Assembly: GCA_937883755.1 (NCBI GenBank)
Contig: CAKZYA010000063.1
Coordinates: forward strand, 186,001 to 250,000
Length of the DNA: 64,000 nucleotides
Reading direction: 5' to 3'
Source: an uncultured Flammeovirgaceae bacterium
GTDB lineage: Bacteria > Bacteroidota > Bacteroidia > Cytophagales > Cyclobacteriaceae
In this document: positions 1-64,000 of the stretch, piece by piece
How positions within the stretch are numbered: the first letter of the stretch is position 1
Layout: each line of letters starts with the position of its first letter
Made by a program: the position numbers and the translations under genes
Notes under the pieces: generated by a model
Database searches by the model: none
Seen by the model: only the letters and a program-made list of their open reading frames with translations
What the model was told of the DNA's origin: nothing

Positions 1-3000
1 CAAAATCCTAGAAACTTTCGGTCTAACGCCGTAGTCCCGTCCGTAAATACTCGTCCCATTGCCCGTCAGGTTAAGCAGGCACTAGAGCAAACCATTAGCG
101 GTCAAGTGCTTGACCTATCTACCGATGAAGCATTACCAGGGGTGAATATTTTAGCCAAGGGCACCACCACCGGAACGGTAACTGACGTAGACGGAAACTA
201 CCGTCTGACGGTTGGCGATGATGTTACCACGCTGGTTTTTTCTTCCATCGGTTACGAAACTACGGAAGAACCGATTAACGGACGTAGCACTATCAATATC
301 AGCTTATCTCCTGATATTCAGTCACTAAGTGAGGTAGTCGTCATTGGTTACGGTACGCAGGAAAAGCGTGATCTGACCGGATCCTTATCCTCCATCAAGC
401 AGGAAAAAATTAAGGATATGCCCATCACGACGATTGATCAGGGACTCCAAGGACTAGCTGCCGGAGTGTCGGTTCAGCAACAAACCGGACAACCCGGTGG
501 GGCAACGTCCATCCGTATCCGAGGAGGAAATTCTATTAACGCTGGTAACGAACCGCTTTATGTCATTGATGGCTTTCCCATCTACAATGAAAATACAACT
601 TCTACCACCGGAACACTCAACGGAGTTCCACCTGAGAATGCATTAGCGACTATCAACCCCAACGATATTGTTTCTATTGAGATTTTGAAAGATGCTTCGG
701 CTACCGCTATCTACGGAGCGCGGGCGGCAAATGGGGTAGTGCTAATTACAACCAAACGAGGAAAAGCTGGACAATCTAACGTAGACTTTGATATGTACTA
801 CGGTATTCAGGAGCCAGCTCGTCGCTACGATTTAATGAATGCTTATGAGTACGCTCAGTTTCGAAACGAACGCTGGATTGCTGCCGGGGAAGCACCTACT
901 TATACTGAAGAGCAATTAGAAGAATTTCGTCGCACGGGAGGAACCGACTGGCAAGACGAATTGCTACGAAGCGCGCCCATTCAAAACTATCAGTTGGGAG
1001 TTTCTGGCGGAAAAGAAAACGTACAATACGCTTTTTCGGGTAACTACTTCAACCAGCAAGGCACCATGATTAATAGCTTCCTGAAGCGAATTTCTACCCG
1101 CGCTAATGTAGATATTCAAGCCAACGACCGACTGCACTTTGGACTAAACTTTACTGCGGCTCACACTTGGTCTAATCAATTGCCCACAGGTGGCGGACGT
1201 AACGGTCGAACCGGAGTACAAACGCCCACCAGTGGAAATATCTATCAAGGGGCATTATTCTACAATCCGGCTATTCCGGTATTTGACGAAGATGGTGAGT
1301 ACACCCTTAACAATTCTCAAACGAACGGTGAGGTAGAAGGAGCCATTCAATCGAACGTGCCTTACGGTAACCCGATAGCCTACGCCAACTTAGCCGAAAA
1401 CCGAAACTTCTCTACCCGGATACTGAATAACCTTTTCGGAGAGTGGGAGATTATCGAAGGGTTAAAGCTAAGAGTGACCGGTGGGGCTAATCTTCTGTTT
1501 ACCAAGCAAAACAGATACGAACCTAGTACCATTTGGGTTGGACAGCGGGCACCAAATGGCCGGGCGCAGGTTGGAACCGTACAAAACATTGATTGGCTAA
1601 ACGAAAATATTCTGTCTTACGAGCGAAGCTTCGGCGGTAACCACCAGATTAATCTAACCGGTGGATTTACTGTGCAGGCTTTCCAAAGCGAGAGTCTTAA
1701 CGGAAGTAATGTTGACTTCACTAACGATGTTTTAGGATATGATAACCTCCAAGGAGGAAATGCTGGCGGAGAGTTCCCTCCCAGCTTAAACTCTGATGCT
1801 GACGAATGGCAACTCATGTCTGGGTTATTCCGGGCATTTTATTCGCTTAAAGACCGCTACCTATTCACCGTGACCGGACGCTACGATGGTTCATCCCGCT
1901 TTGGCGAAAATAATAAGTGGGCCTTCTTCCCTTCGGCGGCCGTAGGCTGGCGTATCTCCGATGAAGCCTTTATGGCCGACCAGGATTTGATTAGTAATAT
2001 GAAACTGCGGGTAAGTTGGGGGCGCTCCGGCAACCAGAATATTCCTACCTACCGCTCACTCTCTTCCATGGGAACTGTGCAGTATACGGTCGGTGATGCA
2101 CTACAAACCGGTTTTTTCCCGAACCGTATTGGAAACCCTGACCTCAAGTGGGAAACTACCACCCAGACTGATATTGGCTTAGACGTAGGTCTCTTCCAAG
2201 GTCGTTTAGAGCTAACGGCCGATTATTACTACAAGAAAACCACCGACCTACTATTTGACGTACCTGTTCCTTTTGAATCAGGGTTCCGAAGTGCTTTTAA
2301 GAACATTGGAAGCTTAGAGAACCAAGGAGTAGAGCTAGCGCTAAACGCAACTCCGCTTACGGGTAACTTCACCTGGAACGTAGGCATTAACTGGGCTCTG
2401 AACCGTAACCAAGTACTGGAGCTACAGGGTGAAGAAGAAATTCAGATTGATCCTGGCTTGAACCTACTGAAAGCCCAAAACGCCCTACTGCTAAAAGTAG
2501 GCGAGCCTGTTGGTAACTTCTACGGCTACGTGAACGATGGTATCTGGCAAAGTGCCGAAGAAATAGCAGCCTCGGGTATCCAACAGAACCGGTTTCCTGG
2601 GCAGTACCGTTTTATTGATCAAAATAGCGATGGTATCATCAATAATGATGACCGAACCATTATCGGAAATGCCTTACCAGACTGGACCGGTGGGATTACC
2701 AATACACTACGGTATAAAAACATAGAACTTAACTTTTTAATAGATTTCTCCTACGGCAACGATGTAGCCAATCTTACCAAGATTGAACATTTGTTCCTGA
2801 ACGGACGGCAGAACGGCAGTAAGCTGGTGTTGGATCGTTGGCGACCCGATGACCCTTCGTTACCCCGCAACGAATGGACCAACAGCACCAATCCTGAAAC
2901 CGAGATTCCATCAGTATTAGGTACCGGAGCTGGAGGAAGGCAGTTAAGCTCGTTTATTGTAGAAGATGGTTCTTTTGCCCGACTTCGTAATCTGACGTTG

Positions 3001-3213
3001 GCCTACAATGTTCCTGTGCAACAACTTGGCATCAGTGCTTTGCGCCGTCTACGGTTATACTTCAGTGGACAAAACTTGTTACTATTTACCAATTATTCTG
3101 GATTGGATCCCGAAGCTAATGTATTTGTGAACGACAATACACGCCTGGGGCTAGACTACGCGGTGTACCCACCCTCACGAACCTACACCTTTGGGGTAAA
3201 TATCGGACTGTAA
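1..3213 (+). CDS. SusC/RagA-family TonB-dependent receptor, 5' end outside window
   Basis: Outer-membrane TonB-dependent transporter of the SusC/RagA family, which imports oligosaccharides or peptides together with a SusD lipoprotein. The frame is open from base 1, so the gene starts upstream; the GTG at 106 is internal because the residues before it (ending QTISGQV) belong to the carboxypeptidase-like regulatory domain that normally begins mature SusC. That domain is followed by the SusC signature SEVVVIGYGTQEKRDLTGS, a plug with IRIRGGNS and PLYVIDG, and a long beta-barrel ending in an aromatic-rich strand (TYTFGVNIGL). At least 1,070 residues are present, near the usual family size. It is followed after six bases by the susD gene, and the two are almost certainly cotranscribed. 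Substrate is not readable; the nearby sulfatase suggests a sulfated glycan (inference). Confidence 0.95.
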   Translation, partial: QNPRNFRSNAVVPSVNTRPIARQVKQALEQTISGQVLDLSTDEALPGVNILAKGTTTGTVTDVDGNYRLTVGDDVTTLVFSSIGYETTEEPINGRSTINISLSPDIQSLSEVVVIGYGTQEKRDLTGSLSSIKQEKIKDMPITTIDQGLQGLAAGVSVQQQTGQPGGATSIRIRGGNSINAGNEPLYVIDGFPIYNENTTSTTGTLNGVPPENALATINPNDIVSIEILKDASATAIYGARAANGVVLITTKRGKAGQSNVDFDMYYGIQEPARRYDLMNAYEYAQFRNERWIAAGEAPTYTEEQLEEFRRTGGTDWQDELLRSAPIQNYQLGVSGGKENVQYAFSGNYFNQQGTMINSFLKRISTRANVDIQANDRLHFGLNFTAAHTWSNQLPTGGGRNGRTGVQTPTSGNIYQGALFYNPAIPVFDEDGEYTLNNSQTNGEVEGAIQSNVPYGNPIAYANLAENRNFSTRILNNLFGEWEIIEGLKLRVTGGANLLFTKQNRYEPSTIWVGQRAPNGRAQVGTVQNIDWLNENILSYERSFGGNHQINLTGGFTVQAFQSESLNGSNVDFTNDVLGYDNLQGGNAGGEFPPSLNSDADEWQLMSGLFRAFYSLKDRYLFTVTGRYDGSSRFGENNKWAFFPSAAVGWRISDEAFMADQDLISNMKLRVSWGRSGNQNIPTYRSLSSMGTVQYTVGDALQTGFFPNRIGNPDLKWETTTQTDIGLDVGLFQGRLELTADYYYKKTTDLLFDVPVPFESGFRSAFKNIGSLENQGVELALNATPLTGNFTWNVGINWALNRNQVLELQGEEEIQIDPGLNLLKAQNALLLKVGEPVGNFYGYVNDGIWQSAEEIAASGIQQNRFPGQYRFIDQNSDGIINNDDRTIIGNALPDWTGGITNTLRYKNIELNFLIDFSYGNDVANLTKIEHLFLNGRQNGSKLVLDRWRPDDPSLPRNEWTNSTNPETEIPSVLGTGAGGRQLSSFIVEDGSFARLRNLTLAYNVPVQQLGISALRRLRLYFSGQNLLLFTNYSGLDPEANVFVNDNTRLGLDYAVYPPSRTYTFGVNIGL

Positions 3214-3219
3214 CGGATC

Positions 3220-4671
3220 ATGCTATTGATGAATAAAATAACATTGAATATGAAAACCTATTTAGCTTATACATTCAGCTTTCTGGTCGGCCTATCATTA
3301 ACACTGAGTGGGTGTAATGACTTCTTAGAAGAAGAACCTCGTAACTTCCTGTCTCCCGATCAGTTTTACCAAACTCCTTCTCAGGCTACTTCGGCCATTA
3401 TTGGGGTGTACGACGTACTAGATAACCCCGATATGTACGGGCAGCAAGGATTCATTTCTGCCGGTGACGGGGCATCCGATAATCTACTCGGTGGGGTATC
3501 CACAATGGTAAATAAAAGTCAAAACCCCCTTACCTACGAAATGGATGCTGGAAACACTCGGATTCTAGATTTCTACGAAGCTTCTTACCAACTTATCAAT
3601 CGGGCCAATGCAGTGGTTGACCGCCTAGCCGAGTCGCCCGTTGACGATGAGATTAAGCAAGATATTACTGCGGAAGCCAAATTTCTGCGAGCACTCGCCT
3701 ATTTTAATATAGTACAGATGTTTGGGGACGTGATACTGAGAACCGAAGAGGCAGCTTCGCTAGATAACCTGGATCAACCCCGGTCACCAGCTAGTGATGT
3801 TTACGCTCAAATTATTCAGGACTTACAAGCTGCGTCTAGCGACCTACCCAATGAGCCACTGGGTGTTGGACGAGCCGATGCCTGGGCAGCCAGAGCTTTG
3901 TTGGCTAAAGTATACTTAACAGCAGAACAGCCCAATGAAGCAGCCCAACTCACTGGTGAAATTATCAACTCAGGCGAGTTTAGCCTTGTGTCAGAATATA
4001 ATCGTTTATTCCGTCCGGAAAATTCGGGGCTAACTGAAGAGATTATCTTCGCTGTGCAATACGGCCCGCAGCGAAGAAATATCCTGACCGATTTTCTAAC
4101 GGTGGCTGAAACTTCAGCCTACGGAGCTTTCGAGCCCATTGATAACCTATTTACTAACGATCTATACGAGGAGAGCGACCTACGTCGGGAATACACGGTC
4201 TTTGACTCTATCGTCTGGCAAGGCGAATGGTTAGTGCCTGCCGTTGGATTGAGTTTTTTGAAGTTTGCCGAAGAGCATTATATTGACGGTATACCGGAAG
4301 GGCAATCGGGCACGATGAATTTTCCAGTACTACGCTACGCTGACGTACTCTTAGTGCAGGCCGAAGCACTAGCTCGGGCGAACGGTAACCCAACTACCGA
4401 AGCCTACGATGCACTCAACCAAGTACGTGCTCGGGCGGGCTTATCTGAGGTTTCCGGATTGAGCCAGGAAGAATTTCTAGATTTACTACTACGTGAACGC
4501 CGCCTGGAATTTGTATTGGAAGGGCATCGCTGGTTCGATCTCAAGCGATTCGGTAAGCTAGACGAAAAGATGCAAGTATTTGAGGGGTGGCAGTCCCATT
4601 TTCAGCTATTTCCCATTCCAGAAGCAGCCATCACGGCCAATCCGCTTCTCACGCAGAATGATAATTACTGA
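3220..4671 (+). CDS. SusD/RagB-family nutrient-binding outer-membrane lipoprotein
   Basis: Surface lipoprotein that caps the SusC channel and captures the nutrient. A signal peptide ends in a lipobox (LTLSGC) followed by acidic residues (NDFLEEEPR), typical of exported Bacteroidota lipoproteins. The SusD fold is shown by the TPR-like helical region (FLRALAYFNIVQMFGD), the closing segment LLRERRLEFVLEGHRWFDLKR, and the end PIPEAAITANPLLTQND. At 483 residues the length is normal. The first ATG is at 3220, but the ATG at 3250 (MKTYLAYTFSF) gives a cleaner signal peptide and may be the real start. It sits six bases after the SusC gene, so translation is probably coupled. Confidence 0.95.
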   Translation: MLLMNKITLNMKTYLAYTFSFLVGLSLTLSGCNDFLEEEPRNFLSPDQFYQTPSQATSAIIGVYDVLDNPDMYGQQGFISAGDGASDNLLGGVSTMVNKSQNPLTYEMDAGNTRILDFYEASYQLINRANAVVDRLAESPVDDEIKQDITAEAKFLRALAYFNIVQMFGDVILRTEEAASLDNLDQPRSPASDVYAQIIQDLQAASSDLPNEPLGVGRADAWAARALLAKVYLTAEQPNEAAQLTGEIINSGEFSLVSEYNRLFRPENSGLTEEIIFAVQYGPQRRNILTDFLTVAETSAYGAFEPIDNLFTNDLYEESDLRREYTVFDSIVWQGEWLVPAVGLSFLKFAEEHYIDGIPEGQSGTMNFPVLRYADVLLVQAEALARANGNPTTEAYDALNQVRARAGLSEVSGLSQEEFLDLLLRERRLEFVLEGHRWFDLKRFGKLDEKMQVFEGWQSHFQLFPIPEAAITANPLLTQNDNY

Positions 4672-4691
4672 CGCATACTCGTGAGTTATGC

Positions 4692-4817
4692 ATGGGTACA
4701 ATTGGTTTCCTCCTGTTTGTGGCGCTCTCTGGATGCGGCCTACAGGAGGAACCATCTTTTCCATTTGATTCTAGTGTACGCTCCATGACTATTGATTTAG
4801 ATTACACTTCAGTGTGA
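4692..4817 (+). pseudogene. Truncated lipoprotein-like ORF (41 aa) downstream of susD
   Basis: A 41-codon frame begins MGTIGFLLFVALSGCG and so reads as a complete lipoprotein signal peptide with lipobox LSGC, followed by LQEEPSFPF and only about 20 more residues before a TGA. It lies 20 bases after susD on the same strand, where many SusCD loci carry a third surface lipoprotein gene (for example a fasciclin-domain or glycan-binding protein). A signal peptide with almost no cargo suggests the 5' remnant of such a gene. It could also be a genuine tiny lipoprotein or chance. The 170 bases from 4818 to 4986 hold nothing else I can identify. Confidence 0.4.
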
Positions 4818-4986
4818 GAAGAAGAACTGAAAATAACACTATCAGAAAACTCATCTGACTAATTTAATAATCCATAACGCTAACAAGTATTTGCTAAAAA
4901 AGAGCCATTTCAACGCTTAGAGAGTAGTGGTTGTTTCGCTTCCCAAGTTTCCCTAACTTATTCGCACAACCTAACTAATTTTTTCT

Positions 4987-6417
4987 ATGCGTAATCTTGC
5001 CATTCTATTTCTTTCACTCCTACTAATTTCTGCTTGTAGTACCACCCCAACTACCACCAGCGAAGTAGCCTCTGAAGAGGTTGCTTTCGAGTATCCCAAC
5101 ATCATATTTATTATGGCTGATGATCTGGGTTACGGTGATTTGGGATGCTACGGTCAATCCGAAATTCAGACCCCTAACATTGACGAATTAGCTGCCCAAG
5201 GAATTAGATTCACTCAGTTTTACGCGGGTTCTACCGTGTGCGCTCCTTCCCGAGCGGTATTGATGACCGGGCAACACACCGGGCGCACCCACGTACGGGG
5301 CAATGCCGGAGGTAATATTGATCGTCAAGCATTACGAGATGAAGATGTAACAGTTGCAGAAATACTGAAGGGTGCCGGTTACCAAACCGCCCTAGTCGGC
5401 AAATGGGGACTAGGCGAGATAAACCAAGAAGGCCATCCACTTCAGCAGGGCTTTGATTCCTTCTACGGATACCTGAATCAGAAGCATGCTCATAACTACT
5501 ACCCTGAATTCTTATGGAATAATCGGGATTCGGTATTTCTGGAAAATATAGTGCAGCGCACTAATAAAAAATACGGTTCCTTCGTAGGCGGGTACGCCAC
5601 TAAGAAAATTACTTACAGTCACGATCTGTTTGTAAGCAAAGCACTGACTTTTCTAGAACAGGAGCGAAATCAGCCATTCTTTTTGTACTTAGCACTTACC
5701 ATTCCTCACGCTAATAATGAAGCCGGTAAGAAGGGAATGGAAGTACCGGATTATGGTATCTATGCCGATCGCGATTGGCCCGAAACCCAAAAGGGCACGG
5801 CGGCGATGATTAGCCGAATGGACAAAGACGTTGGTCGTCTAATGGAAACGCTGAAAGCCAAAGATATTGACGAAAACACGCTGATAATTTTCACTTCCGA
5901 TAATGGCCCTCACCGCGAAGGTGGTAATGACCCAGACTACTTTGATTCTAATGGGCCACTACAAGGGATAAAACGGGCCATGCACGAAGGTGGAATTCGG
6001 GTTCCGTTTATTGCCCGATGGCCTGCTCACACACCAGCCGGGATCACTTCTGACCATATTGGCTACTTCGGAGATATGATGGCTACATTTGCCGAGCTAG
6101 CAAAGACTGATTATCCGGAAAATACCCAGAGTATTAGCATCGTCCCTACTCTACTAGGCCAATCCGAAAATCAACGCCGCCATAACTATTTGTATTGGGA
6201 ATTTTACGAGCAAGGATCTCGTCAGGCCATTCGTATGGGCAACTGGAAAAGTATCAGGGAACCTATGCTCACGGGAGATATTCAGCTATTCAACTTGGAA
6301 AGTGATATTAGTGAAGCTAACGATGTAGCAAGTCAAAACCCCGAAGTAGTAGAAGATATTATCAGAATTATGGATGAAGCTCACAAGCCATCGCCTAATT
6401 GGGTGGTGAAGCAGTAA
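4987..6417 (+). CDS. Arylsulfatase-family sulfatase, lipoprotein
   Basis: Type I sulfatase that would hydrolyse sulfate esters, probably of a glycan or its fragments. The N-terminus is a lipoprotein signal peptide with lipobox LISAC (Cys17). Metal-binding Asp residues are in MADDLGYGDLG (D45, D46). The sulfatase signature is CAPSR at residues 85-89, whose Cys is converted to formylglycine by a maturase; TGQHTGRTHVRGN follows. The segment FTSDNGPHREGG carries further metal ligands. Length (476) is typical. It lies in the same direction as the SusCD pair and is probably part of the same utilisation locus. The maturase is not in this window. Confidence 0.94.
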   Translation: MRNLAILFLSLLLISACSTTPTTTSEVASEEVAFEYPNIIFIMADDLGYGDLGCYGQSEIQTPNIDELAAQGIRFTQFYAGSTVCAPSRAVLMTGQHTGRTHVRGNAGGNIDRQALRDEDVTVAEILKGAGYQTALVGKWGLGEINQEGHPLQQGFDSFYGYLNQKHAHNYYPEFLWNNRDSVFLENIVQRTNKKYGSFVGGYATKKITYSHDLFVSKALTFLEQERNQPFFLYLALTIPHANNEAGKKGMEVPDYGIYADRDWPETQKGTAAMISRMDKDVGRLMETLKAKDIDENTLIIFTSDNGPHREGGNDPDYFDSNGPLQGIKRAMHEGGIRVPFIARWPAHTPAGITSDHIGYFGDMMATFAELAKTDYPENTQSISIVPTLLGQSENQRRHNYLYWEFYEQGSRQAIRMGNWKSIREPMLTGDIQLFNLESDISEANDVASQNPEVVEDIIRIMDEAHKPSPNWVVKQ

Positions 6418-6552
6418 TGGCGAGGGCGTGGGACTAGGTGTAAGGGCAATGTACTTCTACTTCTCGATTTTTGTTATTAGTCCCTTGTTGCTTACCAATC
6501 TCTGACCTTCCAACTCCGGACTCCCGTCTCCGGTTTTCAGCCTCCTTTTACC

Positions 6553-7860
6553 CTAATCCAACAACACTGTTACTACCTCGGGAAAGAGGATGATTACAGT
6601 GAGGAATACGAGTTGGATGATGATGTAGGGAACGATCCCTCGATAAAGGTGAGCCGTGGTAATTTGGGGTGGGGCTACTCCTTTTAGGTAAAAAAGGGAA
6701 AAACCAAAAGGGGGGGAAAGAAACGAGGTCTGCAGGTTCAGAGCCAATAAAATACCAATCCAGATTAGGTCAATGCCCATACGGCTAAAAATGGGAGCTA
6801 CCACCGGGACGATAATGAAAATAATTTCAATAAAATCGATGAAGAATCCAGCGATAAACACCGCAATCATCACAATCGCCAAAAAAGCCATTGGACTTAG
6901 ATTCGCACTTTCTATTAAGCTTACCAGATAGCGATCACCCTCTAAACCCCGAAAAACCAACGCGAAAGCAGTGGCTCCCACCAGAATAATAAACACCATA
7001 CAGGTAAGGTGGGTAGTCTCTCGCATCACTTCCTTCAGCACAGGTAGCGTAAACTTTCCTTGAACAATAGTAAGCACAGAAGCTCCAAATGCTCCCACAG
7101 CCGCCGCTTCGGTCGGTGAGGCGATTCCGGCGAAGATAGAACCCAGCACTGCTACAATCAGCAGAAACGGGAGCACAAATGCCTTAATAACCTGACCTGC
7201 CATATTTCCCTCCCGAAAACGGGCAATTTCTTCAGTCGGCATAGGCGGAGCTTGTTGCGGACGGAAATACGCCATACCCACTACGTACAATAAATAGCAG
7301 CCCACTAACGCTAAACCCGGAATCAACGCTGCTGTAAATAAATCACCCACTGATACATTTAGCACCGAGCCTAGTAAAACCAATACTACTGAGGGCGGAA
7401 TAATCTGTCCCAGTGTTCCGGCTGAAGCGATGGTTCCGGTAGCCAACTCGGGGCTATAGCCGCGTTTGAGCATGGTAGGTAAACTAATCAAGCCCATCGT
7501 CACTACAGTAGCCCCGACGATCCCGGTGGAAGCTGCCAGCATGGCTCCTACTACTACAACCGCAATGGCCAAACCACCCCGAAATTTACCGAACAACAAA
7601 GCCATTGTTTCCAGTAAACTTTCCGCCAACCCTGATTTCTCTAGCATAATCCCCATGTAAATGAAGAGAGGAACCGCAATCAGCACGTAGTTAGTCATGG
7701 TGCCGTAGACCCGCAAAGACAGTAGATAAAAGAAGTCAACGTCGAACACGAATAAACCGAAAAGTACCGAGACCCCACCCAAGGTAAACGCCACTGGGAA
7801 GCCAAATAAAATCAGGATAAAAATGAGCAAAAACAGGATTAGCGGCAGCGCATCAATCAT
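6553..7860 (-). CDS. dctM: TRAP transporter large permease (DctM-like)
   Basis: Large membrane subunit of a tripartite ATP-independent periplasmic transporter, the ion-coupled channel for organic acids or similar solutes. The 435 residues form about twelve hydrophobic segments with the family's conserved stretches: VPLFIYMGIMLEKSGLAE, GASTG-like AASTGIVGATVVTMGLIS, GTLGQIIPPSVVLVLLG and a C-terminal FLSPPFGFSLFYLKGVAP. It is translated from the last gene of a two-gene operon; its start overlaps the end of dctQ by eight bases. No substrate-binding DctP gene is next to it in this window, so the substrate cannot be inferred. The 135 bases between its end and the sulfatase hold no gene. Confidence 0.95.
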   Translation of the reverse strand: MIDALPLILFLLIFILILFGFPVAFTLGGVSVLFGLFVFDVDFFYLLSLRVYGTMTNYVLIAVPLFIYMGIMLEKSGLAESLLETMALLFGKFRGGLAIAVVVVGAMLAASTGIVGATVVTMGLISLPTMLKRGYSPELATGTIASAGTLGQIIPPSVVLVLLGSVLNVSVGDLFTAALIPGLALVGCYLLYVVGMAYFRPQQAPPMPTEEIARFREGNMAGQVIKAFVLPFLLIVAVLGSIFAGIASPTEAAAVGAFGASVLTIVQGKFTLPVLKEVMRETTHLTCMVFIILVGATAFALVFRGLEGDRYLVSLIESANLSPMAFLAIVMIAVFIAGFFIDFIEIIFIIVPVVAPIFSRMGIDLIWIGILLALNLQTSFLSPPFGFSLFYLKGVAPPQITTAHLYRGIVPYIIIQLVFLTVIILFPEVVTVLLD

Positions 7861-8374
7861 GGACAGTAGGTTCGGTAAGCGTAAGTAGTGAGTTTATAAG
7901 TAGGGAAACTGCTTGGAGTAGCAGTAAAACAAACCCAATCGGAATAGCGGCCTTCACCACATAGCGAGCGGGCAGTCCGCCGGGGTCAGGTGATCCTTCC
8001 TGAATAGCCCAGGAGTTAGCCGTAAATTCCCAGGAGGCTACCATAGCCACCACGCAAAATGGAATCAGAAATAGTATTGTCCCAGTTAAGTTGACCCAAG
8101 CTTGTCGCTTCGGGCTGAGATTCTGGTAAAACACATCTACCCGCACGTGTCGGTCGTGCTTGAGGGCATAAGCTGCGCCCAGTAAAAAAATAATGGCGAA
8201 CAAATGCCACTCGAGCTCTACAATTCCGGCAGAAGAAGTATTGAACAAATAGCGAGCCGCCACATCGTAAACAATCACCAGCACCAGCACGGTAGTGAGC
8301 CAGGCTACTCCCCGCCCTACTGCTTCGTTAAGTCGATCAATGATCTGACTGATGGTAATAAGGATTTTTTTCAA
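7853..8374 (-). CDS. dctQ: TRAP transporter small permease (DctQ-like)
   Basis: Small four-helix membrane subunit of the TRAP transporter, pairing with the DctM channel encoded directly after it. The 173 residues show four hydrophobic segments (for example LTTVLVLVIVYDVAARYLF and WHLFAIIFLLGAAYALKHDRH). The motif R-Y-L-F near helix 1, followed by LEWHLF and the segment AYALKHDRHVRVDVFY, is characteristic of DctQ proteins. The ATG at 8374 lies about 25 bases after a strong promoter-like element. The eight-base overlap with dctM implies translational coupling. Confidence 0.9.
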   Translation of the reverse strand: MKKILITISQIIDRLNEAVGRGVAWLTTVLVLVIVYDVAARYLFNTSSAGIVELEWHLFAIIFLLGAAYALKHDRHVRVDVFYQNLSPKRQAWVNLTGTILFLIPFCVVAMVASWEFTANSWAIQEGSPDPGGLPARYVVKAAIPIGFVLLLLQAVSLLINSLLTLTEPTVHD

Positions 8375-8400
8375 GATGGATCAGTTGGTTGGTAGCTGTC

Positions 8401-8429
8401 CAAATATAGCATTTATTTAAGTATTCAAA
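8401..8429 (-). promoter_or_regulatory. Bacteroidota-type promoter of the dctQM operon
   Basis: On the minus strand the sequence reads TTTG, 17 bases, then TATATTTG. This matches the Bacteroidota sigma-factor consensus (-33 TTTG or TTG; -7 TAnnTTTG) exactly in both boxes. It lies 27 bases before the dctQ ATG, leaving a short leader. This is the cleanest promoter I could read in the window. Confidence 0.6.
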
Positions 8430-8518
8430 AGAAAACTAAAATGCGAGAAGGATTGATGAATTCTAACTACTGGAGACTATTTTCACTATACGTTTACGTC
8501 TCTTTACTTAGAGAGCAG

Positions 8519-10042
8519 TCACCAAAATTTCCACCAAGGTTTTCCCTCACCCCCTCTTTCTTGAGAAAGATGTTCTGATCCTACTAAGGAACCATGAGCA
8601 GGCTGAGCACTTTTCTTCGGATAGCGAATAGTGTGGGTATAGCCGTGTTTCTTCAGAACAGCTTCGGTACGCTTTGCGAGGTCAGCACCTATTTCAGGGT
8701 TGACTGAATGGATATGATTAGCATACCCTCGGATAGACGCTAGCAGATTGTCACTTCCGTTCCAGTGCTTTCCTTCCAACCCGTCCTTTTCGATTTGAAA
8801 TAGCAGAGCTTTAAATTTTTTGATGCTCTTACGATTCACCGTAAGCTTTTCGTTGACAACCACCCCAGTAACTTCACGCCGAGTACCTTTACGCATAATA
8901 CGCAGCTTATCTGGATGCAGTACTAACCCTTCTTCTTTGATTACGCGTCGCACGTTTCCGAGTAATTTGGTGATATGTTTTCGGTTTTCACCACTGGTTG
9001 AAAAGGTCATATCATCGGCATAGCGAGTATAGGTGAAACCGTATTTTTGAGCTAGCCCAAGCAAACGGGCATCCAGCTTACGGCACAGAATATTTGTTAG
9101 AGCCGGACTGGTAGGTGCGCCTTGAGGCAATATGCGCTCACCTTTCGCCACAAAGTAGTTTTTACCATCCAGCACTACTTGATCCACTTCAGGCTCAGTA
9201 CACAACAAAGCCAATACGGTAGCAATCTTTTCGGAGTATCCTAAATTGCGAAAAATACCTTTAACTCGGGGGTATCCGATGGTTGGAAAAAAGTCCTTCA
9301 GGTCTATGTTGATGACTAGTTCTGCTTTCAGGTGAGGAGTGGCATTGGTGATAATACTACGCTGAGTGGCAAAACCGTGAGCCGCGGGATGAATAGCTAC
9401 CTTGTTTAGTAGGTTTTCTAAAACCCAATGCTGAACTTTTTTCAGCCGGGGCATCGGAGCTGAAATCAGGCGTTTACCGCCACTTTTCTTACGAATGTAA
9501 AATCGTTTGTAGTGCGATACTTTGCTGACTTTTCGGTTGTAGGACAAAAATCGTAACTCACCCATCGATATACCCATTGCTTCAGCCAATACAGCTACAT
9601 CTGAAAAAGCGGGTAGGTTATAGCGATTTAGTTTTTCAGCATCAGCCTCCCCGGGTTGTAGCCCGGCTGATACTTTCTCGCCCAGATAAATGATCTCTTT
9701 TTCCCGAAAGGCTTGCCACTGTTGGGCTTTTTCAATGCGCTCTTGCTTTTTTCGCTCTTTGGTTTCCAACTGCTTGCGCCGCGATTCTGCCATCCGCTCC
9801 CGCCGGATTTCCTTCAGCATCTGCTCTTGATTACCGAACTTTCGCTGTTTAGCGGCCAATTCACGAAGTTCACGAGTCAGTTCACCTTCTTCTTTGATTA
9901 ATTGCTCAGGAAGCGATGGCATACCTTCCTGATCGGGCCAGAAACCCAATCGCTTCATCTCCGCGAGAATATACTCATCCTTAGACGAAGCCCTGATTTT
10001 ATCGTAAAGCTGCTGCCGGGTTAATTGGGAAGAGTCACTCAT
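8519..10042 (-). CDS. Retron reverse transcriptase with N-terminal coiled-coil extension
   Basis: Reverse transcriptase that would prime on, and copy, the adjacent msr-msd RNA into msDNA. In the 507-residue product the palm motifs are visible: INIDLKDFFPTIG (first catalytic Asp about 247), ILPQGAPTSPALTN, and the catalytic YADD (341-344). Retron-specific marks are NATPH at 233-237 (NAxxH) and REVTGVV at 390-396 (VTG). Residues 1 to about 150 form an extension rich in Lys, Arg and Glu that should be a coiled coil; a long N-terminal extension is, as I recall, also found in some myxobacterial retron RTs. The frame is open up to 10135, but that would run into the msd hairpin, so I chose the ATG at 10042. 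The last 15 or so residues (RGGEGKPWWKFW end) look like read-through into a low-complexity repeat. Not a group II intron RT: no maturase X domain is seen. Confidence 0.93.
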   Translation of the reverse strand: MSDSSQLTRQQLYDKIRASSKDEYILAEMKRLGFWPDQEGMPSLPEQLIKEEGELTRELRELAAKQRKFGNQEQMLKEIRRERMAESRRKQLETKERKKQERIEKAQQWQAFREKEIIYLGEKVSAGLQPGEADAEKLNRYNLPAFSDVAVLAEAMGISMGELRFLSYNRKVSKVSHYKRFYIRKKSGGKRLISAPMPRLKKVQHWVLENLLNKVAIHPAAHGFATQRSIITNATPHLKAELVINIDLKDFFPTIGYPRVKGIFRNLGYSEKIATVLALLCTEPEVDQVVLDGKNYFVAKGERILPQGAPTSPALTNILCRKLDARLLGLAQKYGFTYTRYADDMTFSTSGENRKHITKLLGNVRRVIKEEGLVLHPDKLRIMRKGTRREVTGVVVNEKLTVNRKSIKKFKALLFQIEKDGLEGKHWNGSDNLLASIRGYANHIHSVNPEIGADLAKRTEAVLKKHGYTHTIRYPKKSAQPAHGSLVGSEHLSQERGGEGKPWWKFW

Positions 10043-10054
10043 AAGATGTAAAAA

Positions 10055-10304
10055 AAGTAGCAACCGGCGAACTTCGTACACTCTCAGGACTGGAGAGTTC
10101 AACTCAAGCACCCCGCTACTAGTATGATATTTCACATCTCCGATGTGACACCGGAAATGTCATACTAGTAGCATGGGGTGCACCGTAATGAACGCGCCAG
10201 TGACGCGTTGCCAAACTATAGGCCAGAGGGGCGATCCACCACTCAAAAGGCAAGTCTTGCCCAATCAGGCTGTACCTGACCAGGATCGTTACCGGCTGCT
10301 ACTT
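10055..10304 (-). ncRNA. Retron msr-msd non-coding RNA
   Basis: The template RNA of the retron, read on the minus strand between the SWIM gene and the RT gene. Its ends are complementary: the a1 arm at 10292-10304 (AAGTAGCAGCCGG) pairs with the a2 arm at 10055-10067 (CCGGTTGCTACTT) over 13 positions with one G-U pair. After a1, the msr part folds with an enclosing stem CGATCC/GGATCG (10283-10288 with 10232-10237) around two small hairpins (TCAGG/CCTGA and GGCAA/TTGCC). A perfect AACGCG/CGCGTT hairpin follows (10191-10209), then the long msd hairpin (10108-10181), and a last ACTCTC/GAGAGT hairpin (10080-10098). This layout (a1, msr stems, long msd hairpin, a2, RT) is the standard retron arrangement. 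The priming guanosine and exact msDNA ends cannot be fixed by eye. Confidence 0.88.
10108..10181 (-). repeat. msd long hairpin (template of the msDNA stem)
   Basis: A 74-base inverted repeat inside the retron RNA. The outer arms GCACCCC and GGGGTGC pair perfectly, then after a two-base bulge (AT) the arms GCTACTAGTATGA and TCATACTAGTAGC pair, then one C-A mismatch, ATTT with AAAT, and an inner TCACATC/GATGTGA stem with a GGA loop. More than 25 base pairs in total. Reverse transcription of this segment would give the DNA stem-loop of the msDNA. Confidence 0.85.
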
Positions 10305-10333
10305 AAGTTCAAGTTAAAATAATTGGTTAAAAT

Positions 10334-11980
10334 TTATACTGTTTTTTTATTTTTTCCGTACGCTAATCGCAGTGCCAGCATATGCTCGCAAGGCCCTTGG
10401 TACAATTTATTCTGCTGAAAGAAATTGCAGTTGCACGTGGGCTTCACCATTCGTTCGTCAGTATCTAAAATTATCGTCGGATTGTACTCTCGCTGCGCTC
10501 CTGCTATCGTTCCCTTTACCATCACTCCCAACCGTTGATCTTCTATCAAGTCAATGCTTACTTTGTCCTGATTGAGCAACTCATGCGCTTTTTCTTCCCG
10601 AGGGTTGGCAAAGCGCAACTCATCCGTAGGTAAAGGCTCACGACGCAATTCACGGATGCGGTATACTTGCTTGTTTAAGTCGTAAATAACCCGTCCGGCT
10701 TGCACGAATGTTCCTAATGCTCCTAGCACTACGTTCCGATCAAGCTCTAGTCGCTTTGCTAACGAATCGGCTGACTCTTGCCAGTTTTCTTTTAGAGCGG
10801 TATAAACTTTCTGCTGGGTGAGTGAATCCACTTCCTGACGGGGAGCCAACAGATCAAAGTTTCCCAGGCGCGACCAATCGTTTGCTGTCCAGCCGGAAAG
10901 CCCCAGCGTAAAGGTCATATCACCCAAATCGGCTTCGTAGAAGGAAGGCATTCCGGTGCCGAGTAAGGTCACGGTAAACTTCTTCGCTACGGGGATCAAT
11001 CGTTCTAAAGTCATCAGCCGACGGCGTCCCCAAATCCTGATTTCGTCAGCTTCATTGCCCAAGTAGGGCGACCGATCGCAGGTAATGTCTATATTCCAGG
11101 GTTCTACCGTAATGCGAATCGGTTGTCCGGGCGATAGATGAAAACGTAACGAGCGAGGACTTTCTTTTTCTTTACGGCGTTTGAGAACAAATAACAAATT
11201 GTGTACGTCCATTGGGTGCAGCTCCAGGCGATGAGCGTCGAGGGTCATAGCCGAACTTACTTGTAAAAAGCCGCGCACCCACGATTCCGGCAGATCAATC
11301 TTTACTTCCTGGTAGGCATCACTGTCGGTAGTTTGCACCTCAAAGCCACTAGGATCGATTTTAAGCTCGGTGTCTTTGTAGGTCCGAATCTTCTGAAATT
11401 CGTCGTAGAGAGCCGATGAATAATCGATATTGGTAGTGCCACAGGCAAATTCATCAATTTCCTGAAACACTTCGTAGCCGCAACTTAGCTTGCCGTAGGA
11501 AGACTCGTCTTGGCTAAAGCACTCAAAAAATACCTCATCGGGGTGCACCGTAATTACAGGATCGAGTACGAACCAAGCGTCCCGGTCTTTTTTGTACAAA
11601 AAATCAAAATACGCCCGACGAGCCTTATAGAATGGTTCCATCACGGCATCGCGCTTCTGCCGTAGGGCTTGCAATTGTTCCATCTTTTCGTCTACTTGGG
11701 TATCAACTGCTTCTTTGCGAGCCATCGCTTCAGCTAGCCAGATCGGTTCCTGCTCAGCCAACCAGGCTTGATAGTCGGTGCGTTCTTTGGGCTTAAAGCG
11801 AAGGTCAGAAACCACAATATCGTGTAGGGCAGAAATAGCTTCGCGAAACGCCAGATGCTGTCGCAGCTTACCAATGAAGTACGTAGGTTCTCGCAAGGTG
11901 TCGGGGGCAAACTCCATCCCTACTGCTTGTGAAGAGCTTTTCACCTGAGTACTTCCTGAATAACGGTAGTTAAATATCAT
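10334..11980 (-). CDS. SWIM zinc-finger protein, retron-associated
   Basis: 548-residue protein of unknown activity encoded directly before the retron RNA (30 bases to the a1 arm). The C-terminus carries a SWIM zinc-binding motif, CNC-N-(12)-C-E-H, at residues 516, 518, 531 and 533; SWIM fingers bind DNA or proteins. An Ala/Gln/Arg-rich helical segment lies near residues 85-120, and about residues 400-460 (TQQKVYTALKENWQES, LAKRLELDRNVVLGALG, then YDLNKQVYRI) look like a winged helix. I see no nuclease, protease, NAD-cleaving or membrane domain. The frame is open to 12061, but the ATG at 11980 overlaps the stop of the previous gene as ATGA, a classic coupling signal, and is the likely start. 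Known biology: SWIM proteins often occur in pairs with WGR proteins. That it is a retron effector is inference from position. Confidence 0.88.
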   Translation of the reverse strand: MIFNYRYSGSTQVKSSSQAVGMEFAPDTLREPTYFIGKLRQHLAFREAISALHDIVVSDLRFKPKERTDYQAWLAEQEPIWLAEAMARKEAVDTQVDEKMEQLQALRQKRDAVMEPFYKARRAYFDFLYKKDRDAWFVLDPVITVHPDEVFFECFSQDESSYGKLSCGYEVFQEIDEFACGTTNIDYSSALYDEFQKIRTYKDTELKIDPSGFEVQTTDSDAYQEVKIDLPESWVRGFLQVSSAMTLDAHRLELHPMDVHNLLFVLKRRKEKESPRSLRFHLSPGQPIRITVEPWNIDITCDRSPYLGNEADEIRIWGRRRLMTLERLIPVAKKFTVTLLGTGMPSFYEADLGDMTFTLGLSGWTANDWSRLGNFDLLAPRQEVDSLTQQKVYTALKENWQESADSLAKRLELDRNVVLGALGTFVQAGRVIYDLNKQVYRIRELRREPLPTDELRFANPREEKAHELLNQDKVSIDLIEDQRLGVMVKGTIAGAQREYNPTIILDTDERMVKPTCNCNFFQQNKLYQGPCEHMLALRLAYGKNKKTV

Positions 11981-14900
11981 ACGGTCTCGGGTTCTACGAC
12001 AGTAATCGGTGATTCTAAAGACGGATACTGCATTTTCAATTGGTGCATCAGTTGGATACAACGAGCTTTATCAGTGATGGCGATAGTAGGGGAAACACGG
12101 GTAAGCAAAGGTAGTACCCAGGCGGCTACCGCCTCGTCTTTTTGAGCCTCCTCACCTAAAAAAGTAAAAGCGCGCTGTTTGGCCACACTGCCTCGGTTCA
12201 CTTGCGAAAGTACTGAAGTAAAGTAGTAATCCATTTTCTGCAAGCGTTCTGGATTGCCAGCCGCGTAGCGGGTCAGATAGTTCGTAACGAACAGTTGTAA
12301 CTGAGTATTGGGGTGCTGGCTCAGTTTTAGCATGTATTCAATACCATTGGCCTCCTGAAAGTGTTGGGTAATTTGTTGCAAACCGAATTGCTGAATCTCG
12401 GGTCTTACTCGATCACAAAGACTTACGAGTAATTCCGGAGTCCAATCTTCTTGCCGAAACTGCTCGGCAAAGAAACGCATCGCAAACTGACGAGAATCTT
12501 CCCAACTAGCATCCAGTAGCTTGAGTGCTTTCTCACGCTCGTAGCGGATACGCGGTACGTTCTTCTGAAAATAGTTGTGAGCTACCTCACGCAGTTCTAG
12601 CATCTCGTGACTACCCAATGCCACAATTTGCTCTAGGGCAACTTGCTCTAAATCTACTTGCTGCTTAAGCAACTGAGCACCCAATAGGTGAGCTTCTCGA
12701 TAATCAGCGTCGATCAGTTTCCATATCTGATCAGAGGAAATATGCTGAAAATAGTCTGACAATTGCTGGCGAAATAGTCGCTCTAAATCCTGATGAATGC
12801 CTTCCTGCGTTTCTTTGCGCCACAGTAAAGGAAGCAGAAGCTCGACGAGTTCGCGCCCAAAGGCAGGGTGATTTTTTAGCAACCGTCCGATTACTGGCTG
12901 TACCTGCTGGCGGATTTCGGGGTGAGCCGATAAGCAGAAGCTGGTGAGTACATCTTTTCGCTCGATGAGTACGGCATCGGGCAGCTGTCCGAATAATTCT
13001 ACTCCAACACCTCGTACCGAAGCGAAAGGACTGGTGATAAATGCTTCAAAAATAGTATCGGATAGTGCTTGGGCATTATTTTGCCGAAGTAGGATCTTTC
13101 CAGCTAACAGCGGAAGCGGTTCCAGCGGGTGCGCGAGTAAAGGTTGCCAAATGGCTTCATCTACCGTAGCAAATGCATCGGGAAAAACTAGCAGCAGGCT
13201 ATCGCTCACCCGAGCTGCGTAGGCGTTAGTCGTGGCTAATTGTTCTTCATCGGCCGGCGGCTGAAGTTGAAGCAGGTGCTGTACTACTTCCTGCACAATC
13301 GCAGCAGCCTGAGCAGGTTCTACCTGATGTTGGGTCAGTAGATTGCGCGCCCACACATGTACTTCTTCTTGCTCCGAACGCAACAAACCAGAAACGAACG
13401 ACGAATGAGTAACAAATGTTTTCGGCTGATCATCTACCCAACGCATACCTAGAGCCTGCGCTTCTGGTAACGGGCAAGTGAGCAAAGCTAATACCAGCTC
13501 TTGGTTAGGGTTTTTGGCATCATACACTGATTCTGCTAATTCTAGTCCGAGCTGATGGCTTTCCGAATACGGTTGGTTAAGCAGATTGGTGATCAGCGTG
13601 GGAGTTACGTACTCGTCTCGGTGAGGATTGGCCCGAAATGCTTTTATAGCAAACTCGTTCACAATTCGGCAGTGGCTTTGTTGCAATAGCGTAACAAGTG
13701 CCTCGGGAGCCTCATCCCATAAATTTGGGAACGCCTCTTCCCGCACGGCCGGAGCTGGTTCGCTCGGTTGGTAGGGAGGCGTACATCGCCACCGTCCTGC
13801 CGCCTTAGCCAGCGTGTAGCGAGGGCTATTTTGGTACAGTAAAAAACCTAGAATTGGATACACCGAATAGTCGGCAAAGTAGGTATCTGTTCTTCGGGAA
13901 TTCCACCGATCATTCACATATTCGTAGGAATATTCGGTTCGTTTTTCAGCTCCCCGGGCATCAGCATCGCTGAAGTTGAGTAGTATGTCGCGGGCGTAAT
14001 TAGTGTACTGAGAACTTTTAGCGTCACCCATGCGCGTGAGCCAGCGTAACGAACGTCGCTGTAAATACTGACGAGTTTTCTGAGAATAGGCCACCCTAGG
14101 TCGTTCTTTAGCAAACTCTTCTCTCAAGTTATTAATATATTCTCCGTCCAGATAAGCGTAATCACCCCAGTGGGGTATCTTAAAATATTCATCCGTTTTG
14201 TCAATACGGGCGGTTATAGTGCCATACAGCCTGGTATCGTCTCTCAGTTCGGCGGCTTTGAGCAAATAGCGTACTTGATGAAAGTAGTTAGGGCGAAACG
14301 GAATCAGGGGAAGCAGCTCGCAAAGAACCTCCATAACGAACGGGTACTGATCGGACACGCGGGGAAGTAAAGAAAGAAAGGAGGTTTCTTCAACCTTAAG
14401 CTCGATCAGTAATTCGCTTAGCTTTTTCGCTAAAGTATCCGGCTGTTGGTTCACAATCGGCTCGCGGATGCTTTCCGGCAATTGCTCGAGAGTTTGCTGT
14501 ACTAATTGCTGGTGATCCGCTTCTGAACCAATCAGGCTTAAAGCTTCGGTGGCGATCCGACTAACGGTCGGAGTAGCCTGTTGCTGTAGCTTGCGAAGTT
14601 TCTCGGCCGACTCAGCGCTACCGCAACGACCTAATGCCCACGCCAGGCTGTAGTCAAAGAGGGCTTCGTTGCGAAGAGGGATGGCCCGGAGGTGGGCTTC
14701 AGCCTCTGGCCACCGCATTTCTCCGGCTCGCCAAACCACCCGCGATAACGGCCAGCTCGATTCGTCATAAGAACCTTGAGCGGCTTTCTCGAGGTAACTT
14801 AGTATCGTAGATTTTTGGGCTGAGGTATCAGTGTCTTGGGCTTTACCAATTTCTGGGGCTTGGCTATTCCCGATAGCTTGGTATCCCTTAGAAGTTTTTT

Positions 14901-15108
14901 CGTTAACCAACTTGGTAAAAACCTTTTCGGCTTCAGCCAGAGGTACTGGAAACACGGTTTTGGTTCCTTCCCGCAATTGAGCGCCACGCTTACCATAGCG
15001 GAAGTTAACTACATACTCATTGGTGCCCACTTCGCATAGATCTACTTCGTAGACTTTATCAGAAGTACCTTGCTGTAAAAAAAGCCTAGCTTGTTGGATA
15101 ATTTTCAC
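11977..15108 (-). CDS. WGR-domain protein with HEAT-like repeats, retron-associated
   Basis: 1,043-residue protein, first gene of the retron operon. Residues 1 to about 80 form a WGR domain: FLQQGTSDKVYEVDL, then NFRYGKRGAQLREGTKT, where YGKRG stands at the Trp-Gly-Arg position. WGR domains of PARP enzymes bind nucleic acid ends. The rest is long and all-helical with many repeated two-helix units (for example the stretches around residues 120-230 and 480-900), as in HEAT/ARM-type solenoids and the MolR-like WGR proteins. No catalytic motif is recognisable. Its stop codon overlaps the start of the SWIM gene by four bases, so the two are translated together. The operon promoter should lie in 15109-15274 but no clear consensus is seen. 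A sensor or scaffold role in anti-phage defence is inference. Confidence 0.88.
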   Translation of the reverse strand: MKIIQQARLFLQQGTSDKVYEVDLCEVGTNEYVVNFRYGKRGAQLREGTKTVFPVPLAEAEKVFTKLVNEKTSKGYQAIGNSQAPEIGKAQDTDTSAQKSTILSYLEKAAQGSYDESSWPLSRVVWRAGEMRWPEAEAHLRAIPLRNEALFDYSLAWALGRCGSAESAEKLRKLQQQATPTVSRIATEALSLIGSEADHQQLVQQTLEQLPESIREPIVNQQPDTLAKKLSELLIELKVEETSFLSLLPRVSDQYPFVMEVLCELLPLIPFRPNYFHQVRYLLKAAELRDDTRLYGTITARIDKTDEYFKIPHWGDYAYLDGEYINNLREEFAKERPRVAYSQKTRQYLQRRSLRWLTRMGDAKSSQYTNYARDILLNFSDADARGAEKRTEYSYEYVNDRWNSRRTDTYFADYSVYPILGFLLYQNSPRYTLAKAAGRWRCTPPYQPSEPAPAVREEAFPNLWDEAPEALVTLLQQSHCRIVNEFAIKAFRANPHRDEYVTPTLITNLLNQPYSESHQLGLELAESVYDAKNPNQELVLALLTCPLPEAQALGMRWVDDQPKTFVTHSSFVSGLLRSEQEEVHVWARNLLTQHQVEPAQAAAIVQEVVQHLLQLQPPADEEQLATTNAYAARVSDSLLLVFPDAFATVDEAIWQPLLAHPLEPLPLLAGKILLRQNNAQALSDTIFEAFITSPFASVRGVGVELFGQLPDAVLIERKDVLTSFCLSAHPEIRQQVQPVIGRLLKNHPAFGRELVELLLPLLWRKETQEGIHQDLERLFRQQLSDYFQHISSDQIWKLIDADYREAHLLGAQLLKQQVDLEQVALEQIVALGSHEMLELREVAHNYFQKNVPRIRYEREKALKLLDASWEDSRQFAMRFFAEQFRQEDWTPELLVSLCDRVRPEIQQFGLQQITQHFQEANGIEYMLKLSQHPNTQLQLFVTNYLTRYAAGNPERLQKMDYYFTSVLSQVNRGSVAKQRAFTFLGEEAQKDEAVAAWVLPLLTRVSPTIAITDKARCIQLMHQLKMQYPSLESPITVVEPETV

Positions 15109-15274
15109 ACGCGTAACAGTAGGTGATTACCTTCGTTAAATTAGAAAATAAACCGGATAGTTAACACCATTTTATCCAGATAATAATAAGAAGATTTGAG
15201 CTTTATATTTACTAAATTGAAGCAGATACTAAACGTAATACTTTTAATCATAGATTTTTTGGCGTTTTCTTTAA

Positions 15275-15421
15275 TTATAATCTATTCATTTTTTCTAGGG
15301 GCTTCTCTTTATTTTTAACTAGCTTTACAATTTCATCAATGAGATAATATTTATCCTCAGAAAGCAAACAGAGTAGTTGGTGTCTACTAGAAACTATCTT
15401 ATATAGCTCGTTTACGCTCAT
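15275..15421 (-). CDS. Possible 48-aa small protein upstream of the retron operon
   Basis: A short frame on the same strand as the retron genes, from an ATG at 15421 to a TAA at 15275. The product starts MSVNELYKIVSSRHQLLCL and continues with an acidic-basic helical stretch (ending EKPLEKMNRL), 48 residues with no Cys pair, signal peptide or known motif. It lies 166 bases before the WGR gene. The surrounding DNA (15109-15457) is AT-rich and otherwise empty. It may be a small regulator or chance; comparison with related loci would decide. Confidence 0.3.
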   Translation of the reverse strand: MSVNELYKIVSSRHQLLCLLSEDKYYLIDEIVKLVKNKEKPLEKMNRL

Positions 15422-15457
15422 ATTTTTTGATCAAGTAACCTGTTGAGTGCTAGCGAA

Positions 15458-16549
15458 ATGAGAGTACTGTTTTTTATAGGTTCTACTATCAATTGGCTTC
15501 TAGCAATCAGCGTTAGTGGCCTGGCGCAGGATAATACTTCTTACGCAGGTGTAAAGGCATACACTGGCTTCATTATTCCCCACTCCGCTGAATTACGTGA
15601 TGTATCGGCGAGGAACCTGTGGGGGATTGGGCTAGAAGCAGGAAGGGTGCTCAAAACCGAGCAGGCATGGGCAAACTGCAATTGCTTCTCTAAGGTAGGT
15701 ATTGGAGCCAACTACTTTAATTACCGTAACCCTCAGGAGTTGGGTGAATCATATAACCTCACTATTTTCGGTGAGCCATATCTTAGTTTTAGGCGTAATT
15801 GGTTTCTCACGCTTAGAGGCGAGGCAGGCGTAAGTTACTTGACCCGAGTATATGATCAAGCTACCAACCCCCGTAATACGTTCTTTAGTTCACCTCTCAG
15901 TTTCCTTATCTTAGCTAACTTTACCCTAAACTACCGTTTTCAAGACAACTACATTTTCCGCCTATCAGCTAACTACAACCATATCAGCAATGGGGGAATG
16001 CGCCACCCTAACAAAGGCATGAACTTTCCTACTCTATCGTTGGGAGTTGAGAAGCACTTTGGAAAATCAGAATTCCCTCAGTACACTAAACAACCAGGGT
16101 TACGAAAACGTAACTGGTATCGCTATCTCTTCTTAGGGGCATCTCGGAGAACGTTGGAAGGCAACCGCTTGCACAGCCGGACTGACCATTTGAATGCAGG
16201 AATAGAAACCGGGTTTATGCGATCAGTCACTAATATCAACGCATTATCTGGTGGCATTGAGTTATACTATAATGGGATACAGGCGGAGCAAGCCCGGCGG
16301 TACAATGAAGAGGCAGTTCCATTACGCTGGTCACTTATGCTGGGGCATGCTCTGGTATTTGGTAAGTTTTCATTTACCCAGCAGGCTGGTTACCATCTGT
16401 ACCAACCCTTCGCCCTGGTTAACAAATCTTTCTTCCAACGCTACGCCTTATACTATCAGTTAGGGACATGGCTACACGTGGGTACTTCACTGAAAGCTTA
16501 TGGACACGTAGCTGATTTTATGGATGTGAGGATTGGAACTCGGTGGTGA
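15458..16549 (+). CDS. PagL-like acyloxyacyl hydrolase, outer-membrane barrel
   Basis: Predicted outer-membrane beta-barrel of the PagL/acyloxyacyl hydrolase family, which removes acyl chains from lipid A. The first ATG (15458) gives a signal peptide (MRVLFFIGSTINWLLAIS, cleavage after LAQ). An upstream TTG at 15443 is possible but less likely. The family motif is at YNHISNGGMRHPNKGMNF, with the conserved His-Ser pair and the N-x-G turn; further strands alternate aromatic residues to the C-terminus (VADFMDVRIGTRW). At 363 residues it is longer than classical PagL (about 170), as is usual in Bacteroidota members. Transcribed divergently from the retron operon. Enzymatic activity is inferred from the motif only. 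Confidence 0.75.
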   Translation: MRVLFFIGSTINWLLAISVSGLAQDNTSYAGVKAYTGFIIPHSAELRDVSARNLWGIGLEAGRVLKTEQAWANCNCFSKVGIGANYFNYRNPQELGESYNLTIFGEPYLSFRRNWFLTLRGEAGVSYLTRVYDQATNPRNTFFSSPLSFLILANFTLNYRFQDNYIFRLSANYNHISNGGMRHPNKGMNFPTLSLGVEKHFGKSEFPQYTKQPGLRKRNWYRYLFLGASRRTLEGNRLHSRTDHLNAGIETGFMRSVTNINALSGGIELYYNGIQAEQARRYNEEAVPLRWSLMLGHALVFGKFSFTQQAGYHLYQPFALVNKSFFQRYALYYQLGTWLHVGTSLKAYGHVADFMDVRIGTRW

Positions 16550-16616
16550 CTATATTGTTGACAACGCCATCCCTTGTCTAATTTTTCCGCGACCAGGAAG
16601 TTTTTTCTAACTTCCC

Positions 16617-16930
16617 GATGTAAATGTCGATCTACAGACTATTCTCACCAAAGATGTAGTCAAGACTGGAGAAAGAGTTCGAAACGATAAGGATATTATT
16701 TTTGATTACTATGAATATGTTGTTAGTTCCATCCATTTTAACCTCCAGCTCTGGGTTATCTTTCCGAGTGAGCCAACCAGCTTACAAATTGTTAATTAGG
16801 TTATTATTGCAGCCAAAACGGCATCACCATTCAGTTCCCTATCCGCAATCTGGATTTTGGTATTAAAGGCAGCACAAAGTTATCAGAGCTAGATTTGGGC
16901 ACGGCTTTGAATGGTAGTCGTAAAGAGTGA
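16617..16930 (+). pseudogene. Decayed C-terminus of an MscS-type mechanosensitive channel
   Basis: Between two intact genes lies a stretch that reads as the last part of a small-conductance mechanosensitive channel in two frames. The frame from 16617 gives DYYEYVVSSIHFNLQLWV before a TAG at 16797; this resembles the usual DYGDSSINFELRVWV of MscS proteins. A different frame from 16811 gives SQNGITIQFPIRNLDF and stops at 16928; this matches the conserved C-terminal FRENGITIPFPQRDLH. No start or transmembrane part is present. A frameshift with a small deletion between the halves explains the arrangement. A small inverted repeat (GGAAGTT/AACTTCC, about 16600-16620) precedes it. The rest of 16550-16964 shows nothing else. 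Confidence 0.55.
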
Positions 16931-16964
16931 TACTTGAATAAGTTGGTTAAATAGATACTTCCTT

Positions 16965-17600
16965 ATGAGAATTAGAATAAAAGAATTCAAACGACTGCTG
17001 GTAGAAAGTGCGCTAATTGTATTTAGCGTTTTATTCGCTCTATTTATCAATCGCTATGCCGAAAGCCAAAAGCTACGACAGCAGAAACAAGTGGCCCTAG
17101 AGCGTATTGTGCAGGAGATGAAAAGTAATTGCGAACTTATAGCTGAAGCTCTAGATATCCATAAAACTGCATTTCGAAACCTTCAGCAAGCCGCTACTGA
17201 TGAAAATGACTCTTTGCGGATTTATATGGCTAAATACAAGTATTTTCTTGATCAAAAGGTCTTCCATCATCTATTGGATGGACAAACATCCTTTTACCCG
17301 GTCTTCCCGGTAAGTACCTCCTGGCAGACAGCATTAGCTACTGGAATTGTTTCGGAATTTGATTATCAGGTAGTAGAGATACTTACAGAGGTCTACACTA
17401 CTCAAGAATATTTTCTGGAGGAATCTCTTAAGGCTACTATCGAGATCATATCCGTACCAATAGAAGATGAGAGTCAAACCATTAATACGCTATTATTTCC
17501 GGTTAATGAATTAGTTCAGCAAGAGCGAAAAACCATCGACGCCATTGATAAAGCACTGAAATTAATGTGCCCTGAGCCAGATGAGGGTCAATCAAATTAA
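16965..17600 (+). CDS. Membrane-anchored protein of unknown function
   Basis: 211 residues. A basic N-terminus (MRIRIKEFKRLL) is followed by one transmembrane helix (ESALIVFSVLFALFINRYAE) and then a mostly helical, charged domain beginning with a likely coiled coil (QKLRQQKQVALERIVQEMKSN). The layout resembles small Bacteroidota proteins with one N-terminal helix and a soluble helical domain, but I cannot assign a family. It stands alone, 56 bases before rlmN on the same strand, so the two may share a transcript. Confidence 0.75.
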   Translation: MRIRIKEFKRLLVESALIVFSVLFALFINRYAESQKLRQQKQVALERIVQEMKSNCELIAEALDIHKTAFRNLQQAATDENDSLRIYMAKYKYFLDQKVFHHLLDGQTSFYPVFPVSTSWQTALATGIVSEFDYQVVEILTEVYTTQEYFLEESLKATIEIISVPIEDESQTINTLLFPVNELVQQERKTIDAIDKALKLMCPEPDEGQSN

Positions 17601-17656
17601 AGAATAACTTTCGCTTACCAAACTTTTCGAAAAGCCTTCGGTGTTGATATTCAAGT

Positions 17657-18709
17657 ATGGAAACGGCATCAGTAGTAAAAAAGGACATTCGTAAAATCAA
17701 ATCGGAAAAACTTCGGGAGTTTTTAGTCGAAGCTGGCGAGAAGCCTTTCCGGGTGAAGCAGGTGGAGGAATGGCTGTGGAAAAAATCAGCGACTAGTTTT
17801 GCGGAGATGACCAACCTCTCCAAGAAAACCCGGGAGCTGCTGGAGAATAATTTTACGATTAATGCACTGCAAGTCCATGAGCAGCAAGTGAGTCGCGATC
17901 AGACTATCAAATCTATGTTTCGGCTGCACGACAGCCATTTAGTAGAAGGTGTATTGATTCCGACCGATTCGCGGATGACGGCTTGTGTATCCTCGCAGGT
18001 AGGTTGTTCGTTGGCTTGTAAATTTTGCGCTACCGGTTATATGGATCGTAAGCGCAATCTGGATGCAGCCGAAATCTACGATCAGGTGGTGCTGATTAAC
18101 CAGCAGGCCAAGCAAAACTACCGGATACCACTTTCTAATATCGTGTACATGGGCATGGGCGAACCCCTGCTGAATTACGCCAACGTGCTGCAATCCATTG
18201 AGCATATCACTTCGCCCCAGGGATTAAATATGTCGCCCAAGCGTATCACTGTGTCTACCGCTGGAATTGCCAAGATGATTAAAAAACTGGGCGACGATCA
18301 GGTAAAGTTTAATTTAGCGCTATCGCTACACGCAGCCAATGATGAGAAGCGCAATCAGATTATGGCAATTAACGAAACCAATAATCTAGAAGTGCTAAAA
18401 GAAGCTTTACAATATTTCTATCAGAAAACCCGCACCCGTATCACTTTTGAGTATATCGTTTTCTACGACTTCAACGATACGCTGGAAGATGCCAAAGAAC
18501 TTTGGCAGTTTACTAAGTACGTGCCCAGCAAAGTGAACCTGATTGAGTACAATCCCATCGCGGAAGCTGATTTCAAAAATACCGAAGAAGATCGGCTCGA
18601 TCAGTTTGCTCGCTACTTGGAAAATAAAGGTGTCACTGTCAATGTGCGCCGCAGCCGAGGCAAAGATATTGATGCCGCTTGCGGGCAATTGGCGATTAAG
18701 CAGAAGTAG
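17657..18709 (+). CDS. rlmN: 23S rRNA / tRNA adenine-C2 methyltransferase RlmN
   Basis: Radical-SAM enzyme that methylates C2 of A2503 in 23S rRNA and of A37 in certain tRNAs. The iron-sulfur cluster motif CSLACKFC has Cys at 117, 121 and 124, preceded by TACVSSQVG as in all RlmN proteins. MGMGEPLLNY is the SAM-binding GEP motif, and the C-terminal RGKDIDAACGQL holds the second catalytic Cys. Length (350) and gene order are normal. Its stop lies six bases from the convergent oligopeptidase gene. Confidence 0.97.
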   Translation: METASVVKKDIRKIKSEKLREFLVEAGEKPFRVKQVEEWLWKKSATSFAEMTNLSKKTRELLENNFTINALQVHEQQVSRDQTIKSMFRLHDSHLVEGVLIPTDSRMTACVSSQVGCSLACKFCATGYMDRKRNLDAAEIYDQVVLINQQAKQNYRIPLSNIVYMGMGEPLLNYANVLQSIEHITSPQGLNMSPKRITVSTAGIAKMIKKLGDDQVKFNLALSLHAANDEKRNQIMAINETNNLEVLKEALQYFYQKTRTRITFEYIVFYDFNDTLEDAKELWQFTKYVPSKVNLIEYNPIAEADFKNTEEDRLDQFARYLENKGVTVNVRRSRGKDIDAACGQLAIKQK

Positions 18710-18715
18710 TGGAAG

Positions 18716-20890
18716 TTAATTAGCAACTGCCTGAGCATCCTCTTCTAGTTTTAGCATAAACGCATACTCTAGCGCGGTTTCTTTATAGCGTTGGAAACGA
18801 CCCGAAGCCCCGCCGTGCCCAGCATCCATATTAGTTTCCAACAGCAGAATATTATCGTCGGTTTTCTTGTCCCGTAGCTTAGCCACCCACTTAGCTGGTT
18901 CCCAATATTGTACCTGAGAGTCAAATAATCCGGTAGTGACCAGCATATTGGGGTACTCTTGCTCGGCCACATTATCGTAAGGTGAATAAGAAAGCATATA
19001 CTGGTACGATTCTAGGTTTTTAGGATTTCCCCACTCATCAAACTCATTGGTTGTCAGGGGAATAGATTCATCCAGCATGGTAGAAACCACATCTACAAAT
19101 GGTACGGCAGCAATCAGTCCATTAAACCGATCCGGAGCCATGTTGGCAACAGCGCCCATCAGCAATCCCCCGGCACTTCCACCCATACCGTAAAGACGAT
19201 CTTTACTGGTGTAGCCTTCGGTAATGAGGTAGTCGGCACAATCAATATAGTCGGTAAAGGTATTTTTCTTATTAAACATCTTACCATCCTCGTACCACTC
19301 GCGCCCCATTTCCTGACCACCCCGAATATGAGCAATCGCATAGACAAAACCCCGATCTAGCAAACTCAATCGGGTGCTATTAAAGTAGGGGTTCATAGAG
19401 TTGCCGTAAGAACCGTAAGCGTAGAGTAATAAAGGAGTTGATGCATCTTCTTTTGCTCCCCTCTTATAAACCAAAGAAATCGGGATTTGCTTACCATCGC
19501 GGGCGAGGGCGAATAATCGTTCGGTAACGTATTCTTCCGGATTATGCCCACCGACTACCTTCTGTCGTTTTTTCAGCTCCTGCTCGCGGGTACGCATGTT
19601 GTAGTCGTAGATAGACGTAGGGGTAGTTAGCGAAGAGTAACCATAACGGAGAACTTCGGTATCTAACTCAGGGTTGGTTGCCGATGAAAGTACGTAAGCT
19701 GGCTCATCAAATTGGATATAGTGCTCTTCGTTGGCCTCAGTATCCATCACTCGTAGTTTTGGAAGCGCATTCGATTTCTCGGTTAACACTAAATAGTGGC
19801 TAAATACATCCATGTCCTCCAGAAATACGTCTTCTCGATGCGGAATCACTTCCTTCCACTGTGCTTTAGTGGTACTACCTAGTGATGCTTCCATGATTCG
19901 GTAATTTGGGGCATCCCAATCGGTACGGACGTAGAATTTATCGCCTACATGCTCTAGTGAGTAACGATGCCGCTCTTCCCGAGGAATGAACTGCTGAAAA
20001 TCACCTTCAGGCTGATCAGCTAGCAATAAGTGAAAGTCGTTAGCTAATGTACTCTGATTCCAAATCAAGATATACTCATCTGACTTAGATTTGGTAACTC
20101 CAATATAAAATGAAGGATTTTCTTCTTCGTACTTCAGTTCGTCATCATCTATGGCTTGCCCAAGCTGGTGCCGCCAAATTTTATTGGACAATAGCGAAAC
20201 CTGATCTTTAGTCGTATAGAAATATGATTCATTATCATTAGCCCAAGCTCCGTCACCTTGCGTATTGGGAAGTTGATCTGGTAACATCTCCCCGGTTTCC
20301 AAGTTCTTAAAACGAATGGTATAAATCCGGCGACTGAGCGTATCTTCCGCAAAAGCCAGTAGCTTGTTATCTGGACTTACCTGTAAACCTCGAGCATTGT
20401 AGTACTCATAGCCTTCGGCCATCTCATTTACATTTAGTAAAACTTCTTCCGCAGCTTCTAAGGTTTCTTTTTTACGCGCGTAGATAGGATATTCTTGTCC
20501 TTCCTCGTAGCGGGTATAGTACCAGTACTCATTCTCGAGATAGGGCACTGATGAGTCTTCCTGACTAATTCGCCCAACTATCTCATCGTAGAGTTGCTCC
20601 TGCAATTCCTCGGTATCCCGCATTATCGTCTTAGTGTAAGCATTCTCATCTTCCAGATACTGAAGCACCTGCCGGGTTTGGGCATCAGGGTTTTCAGCGA
20701 GTTTCTGCTCGTCGGTAAGGCGCATCCAAAAATAGGGGTCAACCCGAGTATCACCGTGAATAGAAAGTACTGAATCTTTTTGGGGAGCATCAGGAGCTTC
20801 AGAAAGCTTATTCAACATAGTAGAGTCAGAATTAGATTGACAGGAAACCAAGCTAGCAAGACCTATTGCCAAGCTCATTATCTTAAGCAT
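18716..20890 (-). CDS. Prolyl oligopeptidase family (S9A) peptidase, lipoprotein
   Basis: Oligopeptidase B-like serine peptidase that cuts short peptides after basic residues. It has an N-terminal seven-bladed propeller region, then the alpha/beta-hydrolase domain with the nucleophile motif GMGGSAGGLLMG, the segment IPLTTNEFDEWGNP typical of oligopeptidase B, an Asp in GLFDSQVQYWEP and the catalytic His in DAGHGGASGR. The ATG at 20890 gives a lipoprotein signal peptide (MLKIMSLAIGLASLVSC). The frame stays open to 20992, and an ATG at 20899 is an alternative, but longer versions bury the signal peptide. Membrane attachment differs from the soluble E. coli enzyme but is common in this phylum. 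Confidence 0.94.
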   Translation of the reverse strand: MLKIMSLAIGLASLVSCQSNSDSTMLNKLSEAPDAPQKDSVLSIHGDTRVDPYFWMRLTDEQKLAENPDAQTRQVLQYLEDENAYTKTIMRDTEELQEQLYDEIVGRISQEDSSVPYLENEYWYYTRYEEGQEYPIYARKKETLEAAEEVLLNVNEMAEGYEYYNARGLQVSPDNKLLAFAEDTLSRRIYTIRFKNLETGEMLPDQLPNTQGDGAWANDNESYFYTTKDQVSLLSNKIWRHQLGQAIDDDELKYEEENPSFYIGVTKSKSDEYILIWNQSTLANDFHLLLADQPEGDFQQFIPREERHRYSLEHVGDKFYVRTDWDAPNYRIMEASLGSTTKAQWKEVIPHREDVFLEDMDVFSHYLVLTEKSNALPKLRVMDTEANEEHYIQFDEPAYVLSSATNPELDTEVLRYGYSSLTTPTSIYDYNMRTREQELKKRQKVVGGHNPEEYVTERLFALARDGKQIPISLVYKRGAKEDASTPLLLYAYGSYGNSMNPYFNSTRLSLLDRGFVYAIAHIRGGQEMGREWYEDGKMFNKKNTFTDYIDCADYLITEGYTSKDRLYGMGGSAGGLLMGAVANMAPDRFNGLIAAVPFVDVVSTMLDESIPLTTNEFDEWGNPKNLESYQYMLSYSPYDNVAEQEYPNMLVTTGLFDSQVQYWEPAKWVAKLRDKKTDDNILLLETNMDAGHGGASGRFQRYKETALEYAFMLKLEEDAQAVAN

Positions 20891-21015
20891 ATCACACATA
20901 CCAATTGCTATTAGGAAAGGTTTTACTATTGAGTAAGGGGCAAATATACACAAGGGCATAAAAAAACGGAGGTGTCCACTCGGTTCTCTCAAAAATATTT
21001 CGGATCAACCAATGT

Positions 21016-21624
21016 TTAGGGAGTAATTTTTATTAATTCAGTAGTGAACTGATAAAACTCGCCATTCTCCAGACGGTAGTGTACCGTAAACTGCTGCTCA
21101 GTTACTGCCAAAGGCGCTGATATTAGTTGTAACGTAATTGGCTGATCCGAGGCAACTATATCGTCTTCCACAAAAAAATCAGGCAAGCCTACTATACGCC
21201 CGCTATATGGATCGTAGATTTTGACAATGGAATTTAAGGTATCTCTGGCTAAAAACACCTTATCACTAGATGACTGCGAATAATCCGCCGAACTAAAGAC
21301 GGCAATTTCAGCAATTTCTTCAGTTGGCTGAGGCGGTACAGGCGAACAGGCAAAAGCTTGAAAGCCACCTTTTGAGGCAGTAGCTTCATTGCTAAAAACT
21401 ACTTCAGGGGTGACCCGAATACCAAAATTAGCAAAGCCTACCGAAGCCCCTACGCTTAGTGTATCAAAATCAGAAAAGCTATTACCAATAGCCACATTTG
21501 TGCCCGATACTCCTTGAACATCAATATACTGACTGCCTGATGAACCACAGTCAGTGCCATCATCCAGGCAACTGATATTCAGGAGAAGCAACACTATGAG
21601 AGCGATACGAAAAACTTGAGGCAT
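21016..21624 (-). CDS. Lipoprotein of unknown function
   Basis: 202 residues with a lipoprotein signal peptide (IALIVLLLLNISC) followed by LDDGTDCGSSGSQYIDV. The mature part is rich in Ser, Thr and Val and looks all-beta, with a second pair of Cys (CLDDGTDC, later FACSPVPPQP) that could be disulphide bonded. I do not recognise the family. It lies between the oligopeptidase gene and eboF on the same strand, with about 100 bases either side, and probably has its own promoter. Confidence 0.75.
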   Translation of the reverse strand: MPQVFRIALIVLLLLNISCLDDGTDCGSSGSQYIDVQGVSGTNVAIGNSFSDFDTLSVGASVGFANFGIRVTPEVVFSNEATASKGGFQAFACSPVPPQPTEEIAEIAVFSSADYSQSSSDKVFLARDTLNSIVKIYDPYSGRIVGLPDFFVEDDIVASDQPITLQLISAPLAVTEQQFTVHYRLENGEFYQFTTELIKITP

Positions 21625-21731
21625 CTACTAAATATTTCTTTCACTCACCACACAAACTATACCTACTCTCTTGTAAAAAGAATCGATTTCTCATCAAATC
21701 CTACTTACTAACCAATTGGTAATCAAACGCT

Positions 21732-23114
21732 TTACCTCTTTTTTGTAGATATATGTGATAATAGGAGATTGTGTATATCGGTAGATAGCAAGCTATCATT
21801 ATTCAGCAAACCAGTTTGTTGAGTAATAAATACTGGCCAATCCCCCTGAGAGGAAGGAATGCAGCCGTGGGAGCCTTTTACCAGCGAAGCATCCAGCGGA
21901 ATGACATCCATCAGGTAGCGAAAACCTAGTTTCTTTTTGAGTAGCTTAAAGCCAACTTTCGCCATCGGCAGCTTGATTTTCGGATCAAGAAACATTTCTA
22001 CGGGATCATAGCCGGGTTTACGGTGAATGTCTACGGTACGAGCAAAATCAGGGGCTTTGGTATCATCCAGCCAATAATAATAGGTAAACCAAGCGTCTTC
22101 TTCAGCCACTGCGATTAGCTCTCCCGCCCGCCTGTGATTCAAATGATTCTCGTGCTTGCCAGTTTCATCCAACACCTGAGCAATGCCGGGAGTAGCTTCC
22201 AGTAAATCCTGAACCTTGGATATATCTTCAGTCTGCTGAACGTATACGTGAGCGAGCTGATGATCAGCCACCGCAAAGACCCTACTGACTCCGGCATCCA
22301 GCATCTCTAATCCCAATTCATCTTTCACGGTGATGTAGCCCTGCTCCCGTAGCACCCGATTAATATGTATCGGACGGCTTACCGAAGTAATTCCGTACTC
22401 CGACAATACTACGACGTTAGCTCCCTGCGCCTCGTAGTAGGTAATCAAGTCTTCGCAGACCAAATCAATCTCCTGTAAATCTGAACCGATTTTAGAGAAG
22501 TCAATACCGTGGCGTTGCAGGTTGTAATCCAGATGAGGCAAGTAGATGAGCGAGAGCGTAGGATTATGCCACTCGTCCACTTTCTTGGCTGCTTCGGCGA
22601 TCCACTTCGTAGAATTGATATTGGCATTTGGCCCCCAAAACTCAAAGAGCGGGAATTGCCCTAGTTCCTGCTGTAATCGATCGCGCAATCCCATTGGCTG
22701 AGTATAGATATCTGGGAGTTTACGTCCATCAGCAGGGTAGAGTGGCCGAGGAGTTACCGCAAAATCTACTGACGAATACATATTATACCACCAGAACAGG
22801 TTCGCGCAGGTAAAATCCGAATTAGAATGTCGGGCAGCATCCCAGATTTTAGGAGCTTGTACCAGCTTGTTCGACTGTCGCCAGAATTTGATTTCGCATT
22901 CATCCCGAAAGTACCAGCCGTTCCCCACTACGCCGTGTTCGGTCGGCCATTTACCCGTGAGGTAAGTAGATTGAGCCGAGCAGGTAACCGCCGGTAGCAC
23001 TGGCTTTATCGCAAACTGCTTCCCCTGTTCGCTCCAACGCTTCAGAAATGGCGTGTTCTCGCCCAGCACCCGACCCGAAAGGGCTACTACGTTTATTACG
23101 ACAGTTTTTTGCAT
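21732..23114 (-). CDS. eboF: EboF-type alkaline phosphatase / nucleotide pyrophosphatase
   Basis: Type I phosphodiesterase/nucleotide pyrophosphatase fold, last gene of the ebo cluster. The predicted nucleophile Thr44 lies in VLPAVTCSAQSTYLTGKWP, followed by HGVVGNGWYFRD; metal ligands follow in LPHLDYNLQRHG, VVLSEYGI and the terminal GSHGCIPS. 460 residues. In ebo clusters of cyanobacteria and Bacteroidota this gene accompanies a TatD-like hydrolase, a UbiA prenyltransferase, a dehydroquinate synthase homologue and a TIM-barrel protein, all present upstream here. The cluster is implicated in moving a metabolite precursor to the cell envelope (scytonemin monomer in Nostoc). Its substrate here is unknown. 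Confidence 0.85.
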   Translation of the reverse strand: MQKTVVINVVALSGRVLGENTPFLKRWSEQGKQFAIKPVLPAVTCSAQSTYLTGKWPTEHGVVGNGWYFRDECEIKFWRQSNKLVQAPKIWDAARHSNSDFTCANLFWWYNMYSSVDFAVTPRPLYPADGRKLPDIYTQPMGLRDRLQQELGQFPLFEFWGPNANINSTKWIAEAAKKVDEWHNPTLSLIYLPHLDYNLQRHGIDFSKIGSDLQEIDLVCEDLITYYEAQGANVVVLSEYGITSVSRPIHINRVLREQGYITVKDELGLEMLDAGVSRVFAVADHQLAHVYVQQTEDISKVQDLLEATPGIAQVLDETGKHENHLNHRRAGELIAVAEEDAWFTYYYWLDDTKAPDFARTVDIHRKPGYDPVEMFLDPKIKLPMAKVGFKLLKKKLGFRYLMDVIPLDASLVKGSHGCIPSSQGDWPVFITQQTGLLNNDSLLSTDIHNLLLSHISTKKR

Positions 23115-23255
23115 GCTAGATTGAATGGTTTAATTGCTGATTGTTAAATTGCGGTTGATGGCTGATAATCAGGGAATAGTCATTGTTTACTGCACCGGGC
23201 CACGGCGGCATTGTAAATTATGTTCAAACCCTTACCATTCATTCGTCATTATTAA

Positions 23256-24464
23256 TCACATGAAGTCGCGCACCCACTCCAATTCTCGAACAATGGATTG
23301 AGACAGCCCTACCTGAATTTCCTTCGGTAGCACCTCCCAGGTGTAGGTTTCTACTTCCAGATGTTGGGTTACGGGTGTTTCGTTTAGAATACTGAGTACC
23401 TCGCGAATAGCGTCCTGGGTGGAGTTCAGTACACCGTAGCTAGGTACGAACAGTGGTACATGAAAATGTGTCCGCCACTCTTGTACGTTGAGTTCGTTGA
23501 TGTGTTCCAAAGCCTTCGGCAAATCAGGATAATGTAATAATTGACCGTTCGTTTGCCGGGCTACTACCTGATGTAGATAGGTAGATTCTACCAATGACTC
23601 AAAAGCTTGTACTACTAGCTGACGATCAGTTTTACTAGCGGGCAAGTCCGCTTTCAGCGCAGCACTAATCTGAATTTTTCCGATGCGGATACCTTCGTCC
23701 TGCCAACGCCCAAAGGTCTCCTGCGGTTTTTCGTACACTACGGCAAAGTGGCATACATCATAGCAGAGCTGAATATGGGTTTTAATACACTCTTCGGCTT
23801 CTTTGGCATTTAAACCTAGCTGCTCTTGCAGGGTCGGCACGCCTTGGGGCAATAGCCAATCATTAAAGTAATCGATTACTTCCTGCGTGTTTTCCAGCAT
23901 TCCGTCCGGCTCCGGTTCAATATCTAGGTGCAGTAGCTTGCCCGTTTTATGCCGCAGTCGGTACAGCCAGGCGGCTATTTGCACTAAGTGTTCGGTAGAT
24001 TTTTTAAAAACTTGCTCACGAGTTTGTTCGTCTGTATGCCAATACTTGTACGAGAGTGGCGAGGTAGAAATTCCGCCGTCCATACCCGAAGGAAGCAGCT
24101 TAGCCAGAATTGAAAACAGTTGCTGGGTATACGCTAGCCGATCAAGCGTAGTCCAATCGGGCTGATGCACTTGATCTTTCACTATCTGCCGATGAAATCC
24201 CCCATAGGGAAATCCATTCATCGTAAATACGTAGCAGTTATTCTCCGTCAGCCATTCCTGAAAAGCCGCCAAGACGGCCGGACGAGCTAGTTCTTCTCCC
24301 GCCTGCTGAGATAGTCGTAAACCAATCCCAAAGGGCTGATCAGGAGCTACGGCTGCCTTAACCGTGGGTACGTAGGTTTTCAAACTCTGGTCTACTTCTT
24401 CCCAACTTTCGCCCAGGTGGATGTTGGTGCAGTAGGTAAGGTGATATTGGTCAGATAATTTCAT
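23256..24464 (-). CDS. eboE: Metabolite traffic protein EboE (TIM-barrel)
   Basis: 402-residue protein of the xylose-isomerase-like TIM-barrel superfamily. Family traits include YCTNIHLGESWEEV near the start, FGIGLRLS, FTMNGFPYGGFH, LHLDIEPEPDG and IQLCYDVCHFAV, where the Glu, Asp and His at strand ends would bind a metal. It lies upstream of eboF and downstream of the MutS-like insertion. EboE is essential to the ebo function in cyanobacteria as I recall, but its reaction is unknown. The ATG at 24464 matches the family start (MKLSDQYHLTYC). Confidence 0.85.
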   Translation of the reverse strand: MKLSDQYHLTYCTNIHLGESWEEVDQSLKTYVPTVKAAVAPDQPFGIGLRLSQQAGEELARPAVLAAFQEWLTENNCYVFTMNGFPYGGFHRQIVKDQVHQPDWTTLDRLAYTQQLFSILAKLLPSGMDGGISTSPLSYKYWHTDEQTREQVFKKSTEHLVQIAAWLYRLRHKTGKLLHLDIEPEPDGMLENTQEVIDYFNDWLLPQGVPTLQEQLGLNAKEAEECIKTHIQLCYDVCHFAVVYEKPQETFGRWQDEGIRIGKIQISAALKADLPASKTDRQLVVQAFESLVESTYLHQVVARQTNGQLLHYPDLPKALEHINELNVQEWRTHFHVPLFVPSYGVLNSTQDAIREVLSILNETPVTQHLEVETYTWEVLPKEIQVGLSQSIVRELEWVRDFM

Positions 24465-24489
24465 TGTACGTTATTACGACGCTAAGTTG

Positions 24490-26151
24490 TCAATTCTGGT
24501 ATTTATCAGGAAATTTTACAGGCTTGCTATCAGTATCTAATTTTTCTTTTGCGCTTCTAATCTGGTTTGACACTATTTTCGCTTCCTGAATTACCTCTTC
24601 TGGGTACTCATTAAGCTCTAATATGCGAATAGCATTCGTCTTCGTTAATTCGCCTGTCTTCAGTAAATAATCAAACGAAAGCCTATCATCTTTAATAATC
24701 TCTGAAAAATGAAAATAGTTAAACGTATCGACTAGATATTCGGTAAGCTCCAGATCATGGGTAGAAGCAAACACTAAATTTTGGTGTCGATTCAGATACG
24801 ATAGCACTGCCTTAGCAATAGAAACTCGCTCTACAGTATTGGTTCCTTTAAATAGTTCATCCAGTAAAAACAGATTTTGATACTCGGTTCTGCTTTCTTG
24901 AAGCAGCTCGTTCATTCTCACTACTTCCTCCAGATAGTAGCTTTTATTGTCTAGCAAGTTATCGGCTATTCTGATGGCTGAATATACTCTTATTCGTGGA
25001 AGAACGAATTCTCGGGCGAGAGCCGTATTGATTGTTTGTGCTAAAATCGTGTTAATTCCAACGGTTCTAATAAAGGTTGTTTTTCCCGACATATTTGAGC
25101 CGGAAATTAAAACCGATCTACCGTCAGAAAGATCTATGGTATTGGCTACTGGCTCCGTTAACAACGGATGATAAATACTTTTGGCATAGATGCTGTTCTG
25201 TTTACCAACCAATATAGGTACGCAAAAATACGACAGACCTTCTCGGAAAGAATGAATTGAGATAGCCACATCAACTTCCCCTACTGCACAGTAGATGGTT
25301 TCAATAATCGCCTTCTTCTGGGCTAACTTTTCTAATATATCAAATAGCAAGATTGGCTCTACCAGCAATAACGCTTTTATTGTTTCTACAAAAAAGAATA
25401 TCAATGCCCCCAACTCACCCACTAACTGACTTTGCGCCCAAACCTCCATTCTAAAAATGAATGCTTTTCTCTCTACGCCTTCCAATACTTGAATAGCCCC
25501 TCGTAACTCATCCGTATTTTTCAGTGGTATACCGAATTGAAAAATCTTATTAGCCACCTGATTGAGGGTAAGTAACTGCGAAACAGCATTTGAATACTGC
25601 ATCATGTTGTTCTTGTTCCAGTAATGCACCAGATAATTGGTGGCTAAAATAGGAACCAGAACTAACCAGAATACTGGAAAATAGAAAGCTAACATCAGTA
25701 TAAGTACGCCTAATAAAGATAGTATCGGAATGACCCAGAACCACTTAGGCTTCTGAATATATGAGCCTAAAAAGAGATTTTTCAGATAATACGCCGCAGG
25801 CTTACTGAGCCGACTTAGAGATAGTACTGTTGATTCTTTAATAGAGGAATTATCCTTGAAAAAGGCTATGATCTTCTCCAAACGGGCGGATCGATCATTA
25901 TCTTCAGGTAGAGTATGAAGCGTTTTGTACAGGTACTGCTGGCCAACTTTTGAGCAGGTCCGATCCACGTACATAAATACCTCGTCAAAATCGAGATCAG
26001 CCCAGGTGCTATCGGAAATTACTTGAAGGTGGTTATCTGAATTCTTTGATGAAAAATAGGATGATATTCGATCCAGATCAAAGCCATTCTTCTTTACCAG
26101 CTTGTAGTTTTGTAAGATAGTTTGATCACGCTTTTTACCTGAACTTATCAT
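24490..26151 (-). CDS. Membrane-anchored MutS-like ATPase
   Basis: 553-residue ABC-type ATPase of the MutS superfamily but without the mismatch-recognition domain. Residues 40-110 resemble the MutS lever/core start (FDEVFMYVDRTCSKVGQQYLY); two hydrophobic helices at about 138-175 should anchor it in the membrane; Walker A is GSNMSGKTT (351-359); Walker B with Glu is LFLLDELFKGTN, followed by ASTHDLELT. Such transmembrane MutS relatives are common in Bacteroidota with unknown function. It sits between eboD and eboE and is not a usual ebo gene, so it looks like an insertion, 25 bases before eboE. A role in the ebo pathway is unproven. Confidence 0.87.
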   Translation of the reverse strand: MISSGKKRDQTILQNYKLVKKNGFDLDRISSYFSSKNSDNHLQVISDSTWADLDFDEVFMYVDRTCSKVGQQYLYKTLHTLPEDNDRSARLEKIIAFFKDNSSIKESTVLSLSRLSKPAAYYLKNLFLGSYIQKPKWFWVIPILSLLGVLILMLAFYFPVFWLVLVPILATNYLVHYWNKNNMMQYSNAVSQLLTLNQVANKIFQFGIPLKNTDELRGAIQVLEGVERKAFIFRMEVWAQSQLVGELGALIFFFVETIKALLLVEPILLFDILEKLAQKKAIIETIYCAVGEVDVAISIHSFREGLSYFCVPILVGKQNSIYAKSIYHPLLTEPVANTIDLSDGRSVLISGSNMSGKTTFIRTVGINTILAQTINTALAREFVLPRIRVYSAIRIADNLLDNKSYYLEEVVRMNELLQESRTEYQNLFLLDELFKGTNTVERVSIAKAVLSYLNRHQNLVFASTHDLELTEYLVDTFNYFHFSEIIKDDRLSFDYLLKTGELTKTNAIRILELNEYPEEVIQEAKIVSNQIRSAKEKLDTDSKPVKFPDKYQN

Positions 26152-26238
26152 GCTGGTTGTTAAAAACTATCTGAATATCACACTGCTTTTCAGGTTAGTC
26201 GTTGAATGTCAGCCATTCTTACGCTGTATGATAAAAAA

Positions 26239-27384
26239 TTAACTAGGTACTCTACTACCTTGCAGTTCAGCTAGCTGACCAATTGCTTGCTGGATTAGGC
26301 TTTTATCCACTTCGTGTACTTCCACGCCTTTACCAATTTTTTCTAACAGCATAATAGTCAGTTGGCCACCCAAATGCTCCTGAAACTCATCCAATCCGCG
26401 CAGTAAATCTGGTTCGATTAATTCAGGAGTGTAAATATCAAAACCTAATTGCAGTAGTAACTTGATAGTGCGATGAAAGTCAGCTTCAGGAAGTATTCCT
26501 TTCAGGTAGGAGTAGGTAACATCTAGCGCGATACCGATAGCTACCGCTTCACCATGGCGCAGTTGATAATCGGTAAGTTGCTCTAGCTTGTGAGCCGCCC
26601 AGTGCCCAAAATCTAGCGGGCGCGATGACCCCATTTCGAACGGATCACCTCCAGCAATATGCTGCAAATGAATATCAGCGCAGCGGTAAATGAGATAGCT
26701 CATCGCATCCTGATCACGATTAGCTAGTGCGGTAGCGTCCTGCTCCAGCCGTTCCCAGAAAGCTGCATCTTTGATCAGGGCTACTTTAATCGCTTCCGCG
26801 ATACCCGCTCGCCAGTCCCGGTCATCCAAAGTAGATAGAAAAGCTGAATCGTTGATGACTGCGTAGGGCGGAGCGAAGGTTCCCAGAAAGTTTTTCTTGC
26901 CGAAGTAATTAATTCCGTTTTTCACCCCTACCCCCGAATCGTTCTGCGATAAAACGGTGGTCGGAATACGAACATGGCGTACTCCCCGATGACTTACTGC
27001 CGCCGCTAGTCCGACCATATCCAGCACCGCACCGCCACCAATACCTACAATGTATGAATGCCGATCGATGCGATAATGGTCTACGGCTTCAACGATTTGC
27101 TGTAAGTACTTAGTATCGTTCTTCGCGGCTTCACCACCCGGAACTACCAACGGATCAGCAAATAAAGCAATAGAATCAGCATGTACACTGATGTAGTCTT
27201 TTATTTCAGCTAGTAACTGGGGGTGGGCCTCGGCTACTCCCTGATCAACGACTACGAACAAGCGGGCTAGATTATCTTTGGAGAAAATTTCTTTCAGTGA
27301 AGGATTTTCAACCTTAAATAGTTGGTCGGTAAAGTGTACCTGATATTGAAAAGCAACAGAGAATGATTGTGATAGCGACTTCAT
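26239..27384 (-). CDS. eboD: EboD: 3-dehydroquinate synthase homologue
   Basis: 381-residue member of the sugar-phosphate cyclase family. It has the NAD-binding segment YIVGIGGGAVLDMVGLAA, the RIPTTVLSQNDSGVGVKNGINYFGKKNFLGTF region, and the metal-binding LDFGHWAAHKLEQLT and RHGEAVAIGI motifs with both His. Very likely an active cyclase or a close mimic, but its role is in the ebo cluster, not the shikimate pathway, where aroB would be expected with aro genes. Upstream lie intergenic repeats, then eboC. Confidence 0.9.
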   Translation of the reverse strand: MKSLSQSFSVAFQYQVHFTDQLFKVENPSLKEIFSKDNLARLFVVVDQGVAEAHPQLLAEIKDYISVHADSIALFADPLVVPGGEAAKNDTKYLQQIVEAVDHYRIDRHSYIVGIGGGAVLDMVGLAAAVSHRGVRHVRIPTTVLSQNDSGVGVKNGINYFGKKNFLGTFAPPYAVINDSAFLSTLDDRDWRAGIAEAIKVALIKDAAFWERLEQDATALANRDQDAMSYLIYRCADIHLQHIAGGDPFEMGSSRPLDFGHWAAHKLEQLTDYQLRHGEAVAIGIALDVTYSYLKGILPEADFHRTIKLLLQLGFDIYTPELIEPDLLRGLDEFQEHLGGQLTIMLLEKIGKGVEVHEVDKSLIQQAIGQLAELQGSRVPS

Positions 27385-27385
27385 T

Positions 27386-27525
27386 TTTACTAATGATTAA
27401 TGAATAATGACGGATGAATAATAAGGGGATGGAAGCAGTCTACAATAAACAACGTATGGGCAATAAATCGTAATTAATAAACCATATATAATCCATCAAT
27501 CATTACTCACTATTCATTCATCATC
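27386..27525. repeat. Interspersed ATTCAT/CATTA-type repeats between eboC and eboD
   Basis: The 178-base gap between eboD and eboC is made largely of degenerate repeats such as TAATGAATAATGACGGATGA near 27394 and CCATCAATCATTACTCA at 27493-27509, followed by TATTCATTCATCATC. The second motif (reverse complement TGAGTAATGATTGATGG) occurs exactly, in the other orientation, at 32688-32704 next to eboA. They look like short interspersed genomic repeats, without coding sequence. Confidence 0.55.
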
Positions 27526-27562
27526 AAATATCGACAATTTGTTGCAAGAAATGGTTTCACCG

Positions 27563-28474
27563 TTAGGTGACAGCAAAAAAACGGGCTAGCCAGATAGACA
27601 ACGGGAGTAGCAACAGAACCAGCAATCCGAATATACCTGAGGCGAAGATACTGGCAAAAACTGCGTTGAGGATAATCAGCGAGATTACCCCGGCTTTCAC
27701 TGCTTTGCCAATAAGCTGCGGTTGAGCGTGCCGGATAGCTTTAAACAGCGGAGGATAGATTTGGGAGGTGAACAGTGCCAAAAACACAAACGCTACCCAG
27801 CCACTTTGCTCCCGAATTACGAGAATTGCTAAAGATAGTATGACAATCCCGTACAATCCAGCTCCACCCCACAGTGCCATACGATTATCCCCGTGTACTT
27901 CCCCCCGGCTCACCATCGTAATGGCAGCAATGTACACAACGGGAATAAGACTCAAATACCAATAATCCGCAATCGTTGCCGGAACGAGACTAATGCCCAA
28001 CAACAAGTTTCCACCCCGGCATAACCCCATATTAATGGGACCAAAAATAAGTTGGTGTTTGCCCCAAGCATCGTACAGTAACGCACAAACCGCTACTGCC
28101 GTTGCAATTACGAAGCTTGCTACCGACACCTGAGCCGCGCAAAGAATACCCACTGCCAGTAATATTCCTCCCAGCATCCCTCCTTCCCGTACAGAAACAT
28201 CCCCCCGAGGGATAGACCGCTCCGGGCGCTCCTCCTGATCTAACCTAGCATCAAACACATCGTTAAAGACCACTCCCCCACCGTACAGCCCAACCGTAGT
28301 CGCTACCAACCAAAGTAAATTAGTTAAATAATCAACGCTTTCATTGAAATTACTCATTATAGTCAATATAGCTCCCGAAACGGCTGCTCCCGCCAGAATA
28401 TCAGCAATTGCCGTCACAATGTTAGCTGGACGCATAAGTTGTAAGTAGGCTCGTAGTTTTTGAGAGAGGAGCAT
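27563..28474 (-). CDS. eboC: EboC: UbiA-like prenyltransferase
   Basis: 303-residue integral membrane protein with about eight to nine helices. It carries the UbiA polyprenyl-diphosphate motif NDVFDARLDQEERPERSIPRG (NDxxD type), and a second conserved region DAWGKHQLIFGPINMGLCRGGN. UbiA enzymes attach isoprenoid chains to aromatic or sugar acceptors. In ebo clusters the eboC product is this homologue. Directly upstream, 15 bases away, lies the 231-aa membrane gene; the close spacing indicates one transcript. Confidence 0.9.
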   Translation of the reverse strand: MLLSQKLRAYLQLMRPANIVTAIADILAGAAVSGAILTIMSNFNESVDYLTNLLWLVATTVGLYGGGVVFNDVFDARLDQEERPERSIPRGDVSVREGGMLGGILLAVGILCAAQVSVASFVIATAVAVCALLYDAWGKHQLIFGPINMGLCRGGNLLLGISLVPATIADYWYLSLIPVVYIAAITMVSRGEVHGDNRMALWGGAGLYGIVILSLAILVIREQSGWVAFVFLALFTSQIYPPLFKAIRHAQPQLIGKAVKAGVISLIILNAVFASIFASGIFGLLVLLLLPLSIWLARFFAVT

Positions 28475-28489
28475 TTTTTTGGCTATTGA

Positions 28490-29185
28490 TTAAGCACCAG
28501 AATTACGATTTGCAGTTTGACTAAAGCGTTCGTACACATCAAAATCAAATAAGCTGGCATGGGTAATTTCGCCTACCGACAATACTAGGAGAAATCCAGC
28601 GTAAATATCATCTGCACCATCTTGCTGCCGTTTCTGGTACAAATCCCAGTATTCGGTAGTAAATACAATATCCTGGGTTTCGTCGCGGTAACCGCTGATT
28701 AAAGGCAGCACCGACAAATAAGAGCCGCGCGAAGGGCGAGGTAGCGATAGCGGCCAACCTATATATACTTTTCCGCTCTTCATGGTAAAGGAAATAAGAG
28801 CAGTATTTAGAAAAGCACTTCGTACCAGTTGCTCTAGTTCGTTCCCGATGAACCGGATAGAACGGCTTAGGGCTTTAGTATCGTCAATGAAAAGATTGGA
28901 AATATGAGCGATCAGAATACCAAGCAGAAATGAGAGAATAGCCGTGCCGGTATACGGTAATTGTAGCGGAAAACCTTCTTTAATATTTTTCGACCATTCG
29001 GGAAAGTTCGTTTCTACAACCCTAACCCCAAACGTTGCTAAAACGAGCAAAAAAATTCCGGCTAATACGGCATTGAAGATAAGTCGCTGACGATCTATCC
29101 GCTGATGAATGTACTTGGTAAAACGAGAGGTGATAAGTAGATAATAGCCACCTACTAGTGGAAATAGAAGTAGATTAAAGGGCAT
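28490..29185 (-). CDS. Unknown three-helix membrane protein in the ebo cluster
   Basis: 231 residues with helices near residues 1-20 (LLLFPLVGGYYLL), 36-55 (FNAVLAGIFLLVLATFGV) and 80-95 (ILSFLLGILIAHISN), then a soluble C-terminal domain (ALISFTMKSGKVYIGWPLSL through FDFDVYERFSQT). I do not know a family for it. It lies 15 bases before eboC and six bases after a 62-aa gene, so all three appear to be cotranscribed. Confidence 0.75.
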   Translation of the reverse strand: MPFNLLLFPLVGGYYLLITSRFTKYIHQRIDRQRLIFNAVLAGIFLLVLATFGVRVVETNFPEWSKNIKEGFPLQLPYTGTAILSFLLGILIAHISNLFIDDTKALSRSIRFIGNELEQLVRSAFLNTALISFTMKSGKVYIGWPLSLPRPSRGSYLSVLPLISGYRDETQDIVFTTEYWDLYQKRQQDGADDIYAGFLLVLSVGEITHASLFDFDVYERFSQTANRNSGA

Positions 29186-29191
29186 ATCCGT

Positions 29192-29380
29192 TTATGCCGC
29201 ACTGGAGGGTTTACGACCATCGTGGATACGACTACGCTGCTTAATAGCTTTATAAATAGATGACTGCTTGAATTGCGCTAACGTTTCTTTGGCTTGTTGA
29301 GTAGCCAGAATATCGGCTGGCTTTACGTATAACCGTCCGCCTTTGCTATGAAGCGTAATATTATCAGTATTTTTACTCAT
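29192..29380 (-). CDS. Small 62-aa protein of unknown function
   Basis: Small basic protein (MSKNTDNITLHSKGGRLYV start), with no signal peptide, membrane segment or Cys. It ends six bases before the 231-aa membrane gene and is probably cotranscribed and coupled with it. Its product is likely soluble. The 261 bases upstream (29381-29641) hold no gene but contain one copy of a direct repeat. Confidence 0.6.
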   Translation of the reverse strand: MSKNTDNITLHSKGGRLYVKPADILATQQAKETLAQFKQSSIYKAIKQRSRIHDGRKPSSAA

Positions 29381-29519
29381 ATACGCAATGATACGAAATT
29401 TATGCTGATAATGTTGGACTCGGCTTGATCTTGTTCATTTCAGACTCAATAGAAACAGCTACATAATTAGCTAAATCTCACCTTGCTTTACGGAAACCTT
29501 CTAGGTCTAGTACAATAAA

Positions 29520-29620
29520 CCAAATTTCGGATGTTTTCTAAGTGATGTTGTTGTAGTTTTTTATTAAACCCGCTTTAAAGCTCAAAATGTTTTATGAAAA
29601 AGCCGTACTATTTGACTAAG
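29520..29620. repeat. Direct repeat copy A flanking the heparinase-family gene
   Basis: About 100 bases nearly identical (roughly 80 percent, one single-base gap) to 31588-31689, in the same orientation. Shared runs include TTTTCTAAGTGAT, TTTAAAGCTCAAAA and GTTTTATGAAAAAG. Both copies contain ATGAAAAAG on the plus strand, opening MKK-type peptides, so they could be relics of the start of a gene read the other way. Together they bracket the heparinase gene. Confidence 0.7.
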
Positions 29621-29641
29621 CTAATTTCTGTATTTTAATCT

Positions 29642-31564
29642 TTATTCACCTGAAAGGCGCACTCTGATTTTAGTTGTATCCCCTTTTATTATCCATGCTG
29701 GGACACGAATTTCTATGCGTTTCAAACGCTCTTTTTTTACATCTAAATAATGTGGCGGCGGATCGAGGGAGATAACTGATACTGTAAGGTCAGGATGGGA
29801 TAGGTTCGCTAACACCAAGCGTTTCCCCTCCTGTGTTAAGATTGCACCGCCCTTGACAATTTCCACATCCGCTTGCGTGATTAATTGCCAGGTAATTAAG
29901 TTAGTCTCCTCTGTTATTTCAATGTCATCTTCAATCAAAAGTGAGGTGGGAGTATCTTTTATAAACCTTCTAGTTGCACTGGCCAACTGCTCTTGAAATG
30001 TGGACGTCAGATCAATAGTAGCTTCGGGTTTTTCCCCGGTTTTAAAATCAACAATAGTAGCTTTACCATCTACAATGTGCTTTTGTTCATTAACAGTGAG
30101 GGTACTATGACCAAAGTTATTCTTATTGAGCAACTTCCATCGGTCACACTTCTGGCATGTGGCCCATAGTTTAAAACCCGTTCTCTCAATTACTCCGTAC
30201 CTACTTTGCTTGGCAATATCTATACTCCATCGTACTCCGTTTAACTCAAAGACAAATGAACCGCCGTCCATATTACCGTGATTAACCGAACCACTGCCTC
30301 CTTTACCTCCAAAATAGTATTGATGAGGATCATTCTCTCCGCCTGTAAAAAACACGACCGGATTAGTTCCGTTCCCTTTCCAGGCTGTGGGTATTGTCTC
30401 TGTTGCTTTTTCTTCGTACTGAGCTAACCACACTAAAGAAGCTCCTGCTAACCGAGATACCTCTCCCATCGCCTCTGGTGGTTTTAAAAACCGCTCTTTT
30501 TCGAAAAATGTCTTGTTACCAGTTTTAGTAGCAAACCAAGCCAAGGTAAAATCTCCATTCTTGCTTCGTTGCTCACTACAATCGCCATAATTATACATCA
30601 ATCCGGTAGGAGCATTGGATAGCACTCTGAAAACAGCACTTTCTTTGAACGCAGGATAATCAGCGATACCAAAATCTGTTCCAAACGCACTTTCAAACAT
30701 CGCTGCGGTCACCACCGAAAATGATGTTCCGTAGTTCCAATACGTAGCCCCTTCTGGGTACACACCGTCTGGCCCATATTCAGCTAAGGCATGAACCATT
30801 CCGTCAATTGCCCGATGTATAGTTTTGGCAGCTAATTCTGGTTCCATTTCGGCAACAGCTAATGAGGCAGCTACCATGCCGCCATGACACACCTGGTTCC
30901 AGTTATTATTTCGATAAGCCCAGTGCGAATGATCTCCTCCCTCTGGCCAGCTTGGTTTGATCCCCTTTTCTACTAACGCCCTTTTCGCTAAGTCAATAGT
31001 GGATTGGGGCAACCCATCTGCTGCCCAATCAATAGCCAAGGCAATAGCTAGTGACATTTCACCCACATCAAGAAAGTGCTCAGGGTACCAGGTAGGAAAA
31101 TGACAGGCAGCAATAATTTCTTCATTTAATCGTGCAACCATTTGAGGGTTATTCTCCATTCGATAAACCATTGCCAGCATATTCACCCGATAAAGTATAT
31201 CCCTAGATATATCCAGTTGGTTATCCTGCGTTCTTTCTTCCAGTGGCACATCTAGGTTGATGATTGGCCTTTCAAGAATACTTTCAGCATTAAGTTTTAT
31301 CGCTTTATACACATTCTGAATCACCGGATCTGTCTTTAACCTTTTTCTCAGATTATCTTCAATCCCTTTATTCAAAACAAGACGGGGAGATTCTTTTTTC
31401 AAATTTTCTTTCAGGTATGCTACTGATATTGGATTTTCCAATTTCTGTGGTAATGACTGAGCATTAACGGATAAAGTCAAAGCCAGCATAGTTAAGAAGA
31501 GAACTAATCTCCAATAAATTATTTTTCTAAATTTCTGTAATAGATGTTTACAAGGCTTTTTCAT
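29642..31564 (-). CDS. Heparinase II/III-family protein
   Basis: 640-residue secreted polysaccharide-lyase-like protein. The ATG at 31564 gives a signal peptide (MKKPCKHLLQKFRKIIYWR, cleavage near NAQS). An N-terminal alpha/alpha toroid (HSHWAYRNNNWNQVCHGG, MVHALAEYGPDGVYPEGATYW) precedes the family's beta-sandwich entry SVNHGNMDGGSFVFELNGVRW. A catalytic Tyr/His set is plausible but not proven. It separates eboB from the rest of the ebo cluster and is bracketed by about 100-bp direct repeats, so it looks inserted. No SusC/SusD or sulfatase partner lies alongside. The frame continues upstream to 31591. Confidence 0.87.
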   Translation of the reverse strand: MKKPCKHLLQKFRKIIYWRLVLFLTMLALTLSVNAQSLPQKLENPISVAYLKENLKKESPRLVLNKGIEDNLRKRLKTDPVIQNVYKAIKLNAESILERPIINLDVPLEERTQDNQLDISRDILYRVNMLAMVYRMENNPQMVARLNEEIIAACHFPTWYPEHFLDVGEMSLAIALAIDWAADGLPQSTIDLAKRALVEKGIKPSWPEGGDHSHWAYRNNNWNQVCHGGMVAASLAVAEMEPELAAKTIHRAIDGMVHALAEYGPDGVYPEGATYWNYGTSFSVVTAAMFESAFGTDFGIADYPAFKESAVFRVLSNAPTGLMYNYGDCSEQRSKNGDFTLAWFATKTGNKTFFEKERFLKPPEAMGEVSRLAGASLVWLAQYEEKATETIPTAWKGNGTNPVVFFTGGENDPHQYYFGGKGGSGSVNHGNMDGGSFVFELNGVRWSIDIAKQSRYGVIERTGFKLWATCQKCDRWKLLNKNNFGHSTLTVNEQKHIVDGKATIVDFKTGEKPEATIDLTSTFQEQLASATRRFIKDTPTSLLIEDDIEITEETNLITWQLITQADVEIVKGGAILTQEGKRLVLANLSHPDLTVSVISLDPPPHYLDVKKERLKRIEIRVPAWIIKGDTTKIRVRLSGE

Positions 31565-31587
31565 AAAAACCTGTTCTTGTATTCTAT

Positions 31588-31689
31588 CCAAACTTTAAAT
31601 ACTTTTCTAAGTGATCTTGTTGTAATTTCTTATTAAGCAGCATTTAAAGCTCAAAACGTTTTATGAAAAAGTCGCGCTATTTGGCTAAG
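31588..31689. repeat. Direct repeat copy B flanking the heparinase-family gene
   Basis: Second copy of the direct repeat described at 29520, lying between eboB and the start of the heparinase-family gene. It overlaps the region where that gene's promoter should lie. Divergence is spread along the copy, so the duplication is not recent. Confidence 0.7.
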
Positions 31690-31729
31690 TTTAAGTATAA
31701 CCATTTGCTACCTGTCTGTCACAAGATCT

Positions 31730-32626
31730 CTAAGAACCACCCTCATCTACCCTCGGGGTTTGCCCACCGCGTAAAATCGAGTTGCCGGAGAATTTCTTAC
31801 GTTGATCAACTAGCTCGGGGGTTAGCAAGTCGGCTTCATTCATTTGCCCGCTTTGGCCGTAGGCATCCAGGGCATTTTGGTAGCAGGTAAGGCGAATGTG
31901 TTCTTCGGGAACCCCCTTTTCTTTCATTAGCATGGCAGTTTTAGGTACGGAAAGCACGTCACTAACCCCCCAGTCGGCAGCACTATTTACGATAATGCGC
32001 TCGGGACCGTACTGCTGCACAATAGCCGCCATGCGCTCAGGGCTCATTTTGGTGTGAGGATAGATAGAGAAAGCGGCCCAGAAGCCTCGGTCTAATACCT
32101 CCTTGACGGTTTCTTCATTGTTATGATCTATCACAACCTTAGAGGGAGCTAAGCCATGTTCTTCGCAAACGTCCATGCTGCGGGAGGTTCCAGCTTTCTT
32201 ATCGCGGTGCGGAGTATGAACCATCACCGGCATATCCATTTCTCGGGCTAGCTCTAATTGCTCGCGAAAGTATTTATCTTCCAACGGGGTTTGGTCGTCA
32301 TAACCAATTTCGCCTACCGCTACCACACCTTCTTTACTCAGAAAAAGTGGCAGTAATTCCATCACCTCTTCAGCCAGAGCTTCGTTGTTAGCCTCGCGAG
32401 AATTCAAACCAATAGTGCAGTAGTGCTTAATGCCAAACTGGCTAGCCCGAAAGCGTTCCCAACCAACCAAGCTACTAAAATAATCTAGAAAGCTACCCAC
32501 CTGGGTACGGGGCTGCCCCATCCAAAAAGCTGGTTCAATAACAGCGACAACGCCTGCTTGTTGCATGGCTTCATAATCGTCAGTTGTACGGGAAGAAGTG
32601 TGAATGTGGGGGTCAATATACATCAT
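31730..32626 (-). CDS. eboB: EboB: TatD-family metal hydrolase
   Basis: 298-residue TIM-barrel metallohydrolase of the TatD superfamily. Metal ligands are visible: YIDPHIHTSS (HxH near the start), VAVGEIGYDD, MPVMVHTPHRDK and VIDHNNEETV. In ebo clusters this is the standard second gene. It follows eboA by about 90 bases. TatD relatives act as nucleases or amidohydrolases; the substrate here is unknown. Confidence 0.9.
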   Translation of the reverse strand: MMYIDPHIHTSSRTTDDYEAMQQAGVVAVIEPAFWMGQPRTQVGSFLDYFSSLVGWERFRASQFGIKHYCTIGLNSREANNEALAEEVMELLPLFLSKEGVVAVGEIGYDDQTPLEDKYFREQLELAREMDMPVMVHTPHRDKKAGTSRSMDVCEEHGLAPSKVVIDHNNEETVKEVLDRGFWAAFSIYPHTKMSPERMAAIVQQYGPERIIVNSAADWGVSDVLSVPKTAMLMKEKGVPEEHIRLTCYQNALDAYGQSGQMNEADLLTPELVDQRKKFSGNSILRGGQTPRVDEGGS

Positions 32627-32678
32627 GGTTCAATAATTCAATTGTTCTATGGTTCGATTGTTAAATGGCTGAATTTTT

Positions 32679-32737
32679 AATGAATGATGAGTAATGATTG
32701 ATGGTGTAGTATCATTCATCAGTCGTTACTCATTATT
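32679..32737. repeat. Inverted repeat between eboA and eboB, running into eboA's 3' end
   Basis: Arms TGAGTAATGATTGATG (32688-32703) and CATCAGTCGTTACTCA (about 32716-32731) pair imperfectly around a short loop. The right arm includes the eboA stop codon, so the last residues (IMSND) are encoded in the repeat. The 17-base core TGAGTAATGATTGATGG also occurs inverted at 27493-27509. Could act as a weak hairpin between genes. Confidence 0.55.
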
Positions 32738-33591
32738 CCGATGGTTTTCCAATCAAGTTCCTCATCGGGTAGTGAATAGTTAGCTAACTGTTTCCTTAGC
32801 ATATCGTTTTCGCTTTCTTTAATAGCTAAAGTCGCGGCTTGCTTCTCTAATGAGCTACCTTGTTCTAATAAACGCTGAATATCCGGAAGATGCTCTTTGG
32901 TGAGGTAGGGAGCTACGCCTCGCCAGAGTTCGGGGGTTACTGGACGGCTGGCAGCCCAGCGTTCGTGGACGAAGTCAATTAGCATTCGCGCCTGGTCGGG
33001 GTTGCGTCGCTCATCCAATTGCTGAATGAGATATAGCGGACGGCCCATAAAGATAGCTTTCAGCACCATCTGATTCCATGCTTCATCTGCCATATACCCC
33101 GCCGGGTACGGATTGCGTAACGCCACGGCATCAAATACATCAGTAATGTTGGTACGGATACCTTCAGAAGCGCGATAAACCATCTGGTCAGGATAATCGT
33201 ACAGCGGAAGTGCCGCGTACAGTGTTATTTGTTCATCTACATTTGCGGTAGCAAACAAGCGGTCTAGTGCAGAGCGATAATCCTCGGGCGAATCGGCTGA
33301 CAATTGTAACAACCAGTAGGTACGGGCAGCTTGCCGCGCATCCCACTGGCTTAAATCCCAACCCGAACGTATTTGACCAGCTTCCTTTGTGGCTTCAGTA
33401 TTATTCGGTAATCTCGATTTATCAAAATACCTTGAAAGAGTACTGAAGGTTAGATTGAAGATACGGTTGCTCCGCTGGTTTTGATATTTATCAGTTTGCT
33501 GATCAAGCCAACTCATGCTTTCCTGCGAGGCATTATCGCTAACCAATCTGTATAAAAACTTCTGAGTACTTTGTTGATCTTGGTTCTCCAT
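32719..33591 (-). CDS. eboA: EboA-domain protein
   Basis: 290-residue helical protein, first gene of the ebo cluster. It contains tandem two-helix units rich in Trp and Tyr (SGWDLSQWDARQAARTYWLL, LDRLFATANVDEQITLYAALPLYD), consistent with the EboA family of Bacteroidota and cyanobacteria, whose function is unknown. The assignment rests on the clear order eboA-B-C-D-E-F. It is transcribed away from nuoM; the region between them contains an operator-like repeat. Confidence 0.8.
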   Translation of the reverse strand: MENQDQQSTQKFLYRLVSDNASQESMSWLDQQTDKYQNQRSNRIFNLTFSTLSRYFDKSRLPNNTEATKEAGQIRSGWDLSQWDARQAARTYWLLQLSADSPEDYRSALDRLFATANVDEQITLYAALPLYDYPDQMVYRASEGIRTNITDVFDAVALRNPYPAGYMADEAWNQMVLKAIFMGRPLYLIQQLDERRNPDQARMLIDFVHERWAASRPVTPELWRGVAPYLTKEHLPDIQRLLEQGSSLEKQAATLAIKESENDMLRKQLANYSLPDEELDWKTIGIMSND

Positions 33592-33665
33592 AAAATCAGC
33601 GTTGGGCGACTAAAGTAATAGATTTAAGAGGATAGAAAAAATGACTTAGCTCATACGCATTATAA

Positions 33666-33729
33666 AGACTTCAGAAGTTTGGGCAATACATTTCAGCACT
33701 AGAACCTGATGTTAAAACTTCCGAAGTCT
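33666..33729. promoter_or_regulatory. Paired ACTTC-N-GAAGT palindromes between eboA and nuoM
   Basis: AGACTTCAGAAGTTT at 33666-33680 and AAACTTCCGAAGTCT at 33715-33729 are inverted copies of each other (14 of 15 matched), and each is itself a short palindrome around ACTTC-N-GAAGT. They lie in the shared upstream region of two diverging operons, 49 bases centre to centre, as expected for two sites of a dimeric regulator. A long-looped hairpin is the alternative. Confidence 0.4.
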
Positions 33730-33820
33730 CTTCACCACGAGTATGAGTGAGAGGATTATCAGCATTTTTACCTGCGAAGTATTCGTATTTCTTCAGTAAA
33801 ATAAGAAATTTGCCGCCAGC

Positions 33821-35563
33821 ATGACCGAAAACCTAATTACACTTCTGATTTTCAGTCCATTGGTGGTGGCGTTGTTGTTACTGCTCGTTCCGCCGGCTTA
33901 TTTACTGATCCATCGGATTGGGATGATTGCAGCAACTAGTATTCAACTGATTATTGCGCTAATTATTTATGCCCAGTTTGATGCTAGCAAAGTCGCCGAG
34001 GTAACAGAAGATACTGCCTACTATAATTTGCAACTTGTAGAACGCGCTGATTGGATTAGTCTTGATCTAGGCAATTTAGGGCATTTATCTATTGATTACT
34101 TTGTAGCGGTTGACGGTATTAGCCTGCCTCTGGTGGTGCTATCTACACTAATTCTACTAATTGCAGCCATTTCTTCCTGGACGATTAAACAACAGGTAAA
34201 GGGCTATGCTCTGCTGTTTTTATTGTTAAGTACATCGGTAGTGGGCTGCTTTGTGGCACTAGATTTCTTTCTATTCTACCTCTTCTTCGAGTTCATGCTG
34301 CTGCCGATGTATTTCCTTATCGGTATTTGGGGTGGTGCCCGACGTGAGTACGCTTCTATCAAGTTTTTTCTGTATACCCTGGCGGGCTCTATCTTTATTC
34401 TGATTGCCATGATCGGTCTCTACCTCAGTGTAATTGACCCAGTAGCCACCGGAGAGATTACCGGACTAGTAGGTAATCATCCTTCTGCCGTAGAGATTGA
34501 CTACGTTCAGGAACAGTTGCGACAGGGTAACATTGACCAGTCGGATTGGGTGCGAACATTTGATATGGTCGCTATGACTGATGCAGATAACTACACCCCC
34601 AGTAGCAGCTTATCTATAGAAGGGAGCCAAATAGGGAGCTTTCCTCTTCGCTGGTTAGCTTTTTGGGCATTATTAATTGGCTTTGTCATTAAGCTTCCGT
34701 CGGTGCCTTTACATACTTGGCTACCTGATGCTCACGTAGAAGCTCCCACCGCTATTTCAGTAGTATTGGCTGGGCTTCTGCTGAAAATTGGGGGCTACGG
34801 TATTTTCCGAACGGCCTACAGTATGTTTCCCGAAGCCGCTTTACAGTTTGCCTGGTGGGTCGGCTTTCTGGGAGTAATCTCCATTCTCTACGGAGCCTTC
34901 AACGCATTGGCCATGCGCGACCTGAAAAAGATGATTGCGTATTCATCCGTATCGCATATGGGATTTGTGCTACTCGGATTAGCGTCACTTACTTCCGAAG
35001 GTGTGAGCGGCAGCTTGTACCAAATGTTTAGTCACGGTCTGATTTCACCTCTGCTATTTTTAATCGCGGGAGTGATTTATGACCGTACCCAAGATCGAAT
35101 GATCGCTCATTACGGTGGACTTACTCAGAAGATGCCCTATTTCACGGTGCTAGTTATTATCGGTTTCTTTGCTTCGTTGGGGTTACCAGGGTTTTCAGGT
35201 TTCGTAGCGGAGATCTTGACACTATTAGGTGCATTCAATTCGGCTACGGTTAATGAGCTACTTCCTCGGTGGATGGCAATTTTTGCCGCGTTAGGACTCA
35301 TCCTGAGTGCCGGATACTACTTGTGGACACTACAGCGCGTATTTTTTGGCAAATACTATGTGCGAGAAGAAACCTGGAATAATAAGCTAGTTGACCTTAG
35401 CTGGCGCGAATACATCATGCTCGTTCCCCTAGCTGTAGCTACTTTTGTATTTGGTATCGCCCCTAGTTTATTTCTAGATGTGGTTGGCGAATCGGTACGG
35501 CACTGGGTAGAATACATGAATGGACAAGGGATGCAGTATCTAGAACAGATTATGAATCGGTAA
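33821..35563 (+). CDS. nuoM: NADH-quinone oxidoreductase subunit M
   Basis: Proton-pumping antiporter-like subunit of respiratory complex I. Characteristic segments are FYLFFEFMLLPMYFLIGIWGG (conserved Glu in a helix), VPLHTWLPDAHVEAPTAISV and VLAGLLLKIGGYG with its Lys. The 580-residue product is longer than the E. coli subunit because of an extra loop of about 60 residues after helix 5 (GEITGLVGNHPSAVEIDY). It is followed by nuoN, but the usual nuoL is not upstream: eboA is, on the other strand. The 229-base gap before it holds the palindromes listed above. Confidence 0.97.
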   Translation: MTENLITLLIFSPLVVALLLLLVPPAYLLIHRIGMIAATSIQLIIALIIYAQFDASKVAEVTEDTAYYNLQLVERADWISLDLGNLGHLSIDYFVAVDGISLPLVVLSTLILLIAAISSWTIKQQVKGYALLFLLLSTSVVGCFVALDFFLFYLFFEFMLLPMYFLIGIWGGARREYASIKFFLYTLAGSIFILIAMIGLYLSVIDPVATGEITGLVGNHPSAVEIDYVQEQLRQGNIDQSDWVRTFDMVAMTDADNYTPSSSLSIEGSQIGSFPLRWLAFWALLIGFVIKLPSVPLHTWLPDAHVEAPTAISVVLAGLLLKIGGYGIFRTAYSMFPEAALQFAWWVGFLGVISILYGAFNALAMRDLKKMIAYSSVSHMGFVLLGLASLTSEGVSGSLYQMFSHGLISPLLFLIAGVIYDRTQDRMIAHYGGLTQKMPYFTVLVIIGFFASLGLPGFSGFVAEILTLLGAFNSATVNELLPRWMAIFAALGLILSAGYYLWTLQRVFFGKYYVREETWNNKLVDLSWREYIMLVPLAVATFVFGIAPSLFLDVVGESVRHWVEYMNGQGMQYLEQIMNR

Positions 35564-35618
35564 GAAGGCTTAGAAATTGGCTATCGAGAGAATATGGAAA
35601 CTTGCTACAAGTTCAACA

Positions 35619-35671
35619 TCCCCCTAACCCTCCCGGAACCAGTCCGGGACAGGCTCTTTTTCAAAGGGGGA
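35619..35671. repeat. GC-rich hairpin repeat between nuoM and nuoN
   Basis: A 53-base interspersed-type element with end arms TCCCCCT and AGGGGGA, and an inner hairpin CCCGG-AACCAGT-CCGGG. Elements of this TCCCCCTAACCC...AAAGGGGGA form are scattered in many Bacteroidota and cyanobacterial genomes. It lies ten bases before the nuoN ATG. Confidence 0.6.
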
Positions 35672-35681
35672 AACTAACTTT

Positions 35682-37229
35682 ATGGAAATCACTACTAACC
35701 TGGCAAATGACTTGCGCGTAATTTTACGCAGCGCTACCTGGCTGTGGCCGGAAGTAACATTGGCTGCCGGACTTGTAGTACTACTACTCACCGATCTGGT
35801 GATGCGTAAAAAACGAGGCGGGTTATTTGTCGGAATGCTGCTGCTTACCGTGCTTACCAGTGGATATTTCCTGCTGCAACAGTGGGATTTACTATCGGTA
35901 GACGAATCACTGCCTCGCTTTCTGAATACACTATTAGTAGATCGGCTAGCGGTTTATTTGAAGCTTCTATTCAGTTTTGCTTTATTTTTTGTCGGATTAA
36001 TGAGCCTTCGTACTTACAGTGGTTCTCAACAAATTGGTTTTGAACGGCTCGACCGGATTGGCGAATATTACATTATGTTGCTAGGTGTAGCGCTGGGTGC
36101 CTCACTAATGGTGAGTACAACTCATCTGCTAACCATTTACCTAGCTATTGAACTAGTTTCTTTGAGTTCGTACGTACTGGCTAATTTTAATTTTGACCGT
36201 AAAAGTGCTGAAGCCAGTATGAAATATGTTTTGTACGGCAGCGCTGCTTCGGGACTAATGCTCTACGGAATGTCGCTACTCTACGGTCTCACAGGTACAC
36301 TACTCTTAACCGAGACAGCTTTTCTGGAAGGATTACAGGCGGCCCCACCGTTACTAAGTAGCCTAGCTATCGGACTAACAATCAGTGGTTTTTTGTTCAA
36401 AATATCGGCAGTCCCCTTCCATGTTTGGGTTCCTGATATTTACGAAGGCGTTCCTACCCCAGTGGCTGCGTTTTTCTCGGTTGTACCCAAGATAGCCGGG
36501 GTTGGGCTGCTGCTACGAGTTGCTCCCGTTTTGTTCTTTTCTACTCCTTATTTTCCGGGCGAGTGGCTACTTGGACTCATCGCGATGGTGACTATGATTG
36601 CTGGTAACGTAGCAGCACTACATCAAACCAACGCAAAAAGAATGCTGGCGTATTCTTCCATTGCCCACTCAGGTTTCTTACTAGCGGGTGTTTTGGTAGC
36701 CAAGGGGTGGGGATTGTACAATGTGCTTTTCTATGCCACCGTTTACCTGGTAATGAACCTGGCGGCTTTCTGGTTGATCAAATTACTGGGCGAACGCACC
36801 AAATCCTACCAAATCGCTGATTATCGGGGGTTAGGACTACGCTTTCCCGCTCTGGGTATTGCCATGTTACTAGTGATGATTGCCCTCACCGGATTACCCC
36901 CTACAGCAGGTTTTACCGCTAAGTTATTCATTTTTTCTGCTTTGTGGGATGCGTATCAGCAAACGCTGGAACCGCAGTTACTCTACGTTTTTGTAGTCGG
37001 CTTATTCAATACTGTGATTTCCTTATTTTATTACCTAAAAATCCCTTATTACCTATTCTTCAAAAACACTCCTGATAGAACTGAATCAACGATTTCAACT
37101 TCACCAACATATTCTTCACAATTTTCAGGAAAATTCGGGACATTTTTGCTCATCATTCCGTTACTGCTATTGTTTTTCAAAGCAGATTGGTTATTGGCTA
37201 TCATTAGTCAAATAATCAGTGTACCTTAG
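35682..37229 (+). CDS. nuoN: NADH-quinone oxidoreductase subunit N
   Basis: Antiporter-like subunit of complex I, 515 residues with about 14 helices. Diagnostic segments: LAIELVSLSSYVLANF, KISAVPFHVWVPDIYEGVP and FFSVVPKIAGVGLLLR with the conserved Lys, and the terminal TGLPPTAGFTAKLFIF. It lies about 120 bases after nuoM, and the same transcript probably covers both despite the repeat between them. Confidence 0.97.
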   Translation: MEITTNLANDLRVILRSATWLWPEVTLAAGLVVLLLTDLVMRKKRGGLFVGMLLLTVLTSGYFLLQQWDLLSVDESLPRFLNTLLVDRLAVYLKLLFSFALFFVGLMSLRTYSGSQQIGFERLDRIGEYYIMLLGVALGASLMVSTTHLLTIYLAIELVSLSSYVLANFNFDRKSAEASMKYVLYGSAASGLMLYGMSLLYGLTGTLLLTETAFLEGLQAAPPLLSSLAIGLTISGFLFKISAVPFHVWVPDIYEGVPTPVAAFFSVVPKIAGVGLLLRVAPVLFFSTPYFPGEWLLGLIAMVTMIAGNVAALHQTNAKRMLAYSSIAHSGFLLAGVLVAKGWGLYNVLFYATVYLVMNLAAFWLIKLLGERTKSYQIADYRGLGLRFPALGIAMLLVMIALTGLPPTAGFTAKLFIFSALWDAYQQTLEPQLLYVFVVGLFNTVISLFYYLKIPYYLFFKNTPDRTESTISTSPTYSSQFSGKFGTFLLIIPLLLLFFKADWLLAIISQIISVP

Positions 37230-37276
37230 TAGTAGTTAAGTCCGTTTTCTTATCTAGTAATGTCTAGTCCATATCT

Positions 37277-39178
37277 ATGAGCGAGTCTATCAAACACGAA
37301 TGCGGTATTGCCATGATCCGCCTCCGCAAGCCCCTCCAGCATTATATTGACAAGTACGGAACCCCGCTGTATGCCGTCAATAAGCTGTATTTACTGATGG
37401 AAAAACAGCATAACCGGGGGCAAGATGGTGTAGGGGTTGCTAATATCAAGATTGATATCCCACCAGGCTCACGCTACATCAGCCGCTATCGTTCGGTATC
37501 TGAACGACCCATTTCAGACGTATTTAAGAAGATTAACAAAAAATATAAAAAAGTTCGGCAGACCTGGGGCACTGAGCGGTTACTGGATGCTAAATGGTTG
37601 CAAGAAAACGTTGCTTTCACCGGAGAAGTCTGGCTGGGGCACTTGCGCTACGGAACTCACGGAAAGAATTCTATTGAATACTGCCACCCTATGCTCCGCC
37701 AAAATAACTGGCGGAGTCGAAACTTAGTGATGGCGGGGAATTTCAATATGACTAATGTTGATGAACTCTTCGATATCTTAGTCAGCCTGGGTCAGCACCC
37801 TAAAGAGAAAGCCGATACTATTACGGTGATGGAAAAGATTGGTCACTTTCTGGATCAGGAAAATCAGGACCTGTTCGATCAGTTTAAGTTTACCCACACT
37901 AATCAGCAGATCACCGAAATTATTGAGGATAATCTGAATTTACAACGGGTACTACAACGCTCCTGCAAAGATTTTGACGGGGGTTACACGATGGCGGGTC
38001 TAATCGGTAGCGGCTCCTCTTTCGTTGCCCGCGATCCAGCGGGAATCCGTCCGGCCTACTACTACGCTGACGATGAAGTAGTGGTAGTAGCTTCGGAAAA
38101 ACCACCAATCAAGACTGCTTTCAATGTGCCTTACGGTGAGATTAAAGAAATTCAACCCGGTCATGCTCTGATTATTGACAAAGCGGGTAACTACGACGAA
38201 TATCAGTTTATTGATAAGCTAGAAAAACGCTCATGTAGCTTTGAGCGAATCTATTTCTCCCGGGCATCCGATCCCAATATTTACACTGAGCGTAAGAATC
38301 TTGGTAAACTGCTGATTCCACAGATTCTGGAATCTATCGATTATGATCTGCAAAACTCGGTCTTTTCCTACATTCCTAACAGTGCGGAAACAGCTTTTCT
38401 GGGAATGCTGGAAGGGCTAGAAGATCACCTTAGCAATGAACGTATTCAGGCGATTAGCAAGCAGTCGGAAGGAGGTAAAGTTGACGAAAAGTACCTCAAT
38501 AAACTACTTTCATTTCGCCCTCGGGTAGAAAAGCTCGTGGTGAAAGATGCCAAGCTACGCACGTTTATTACCGACGACGACCATCGGAATGATTTAGTGG
38601 CTCATGTATACGATACTACTTATGAGGTAATTCGTAAAGATGTAGACAACATTGTGGTGATTGATGACTCTATTGTGCGGGGTACCACGCTGGAAAAGAG
38701 CATTTTACGAATGCTTAATCGCTTGAATCCCAAGAAGATCGTTATTGTATCATCGGCTCCGCAAATCCGCTTTCCTGATTGCTACGGTATCGATATGTCT
38801 AAAATGAATCAGTTTGTTGCCTTCCGGGCAGTACTTCAATTGCTAAAGGATGGTGGTTTAGATAATCTGATTGACGAAGTTTACGACCTTTGCGTAGCCG
38901 AAGGACTAAAGAAAGGTGCTCCTAATTTTGTAAAAAAGCTATATGAGCCTTTCTCTTACAAGCAAGTTTCTGACATGATCGCTGAAATTACCCGCCCCGA
39001 TGACCTTACTTGTGACTATGAAGTGGTATACCAAACCGTAGAAAACCTACACCAAGCCTGCCCCGACCACCGAGGCGATTGGTACTTCACTGGCAATTAT
39101 CCTACACTAGGGGGTAACCTAGTCGTGAATAAATCCTTCATCAACTTTATGGAGGGTAAAACCGTGCGAGCTTACTGA
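37277..39178 (+). CDS. Amidophosphoribosyltransferase, long PurF-type paralogue
   Basis: Ntn-type glutamine amidotransferase joined to a phosphoribosyltransferase domain. Cys9 (HECGIAMI) is at the place of the nucleophile; PurF proteins normally lose a short propeptide before it. RGQDGVGV and GHLRYGTHG belong to the glutaminase site, and IVVIDDSIVRGTT is the PRPP loop. At 633 residues it is over 120 longer than E. coli PurF, with an insertion between the domains (residues about 340-430). Bacteroidota commonly carry this long form besides a normal purF, so calling it the biosynthetic enzyme is not safe. No purine genes are next to it. Confidence 0.88.
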   Translation: MSESIKHECGIAMIRLRKPLQHYIDKYGTPLYAVNKLYLLMEKQHNRGQDGVGVANIKIDIPPGSRYISRYRSVSERPISDVFKKINKKYKKVRQTWGTERLLDAKWLQENVAFTGEVWLGHLRYGTHGKNSIEYCHPMLRQNNWRSRNLVMAGNFNMTNVDELFDILVSLGQHPKEKADTITVMEKIGHFLDQENQDLFDQFKFTHTNQQITEIIEDNLNLQRVLQRSCKDFDGGYTMAGLIGSGSSFVARDPAGIRPAYYYADDEVVVVASEKPPIKTAFNVPYGEIKEIQPGHALIIDKAGNYDEYQFIDKLEKRSCSFERIYFSRASDPNIYTERKNLGKLLIPQILESIDYDLQNSVFSYIPNSAETAFLGMLEGLEDHLSNERIQAISKQSEGGKVDEKYLNKLLSFRPRVEKLVVKDAKLRTFITDDDHRNDLVAHVYDTTYEVIRKDVDNIVVIDDSIVRGTTLEKSILRMLNRLNPKKIVIVSSAPQIRFPDCYGIDMSKMNQFVAFRAVLQLLKDGGLDNLIDEVYDLCVAEGLKKGAPNFVKKLYEPFSYKQVSDMIAEITRPDDLTCDYEVVYQTVENLHQACPDHRGDWYFTGNYPTLGGNLVVNKSFINFMEGKTVRAY

Positions 39179-39261
39179 TCTTTCCGAAGATTAAGGCAAG
39201 AAAATACCAGAATAGTAAATTCCAGGCGTTGGTTAAGAGTAGATAATTGAATCAAAAGCGA

Positions 39262-39969
39262 CTAGGTAATCAAATTACCATCTTCATCCCACTCGGCTAC
39301 TACAGTACGTTTTTCCTGATCGACGCACTTAGCGAGCCATTCTTCGTCGTAGGCCATGCCGTGCTCCTTCAGAATATCATCAGGTACGCCATCCCATACA
39401 TTAGGGCGGTTGCCTTGGTAACCTAGCTCCTCAATACCCATTTTGGAAGTGTAGTAGCCCGTGAGGGTGAGGTTTCGCATTCGGTTGAAAAAGGCTACTC
39501 CTTGTTCTACTTCGGGCGAAGCTTTATCCGGGTAGGCAATTTCGTCCAGTAGCTCTTTTTGCTGAGCTTCACTGCACTCGGTAAATACATTATCAAACTT
39601 TTTACTGGCTCGGTGATTCAGCCACATCATACCACCCCGCAGCGGAAGCTGGTGATCGGTAATATCTTTGGCGATAAAAGCAATAAACTCAGGCACTCCG
39701 GCGTCAGTAGCTGATCCAAAATCTGATGTAGCAGGTAGAATCAAATCACAGAGGGTAGCGATGGCACCTACTTCAGCCTCAGTGAAAAACTCGGTTTCCA
39801 TCAGCATTTTATCGCGCAGTTTCTCGGGTTCAGTACGACCGTAGGCATCGGCTTCTGCTGGAGTGGCCAATTGCTCGACAGTTTCCTCGGGCGCACAACC
39901 ACTAGCGACCAGCCCTCCCGCCAGAGAGCCTATCAGCATGGTTTTCATGGATTCTCTTCTGTCCATCAC
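39262..39969 (-). CDS. Gluconate 2-dehydrogenase subunit 3 family protein
   Basis: 235-residue small subunit partnering the GMC oxidoreductase encoded upstream, whose last codons overlap it by four bases. The start MMDRRESMKTMLIGSLAG combines a twin-arginine-like RR with a lipoprotein-type Cys (VASGCAPEE), so it is exported, and the Tat route would also carry the FAD subunit. The family segment YYTSKMGIEELGYQGNRP and DLILPATSDFGSATDAGVPEF are typical. Confidence 0.9.
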   Translation of the reverse strand: MMDRRESMKTMLIGSLAGGLVASGCAPEETVEQLATPAEADAYGRTEPEKLRDKMLMETEFFTEAEVGAIATLCDLILPATSDFGSATDAGVPEFIAFIAKDITDHQLPLRGGMMWLNHRASKKFDNVFTECSEAQQKELLDEIAYPDKASPEVEQGVAFFNRMRNLTLTGYYTSKMGIEELGYQGNRPNVWDGVPDDILKEHGMAYDEEWLAKCVDQEKRTVVAEWDEDGNLIT

Positions 39970-41687
39970 GAAATATTTTGTTTTTTGAGTTGATCAATAA
40001 TAAAGTCTGAGGTTTTCCAGGAAAGGGCTAGTATCGTCCAGGTAGGATTTTTATCGGCTTGCGATACAAACGGCCCAGCATCTACCACAAATACATTGTC
40101 TACCTCGTGCAGTTGCTGATGCTTGTTTGTCACTGATGCCTTAGGATCATCGCCCATACGGGTAGTGCCCACTTCATGGATAATCCGACCTGGTGCCGCC
40201 AGTCCGTAGTCTTGCTCCTTCCCAGGTGCTTCTCCCAAGATAGTCGCTCCCATCGCATCAAAAACTTCCTCAAAAGTTTCGTGCATATGTTTGGCTTGCA
40301 ATCGCTCGTAATCAGTCCAGTTATAGTGAAACCGCAATACTGGGATCCCCCATTCATCAACCACATTCGGGTCAATCTCGCAGTAATTATCTTTCTGAGC
40401 TACACTTTCGCCCCGACCCGATATTCCCATAATTGCCCCATAGAATCGCTTTACATCGTCCCGCAGTTTGTCGCCGTAACCACCAACCTGTCCACCAACA
40501 AATTTATTCATTTCAGTTACTCCAAAGCCAGTGCCGTAGGAAGGCATTCCCATACCACCCCATACCTCAATATGGTAGCCTCGGGGAAAGTCCAAATTCT
40601 TATTATCTAGCCACCAGGGGCTGTACACGTGCATTCCACCAACTCCATCTTCATTGTAGGTCACTTTACGATCCATCAACTCAGGTACGAAAGCGGCACG
40701 GCTACTCCCGGTAGAATCGTGCAAATATTTACCAACAATATCTGAGTTATTACCCAATCCGTTAGGATGCTGGCTACTTTTAGAGTTCAGTAGAATACGG
40801 GCTGAGCTACAAGCCGATGCAGCTAGTAAAACCGTTTTTCCTTTAAGCTGATACTCTTGCCGATCTTCTTTGTTGACATACGACACTCCAGTAGCCCGCC
40901 CTTCATTATCAGTCGTAATTTCTCGTACCATCGAGTTTACGAACAGATCGGCTTGTCCCGTTTTCTGTGCAGGAAAAACTAGCGAAGTACTCGATGAGAA
41001 ATCAGCTTTAGCTGAGCAAGCCCGTGAACACTGGCTACAGTAAAAACAGATGCCTCGCCCATTATTCATCTGCTTAGTAAGGATAGATAAACGGGACGGA
41101 ATTACCGTGACCCCTGCCTTCCGAGCTGCCTTAATGTAATAAAGCTCATGCAAGCGGGGCTTAGGAACCGGAAGAAAATAACCGTCTGGTTCATTCTCTA
41201 AATTTTCCTTACTTCCGAATACCCCAATGAGTTTATCTACTTTATCATAGTAAGGCTTTACGTCGTCGTAGCCGATGGGCCAATTATCACCCAACCCATC
41301 AATGTCTTTTCGTTTAAAATCTTTAGGACCAAACCGCAGGGAAATTCGTCCCCAGTGATTAGTTCGTCCACCTACCATATGAGACCGAAACCAGTCAAAC
41401 TCAGTGCCTTCAGCCCGAGTATACGGTTCGCCTTCAATCTCCCAGCCACCATAGGCAGCATCAAAATCTCCAAAAGCCCGAGTACTACTTGCACCCCGAC
41501 GGGGGGACTCATAAGGCCACTTGAGTTGCGTCATTTGTGCCGGATCAGTTGGGTCAAAGAAAGGTCCGGCTTCCACAATAGCTACGGAAAGCCCTGACTC
41601 AGCCAGCACTTTGGCGGCCATTCCTCCTCCTGCCCCGGAGCCTACAATAATAGCGTCGTAGACTTTTGGGGATTCAATAATGTACAT
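39966..41687 (-). CDS. GMC family FAD oxidoreductase
   Basis: 573-residue glucose-methanol-choline type flavoenzyme, probably oxidising a sugar or other alcohol in the periplasm. The FAD motif is DAIIVGSGAGGGMAAKVL; HMVGGRTNHWGR and HEVGTTRMGDD are family motifs, the latter near the active-site His. A Cys cluster CFYCSQCSRACSAKADF may hold an iron-sulfur centre, as in gluconate dehydrogenase-type large subunits. Lacks its own signal, so export would depend on the partner subunit (inference). First gene of a two-gene operon. Confidence 0.92.
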   Translation of the reverse strand: MYIIESPKVYDAIIVGSGAGGGMAAKVLAESGLSVAIVEAGPFFDPTDPAQMTQLKWPYESPRRGASSTRAFGDFDAAYGGWEIEGEPYTRAEGTEFDWFRSHMVGGRTNHWGRISLRFGPKDFKRKDIDGLGDNWPIGYDDVKPYYDKVDKLIGVFGSKENLENEPDGYFLPVPKPRLHELYYIKAARKAGVTVIPSRLSILTKQMNNGRGICFYCSQCSRACSAKADFSSSTSLVFPAQKTGQADLFVNSMVREITTDNEGRATGVSYVNKEDRQEYQLKGKTVLLAASACSSARILLNSKSSQHPNGLGNNSDIVGKYLHDSTGSSRAAFVPELMDRKVTYNEDGVGGMHVYSPWWLDNKNLDFPRGYHIEVWGGMGMPSYGTGFGVTEMNKFVGGQVGGYGDKLRDDVKRFYGAIMGISGRGESVAQKDNYCEIDPNVVDEWGIPVLRFHYNWTDYERLQAKHMHETFEEVFDAMGATILGEAPGKEQDYGLAAPGRIIHEVGTTRMGDDPKASVTNKHQQLHEVDNVFVVDAGPFVSQADKNPTWTILALSWKTSDFIIDQLKKQNIS

Positions 41688-41844
41688 GGGTAGAATTTAT
41701 GATAATGAAAACTAGAACGCTTAATTTCCTACGAAAAACGCGATAAACCAAATCTATTCTCAATTTTCATGGTCAGTGATTACCGAGCTATTGTAATTTT
41801 TATAACTTCGCAGACCACAACATTCACCAATAAAATTTAGACTT

Positions 41845-42282
41845 ATGAAAACCGCTGAGATTACCACTGCGAAGGGAGTTATGAAAGTAGAATTCTTTGA
41901 AGAAGATGCCCCCAATACAGTAGATAATTTCGTAAAACTATCAAAAGAAGGCTTTTACGATGGACTTACTTTTCACCGGGTTATCCCCAATTTTGTTATT
42001 CAGGGCGGTTGCCCCAATGGTACTGGTGCGGGCGGACCGGGTTATACCATTGATTGCGAATTAGACGGGGATAACCAGTACCACGACCGAGGGGTACTCT
42101 CAATGGCTCACGCCGGACGTAATACGGGTGGTAGCCAATTCTTTATCTGTCACAGCCGTGATAATACCGCTCATTTGGATCGTAACCATACCGTGTTTGG
42201 CAAAGTAATAGAAGGCCTAGATGTGGTTGATGATATTCGGCAGGGCGATAAGATTGAGAAGATTACTATTAGTGAGGAATAG
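41845..42282 (+). CDS. Peptidyl-prolyl cis-trans isomerase, cyclophilin type
   Basis: 145-residue cytoplasmic cyclophilin (no signal peptide). The catalytic core is complete: [19 protein letters not shown], with the Arg of FHR, then [19 protein letters not shown] and the [15 protein letters not shown] end. Length matches bacterial ppiB-type enzymes. It stands alone; downstream lies a pair of repeated mini-hairpins. Confidence 0.96.
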
Positions 42283-42283
42283 G

Positions 42284-42349
42284 TGTTCAGGCGGTTGCCG
42301 CGCAATGTTCAGGCGACCGTCGCACGGTGTTCAAAAATCACACAAGTAC
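42284..42349. repeat. 22-base tandem units with paired-change mini-hairpins
   Basis: TGTTCA starts at 42284, 42306 and 42328, a 22-base period. The first unit continues GGCGGTTGCCGC and the second GGCGACCGTCGC, so the small stems GCGG/CCGC and GCGA/TCGC differ by a compensated base pair. The third unit keeps only the first six bases. No gene is seen in 42283-42494. Confidence 0.5.
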
Positions 42350-42494
42350 ATGAACACGTGAATACACTAATGTATTAGCACTATTTTTCTCAAATTCTTA
42401 CTATCTAAGTTTTACCGTTTTTCCATTGGGTTTAGTAGCTAGACTAGCTGCATCTTTGTTTAGTATTTTCAATTAAGTTTTACTAAGCAAGCCT

Positions 42495-42917
42495 ATGATC
42501 TGCTTTCAAAACCAATACGTAACCGTAGAGATCGATACGGAATTACAAGCCCTAGTACAAACCTGGCGTGGATTTGCCAAGGGTGATGATTACCGCCAAG
42601 CCTGGGTTGAGTCTTTAAAAATTGCTGGACAGCATCAGCTTAACTTTTGGCTAATTGATCAAGCCAAACTCAAAGGAGTAAATTACGAAGACTGGCAATG
42701 GGTGAATGAAGAATGGAAACCACAATTTGAGCAAAAAATTAGCGAAAGTTATACTGCTATTGTGTTAGCCAATAACATTTTCGACGAGATGGCCGGACGT
42801 ATTGTATCCCGAAAAACGGGTGATACCTCTCAGAAATCATCTACCGGATATTTTGCTGATAAAAATCAGGCTCAGGACTGGCTAAAATCGCTAGCGAATA
42901 AATCAGTAGCTTCCTAG
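42495..42917 (+). CDS. Protein of unknown function (140 aa)
   Basis: Small soluble protein with alternating strands and helices (MICFQNQYVTVEIDTELQALVQTWRG start). The pattern, with LNFWLIDQAKLKGVNYEDW and AIVLANNIFDEMAGRIV, resembles STAS/SpoIIAA-like folds common as stand-alone proteins in this phylum, but I cannot assign it firmly. No neighbours in an operon. Confidence 0.75.
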   Translation: MICFQNQYVTVEIDTELQALVQTWRGFAKGDDYRQAWVESLKIAGQHQLNFWLIDQAKLKGVNYEDWQWVNEEWKPQFEQKISESYTAIVLANNIFDEMAGRIVSRKTGDTSQKSSTGYFADKNQAQDWLKSLANKSVAS

Positions 42918-42955
42918 CAAAGAAGTAATTGGGAAACCAGAAAAGTAATTTCAAC

Positions 42956-43561
42956 TTACTTACTGTCTTTATTTTTTTCTTGTGAGAGCCAGTCGGCGGT
43001 TACTTCATTGAGTTTCTTCACTTTATACTCAAAGTCGCCCCGCAGTTGATTGCGTACTTCTAACAAGTTATCTAATAATGTTTGCACATCATCGGGAAGA
43101 GCTTCTTCCAAATACTGACGGATGCGTTTGGTCAATGTTGGTGATTTCCCATTGCTAGAGATGGCGATCTTTAGATCACCTTTCTTCACCACCGAGCTTA
43201 GGTAAAAATCACAGAGATCGGGGGTATCAGCTACGTTGGTCATAATACGCCTACGGCGAGTTCGGATTTTGATACGCTCGTGTAAATCGCGATCATTCGT
43301 TGCCAGAAACACCAGATCTTTACCCCGTAAATCGCGCCAGCGAAATCTCCGTTCTATAACAGTTACATTTGGATGCGCTTCTGCTAAGTGGAATATATCA
43401 GGCTGTAAGATTTCCTGCCCCACTAGCGTTACCCGAGTTTCGGGACTATTTTTCAGAATGGCTTCTAGTTTTTCTAAACCTACGTAGCCACCTCCAACTA
43501 CCAAAACGTCTAGTTCGTGTAGCTTAAAAAACACCGGAAAAAGTTGGTTGCCTTGTGTCAT
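42956..43561 (-). CDS. Precorrin-2 dehydrogenase (Met8/CysG N-domain type)
   Basis: 201-residue Met8-like enzyme that oxidises precorrin-2 to sirohydrochlorin in siroheme synthesis (and may chelate iron). NAD-binding motif VLVVGGGYVGLEKLEAIL; the conserved ATNDRDLHERI; TNVADTPDLCDFYLSSVVKKGDLKIAISSNGKSPTL is the family signature. It is the last gene of a three-gene group (with an NTF2-like gene and a CarboxypepD-like gene, 13 and 4 bases apart). The methyltransferase partner is not in this window. Confidence 0.92.
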   Translation of the reverse strand: MTQGNQLFPVFFKLHELDVLVVGGGYVGLEKLEAILKNSPETRVTLVGQEILQPDIFHLAEAHPNVTVIERRFRWRDLRGKDLVFLATNDRDLHERIKIRTRRRRIMTNVADTPDLCDFYLSSVVKKGDLKIAISSNGKSPTLTKRIRQYLEEALPDDVQTLLDNLLEVRNQLRGDFEYKVKKLNEVTADWLSQEKNKDSK

Positions 43562-43574
43562 ACAAACAGGTTAG

Positions 43575-44051
43575 TTATCGGACTGATTTTCGGTAGTCTA
43601 CTGCACTTAACTGCCCTCGCTCATCCCGAATGTGGGTTTCCACGGCTGGAACAATATCAGTATTTTGAGCCGCAGCGCAGCTCCATTCTTCGCCTTTCTT
43701 GTGAGTCACAAAAGTAAAAATAGTACGTCGTACTCCAGGATTAGCCACTTCAGGCGTAGGTGTTTGCCCACTTAATTTCATTTTGGCGTGTACTACTGCG
43801 ATATGATCCGTCAGGAACTTAGTTTTTGTTCGAATGAGGAAAAGCGTAGATTGGTTAAAAATCGTTTGTAAACCGTAAGAATGGGCTTGCTCGATATCAG
43901 ATCGCTGCTGCCACCAAAGCCCGGTGACATTTACAAAATCTGCATCAGGATCAAACAAGGATGCGATCTGCATGGCATCCCGCCGATTCCAGGCTTCTAC
44001 AAATACTTCAGGAATGCGCTCCGGACTGGACAGTGAAGCGTAATTGCTCAT
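43575..44051 (-). CDS. NTF2-like (SgcJ/SnoaL-type) protein
   Basis: 158-residue cone-fold protein of the NTF2-like superfamily: VEAWNRRDAMQIASLFDPDADFVNVTG and LIRTKTKFLTDHIAVVHAKMKLSG fit the SgcJ/EcaC-type subgroup. It starts inside the last codon of the upstream gene (ATGA overlap), which indicates coupling. The substrate, if any, cannot be read. Confidence 0.85.
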   Translation of the reverse strand: MSNYASLSSPERIPEVFVEAWNRRDAMQIASLFDPDADFVNVTGLWWQQRSDIEQAHSYGLQTIFNQSTLFLIRTKTKFLTDHIAVVHAKMKLSGQTPTPEVANPGVRRTIFTFVTHKKGEEWSCAAAQNTDIVPAVETHIRDERGQLSAVDYRKSVR

Positions 44052-44734
44052 TCTTTCTTCCGCTTGAAGTCGCCCCGTTTAATGGATTTGATAAATTCGC
44101 TCCAGGCGAAGGGGTTCAGTAACGGATTAGGACGGGGACCAGTCCGATTCTGGATATAGTTGAACTGCTGATCCATGAAGTAACGATGGTTCATACTGCC
44201 GTCCATCGGCATGGCCTCAAACATGCGAGCTAGCACATCTTCCGCTAGATTATCCCGCATATTAGCATACCGATTTTCATCTGGAAGATTCAAGGCTAAC
44301 AAGGCCTCTTTAAAGATTTCTTCACTTGGATAGGGGAAAACCGTAATGGCTGGAAGATAGGTTGTATCGGCTAATAATTCTACGATGATAGTCATACTCT
44401 CTACCCGGTTTTCCGGTACCAGAAAATACTGCCGTTTAAAGCCAATAGCACTAAATAGCACACTATCACCGGGCAACACTGGCATAGAAAAGTAGCCATA
44501 CCGATTGGTAGACGTTCCCCGTCCGGCAGTAGGAACGTAGACATTTACTCCAGGCAGAGCATATGTGCTATCTTCTCCTAGCACTAAACCTGATATCTGA
44601 ATCACCTGACTGCGCCCTTGAGCGTACGCTGCCTGGTTAGCGGCGACCAACGAAAGGAGTAACCCACCTAGAATAATAAAATATCTCAAACCAAATTCTT
44701 TTTCTTCGTATCTTCTAACGATTTTTCCTACCAA
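44048..44734 (-). CDS. Exported protein with carboxypeptidase-like regulatory domain
   Basis: 228 residues. A signal peptide (RYFIILGGLLLSLVAANQAAYAQ) precedes a beta-sandwich CarboxypepD-regulatory-like domain (VIQISGLVLGEDSTYALPGVNVYV through DSVLFSAIGFKRQYFLVP) and a helical tail. There is no ATG near the signal peptide: the frame opens at a TTG (44734) and a TTG at 44689 gives a shorter start, so the start is uncertain. First gene of the group with the NTF2-like and Met8-like genes. Confidence 0.85.
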   Translation of the reverse strand: MVGKIVRRYEEKEFGLRYFIILGGLLLSLVAANQAAYAQGRSQVIQISGLVLGEDSTYALPGVNVYVPTAGRGTSTNRYGYFSMPVLPGDSVLFSAIGFKRQYFLVPENRVESMTIIVELLADTTYLPAITVFPYPSEEIFKEALLALNLPDENRYANMRDNLAEDVLARMFEAMPMDGSMNHRYFMDQQFNYIQNRTGPRPNPLLNPFAWSEFIKSIKRGDFKRKKE

Positions 44735-44841
44735 ATAGTCACGAGAACTGGAAGAAAGAATCTCTTTTTCTCGGTTTTTCGTTTTACTTTCGTTAAAGAT
44801 AACACAAAAAATTACAATTTTCGAGTTTCAATATTCGGCTT

Positions 44842-45231
44842 ATGCGCGTCAAAAACTTTAGTTTGGGATTCGGTCTACAGTTATTTAAAGCCTTCTCAGA
44901 AGAAGCTCGTATTCGTATACTACATTTGCTGTACCAAGAAACCGAACTGTGTATTACTGATCTAGAACATGTACTAGATTTCACCCAAACTAAAACCTCT
45001 CGCCATATTAGTTACTTACGCAATGCCGGGTTAGTATATAGCCGACAAGTAGACCAGTTTGTTTACTACCGAATCCGCCATCAGGCAAAAGATGTGGTTG
45101 AGCAGATATTTCAGTACATGAGCAAGGATAAAATATTGCTAGAAGATCATGAAACCTACAAAATTCTCTATTCTAACCGGGAATTAGCCGTAAATAAATT
45201 GCATCAGAAAAGATGGCAGAGACTCAATTAG
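44842..45231 (+). CDS. ArsR-family transcriptional regulator
   Basis: 129-residue winged-helix regulator: LFKAFSEEARIRILHLLYQETELCITDLEHVL, the recognition helix TQTKTSRHISYLRNAGLVYSRQ, and a wing YYRIRHQA. Typical metal-sensing Cys pairs are not obvious (one Cys in CITDLE). It is divergent from the CarboxypepD-like operon and its last codon overlaps the end of the symporter gene, so a role in either is possible. Its target is not readable. Confidence 0.93.
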   Translation: MRVKNFSLGFGLQLFKAFSEEARIRILHLLYQETELCITDLEHVLDFTQTKTSRHISYLRNAGLVYSRQVDQFVYYRIRHQAKDVVEQIFQYMSKDKILLEDHETYKILYSNRELAVNKLHQKRWQRLN

Positions 45232-46706
45232 GCATCAGGCTCAGCAGCTCGGTCGCGGGCTAAAAACAAGCCTAAAAAAGTAATTGCCCCGTTTACGATT
45301 AATATAAAAAAGCCAAACTTAAAACCATTGAACCAAGCTTCTGAGTTAATATCTAGAATAAAGCTGACTACCGGAGACAATACCGCTATCCAGGGAATGA
45401 GGTGGTCTTTCACTTTCCATTTGGTATAAAGTCCGAAGGCATATAATCCTAATAATGGACCATAGGTATAGCCCGCTATTTTAAATACGGCTACAATCAC
45501 ACTGTCATTATTAAGCCATTCAAAGACCATGATTACAATGAGCAGCAAGGCCGAAAACATAAGGTGAACCCGCATCCGGATTTGCTTGTCAATTTTCTCC
45601 TTCGCCGCATCCCGCACCTCATCGCGGTCACGCCCGATGCCTAAGATGTCTACACAAAAAGAAGTAGTCAGTGCGGTGAGGGCGGAGTCAGCACTAGAGT
45701 AGGCCGCTGCCGTAATTCCCAGGAGAAAGACAATACCAGCGAAGATATTAAAGTGATTCACTGCCAGGGTGGGAAATAGATCGTCTGACTTTGCAGGAAT
45801 TTCAATACCTGTCTGATTAGCATAGATGTACAATAATGCTCCCAATGAAAGAAAGAGAATATTAGCTATCACCAATACTACCGTGAATCCTAGCATATTC
45901 TTCTGAGCATCTTTCAACGTCTTGATGGTGAGGTTCTTCTGCATCATATCCTGATCTAACCCAGTCATCACAATAGCGATAAAAGCACCTGAAAGAAACT
46001 GCTTAAAGAAATTTTCACCACTTTGCCAGTCCCAGAAGAACGTTTTAGATAAATCGCTTTCCCGAACGGTAGTCACTAGTTCGCCGGGCGACAGATTAAG
46101 TTCACTACCGATTAAAGAAATGCTGATAACCACTGCCGATAGCATAAAAAGGGTCTGAAGGGTATCAGTCCAAACAATGGTTTTTATCCCGCCCCGAAAA
46201 GTGTATAGCCAAATTAGGGCAATAGCAATCAGAACGGTCAACCAAAAAGGCACACCAAAAGCTTTGAAAAAGGCAAGATGCAATACTCCAGCTACTAGAA
46301 ATAGGCGGGCTGACGCACCAATTAGCCGCGATAATAAAAAGAAGAATGCTCCTGTTTTGTAGGCGTAGAAACCAAAGCGCTTTTCCAAATAGCCATAAAT
46401 ACTCACCAAATTTAATTTGTAGTACAATGGCATCAGTACCAGGGCAATAAAGGCGTAACCTGGAATATAGCCTAGAACTATTTGAAAATAAGAAAACTGA
46501 GAACTTCCCACCTCGCCCGGCACCGAAATAAACGTTACGCCCGACAAAGTAGCACCGATCATTCCAAAGGCAACCAAGTACCAAGGCGACTGCCGATTTC
46601 CAGTGAAGAAAGTCTCACTATTTGCATTTCGGGAAGTAAAATAGGATATAGTTATTAATAGAAGAAAATATCCGGCAATAACAGCGAAAACTAATCCTGG
46701 CGACAT
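45228..46706 (-). CDS. Sodium:solute symporter
   Basis: 492-residue secondary transporter of the SSS family with about 13 helices. Diagnostic regions: FVGRN-like NSETFFTGNRQSPWYLVAFGMIGATLSGVTF, RGGIKTIVWTDTLQTL, TGLDQDMMQKNLTIKTLKDAQ and AAAYSSADSALTALTTSF. Substrate unknown. The gene is transcribed opposite to clpS, from a shared intergenic region. Confidence 0.93.
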   Translation of the reverse strand: MSPGLVFAVIAGYFLLLITISYFTSRNANSETFFTGNRQSPWYLVAFGMIGATLSGVTFISVPGEVGSSQFSYFQIVLGYIPGYAFIALVLMPLYYKLNLVSIYGYLEKRFGFYAYKTGAFFFLLSRLIGASARLFLVAGVLHLAFFKAFGVPFWLTVLIAIALIWLYTFRGGIKTIVWTDTLQTLFMLSAVVISISLIGSELNLSPGELVTTVRESDLSKTFFWDWQSGENFFKQFLSGAFIAIVMTGLDQDMMQKNLTIKTLKDAQKNMLGFTVVLVIANILFLSLGALLYIYANQTGIEIPAKSDDLFPTLAVNHFNIFAGIVFLLGITAAAYSSADSALTALTTSFCVDILGIGRDRDEVRDAAKEKIDKQIRMRVHLMFSALLLIVIMVFEWLNNDSVIVAVFKIAGYTYGPLLGLYAFGLYTKWKVKDHLIPWIAVLSPVVSFILDINSEAWFNGFKFGFFILIVNGAITFLGLFLARDRAAEPDA

Positions 46707-46716
46707 GAGTTAATGG

Positions 46717-46745
46717 TTTGTAAGCGCGTAAAAGTGATAGTTTTT
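46717..46745 (+). promoter_or_regulatory. Candidate promoter of clpS
   Basis: TTTG, 17 bases, TAGTTTTT on the plus strand: the -33 box is exact and the -7 box differs only in the last base from TAnnTTTG. It lies 35 bases before the clpS ATG, between that gene and the divergent symporter gene. Confidence 0.4.
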
Positions 46746-46780
46746 TTTTAAATTCGCTAGTTCAAGAGAACGTTTAGAAG

Positions 46781-47062
46781 ATGGATTACGGTATACAGGA
46801 AGACGTTTTAGTAGAAACCGATGTACAGGAAGAATTACTAGATTTACGAGATCTAGTGGTCTTAAATGATGATTACAATACATTTGATCATGTGATCAAT
46901 ACGCTCATTCGGGTGTGTAAGCACTCTACTGAGCAGGCTGAACAGTGTACGTTGATTATTCACTACAAAGGCAAGTGTGCCGTAAAGAAAGGCACGCTCG
47001 AGGAACTCAAGCCTATGCTCGACGCTATTCACGACGCAGGAATTGGAGCCGAAATACAGTAG
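46781..47062 (+). CDS. clpS: ATP-dependent Clp protease adaptor ClpS
   Basis: 93-residue adaptor that delivers N-degron substrates to ClpAP. The N-degron pocket is recognisable: LNDDYNTFDHVINTLI corresponds to the canonical NDDYTPMEFVVDVL region, followed by EQAEQCTLIIHYKGKCAVKKG. The length is normal. It precedes recR by about 65 bases on the same strand. Confidence 0.94.
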   Translation: MDYGIQEDVLVETDVQEELLDLRDLVVLNDDYNTFDHVINTLIRVCKHSTEQAEQCTLIIHYKGKCAVKKGTLEELKPMLDAIHDAGIGAEIQ

Positions 47063-47127
47063 TAATTTCACTGCACTTTCCTTTTAGGGAAAATGTTACT
47101 TTAGCTCTGATTTACCTAATCATTTCT

Positions 47128-47739
47128 ATGGAATATCCTTCCAAACTTATTGAAGACGCGGTTAACGAAATTGCGAAACTACCAGGCATTGGCAAAAAGT
47201 CGGCTTTGCGAATGGCTTTGCATTTACTGAAGCAAGAAGAAGACCGCACCCAATCCCTCGCCGATTCGCTGGTGAACCTTCGTACTAAAACCCAATACTG
47301 TCAGTCTTGTCACAATATTGCCGATGCCCCGATCTGCTCCATTTGCCAGAACCGTCAGCGCGACCGCAGTATTATTTGCGTAGTAGAAACCGCCACTGAC
47401 TTGATTGCGATTGAAAATACGTCTCAGTACCGGGGGTTATATCATGTATTAGGCGGAGTGATCTCCCCATTGGACGGAGTTTCACCCAGTGATCTGACCA
47501 TTGATGGATTGCTGCAACGAGTTAATGCCGATGATTCTGAGGTAAAGGAAGTGTTATTAGCACTCAGCGCGACGATGGAGGGCGATACTACCGCCTTCTT
47601 CATTACTAAAAAGCTAAAGCCCTTAGATATCAAAATCACCTCCATTGCGCGGGGAGTACCCATTGGTAGTGAGCTAGAGTATACTGATGAGATTACGCTT
47701 GGACGCAGTATCGTCGGACGTAAAGCCTATGAGGGATAA
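47128..47739 (+). CDS. recR: Recombination mediator RecR
   Basis: 203-residue DNA-repair protein of the RecFOR pathway. Helix-hairpin-helix LPGIGKKSALRMALHLL, a four-Cys zinc finger (CQSCHNIADAPICSICQN), and the Toprim segment ICVVETATDLIAIENT-YRGLYHVLGG are all present. The ATG at 47128 is the family start; the frame is open further upstream but overlaps clpS. Confidence 0.97.
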   Translation: MEYPSKLIEDAVNEIAKLPGIGKKSALRMALHLLKQEEDRTQSLADSLVNLRTKTQYCQSCHNIADAPICSICQNRQRDRSIICVVETATDLIAIENTSQYRGLYHVLGGVISPLDGVSPSDLTIDGLLQRVNADDSEVKEVLLALSATMEGDTTAFFITKKLKPLDIKITSIARGVPIGSELEYTDEITLGRSIVGRKAYEG

Positions 47740-47740
47740 G

Positions 47741-48118
47741 TTAAAAGTTACTCTTGGCTACGGCTATCAGCAGTAATACCCAACCAACAATAAATAGTAA
47801 TCCGCCCAGTGGCGTGACTGCGCCCAACCACCGAATTCCGCTTAAGCAGAGAATATACAATGATCCGGAAAAAATCAGAATGCCTCCCATCATTGATAGA
47901 GCTGAGTAGTCCAGTAGTTTATCTTGCACTCGAAACATCAACAAACCAATAAGTAGTAGTGCCAACGTATGATAAAACTGGTATTTTACAGCGGTTTCAA
48001 AAGTATCAATTCGGCCTTGAGACTCTAGAGTCGCTTGCAGTGCGTGCGCCCCGAAAGCTCCAATTATAACTGACAAAGCACCCAAAGCAGCAGCCGTAAT
48101 TAGTACAAACTTTTGCAT
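47741..48118 (-). CDS. DUF423 family membrane protein
   Basis: 125-residue protein with four hydrophobic helices (ITAAALGALSVIIGAFGAHAL, YQFYHTLALLLIGLLM). The motif FGAHAL and KYQFYHTLALL identify DUF423. The ATG at 48118 is the family start; it lies one base after the end of yggS, so the two form an operon. Function unknown. Confidence 0.9.
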   Translation of the reverse strand: MQKFVLITAAALGALSVIIGAFGAHALQATLESQGRIDTFETAVKYQFYHTLALLLIGLLMFRVQDKLLDYSALSMMGGILIFSGSLYILCLSGIRWLGAVTPLGGLLFIVGWVLLLIAVAKSNF

Positions 48119-48119
48119 G

Positions 48120-48800
48120 TTACTTCTGATAGTTACGTTCGCCAAAAATAGAAGTACCAATGCGTAACATCGTACTACCTTCCTCTATAGCAATTTGGTA
48201 ATCACTACTCATACCCATTGAGATTTCTTCCATCCGAACCTGATCAGGCAGATCATCATTATATTTCAGGGCATCAAACAGTAGCTTAAGATGTTCAAAC
48301 TCCTTACGAACTTTAGATTCATTAGAAGTAAAACTTGCCATACCCATCACTCCTACCACCTGTACATACTTTAAGTGCTGGATCGTTTCATCCCGGATTA
48401 ACTGAAAGATTTCTTCATCACTAAAACCATACTTACTTTCTTCTTCAGCAATATGTACCTGTAATAGACACGACACAGTTCTATCGTGCTTGGCCGCCTG
48501 CTTGTTGATTTCTTCCATCAACCGGATACTGTCTACTGAGTGAATCAAGTGAACAAACGGGGTAATATATTTGACTTTGTTACGCTGCAAATGCCCGATC
48601 ATATGCCAGCGAATATCTTTCGGCATTTGTTCATATTTTTCTACCATCTCCTGCACCTTATTTTCCCCGAAATCACGTATTCCAGCTTCGTAGGCATCCA
48701 TCAATGTGGATACAGGCTTGGTTTTACTAACGGCAATCAGTTTACAATTGCCAGAGGCGAGTTCTTTCTGTAGCTGCTCTATGTTTTTTGCAATATCCAT
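48120..48800 (-). CDS. yggS: YggS-family PLP-binding protein
   Basis: 226-residue PLP-homeostasis protein (PROSC/YggS). The Lys that binds pyridoxal phosphate is in KLIAVSKTKPVSTLMDAYEAGIRDFGENKVQEM, and WHMIGHLQRNKVKYI, MGMASFTSN and EISMGMSSDYQIAIEEGSTMLRIGTSIFG follow. An ATG at 48800 is the best start; the TTG six bases upstream is possible. Operon with DUF423. Confidence 0.94.
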   Translation of the reverse strand: MDIAKNIEQLQKELASGNCKLIAVSKTKPVSTLMDAYEAGIRDFGENKVQEMVEKYEQMPKDIRWHMIGHLQRNKVKYITPFVHLIHSVDSIRLMEEINKQAAKHDRTVSCLLQVHIAEEESKYGFSDEEIFQLIRDETIQHLKYVQVVGVMGMASFTSNESKVRKEFEHLKLLFDALKYNDDLPDQVRMEEISMGMSSDYQIAIEEGSTMLRIGTSIFGERNYQK

Positions 48801-48889
48801 GCACAAAGCTATTTATTTTCTTACTAACAATCATCGAGTGAATGAGTTCTATTTGAGCGATTTTCGTACTATCACGCTAGATTTTTATC

Positions 48890-49492
48890 ATGAGAAAATA
48901 TTTTTTGTTGCTGGCTTTTATAGCAATCGTAGATCAAGTACAAGCCCAATCTCAATCTGATGCATTAGCCCAGTACAACAAGCAACGATTACAGATTACT
49001 CGAGTCGGAATGCTCACACTCGGTGGATGGGCACTAGCAAATATGGGAACCAGCGGTATACTGCTCAGCCAAAACTCAGGCAGTCGCTACTATTTTCACC
49101 AAATGAATGTCTTTTGGAATGTAGTGAATTTGGGCTTAGCTGGGTTTGGTTACTATAATGCTGCTACTTCTGACCCTGCTTCTTTCTCACTGGCAGAGTC
49201 TATTCAGGAACAAAACAACATAGAAAAACTACTACTGTTCAACGCCGGACTGGATGTTGCTTACTTAGTAGGAGGGTTTTATCTCTCAGAACGTAGTCGC
49301 CGAGACTCTCCTCAATCGGAACGGTGGAAAGGCTACGGACAATCGTTGCTACTACAAGGCGGGTTTCTATTGGTGTTTGATGCGGTACTGTATACTGTTC
49401 TACATCAGGCTAGTCCTGAACTGTCTTCCTTATTGTCTTCTGTGCAACTTACTCCTGTTGGCATCGGTTTTACTTATCGCCTTGGAATATAA
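48890..49492 (+). CDS. Membrane protein of unknown function
   Basis: 200 residues. A signal peptide (MRKYFLLLAFIAIVDQVQA, cleavage near AQSQS) is followed by four hydrophobic segments (GMLTLGGWALANMGTSGI, FWNVVNLGLAGFGYY, NAGLDVAYLVGGFYL, LLLQGGFLLVFDAVLYTVL). Similar unclassified proteins are frequent in Bacteroidota; I cannot name a family. It stands alone between yggS and uvrC. Confidence 0.75.
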   Translation: MRKYFLLLAFIAIVDQVQAQSQSDALAQYNKQRLQITRVGMLTLGGWALANMGTSGILLSQNSGSRYYFHQMNVFWNVVNLGLAGFGYYNAATSDPASFSLAESIQEQNNIEKLLLFNAGLDVAYLVGGFYLSERSRRDSPQSERWKGYGQSLLLQGGFLLVFDAVLYTVLHQASPELSSLLSSVQLTPVGIGFTYRLGI

Positions 49493-49558
49493 AGAGAACG
49501 TTCTGATTCAGTTGGCGTTGCAATCCGAATATAGCTTAGTTATCTTTTCAGCTTGATT

Positions 49559-51352
49559 ATGGAAATTCCCGTTTATACTCCCGACCAGGTTCACCTGCTC
49601 CCTGACCAGCCAGGGGTTTATAAATACTACGATGCTGACCGCACTCTGATTTACGTAGGCAAAGCCAAAAGCTTAAAAAAGCGGGTTAGTAGCTATTTCA
49701 CCAAATCTAAAAACACTAATCGCAAAACCGTTAAGATGGTGCGAGAGATTCGCACAATTGAGTTTACGATTGTCAACTCCGAATTTGATGCTCTGCTATT
49801 AGAAAACAGTCTCATCAAAAGGAATCAGCCGAAATATAATATTTTACTGAAAGATGATAAAAGCTATCCATTTATCTTACTGACTAAAGAACGTTTTCCG
49901 CGCGTAATTCCTACCCGCCAGCGTATTCCCGATGCAGGCACCTATTTTGGTCCCTTTGCCAGTGTGAAGGCCATGAATAATATATTGGAGCTTCTCAGAA
50001 GCTTGTACACTTTGCGTACCTGTCGCTATGATTTATCTGAAGAAAATATAAAAAGTGGTAAATATAAAGTTTGTCTCGAGTACCATATTGGTAACTGCTT
50101 AGGGCCTTGTGAGGGATTGCAAGCTGAGCAAGATTATAATCGGGACATTGAGCAGGCAACTCATATCTTGAAAGGAAATATGAGTATCGCCCGCACTTAT
50201 TTCAAGGAAAAGATGCAGCAGGCAGCAGAAAATCTGGAATTTGAGGAGGCGCAAAAGTATAAGGAAAAGATATCGCTGCTCACCAAATATCAAGCAAAAT
50301 CAATCGTAGTGAATACTCACATTGGTGATACTGATGTCTTCACTATTGTTTCAGATGAGCAGATTGCCTATATCAATTATCTGAAGGCGAACAAGGGCAC
50401 GATCATTCTGACCAAAACCATTGAGATCAAAAAGAAGCTAGATGAAAGTGACGAAGATATTTTAGCGTTGATGATGGTAGAACTACGGGAACGTTACCTC
50501 AGTGCTACCAAAGAGGTTCTGACCAATATTGACATTCCTATTTCGCTAGAAGGAGTTACGATTACTGTTCCTAAAATTGGCGATAAGCGGAAGCTAGTGG
50601 ATTTATCCATTAAAAATGCTCTGTATTACAAGCGGGAACGAGTGAACCGAGTGCAGGAGTACCAGCAGAGAGTTAATCGAGTGGTGCTTAAACTACAGGA
50701 AGACTTGCGCCTGAAGCAGCCGCCCATGCACATTGAGTGCTTTGATAATTCTAACCTGCAAGGCTCCAATCCGGTAGCCTCCATGGTCTGTTTTAAAAAT
50801 GGTAAGCCTGCAAAAAAAGATTATCGCAAATTCAATATCAAAACAGTAGTTGGGTCAGACGATTTTGCTTCCATGTATGAGATCGTATTCCGCCGATACA
50901 AACGTTTGTTAGAGGAAGAACTGGAGCTTCCTAACCTTATTGTGATTGATGGAGGGAAAGGTCAACTTAAATCAGCCTGTCAGGCATTAAAGGATTTAGG
51001 AATCTACGGTGATATTCCTATCATCGGAATTGCTAAACGATTAGAAGAAATTTATACGCCCGAAGATCCCTATCCGTTACATATTGATAAAAAGTCGGAA
51101 TCGCTCAAACTGATTCAGCGAGCACGGGACGAGGCTCACCGATTTGCTATTACTTTCCACCGGAAAAAACGTTCTAATGCTGCCTTGCGTAGCGAATTAG
51201 AAGACATCAAGGGCATTGGTCGTAAAACTGCTCTCTCACTACTAAAAAGCTTTAAATCCGTAAAAAATATTCGAGAGGCTACCGAAGAAGACTTAGCACA
51301 GTTGGTAGGAGCTTCAAAGGCAAAAACGCTCAAAGAGGCCTTAAGTCAATAG
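49559..51352 (+). CDS. uvrC: Excinuclease ABC subunit C
   Basis: 597-residue nuclease of nucleotide-excision repair. GIY-YIG domain first (PGVYKYYDADRTLIYVGKAK), a UVR motif (LEFEEAQKYKEKISLL), an RNase H-like endonuclease centre (VIDGGKGQLK and IIGIAKRLEEIY) and two C-terminal helix-hairpin-helices (LEDIKGIGRKTALSLLKSF and EEDLAQLVGASKAKTLK). The ATG at 49559 fits; a TTG six bases upstream is the only alternative. It converges on the T9SS operon across a terminator. Confidence 0.97.
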   Translation: MEIPVYTPDQVHLLPDQPGVYKYYDADRTLIYVGKAKSLKKRVSSYFTKSKNTNRKTVKMVREIRTIEFTIVNSEFDALLLENSLIKRNQPKYNILLKDDKSYPFILLTKERFPRVIPTRQRIPDAGTYFGPFASVKAMNNILELLRSLYTLRTCRYDLSEENIKSGKYKVCLEYHIGNCLGPCEGLQAEQDYNRDIEQATHILKGNMSIARTYFKEKMQQAAENLEFEEAQKYKEKISLLTKYQAKSIVVNTHIGDTDVFTIVSDEQIAYINYLKANKGTIILTKTIEIKKKLDESDEDILALMMVELRERYLSATKEVLTNIDIPISLEGVTITVPKIGDKRKLVDLSIKNALYYKRERVNRVQEYQQRVNRVVLKLQEDLRLKQPPMHIECFDNSNLQGSNPVASMVCFKNGKPAKKDYRKFNIKTVVGSDDFASMYEIVFRRYKRLLEEELELPNLIVIDGGKGQLKSACQALKDLGIYGDIPIIGIAKRLEEIYTPEDPYPLHIDKKSESLKLIQRARDEAHRFAITFHRKKRSNAALRSELEDIKGIGRKTALSLLKSFKSVKNIREATEEDLAQLVGASKAKTLKEALSQ

Positions 51353-51367
51353 CCTTATACCAATAAA

Positions 51368-51389
51368 AAAGGAACCCGAAGGCTCCTTT
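51368..51389. terminator. Shared terminator of uvrC and the gld operon
   Basis: Stem AAAGGA/TCCTTT with one A-C mismatch, two further CC/GG pairs and the loop CGAA, between runs of A and T. It lies 15 bases after uvrC and 30 bases after gldN on the other strand, so it can work in both directions. Confidence 0.7.
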
Positions 51390-51419
51390 CTTAAAAAACA
51401 TTTGTGCTATGGAAGAATT

Positions 51420-52373
51420 TTAATATTCCCAAAGTTCGTGTTCGCGCTCCAGCATGTCGTACTCGTACTCAAGTGACTTTAACAAAGCCTGACGCTTGTT
51501 CCCATCGGTCATATCCACAATTCGCTCGTCATCAGGGTTAGAATACTTCACTACATGAGCACTGAATAAACGTAAGTCAAACGCATGCTCCAGATTAAGA
51601 TGCTTGGCACCGTTGCGGGGGTTTACCCATACGGCAATTTCAGGATTCTCTTGAAATACCCGGATTAAATCTTTGTACCGGAAAGAAGCAACTTCTTTCA
51701 GTAGTCCAGTATTTGGAAAGTTTTCTGGAGGAAGTATCAGCGTTAATGCCTGAATGTCATAGTACTGACGACCACGCTCTTTATCGAAGATCACATCTTC
51801 TACAACTTCAAGTATTGATACATCCTTAGGAGCAAACAAGTAGCTTTCCGCCTGAGGTGCTGCTGCTTCAGCTCCCATGTCAGTTCCTTCCGCACCTTGA
51901 CCAGAATCACTGTCACTGTCGCTGCTACCCCAGCCGTCATCATCACTGCTACCCCAACCATCGTCAGCCGAATCATCTTGACCGAAGCCCATCGCGATTT
52001 CTTCTTCACTCAACGCCGGCCCATCCATCGGGATAGTAAGATTCTCAATAAATTGCTCTTTTGACATACGAGTTGATACTGAGTCGTTAGTATACGGATA
52101 CAATGTTCCATTCATAACTGACTCAATAATTATCCGAGTAATCCAACGGTTCTCGGAGAAAAACGGCTTATTCTGCTTTTCTTTCAAATCCATCCGTCGC
52201 CATACCCGTGTCCGGTACAACTGATCTGAAGCATGGATTGGCCGAATAGAATTATCGTTGAACCCATCTTCGTTGTAACCATCGTTCGTTTGGGCACTTG
52301 ACACGCTAATTGTGCTTAACGCAATAATCGCTGCCCCCGCGAACTGTTTTACCATTTGATTAATACTCTTCAT
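51420..52373 (-). CDS. gldN: Type IX secretion/gliding protein GldN (PorN)
   Basis: Periplasmic partner of GldK in the outer-membrane ring of the type IX secretion system. A signal peptide (GAAIIALSTISVSSAQ) precedes the family region RPIHASDQLYRTRVWRRMDLKEKQNKP and the C-terminal domain. At 317 residues it has an insertion at about 132-175 made of two DDGWGSSD units and an SDSDSDS run, which is not usual in GldN. Last gene of the gld group. Confidence 0.94.
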   Translation of the reverse strand: MKSINQMVKQFAGAAIIALSTISVSSAQTNDGYNEDGFNDNSIRPIHASDQLYRTRVWRRMDLKEKQNKPFFSENRWITRIIIESVMNGTLYPYTNDSVSTRMSKEQFIENLTIPMDGPALSEEEIAMGFGQDDSADDGWGSSDDDGWGSSDSDSDSGQGAEGTDMGAEAAAPQAESYLFAPKDVSILEVVEDVIFDKERGRQYYDIQALTLILPPENFPNTGLLKEVASFRYKDLIRVFQENPEIAVWVNPRNGAKHLNLEHAFDLRLFSAHVVKYSNPDDERIVDMTDGNKRQALLKSLEYEYDMLEREHELWEY

Positions 52374-52433
52374 AACACCTGTTTTTTCTGATAAAGTAGA
52401 CTGACCTTACGGCCAGTCTATATTGAATACTGT

Positions 52434-54029
52434 TTATTTGATAGGAACGGTAATTGTTGAAGCTGACGATCCTAGTCGTACATCTTCCCGCTCACCACGA
52501 GAGTTCATTCGCTGAACTTTCTTCACGTCTACCACAATGCGGTCGCCAGGCTTAGCCTTGCTAATTACGCTATTAAGGCTAGCCGTTCCGTTACTGGCGT
52601 TGTACTTCGCTTTTCCTACCGGACGGCTTCCTCGTGCTAAGATAATCTCCGCATCTACTACTCGGTAGCGAGCCTCTTTAGGCAGTACACTAGCAAAGTC
52701 TTCATCAGGAACAGCTTTTACTGTAATACTACGCAAGCGGTTAGCTGCCTCACCTTGCTTCAAGTTTACTGGCTTATTACCTGGGCCAAGTACTTCAATA
52801 GCAGGCTTAGGAATAGGCTTCACACGGAAAGACTCGGTACCGATTTTAAATCCATTGCTGCTTACCGTTAAATTAACTTTAGCTGCTTTAGGGATTACCG
52901 TAACCTGTCCGGTCTTAGCTCCAGCAATGGCTGTTCCACCACTAGCGGTAAACGAAGGCTTGTAGGTAGAACCTAAAGCGGGTACGTTCACTTGCAGATC
53001 GTTAGCACAGTTTAGATAAAGTGCCTGCATCGCCTGCGACTGCACCTGAATAACTGGCTTAGTTACAAAGTAAGAGAACGTTTCTTCGTAAGTCTCCGAC
53101 TTTCCACCTTGATCAAGTTGGATAGTAGCCTTAAACTTCTGCTCCGCCCGATTATCTTTGTCATACTTGCTAGCACTAGCGGGAAATTTAATTTTTCCCA
53201 TACCTCCTTCTACTGCAACGGGCTTACCGTTCACCATCATTTTTGGTGTCATACCTGAAGAAGAAGCAGCAATAAATAAATCAGCTTCGTACGTAGTACC
53301 CGCAGCTACCACATTAGATTTAGGACGAACCATCACGGTGATCTCGTCAAACTTTAAGTCGGCTGCTCCTACCTTACGCGCTAGATTATCTAAAGCGGAA
53401 GTCTCTCGAGCTAGTACTTTCGTTTTCAGATCATTCAGAGTAGCCAAACCAGCTACCATTGGAGTATTTTGGAAGTTTAGTTCCGCAAAGCTCTTCTTAT
53501 TCTGATCTGGATTATTCTTGAAAACCGGGTTCTCGTTTCCGTCTAAAGCTAGCGGATCGTACTGAGTTTCGGTCTCTTTGGCAATAAACTGAGCGTAGTC
53601 ATTCAGCAGCTTCTGCAACTCATCACCTTGCTTCTGGCGCACCATTAGATTAGCAACTTTGTCTTCGTCCTTACCACCTTTGTATGTTCTACCATCTTCC
53701 TCTTTTCCGCCAGTAACATCAATAAATGTTGCACGATATTCGTCTAACTTATTAACTACTTCATTAGTCTTAGCCCGCACATCTTGAGCCTGCTTGAGTA
53801 CAGCTACGTCTTCTTTACGATCACCAGCATCGGTTACTGCTTTGCGAATTCGCTCTACCGTACCATTATTCTTAACCTTATAGCTCTCAGCCGACTGATC
53901 AAGACTTTCATCGATAAAAACGAAGCGATCTAGAATTGTATTACTTACTTGTAGGGCGAGAAGGGCGGTAAGTACTAAGTACATCATACCGATCATCTTC
54001 TGCCGGGGGGTTTCTTTTCCTCCTGCCAT
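52434..54029 (-). CDS. gldM: Type IX secretion motor protein GldM (PorM)
   Basis: 531-residue inner-membrane protein with a single N-terminal helix (MIGMMYLVLTALLALQVSNTIL) and a long periplasmic domain, together with GldL forming the proton-driven T9SS motor. The start ETPRQKMIGMMYLVLTALLALQVS is very conserved. The periplasmic part has the four-domain character of the family, ending in a disordered-free strand region (GSSASTITVPIK). Same transcript as gldL and gldN. Confidence 0.97.
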   Translation of the reverse strand: MAGGKETPRQKMIGMMYLVLTALLALQVSNTILDRFVFIDESLDQSAESYKVKNNGTVERIRKAVTDAGDRKEDVAVLKQAQDVRAKTNEVVNKLDEYRATFIDVTGGKEEDGRTYKGGKDEDKVANLMVRQKQGDELQKLLNDYAQFIAKETETQYDPLALDGNENPVFKNNPDQNKKSFAELNFQNTPMVAGLATLNDLKTKVLARETSALDNLARKVGAADLKFDEITVMVRPKSNVVAAGTTYEADLFIAASSSGMTPKMMVNGKPVAVEGGMGKIKFPASASKYDKDNRAEQKFKATIQLDQGGKSETYEETFSYFVTKPVIQVQSQAMQALYLNCANDLQVNVPALGSTYKPSFTASGGTAIAGAKTGQVTVIPKAAKVNLTVSSNGFKIGTESFRVKPIPKPAIEVLGPGNKPVNLKQGEAANRLRSITVKAVPDEDFASVLPKEARYRVVDAEIILARGSRPVGKAKYNASNGTASLNSVISKAKPGDRIVVDVKKVQRMNSRGEREDVRLGSSASTITVPIK

Positions 54030-54070
54030 GTTGTCCTGTTTTAGCGTTTAGAAATTAGTTTTTTTCTCAA

Positions 54071-54871
54071 TTACGCCTTCATCGCGTTCAACATGTTACC
54101 GTATACCTTGTTCAACGAAGCAATATTGCCTGTCAACGATGAGAAGTTAGTACGGAATTGCTCAGCATCTTTGCTAGCTTCAGCTACATTTTCCATAGCA
54201 CCACTCAAATTCGAGTAGAATTTGTTCATAGACTTCAAATGGCTGTTAGCATCTTGAAGCTCCATTTCGTACACAGCGTTTAAAGAAGCTAAGTTCTTAG
54301 TTACTGCCTGAACCTGAGCATGATACTCTTTCGCATCTTTGCTAGCTGTAGTCATTTCTGACATAGCCGTAATAGTAGTCTCATACGACTTGTTCATGTT
54401 TGTCAGTGACTGAGAAGCAGCTTTCACGTTTCTAGCGTAGTCATTAGTAGCTACCGCAGCATCAGTAATAGTACCGATTTTATTAACTGACTCAGACAAG
54501 TTTTTCATACCTCGTCCTAGGCTGTCAATTAGTTCGCCACCTACTTTAGACTTCTCTAGCATGTTATCTAACTTATTAGCAACTGAGTCTTTTCCGTTAG
54601 AAATCTGCTTACGAGTAGTTGCTTGGGCATCACCTGCTAATTCAGGATAAACTAGCGACCAATCGTATTCAGCATGCTTGGGCTCAAACGCACTGAACAA
54701 GAAGATAATTGCCTCAGTAGTAAGTCCTACTCCGAGCATTATTCCTGCACCGGGCAAGTGCAAAATCTTAAACATTGCCCCAACAATTACAATAGCAGCT
54801 CCAATTCCATAAATTTTGGGCATGATGCTACCGTATAATAATTCTGAAAATCCACCTTTTTTCTTTGCCAT
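54071..54871 (-). CDS. gldL: Type IX secretion motor protein GldL (PorL)
   Basis: 266-residue inner-membrane subunit of the T9SS motor with two N-terminal helices (IYGIGAAIVIVGAMFKILHLPG and GIMLGVGLTTEAIIFLFSAFEP). Glu53 in the second helix is at the place of the conserved Glu implicated in proton flow in other GldL proteins. The rest is a helical cytoplasmic domain. Between gldK and gldM, same strand. Confidence 0.96.
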   Translation of the reverse strand: MAKKKGGFSELLYGSIMPKIYGIGAAIVIVGAMFKILHLPGAGIMLGVGLTTEAIIFLFSAFEPKHAEYDWSLVYPELAGDAQATTRKQISNGKDSVANKLDNMLEKSKVGGELIDSLGRGMKNLSESVNKIGTITDAAVATNDYARNVKAASQSLTNMNKSYETTITAMSEMTTASKDAKEYHAQVQAVTKNLASLNAVYEMELQDANSHLKSMNKFYSNLSGAMENVAEASKDAEQFRTNFSSLTGNIASLNKVYGNMLNAMKA

Positions 54872-54916
54872 GATGTAAGAGTTTTAGAAATAGAATGTTA
54901 ATATTTGATTATCTGA

Positions 54917-55966
54917 TTAATTGAATTCATTACCTGCCGAACGGCCGATATAGGTCATTGCACATCGGAAACCGATATACGCAGTTGTAGAATCCTTGTA
55001 CTCAAAGGTTCGCGCTCCGGTTTGTAGGAAGAACGATACATCCTTCCATGAACCACCACGAATAACCTTTCGGAATTCGTTAGGATCATTATATGTAGGG
55101 TTCAAATCCCAGACGATAGCAGTAGAAGCTGGATTCCAGGCATCTTCGCACCATTCGCCTACGTTACCCGACATATCGTACACTCCAAAGTCGTTAGCGA
55201 AATAAGAAGCAACAGGTGCGGTGTAAGCAAAACCGTCATCAAAGTAATTACCTCGGCCAGGCTTAAAGTTGGCTAACATACAACCTTTAGAATTACGGAT
55301 GTACGGCCCACCCCAAGGATATTTAGCCATATCACGACCACCCCGAGCAGCGTACTCCCACTCTGCCTCAGAAGGCAAACGGAAATTAGGCATGATAAAC
55401 ATACCGTTGCTTTCGCGATACTCATTCAGGTAGGCCGTTCTCCATTGGCAGAATACCTTAGCAGCCTCCCAGTCAATTCCTACTACTGGATAATTATCAA
55501 ATGCTGGGTGAGAGTAGTAATACTGTACGAGCGGATCACCCATGTGGTGGGTGTAGTTCCGCTGCCATACAGTAGTATCAGGGTAAAGTTCCTCTTCAAC
55601 AAAGTTAGCACCTCTGCCAATCAGAAACTCATACTCCCCTTCACCTTCCTGAAGTTCTTGGATAAATTGACGATACTCATTGTTGGTAATCTCAGTATCG
55701 TCCATAAAGAATGCCCCAATTGTAATTTGCTTGTTAAAGCTTACTTGGGTAGCAATGGGGTCTTCATCGGCCTGTCCCATATGAAATGTTCCAGCGGGAA
55801 TACGCACCATGCCGTATGGTGTAGGCATACCGTCGTATTCACGGCCCTGTACACCAACTAGCTGTCCAAAATCTTCGCCGCCACCTCCAAAGAGGCCACA
55901 ACCCTGTAACGCTAATAGCGCACAGATAGACAAGACAGCACTGCTGCATCGAATAGATTTACACAT
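54917..55966 (-). CDS. gldK: Type IX secretion lipoprotein GldK (PorK)
   Basis: Outer-membrane lipoprotein forming the T9SS ring with GldN. Lipobox ALLALQGC near residue 23, then the formylglycine-generating-enzyme-like (sulfatase-modifying factor) fold: GMVRIPAGTFHMGQ, PVVGIDWEAAKVFCQWR, LPSEAEWEYAARGG, VGEWCEDAW and VIRGGSWKDVSFF. The fold is used structurally; catalytic use is not expected. A TATATTTG element lies at 56102-56109 upstream, but with poor spacing to a -33 box, so a separate promoter is only possible. Confidence 0.96.
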   Translation of the reverse strand: MCKSIRCSSAVLSICALLALQGCGLFGGGGEDFGQLVGVQGREYDGMPTPYGMVRIPAGTFHMGQADEDPIATQVSFNKQITIGAFFMDDTEITNNEYRQFIQELQEGEGEYEFLIGRGANFVEEELYPDTTVWQRNYTHHMGDPLVQYYYSHPAFDNYPVVGIDWEAAKVFCQWRTAYLNEYRESNGMFIMPNFRLPSEAEWEYAARGGRDMAKYPWGGPYIRNSKGCMLANFKPGRGNYFDDGFAYTAPVASYFANDFGVYDMSGNVGEWCEDAWNPASTAIVWDLNPTYNDPNEFRKVIRGGSWKDVSFFLQTGARTFEYKDSTTAYIGFRCAMTYIGRSAGNEFN

Positions 55967-56135
55967 AACACAAATTGTTTTATAACATACACGTTAATAC
56001 GAACACAAATATTGTAAATGTTCTCAATAAGAACGAACTAAAAACCCCATAATTCCTGCGTTGTAATATTTTCCTGTTTTTAGCACAAAAATTAAACTAT
56101 ACAAATATATTATTGTATATTTCAAATAATATCAA

Positions 56136-57092
56136 CTACTGTCTAAAACGAGGTGTTCTTATAATTTTCTTTTCACCACCTGAAGAAACAGGCAAACTAT
56201 AGCTTACCATAATCTCGTGCGATGAGGTAGCTTTTGCTTCAGGGGCTACTACCGTGTAATCAAATGCGTAGCCCAGTTTTAATGATTTCTCTCGGAAAAA
56301 ACTATATCCAATCATAGCAATTAAGGACTCTTGCTGGCGATAAGATAATCCACCCCACATCTTTTCGTCATAAGTAGCCATTACACCAATATCGAATGAA
56401 TAAGTATTAAGATCGGACTGTATTAATACCGATGGTGTTAATTTAAGTTTGTACGTCGGCTCATAATCGAAGCCTCCCATCACCGTCATATGATTTTGAA
56501 GAGGATTATTCAATGTATCAATGCCGGTAAAGTCAAACTGTGCTTCAATTAAATGTTTGAAGCCAATACCAGCGTAGAATTGACGGGCGCGATAAAAAAC
56601 TCCTGCCGAGAAATCAGGTCGCATCTGTGAGTCTCTACCAGCCCGGCGTAGCTTATCATCTGGATCTACCCAACGGTATTGATCAAAGTCGATCGTTTGA
56701 GAGAATGCACCTACTCTAATGCCTAAGCTGAGTTTACCCGAACCTACTCCTAAGTGATAGGCAAAAGATGCCTGCGCTTCTTGATTAGTCAATGGTCCGA
56801 TTCGGTCATTAACGATATGTAGCCCAAAGCCACTCCTCAATTTTAAGATTGGGGTGTTGAGACTTACTACCTGAGTATTAATACCGCCACTAAGATCTCC
56901 TGTAGTAGGTTGATAACCTGCCCACTGGGTTCGGTGGAATGCCGTGATGGTTGTGACCCCCTCTACGCCAGCGTAGGCTGGGTTATAGAATAAGGTATTA
57001 AACATGTACTGGCTAAACTGGGCACTCTGTTGGGCATACGTTATACTAGGGCCGATGCTCAGGAAAACAAGTACAATAAGCGCTTTTTTCAT
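56136..57092 (-). CDS. porP: PorP/SprF-family type IX secretion outer-membrane protein
   Basis: 318-residue outer-membrane beta-barrel that works with the T9SS. After a signal peptide (MKKALIVLVFLSIGPSITYAQ) come the family start QFSQYMFNTLFYNPAYAG, then strands rich in aromatic residues and the conserved YRARQFYAGIGFKHLIEAQF. It is the first gene of the gld operon here. The ATG at 57092 is taken over a TTG 15 bases upstream. Confidence 0.93.
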   Translation of the reverse strand: MKKALIVLVFLSIGPSITYAQQSAQFSQYMFNTLFYNPAYAGVEGVTTITAFHRTQWAGYQPTTGDLSGGINTQVVSLNTPILKLRSGFGLHIVNDRIGPLTNQEAQASFAYHLGVGSGKLSLGIRVGAFSQTIDFDQYRWVDPDDKLRRAGRDSQMRPDFSAGVFYRARQFYAGIGFKHLIEAQFDFTGIDTLNNPLQNHMTVMGGFDYEPTYKLKLTPSVLIQSDLNTYSFDIGVMATYDEKMWGGLSYRQQESLIAMIGYSFFREKSLKLGYAFDYTVVAPEAKATSSHEIMVSYSLPVSSGGEKKIIRTPRFRQ

Positions 57093-57210
57093 ACCTAAAA
57101 GACTCAAAATTAGGCCTAAAAGTAAAACTCTACTCTTATTTTTTTCTAGCAGAAATATACTTTTCCATACAACGTATGCTTATCCGCAGAATTGTACTAG
57201 CCTTTGAGTA

Positions 57211-58011
57211 TTATTTTTTCACTTCTTGTTGAAGCTTTTTGTTTGCTTCTTTTATGTAAACTTCGAGAGCGCCAGTCATGGAAGGGGCATTTGGCATTGG
57301 AGCCTGAATGTCTAAAACGAGTCCGGCATCACGCACTGCACCGGCCGTAGTAGGTCCAAATGCTGCAATACGAGTTTTATTCTGTTTAAAATCTGGAAAG
57401 TTTACAAATAGGGAGTTAATACCTGAAGGGCTGAAAAACGCAATAATATCATAGTATACATCCTCTAAATCTGATAAATCTGCAGCAACAGTCTCGTACA
57501 TCACTGCTTCATTGTATTGATATCCGCCACCTTTCAAAAAATCGGGAATATCATTTTTCCGAATGCTTGAACAAGGAAACAAATATTTTTCATCTTTATG
57601 CTTCTTGAGTATCTCGATTAAATCCTGAGCAGTGCGGAAACCTGTAAAGATCTTACGCTTCCGGATTACAATATACTTTTGCAAATAATTAGCCGTCTGC
57701 TCTGATATACAGAAGTACTTCATATCAGCCGGCATTTCTATTCTAAGCTCTGAGCAAATGTTGAAGAAATGATCTACTGCATTACGACTAGTAAAGATGA
57801 TGGCGGTGTGATCAAGTATCTCCACTTTCTGCTTGCGAAAATCTTTTACATTGACGGGTTTCACCTCAATAAAGGGACGGAAGTCAACCGTGATATCGTA
57901 TTTCTCAGCTAAGTCGAAGTAAGGTGATTTACCATTTTGTGGCTCAGGCTGGGATACGAGAATGCTATTTACTGGAAAAAGTCTGTCGCTGTTAATCTTA
58001 CTATCACTCAT
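57211..58011 (-). CDS. hemD: Uroporphyrinogen-III synthase
   Basis: 266-residue haem and siroheme enzyme that closes the tetrapyrrole ring. The family is divergent; the marks are IIFTSRNAVDHFFN, YDIIAFFSPSGINSLFVNFP and RIAAFGPTTAGAVRDAGL with two Rossmann-like halves. It lies in the usual Bacteroidota order beside a DUF4271 gene. Confidence 0.9.
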   Translation of the reverse strand: MSDSKINSDRLFPVNSILVSQPEPQNGKSPYFDLAEKYDITVDFRPFIEVKPVNVKDFRKQKVEILDHTAIIFTSRNAVDHFFNICSELRIEMPADMKYFCISEQTANYLQKYIVIRKRKIFTGFRTAQDLIEILKKHKDEKYLFPCSSIRKNDIPDFLKGGGYQYNEAVMYETVAADLSDLEDVYYDIIAFFSPSGINSLFVNFPDFKQNKTRIAAFGPTTAGAVRDAGLVLDIQAPMPNAPSMTGALEVYIKEANKKLQQEVKK

Positions 58012-58175
58012 ACGTATACCTCTTGTTTTATTACAAATTATCGAAAATTATTGAGTCTGTAACCTGTTGCAGCATTACGTAAAACAGTGAGATAATTCCA
58101 TATATCTTGTAGGCACTTCACATAAGAGAGATGCAAGAAAACTCGAATTAATTCAAGTAATTCTGGAATAAATAC

Positions 58176-59339
58176 TCAACCTATAAGTAACTCAAACCCA
58201 GCTAGTAGCGGGATAATTTCTGCAACGCAAATGTATGAAAATAAATATATTTTTCTAAACGACGCATTTCGGGATAACCGAAAATACAAGATAACAATAC
58301 GGAATAGTGCAAATAATAAGAATCCATAAACCAGCCCACGCAGATAGATTTCTCCGCCAAACGGAAGATTAGGAAAAAAGCATATCACGGTCACGAATAC
58401 TATTGTCCAGAACACTAACGACATCCGCATGAAATCAAACATATGTAAATACTTCATGGCACGTAACCGGAATAACGAACCCAATAGCATCAGTAACAAA
58501 TACTTGACCCATATGATAACGAATATGATAAGGGCAATCTCACACCACAATAGCAAATACTGGGGAAAAGAATCAGGTGGCCACGAAATATAAGAAGCAA
58601 CAGCAGGGAGCTCAACAGTAGGTGGTAAAATTATAACCAATAGGAAAGCAATCAGCAAACAGTAGTGTACTAAAAAAGCAATATGTGCTTCAGTAACTAG
58701 CTTAATACGAGTATCATCTTCCCGTATTTTAGAAGAAAAAATCCGTGGAATATTATATATGATCTTGAAATTTTTCCCATACTTATGTTTCAGTACTGCA
58801 TAAAATGTTAATAACACCAGCAAACCCATTACAAAAAAATTCATCTTAATAGCTGCTGATCGAGCTATTACTGGGTTTTTTTCTGCTTGAAGTTGACCGA
58901 AACTTACAATTTCCATCTTTACTTTCTTAAAGTCTTTCTGAGCCTGAAAGACCGTCAGGAAAATTGACTCAGCGTGGTGATTATGTAAGCTGTCAATATT
59001 AAGAAAAATACAGTCTGAGCGATTAAAATTCTTAACTAGCTGTTGATCAATAAGTAAAGAGCTATTTTTAGGAATACAGCAATGCAAATAGTTTCCTTGA
59101 AAGCGGGATAGATTAAGCGGAAATCCAATCACTACTCCTTTGTTTTGTCCAGTAATGTAAGGGATATAGCGATTGGTCTTATCTACCGTAAGCCATTCTG
59201 AGCGTAAATCTTTTACGACAAAATATTCAGCCTGTTCTTCACCAGTTTGACCCAGCAAAGGAATACTTAGCAAAAATAATAAGCTTACTAGAAAGCTGTA
59301 CTTTGTGATCATCTTACCTGCTCTCAATACACGAATCAT
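58176..59339 (-). CDS. DUF4271 membrane protein
   Basis: 387-residue membrane protein with a signal peptide (SFLVSLLFLLSIPLLGQ), a soluble domain and then about seven helices (VKYLLLMLLGSLFRLRAM, MRMSLVFWTIVFVTVICFF and others). DUF4271 proteins are conserved next to hemD in Bacteroidota; function unknown. An internal ATG at 59312 would also give a signal peptide. Confidence 0.88.
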   Translation of the reverse strand: MIRVLRAGKMITKYSFLVSLLFLLSIPLLGQTGEEQAEYFVVKDLRSEWLTVDKTNRYIPYITGQNKGVVIGFPLNLSRFQGNYLHCCIPKNSSLLIDQQLVKNFNRSDCIFLNIDSLHNHHAESIFLTVFQAQKDFKKVKMEIVSFGQLQAEKNPVIARSAAIKMNFFVMGLLVLLTFYAVLKHKYGKNFKIIYNIPRIFSSKIREDDTRIKLVTEAHIAFLVHYCLLIAFLLVIILPPTVELPAVASYISWPPDSFPQYLLLWCEIALIIFVIIWVKYLLLMLLGSLFRLRAMKYLHMFDFMRMSLVFWTIVFVTVICFFPNLPFGGEIYLRGLVYGFLLFALFRIVILYFRLSRNASFRKIYLFSYICVAEIIPLLAGFELLIG

Positions 59340-59393
59340 ACCGCACCTGAAAATTACTCCCTTACAATACGTAAGTTTTTGGAAAAGCTTAAT

Positions 59394-61151
59394 TTAGAAA
59401 CGGCTAATATAGCCAAAATGTACCTTAGAAGCAGAAAAACTCAAATCTTGTTGACTTGATCTACCTAGCGCATAAACCAAGCTGAATAATCCAGCAGGGG
59501 TACTCAGGCTAATTCCAGCTCCTACACCCAGAGGCGTCCCCACCGAATAATTTCTTGATTCACTCCGCTTTACCCAGGCCTGATCGTAAAAGGCAAATAT
59601 ATACGAAGGAACGGCATTTTCTGGCTCCAGTAGCCACCGAAGCTCCAGATTAGAGAGCACATATTGGGATGCAAATAATGAATTATCAACAAACCCTCTT
59701 AAGCTTTTGATTCCACCTAGGCGATAAAGCTCGTTAGCAAATAACTGTGTATCGGTTAAACCACCTGCCTGCAACTGATTATATATTCCTAGCTCTGATC
59801 CAAGCATGTAATATTGAGCAAAAGAAAGTTCGCCCGCCCACTGTGTACTACTCTTGCTTTGATAAGATTGTTGATCTTGCGGTGTGTCTCCAGCTTGCCA
59901 GAATGATGTATTTTTCTGACCAACTCGCCCCTTCACTGAAAATAAGTAACCCCGACGAGGAAAAAGCAACTGGTCAACCTGATTCCAGCTGTAACCAACC
60001 CCACCACCCTGTACTGACACATTTGCTAAAGATGGAAGGACTTCACTTGTAACTACTGTATTTTCCCCGATGAGCCGACTACTACGCCAATCGCCAAACA
60101 CGCTAACCTGATGATTACTACCTATCAAATAAGATAATGTTAGATTCGCTTGCTGATTTAAAAAGAGTGTATCTTCTTTCAGCAGGTTGAATTTACCGCC
60201 TACACCTAGCGGTGAGCGGAATACATTAGGATGATTATACTCCAGAAATAACTGCTGGGAAGCCACTTGTAATCGCTGCCAATTAAGCGAAAACATCTTC
60301 CCCGAATGTCCCAAATTACGTAATAGCACATTTAGTTCACCTGTGAGTAACACTCCTCCCCCATCTCTCTCATTAGGCAGCAGTGATAAAACCCCGTCTA
60401 CCTGACTACTGGCCTGATAAGTAAGTGGCAGATATAAGTCAGCTACTTCATTCTGAAAGCGAACTTCCACCGGGTCAGTTAATGACAAGAATGGTAGCCC
60501 TTGCAACCGGGAGGCAATTTGAGATATTTTCTTTTCGCTGTAAATCATTCCAGTGCGAATGCCTAAATAAGCTTCTAGAAATTCTGGATTGATTTTATCT
60601 GTACCCCGTATATTCAGTTCTCCAAAGCGGATCTGTGGACCGGATTGATAATCTAGCGTTGCGGAAATTTCTTGATGCTTAACTTCCACATTTTTCAAAC
60701 GCACCAAGGCAAATGGGTAGCCACTATTCTCAGCATATTCCAGACAACTCTCTACTAATTTCTGAAAGTCAGCGTAGCGAAAGGGTTGCTGCAAAAAAAG
60801 CTCATCGCGATAACCCGATTGAGCTTGCATGAGTGGATCTAAATTACCTGGCTGAAGATACGCCCATCGAAACGGCTCTCCTGGATGAACCTTGACGCGG
60901 TAAACCAAACTATCCGTGGCAGGAAGATATTTAGCATATGCCTGAAAGTAGCCTACTTGTTGAAGATCAGTAATGATGCCACCAACTGCCTGATGAGCCT
61001 CGGCTTGACTGGGAAAATCTTCCTTGGGGAGATAAGACTTCAACAACTCCAATTCGGCCTCGCTGCTCTCTATCTGCAATTGCCATTGGGCATTAGCTAA
61101 ACTAATTCCTAAAGTGAGCCAATACGTTATACTAAGTACAAATACCCGCAT
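59394..61151 (-). CDS. BamA/TamA-type outer-membrane protein with POTRA-like domains
   Basis: 585-residue outer-membrane protein. A signal peptide (VLSITYWLTLGISLANA) is followed by two to three POTRA-like domains (RFGELNIRGTDKINPEFLEAYLG) and a C-terminal Omp85 barrel (VGVGAGISLSTPAGLFSLVYALG, ending FGYISRF). It is shorter than BamA, so it is more likely a TamA- or secretion-type relative. The gene lies upstream of the DUF4271 gene on the same strand. Confidence 0.87.
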   Translation of the reverse strand: MRVFVLSITYWLTLGISLANAQWQLQIESSEAELELLKSYLPKEDFPSQAEAHQAVGGIITDLQQVGYFQAYAKYLPATDSLVYRVKVHPGEPFRWAYLQPGNLDPLMQAQSGYRDELFLQQPFRYADFQKLVESCLEYAENSGYPFALVRLKNVEVKHQEISATLDYQSGPQIRFGELNIRGTDKINPEFLEAYLGIRTGMIYSEKKISQIASRLQGLPFLSLTDPVEVRFQNEVADLYLPLTYQASSQVDGVLSLLPNERDGGGVLLTGELNVLLRNLGHSGKMFSLNWQRLQVASQQLFLEYNHPNVFRSPLGVGGKFNLLKEDTLFLNQQANLTLSYLIGSNHQVSVFGDWRSSRLIGENTVVTSEVLPSLANVSVQGGGVGYSWNQVDQLLFPRRGYLFSVKGRVGQKNTSFWQAGDTPQDQQSYQSKSSTQWAGELSFAQYYMLGSELGIYNQLQAGGLTDTQLFANELYRLGGIKSLRGFVDNSLFASQYVLSNLELRWLLEPENAVPSYIFAFYDQAWVKRSESRNYSVGTPLGVGAGISLSTPAGLFSLVYALGRSSQQDLSFSASKVHFGYISRF

Positions 61152-61259
61152 GTATTCGGTTGATCGCTGGACTTAAAAGTCGAACAATGCGGGTATAAAT
61201 ACAACCCAACGACCGGCTCGTGAAAGTTTTGGCGTAAGATTACACTTTTTTACGCGGAG

Positions 61260-62204
61260 CTACTTGAAGAAATCATTGGTGTAGAACATAGAAGTATCAA
61301 CCTGCCCGATATTCATTGATACGCCGTTTACGTCCTTCAGTACTTCGGTTTCAATCATCCATTCTACAAAATCTAGCCAACGGGTACCATTCATAAATCC
61401 CCACTGACCGTCTTCTGATAAAATATGTGGAGCCAGCATTTGCAGTGATTTTTTGATCATCGGCAGGTTTTGCCAATTAGCGTGATCAAAATATTCGTGT
61501 AATAATTCGGCTGCTTCTTCTGGGTTTTCGGCAACGTGACGCCAGCCCTTCTCGGCTGTCCGTAAAAATGTCTGAATTGCTTCTTCCTCACTGGAAACAA
61601 ATTCAGCATGAGTAATTAGCAAGGGGGAATAGCCATAGGGAATACCGTAGTTGCTCAGTACAAACGACCGAAATGATAAATCTTGCTCAAGCTCAGCTTT
61701 AGAACCTTCCCAAGGTAGGAATACCCAGGTAGCATCCGCTGAACCATCGGCTACGGTACGCCACATTTCTAAATAGGCCGGATTAGAAATTTGGATATCG
61801 CCTTGTCCGCCATCGTTTTTGATGAGCTGACGTACAATATCGTCCTCAAACCGGGCATTGTAGGAGGCAAAAATTTTTCCGTCCAACTGAGCCGGACGTT
61901 TAATTTCGCTATCGGCTCGAACCACAATAGCGCTGGCATCTTTTTGCAAAGCGGCCGCCACAGCCGTTAACGGAATTGATTCTTCCAGCGTATTGAAGCT
62001 AATTACACTTTCTGATGGAGTAATTGCCAGATGGACTTCTTTATCCGCTAGTTTTTTGGCGGGAGTCTTTGCGTAATTGTCGTCTTCAGGATTAATAAAA
62101 TAGACCTCTAATGATTCGTCTTCATAAAATCCTTTCGCTTCGGCCACAAAGTAGCCAGCGTGAAGGGTGTTAGGTGACCAATCTAAGGCTAGGGAAAGTT
62201 TCAT
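61260..62204 (-). CDS. THI5/NMT1-like binding protein (pyrimidine-precursor type), copy 1
   Basis: 314-residue bilobed protein of the NMT1/THI5 family: LALDWSPNTLHAGYFVAEAKGFY at the very start, the SE-S region ITPSESVISFN and the far segment GYSPLLITHAEF. These resemble periplasmic pyrimidine-precursor-binding ThiY proteins, but the start lacks any signal peptide, so the product should be cytoplasmic. The CCCFC-type Cys cluster of yeast Thi5 is absent. No ABC permease lies nearby. A thiamin-precursor role is an inference. Confidence 0.82.
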   Translation of the reverse strand: MKLSLALDWSPNTLHAGYFVAEAKGFYEDESLEVYFINPEDDNYAKTPAKKLADKEVHLAITPSESVISFNTLEESIPLTAVAAALQKDASAIVVRADSEIKRPAQLDGKIFASYNARFEDDIVRQLIKNDGGQGDIQISNPAYLEMWRTVADGSADATWVFLPWEGSKAELEQDLSFRSFVLSNYGIPYGYSPLLITHAEFVSSEEEAIQTFLRTAEKGWRHVAENPEEAAELLHEYFDHANWQNLPMIKKSLQMLAPHILSEDGQWGFMNGTRWLDFVEWMIETEVLKDVNGVSMNIGQVDTSMFYTNDFFK

Positions 62205-62249
62205 AGGTTATTTCAGTTGATAATTTAATATGGTAGCTTTTTAGAGGGG

Positions 62250-62687
62250 CTATAGTAACAAATCACAATTTATTTCTACGTCTTCAATTGTTGCCCCTTT
62301 ATCTATGTAAAATTCTTGTGCTTTTTTATTCCACTTTGAAACTTGCCACTTCATTTTGTAACAACTTTCATCACGACCGATTTTTATTACTTCGTCAAAT
62401 AATTTATTTCCCATGCCTAAGCCACGATATTTCTCCACCACATATAAATCATCTAAATATATAGCCTTTCCAGTCCATGAGTAGTAGCAAATGAAGTATG
62501 TAGCAAAACCAACTATCTTCTCTTCATAAGTAGCCACAAGACATTTAAAATGATCTTGATCTCTTAGCATTTGCTCAGGAGTAATCATTACTTTCTCAGG
62601 ATTTTTTATAAAAGTGGCAAACTCCTGTATAAGCTTATGAATGTCATTAAAATCTGTAGGATTGGCTTTTCTGATATTAAAATCCAT
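62250..62687 (-). CDS. GNAT-family N-acetyltransferase
   Basis: 145-residue acetyl-CoA-dependent transferase. The acetyl-CoA binding motif A is YVVEKYRGLGMGNKLFDEV. The gene lies between two THI5-like genes, 22 bases after one and 45 bases before the other, hence apparently cotranscribed with them, though its acceptor is unknown. Confidence 0.92.
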   Translation of the reverse strand: MDFNIRKANPTDFNDIHKLIQEFATFIKNPEKVMITPEQMLRDQDHFKCLVATYEEKIVGFATYFICYYSWTGKAIYLDDLYVVEKYRGLGMGNKLFDEVIKIGRDESCYKMKWQVSKWNKKAQEFYIDKGATIEDVEINCDLLL

Positions 62688-62708
62688 TTGTGAAAATTAC
62701 AGGTTAGA

Positions 62709-63665
62709 TCAATCATCAACAGTCACCAACATTTCATTGGTGTAAAGCGATGCTATGTTAATTTGTTCAGCGGACAGTGGACTACCATCGTAGCGGTGGA
62801 GTAGCTCATGCTTGCTTAGCCACTGGACGTAAGCATCCCAGCGTTCGGGTTTCATTGCTCCCCACCGTTGCTGCTCGTTCAAGAAGCTAGGGGCGATCGC
62901 CTGCATGGCTTGGGTGATAAAATCTATATCTTCAAAACTTGGATGATCTACATTTTCTACCAGTTTTTGGGCAGTTGCTTCTGGCTCATTAGCTGCTTGC
63001 TGATAACCTCGAGCTACCCCCGCCAGGAAGACTTGTAAAGTTTCTGACGCATTTTCTATCGTTTCCTCCCGTACCATCAAGATAGGAGAATAGCCATAGG
63101 GAATCTGATAATCATGTAGATGAAAAGCGTTAAGCTTTTTGCCTCTTCGTTCAGCAATCACTCCTTCCCAAGGCATAAAGACCCAAGCAGTGTCAAATTG
63201 CTGCTGGAGAAATGCTTCAAACACTTCTAGCCGAGGTGGAGTAACTAAATCAATGTCACCTTTCCCGCCATCCTGCTGAATCAGATAAGTTAATAGCTCT
63301 CGTTCCAACTGCGTTTTGTATCCACCGTAGGTTTTTCCGTCTAGTTGAGCTGGGCGAGTAATCCCGCTATCGGGTAAAGTCACAAAGGCAGATGTTTCCT
63401 GCTGCATTACTGTGGCAATGGCCTTGATTGGGTATTCCTCCTTTTGCAGCAAGCGATAATCTAATAGATGTTCGGAAGGGCTTAGCGCAATATGCACTTC
63501 TCCTTCGACCAGCCGCTGCGTAGTTTTCTTTTGGTAGTTATCAATCTCTACCGAGATGTATTCCACTTCCAGATCGCTATCTCCCCATAGATTATCAATT
63601 TGGGCAAGATACATTCCGGCATGAATTACGTTGGGTGTCCAGTCTAGGGCTACTTTTAGTTTCAT
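62709..63665 (-). CDS. THI5/NMT1-like binding protein, copy 2
   Basis: 318-residue paralogue of the protein encoded at 61260: KVALDWTPNVIHAGMYLAQID at the start, IALSPSEHLLDYR and GYSPILMVREETIENA at the same places. It too has no signal peptide. The two copies differ widely outside the motifs, so they may bind different ligands. It is next to a TonB receptor gene that continues past the window end, with about 60 bases between them. Confidence 0.82.
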   Translation of the reverse strand: MKLKVALDWTPNVIHAGMYLAQIDNLWGDSDLEVEYISVEIDNYQKKTTQRLVEGEVHIALSPSEHLLDYRLLQKEEYPIKAIATVMQQETSAFVTLPDSGITRPAQLDGKTYGGYKTQLERELLTYLIQQDGGKGDIDLVTPPRLEVFEAFLQQQFDTAWVFMPWEGVIAERRGKKLNAFHLHDYQIPYGYSPILMVREETIENASETLQVFLAGVARGYQQAANEPEATAQKLVENVDHPSFEDIDFITQAMQAIAPSFLNEQQRWGAMKPERWDAYVQWLSKHELLHRYDGSPLSAEQINIASLYTNEMLVTVDD

Positions 63666-63724
63666 AGGTTGTTAATTGATAGTTGACAGTGGATAATTGA
63701 AAATGCAACCGAGCTATTTTCTAC

Positions 63725-64000
63725 TTAAAAACGAAGTCGAAGAATGGCGTATACATGGCGGGGGGGCTGCACGAAATAACCGGGTACGGTTTGTCCCTCG
63801 TAGAATACGGGCTGTCCGAAACTGTAATATTCAGTATCGAACAAATTATTAGCATGAACACTGAGTTCGTGCTTGCGGAATTTTGCAGTCACTTGTGCGT
63901 CCATCACAAAAAACGAAGGCAAAATTAAGTCAGGCTGATTAGTAGGTTCCAAGAATGATTCACTAACGTAGCGTCCGTTTAAGGAAGTAGTCAGCCAATT
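63725..64000 (-). CDS. C-terminus of a TonB-dependent receptor, 5' end outside window
   Basis: The last 91 residues of an outer-membrane receptor. The barrel end is recognisable: FFVMDAQVTAKF, LSVHANNLFDTEYYS and the terminal aromatic YAILRLRF. The frame remains open to base 64000, so the gene extends beyond the window. It lies upstream of the THI5-like genes on the same strand and probably imports the matching vitamin precursor or metal (inference). Confidence 0.88.
   Translation of the reverse strand, partial: NWLTTSLNGRYVSESFLEPTNQPDLILPSFFVMDAQVTAKFRKHELSVHANNLFDTEYYSFGQPVFYEGQTVPGYFVQPPRHVYAILRLRF

Follow-up and report, generated by a model that had tools for sequence, protein, structure and literature searches.

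The locus at positions 8519-15108 of the window (i.e., the whole stretch of 64,000 nucleotides that was analysed) raises the question of whether it holds a complete retron defence unit, of which type, and how such a unit could act. Retrons of known mechanism mostly have an enzyme as effector. In the unit described here, which is assigned below to type XIII, no enzyme was found in either partner protein. In the literature searched (subscription papers and preprints were mostly outside its scope), no mechanism for type XIII retrons was found, nor any earlier description of the SWIM clamp fold, of the WW tail of the reverse transcriptase (RT), of unlinked cyanobacterial RTs or of loci with 2-4 RNA templates.

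Composition and type of the locus

All the parts announced by the original prediction were found on the minus strand, in the gene order WGR-HEAT protein, SWIM protein, structured RNA and RT:

11977-15108, minus strand: WGR-HEAT protein, 1043 aa (WGR_XIII 1126.6 bits over residues 1-1042; Pfam WGR and HEAT_2 just above their cut-offs)
10334-11980, minus strand: SWIM protein, 548 aa from the ATG at 11980 (PADLOC SWIM_XIII 798.7 bits; Pfam SWIM above cut-off)
10055-10304, minus strand: retron non-coding RNA (msr-msd), including a1 and a2 (folding z-score; match of model R1)
8519-10042, minus strand: retron reverse transcriptase, 507 aa (PADLOC RT_XIII 634.5 bits; alignment A1)
8522-8539, minus strand: C-terminal PWWKFW tail of the RT (WW counts among type XIII RTs)
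8486-15499, no strand: whole unit, missing at the corresponding site of a same-genus genome (flank mapping)

The ATGA overlap of the SWIM gene with the WGR gene is present in the sequence, and the RT contains the expected YADD, NATPH and VTG motifs (Pfam RVT_1, 91.5 bits). A longer RT frame (538 aa) was rejected: its GTG start lies within the msd hairpin, and alignments with homologues begin at the ATG at 10042, which makes the RT 507 aa long. As read from the sequence, the WGR-HEAT protein, the SWIM protein, the msr-msd RNA and the retron RT form one operon. WGR, HEAT_2, SWIM and RVT_1 are the only Pfam families over cut-off in the three proteins, and no NCBIfam model is above cut-off for any of them.

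A retron class associating an RT with WGR-HEAT and SWIM proteins had been mentioned in the prediction, its type being left unnamed; it is type XIII according to the PADLOC models. For the RT, the next-best model after RT_XIII reaches 326 bits. The window locus is almost certainly a type XIII retron, and it is well supported that the unit is an intact further example of an already-known retron type. Its defence role is assigned by family membership. The retron classification of Mestre et al. 2020 reportedly includes type XIII. In the literature searched, type XIII retrons were found mentioned only once, among the PADLOC results for Variovorax (accessible part of PMC11953036).

The placement of the RT is in agreement with a retron. 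In the RT tree (39 rows), type XIII rows stand beside the PADLOC-labelled retron RTs of types I-C, II-A, III-A and VI, and this retron side is apart from RT-Cas1 plus four unlabelled group II-like RTs (100/100). The type XIII label itself takes 2 changes on this tree of 39 rows with long branches, and forms one group in 25% of bootstraps; within the retron side, the tree does not recover type XIII as a single clade.

The msr-msd RNA, its copies and its distribution

The RNA consists of the following elements:

10292-10304, minus strand: a1 arm, 13 nt, 92% complementary to 10055-10067
10055-10067, minus strand: a2 arm, followed by a run of T (complementarity to a1)
10251, minus strand: predicted branch (priming) guanosine, first base past the inner closing stem
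10252-10255 with 10071-10074, minus strand: inner closing stem ACTT/AAGT, adjoining the predicted branch G
10226-10244, minus strand: msr hairpin P1, with 8 pairs (cells paired, 99.4%; both sides changed in 6 of the pairs)
10089-10201 (10190-10201 with 10089-10100), minus strand: long-range helix around the msd hairpin (covariation)
10108-10181, minus strand: msd hairpin, 74 nt, with a variable stem and a conserved apical part (10129-10158)

The claimed complementary ends and long msd hairpin are present, the two arms of the msd hairpin being 19 nt long and 95% complementary. The segment 10043-10333, taken on the RNA strand, has a folding energy of -119.7 kcal/mol (z = -7.6), and 0/200 shuffles were as low. 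With a seed motif, 68 RNAs were collected, and alignment A3 was built from 58 of them; three motif matches without the CTTGC pattern were excluded from the seed set, and the consensus structure was written by hand from the collected sequences. Among the 58 aligned sequences, both-sided changes are observed at 29 of the 34 base pairs. The paired cells amount to 93.4% of 1972, vs. 71.2% in shuffles and 32-43% with the partner slid, and the covariation score is 0.614 vs. 0.207. The long-range helix comprises 11 pairs in two helices, 8 of them changed on both sides in the 58 sequences (1 of the 11 is non-standard in the window), and it is adjoined by conserved TCACT, GAGTTG and AGTC. The base, apical and tip helices of the msd hairpin all covary in the same 58 sequences. 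In relatives, this conserved and covarying RNA is located ahead of the RT gene, in some cases with the SWIM gene on its other side. Of the two outcomes named in the prediction as refuting it, an RT outside the retron clades and the lack of a conserved RNA fold in relatives, neither was observed.

The covariance model built on this RNA (R1) has 105 matches over 93 sources, and it also matches 16 loci missed by the seed motif. In the window it scores 146.5 bits over 10071-10255, the window being one of the model's own rows. R1 has 0 matches in 24 control sources, i.e., other retron RT loci, two same-genus sites, RT-free SWIM loci and unlinked cyanobacterial RTs. Two weak matches, in the divergent locus L047 (19.6 bits) and in L122 (18.8 bits, cut off), were excluded from the counts. 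The RNA of the type XIII retron is a real structured RNA. PADLOC has msr-msd models of its own (PMC9252829, as far as the accessible part of that source goes). Model R1, the clamp fold and the RT tail are described here.

The a1/a2 complementarity exceeds the 95th percentile of mismatched flanks in 56/68 RNAs and the 99th in 25/68; the window score of 35 lies between the two (30 and 38, respectively). CTTGC is found at the start of 87/98 R1 matches, a count that includes seed rows chosen by a motif requiring CTTGC. In the remaining 11, TTG is retained and the closing stem differs, mostly with matching differences on the partner strand. More generally, the closing stem varies with its partner (CCTT/AAGG, ACTT/AAGT, TTTT/AAAA, GCTT/AAGC) and the following G is constant. 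By analogy with Ec86, G10251 is predicted to be the priming (branch) guanosine.

Several RNAs (2-4) are present per locus in 16 of the 76 loci examined, the copies being at most about 0.8 kb apart in 11 and 1-6 kb apart in 5. Copies in one locus have a mean identity of 0.76 for the frame and 0.35 for the msd stem. The closely related pair L042 vs. L068 illustrates the variability of the stem: identical columns are 111/113 for the frame, 30/30 for the apex and 19/42 for the stem. Several templates per RT would help to make more than one DNA from one retron.

Three explanations of the variable stems were tried and rejected. (i) Selection for hypervariability: the mean stem identity, 0.52, is not below the fourfold-site identity, 0.43, and the stem value is lower in only 21 of 68 pairs (single-copy loci, frame identity ≥0.82, protein identity ≥75%, many pairs sharing a locus). 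As stems drift no faster than fourfold sites, no claim of selection for variety is made, and drift that keeps the structure would suffice to explain the variation. (ii) Spacers or phage copies, considered for the window stem only: no exact 20-mer occurs in viral_contigs, the search against phage gave no meaningful match (best E 10), and a search of its own genome that allowed 2 mismatches finds the stem itself only. (iii) Enrichment in palindromes: the signal is weak, 17/300 shuffles being as high for 4-bp and 15/300 for 6-bp palindromes (88 of the 98 RNA matches, 49 after redundancy removal). GGTAC and TACTA, along with a number of other words, are more frequent than in any of 200 shuffles, many words having been tested on related sequences.

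The WGR, SWIM and RT trio, with the RNA, recurs across phyla. A scan of genome_contigs with the SWIM alignment gave at least 387 stretches encoding relatives; the analysis used the best 80 of them, together with 11 loci taken from whole genomes, the window among them. Among the best 80 of these at least 387, WGR is found in 66, RT in 51 and RNA in 71. For the 55 of the best 80 having at least 4.5 kb on both sides, the counts are 48, 42 and 52, respectively. Where the RT exceeds 400 bits, the RNA is present in 50/50 loci (again among the best 80 of at least 387), and it is present in 9/10 whole-genome loci besides the window, the exception being the divergent L047. Two gene orders are observed, WGR-SWIM-RNA-RT and RNA-RT-WGR-SWIM.

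Thirteen full-flank loci among the best 80 of at least 387 have no nearby RT. The genomes of 10 of them, all cyanobacterial by record title, were searched and a type XIII RT was found elsewhere in 10/10; the idea that these loci are degenerate was thus rejected for the 10 searched. Eight of these genomes carry the RNA at the SWIM locus and two carry it elsewhere, and the DNA around the 10 unlinked RTs has no RNA match. In G452, G453 and G454, RT and RNA are more than 1 Mb apart on one contig. In these genomes, the type XIII parts are kept together without linkage.

Partner proteins and reverse transcriptase tail

The regions of the two partner proteins are as follows:

SWIM protein, residues about 34-361: predicted two-domain sliding-clamp fold (AlphaFold2 model)
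SWIM protein, residues 34-57 and 142-225: first clamp domain (helix/strand order read from the AlphaFold2 model)
SWIM protein, residues about 68-136: coiled-coil insert in the first clamp domain (reading of the AlphaFold2 model)
SWIM protein, residues 250-361: second clamp domain (helix/strand order read from the AlphaFold2 model)
SWIM protein, residues about 386-442: winged helix (reading of the AlphaFold2 model)
SWIM protein, residues 506-539: SWIM zinc finger (Pfam)
WGR-HEAT protein, residues about 1-80: WGR domain, followed by a helical solenoid to the end

The AlphaFold2 model of the SWIM protein (60 sequences) has a mean pLDDT of 76 and a pTM of 0.73. With Foldseek, 466 PDB entries match at E ≤ 0.001 (best E 3.2e-9), the best having a target TM of about 0.66 over about 250 columns, and the best 50 of these 466 are all PCNA/9-1-1 type clamps or chains of their complexes. 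Against the viral predictions of BFVD there are 96 matches at E ≤ 0.001; among the best 50 of the 96, 27 are named clamps or processivity factors and 23 have no telling name. The same PDB search made with the WGR-HEAT model (pLDDT 91) has only HEAT-type solenoids of low TM among the 50 matches listed, so the clamp result is no general artefact of the search. The SWIM protein is thus predicted to hold a PCNA-like two-domain sliding-clamp fold, and the WGR-HEAT protein is predicted to be a domain of DNA-binding type on a solenoid.

At the sequence level no clamp is apparent. Pfam finds no clamp family in the window SWIM protein (SWIM only), the PCNA and DNA polymerase III beta families are absent among the 25 commonest of the 63 Pfam families found for 60 SWIM members, and a PDB profile search gives no clamp up to E 1. 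Two stretches are near-invariant in these 60 members, DPVITVHPDE...FECFSxDES and GTTNxDYS. As to enzymes, neither Pfam, NCBIfam nor the structure search with the WGR model revealed a nuclease, NADase or other enzyme domain in the SWIM or WGR-HEAT protein.

The RT has an N-terminal extension of about 130 residues, which by eye reads as a coiled coil. At its C-terminus, a WW within the last 10 residues is found in 34/43 non-cyanobacterial and 0/17 cyanobacterial type XIII RTs. The background is low: 5/849 other frames, 1/91 SWIM frames and 0/77 WGR frames, and by eye 0/8 other retron RTs. What looks like a variable linker precedes the tail. PIP boxes are short aromatic peptides docking on clamps, and a role as candidate clamp-docking peptide would suit the WW tail by analogy. 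As it is absent from all 17 cyanobacterial RTs, it is no universal contact.

SWIM proteins also occur without RT. Relatives of this RT-free form are strong in 9/195 genomes (the query's own included), and a DUF6493 protein lies directly beside the SWIM gene in 8/9; DUF6493 is found in those 8 of the 195 genomes only, the ninth genome being 75% complete. At L048 and L049, the two loci checked among the nine, neither RT nor RNA was found. The coiled-coil insert is absent from their SWIM proteins and present in RT-linked SWIM proteins, including that of the divergent L047. This comparison suggests that an RT may have joined a module of SWIM and helical-repeat proteins, which would have gained the coiled coil. 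A link to MoxR-vWA systems was also considered and rejected, as no MoxR or vWA gene was among the scanned neighbours of L048 and L049; in the main text of the eLife 2020 paper, «SWIM», «WGR» and «MolR» are absent as whole words.

Possible mechanism and comparison with known systems

By analogy with other retrons, the RT-msDNA complex would restrain an effector made of the clamp-SWIM and WGR-HEAT proteins, and disturbance of the msDNA by a phage would lead to a replication block. We put this forward tentatively. The steps would be: (i) the RT would bind the msr and prime from the 2'-OH of G10251; (ii) the msd would be copied into a small DNA bearing the 74-nt hairpin; (iii) the RT-msDNA complex would keep the SWIM/WGR-HEAT pair inactive, candidate contacts being the WW tail of the RT, the two coiled coils and the conserved msd apex; (iv) a phage product would alter the msDNA and the pair would be released; (v) the freed pair would grip DNA or the replication machinery and halt replication without cutting. 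Restraint and release have been described for other retrons (accessible parts of PMC12948488 and PMC12548924).

A broader reading of type XIII as clamp-based immunity is rather doubtful: the SWIM clamp would derive from the RT-free module, the msDNA would serve as decoy or loading site, and release would stall replication. It is likewise somewhat improbable that a coiled coil, which would have been gained with the RT, and the non-cyanobacterial WW peptide tether the clamp to the RT. That the stalled replication would be that of the phage or of the host, without DNA cutting, is held with similarly low confidence.

The clamp-SWIM/WGR-HEAT pair of this type XIII retron could instead be a sensor that, at the msDNA, would read DNA ends or replication proteins of the phage and signal through host factors encoded outside the locus. 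PCNA and the WGR of PARP are modules that read DNA or the replisome, and it would fit that no toxic enzyme was found in the SWIM and WGR-HEAT proteins; the recurrence of the same trio with its RNA across phyla, where no constant fourth gene was noticed in passing, argues against it, and we consider such a sensor not very likely. It is also rather unlikely that the SWIM or WGR-HEAT protein of the retron has an unrecognised catalysis, carried for example by the near-invariant SWIM stretches. Their conservation across 60 members from several phyla (by record title) speaks for it; however, they lie in the predicted clamp region, are partly kept in RT-free relatives, and match no enzyme family.

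A third alternative is a DNA-repair or replication-restart module having no role in defence. WGR domains and clamps typically belong to repair and replication, and the parts are unlinked in some cyanobacteria. The presence of the unit is nevertheless patchy. Among 59 relatives, a SWIM match is found in 9 (7 strong) and the RNA in 6, these six being six of the seven strong genomes. In the seventh, G433, both SWIM and RT are divergent and there is no RNA match; the protein beside them matches HEAT-ARM_XIII and, of WGR_XIII, the repeat part alone. WGR_XIII is matched in 39/395 genomes over the phylum, in full length in only 5, the window's genome included. SWIM was found in 0/3 same-genus genomes searched, and no SWIM relative was found in viral_contigs. 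In one same-genus genome (G397, locus L064) the site is empty, with about 118 bp between the counterparts of window positions 8485 and 15500, vs. a 7-kb unit; in another (G396) it is filled by four other genes, some of them glycosyltransferase-like by eye. A repair module is thus quite improbable. Finally, an RT lying beside an unrelated structured RNA, i.e., no retron at all, is very improbable: Rfam gives nothing at gathering threshold within the window and NCBIfam no RT model above cut-off, yet the RT family, a1/a2, the covariation and the RNA found at every strong RT locus of the scan all argue against it.

The tentative reading of a restrained clamp effector is accessible to direct tests, given the clamp prediction, the RT tail, the defined RNA with its predicted priming site and the natural split systems. 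The predicted clamp-like fold of the partner, akin to the ring by which DNA polymerases stay on DNA, gives a testable idea of how type XIII could work, and the main interest of the locus is this prediction together with its testable anatomy.

The comparison with known systems can be expressed as follows. (i) With the type XIII retrons of PADLOC, the window unit shares the three proteins at nearly full profile length and also the neighbourhood, and no essential difference was seen. (ii) The RT core is alike in type XIII RT, in Ec86 (retron-Eco1) and in the other solved retron RTs; the best PDB match of the type XIII RT alignment is the Ec86 RT (E 4.1e-66, profile positions 132-473). The type XIII RT differs from it by the N-terminal extension and, often, the C-terminal tail. 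The partner of Ec86 is a ribosyltransferase (accessible part of PMC12948488), whereas the type XIII partners are different. (iii) The RT-free pairs of SWIM with DUF6493-DUF7824-DUF7825 have a SWIM protein homologous to that of type XIII (21-22% identity; 190 and 214 bits on PADLOC SWIM_XIII), adjoining a large DUF6493 protein in which helical repeats are weakly matched. On the contrary, they have no RT or RNA, and no coiled-coil insert in the two loci checked. (iv) PCNA itself is archaeal and eukaryotic. The predicted likeness of fold to PCNA, 9-1-1 and the phage and bacterial sliding clamps concerns SWIM residues about 34-361; unlike these clamps, to which no sequence match was seen, the SWIM protein has a coiled-coil insert, a winged helix and a SWIM finger.

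Copy number and folding of the retron RNA

Four tandem copies of the retron RNA are found 5' of a single RT at three loci with SWIM relatives, and two copies are found in each of 13 more loci:

L117:11735-12688, four tandem RNA copies
L080:11730-13026, four tandem RNA copies
L131:5114-6355, four tandem RNA copies

Single-sequence folds of the window RNA and its near kin give a local hairpin, AACGCG...CGCGTT (window 10191-10209), which rivals the covarying long-range helix (window 10190-10201 with 10089-10100) enclosing the msd hairpin. This local hairpin could be a switch, or could be due to chance.

Divergent locus, RT matches in pieces and unlinked RTs

One divergent relative has matches to PADLOC models:

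L047:5853-12529, RT_XIII, SWIM_XIII and a HEAT-ARM protein

The HEAT-ARM protein of this locus has no Pfam WGR match; the retron RNA gave no clear match there, and a very long hairpin is localized 5' of the RT. In the assembly of L089, the RT matches are broken into pieces across three frames (L089:14640-16099).

The type XIII RT lies apart from the SWIM locus in all 10 cyanobacterial genomes searched (i.e., those of L070, L073, L075, L082, L085, L100, L108, L113, L125 and L139). Retron RNA is absent from the stretches fetched around these unlinked RTs.

Insertion site and flanking genes

In the same-genus genome G396, the insertion site of the retron unit is occupied instead by four other genes (L065:1214-5804), some of which appear glycosyltransferase-like by eye. 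The genes flanking the unit (window 4987-8374 and 15443-18709) resemble, also by eye, a sulfatase, TRAP transporter subunits, an outer-membrane-type protein and an RlmN-like radical SAM protein.

SWIM pair lacking RT

At two loci a SWIM protein is paired with a DUF6493-DUF7824-DUF7825 protein, and RT is absent:

L048:5828-9938, SWIM pair, with an HSDR_N-like gene close by
L049:4721-9022, SWIM pair

The SWIM/DUF6493-type pairing recurs, being present in 8 of 195 genomes. This RT-free pair is a candidate for a separate system in its own right.
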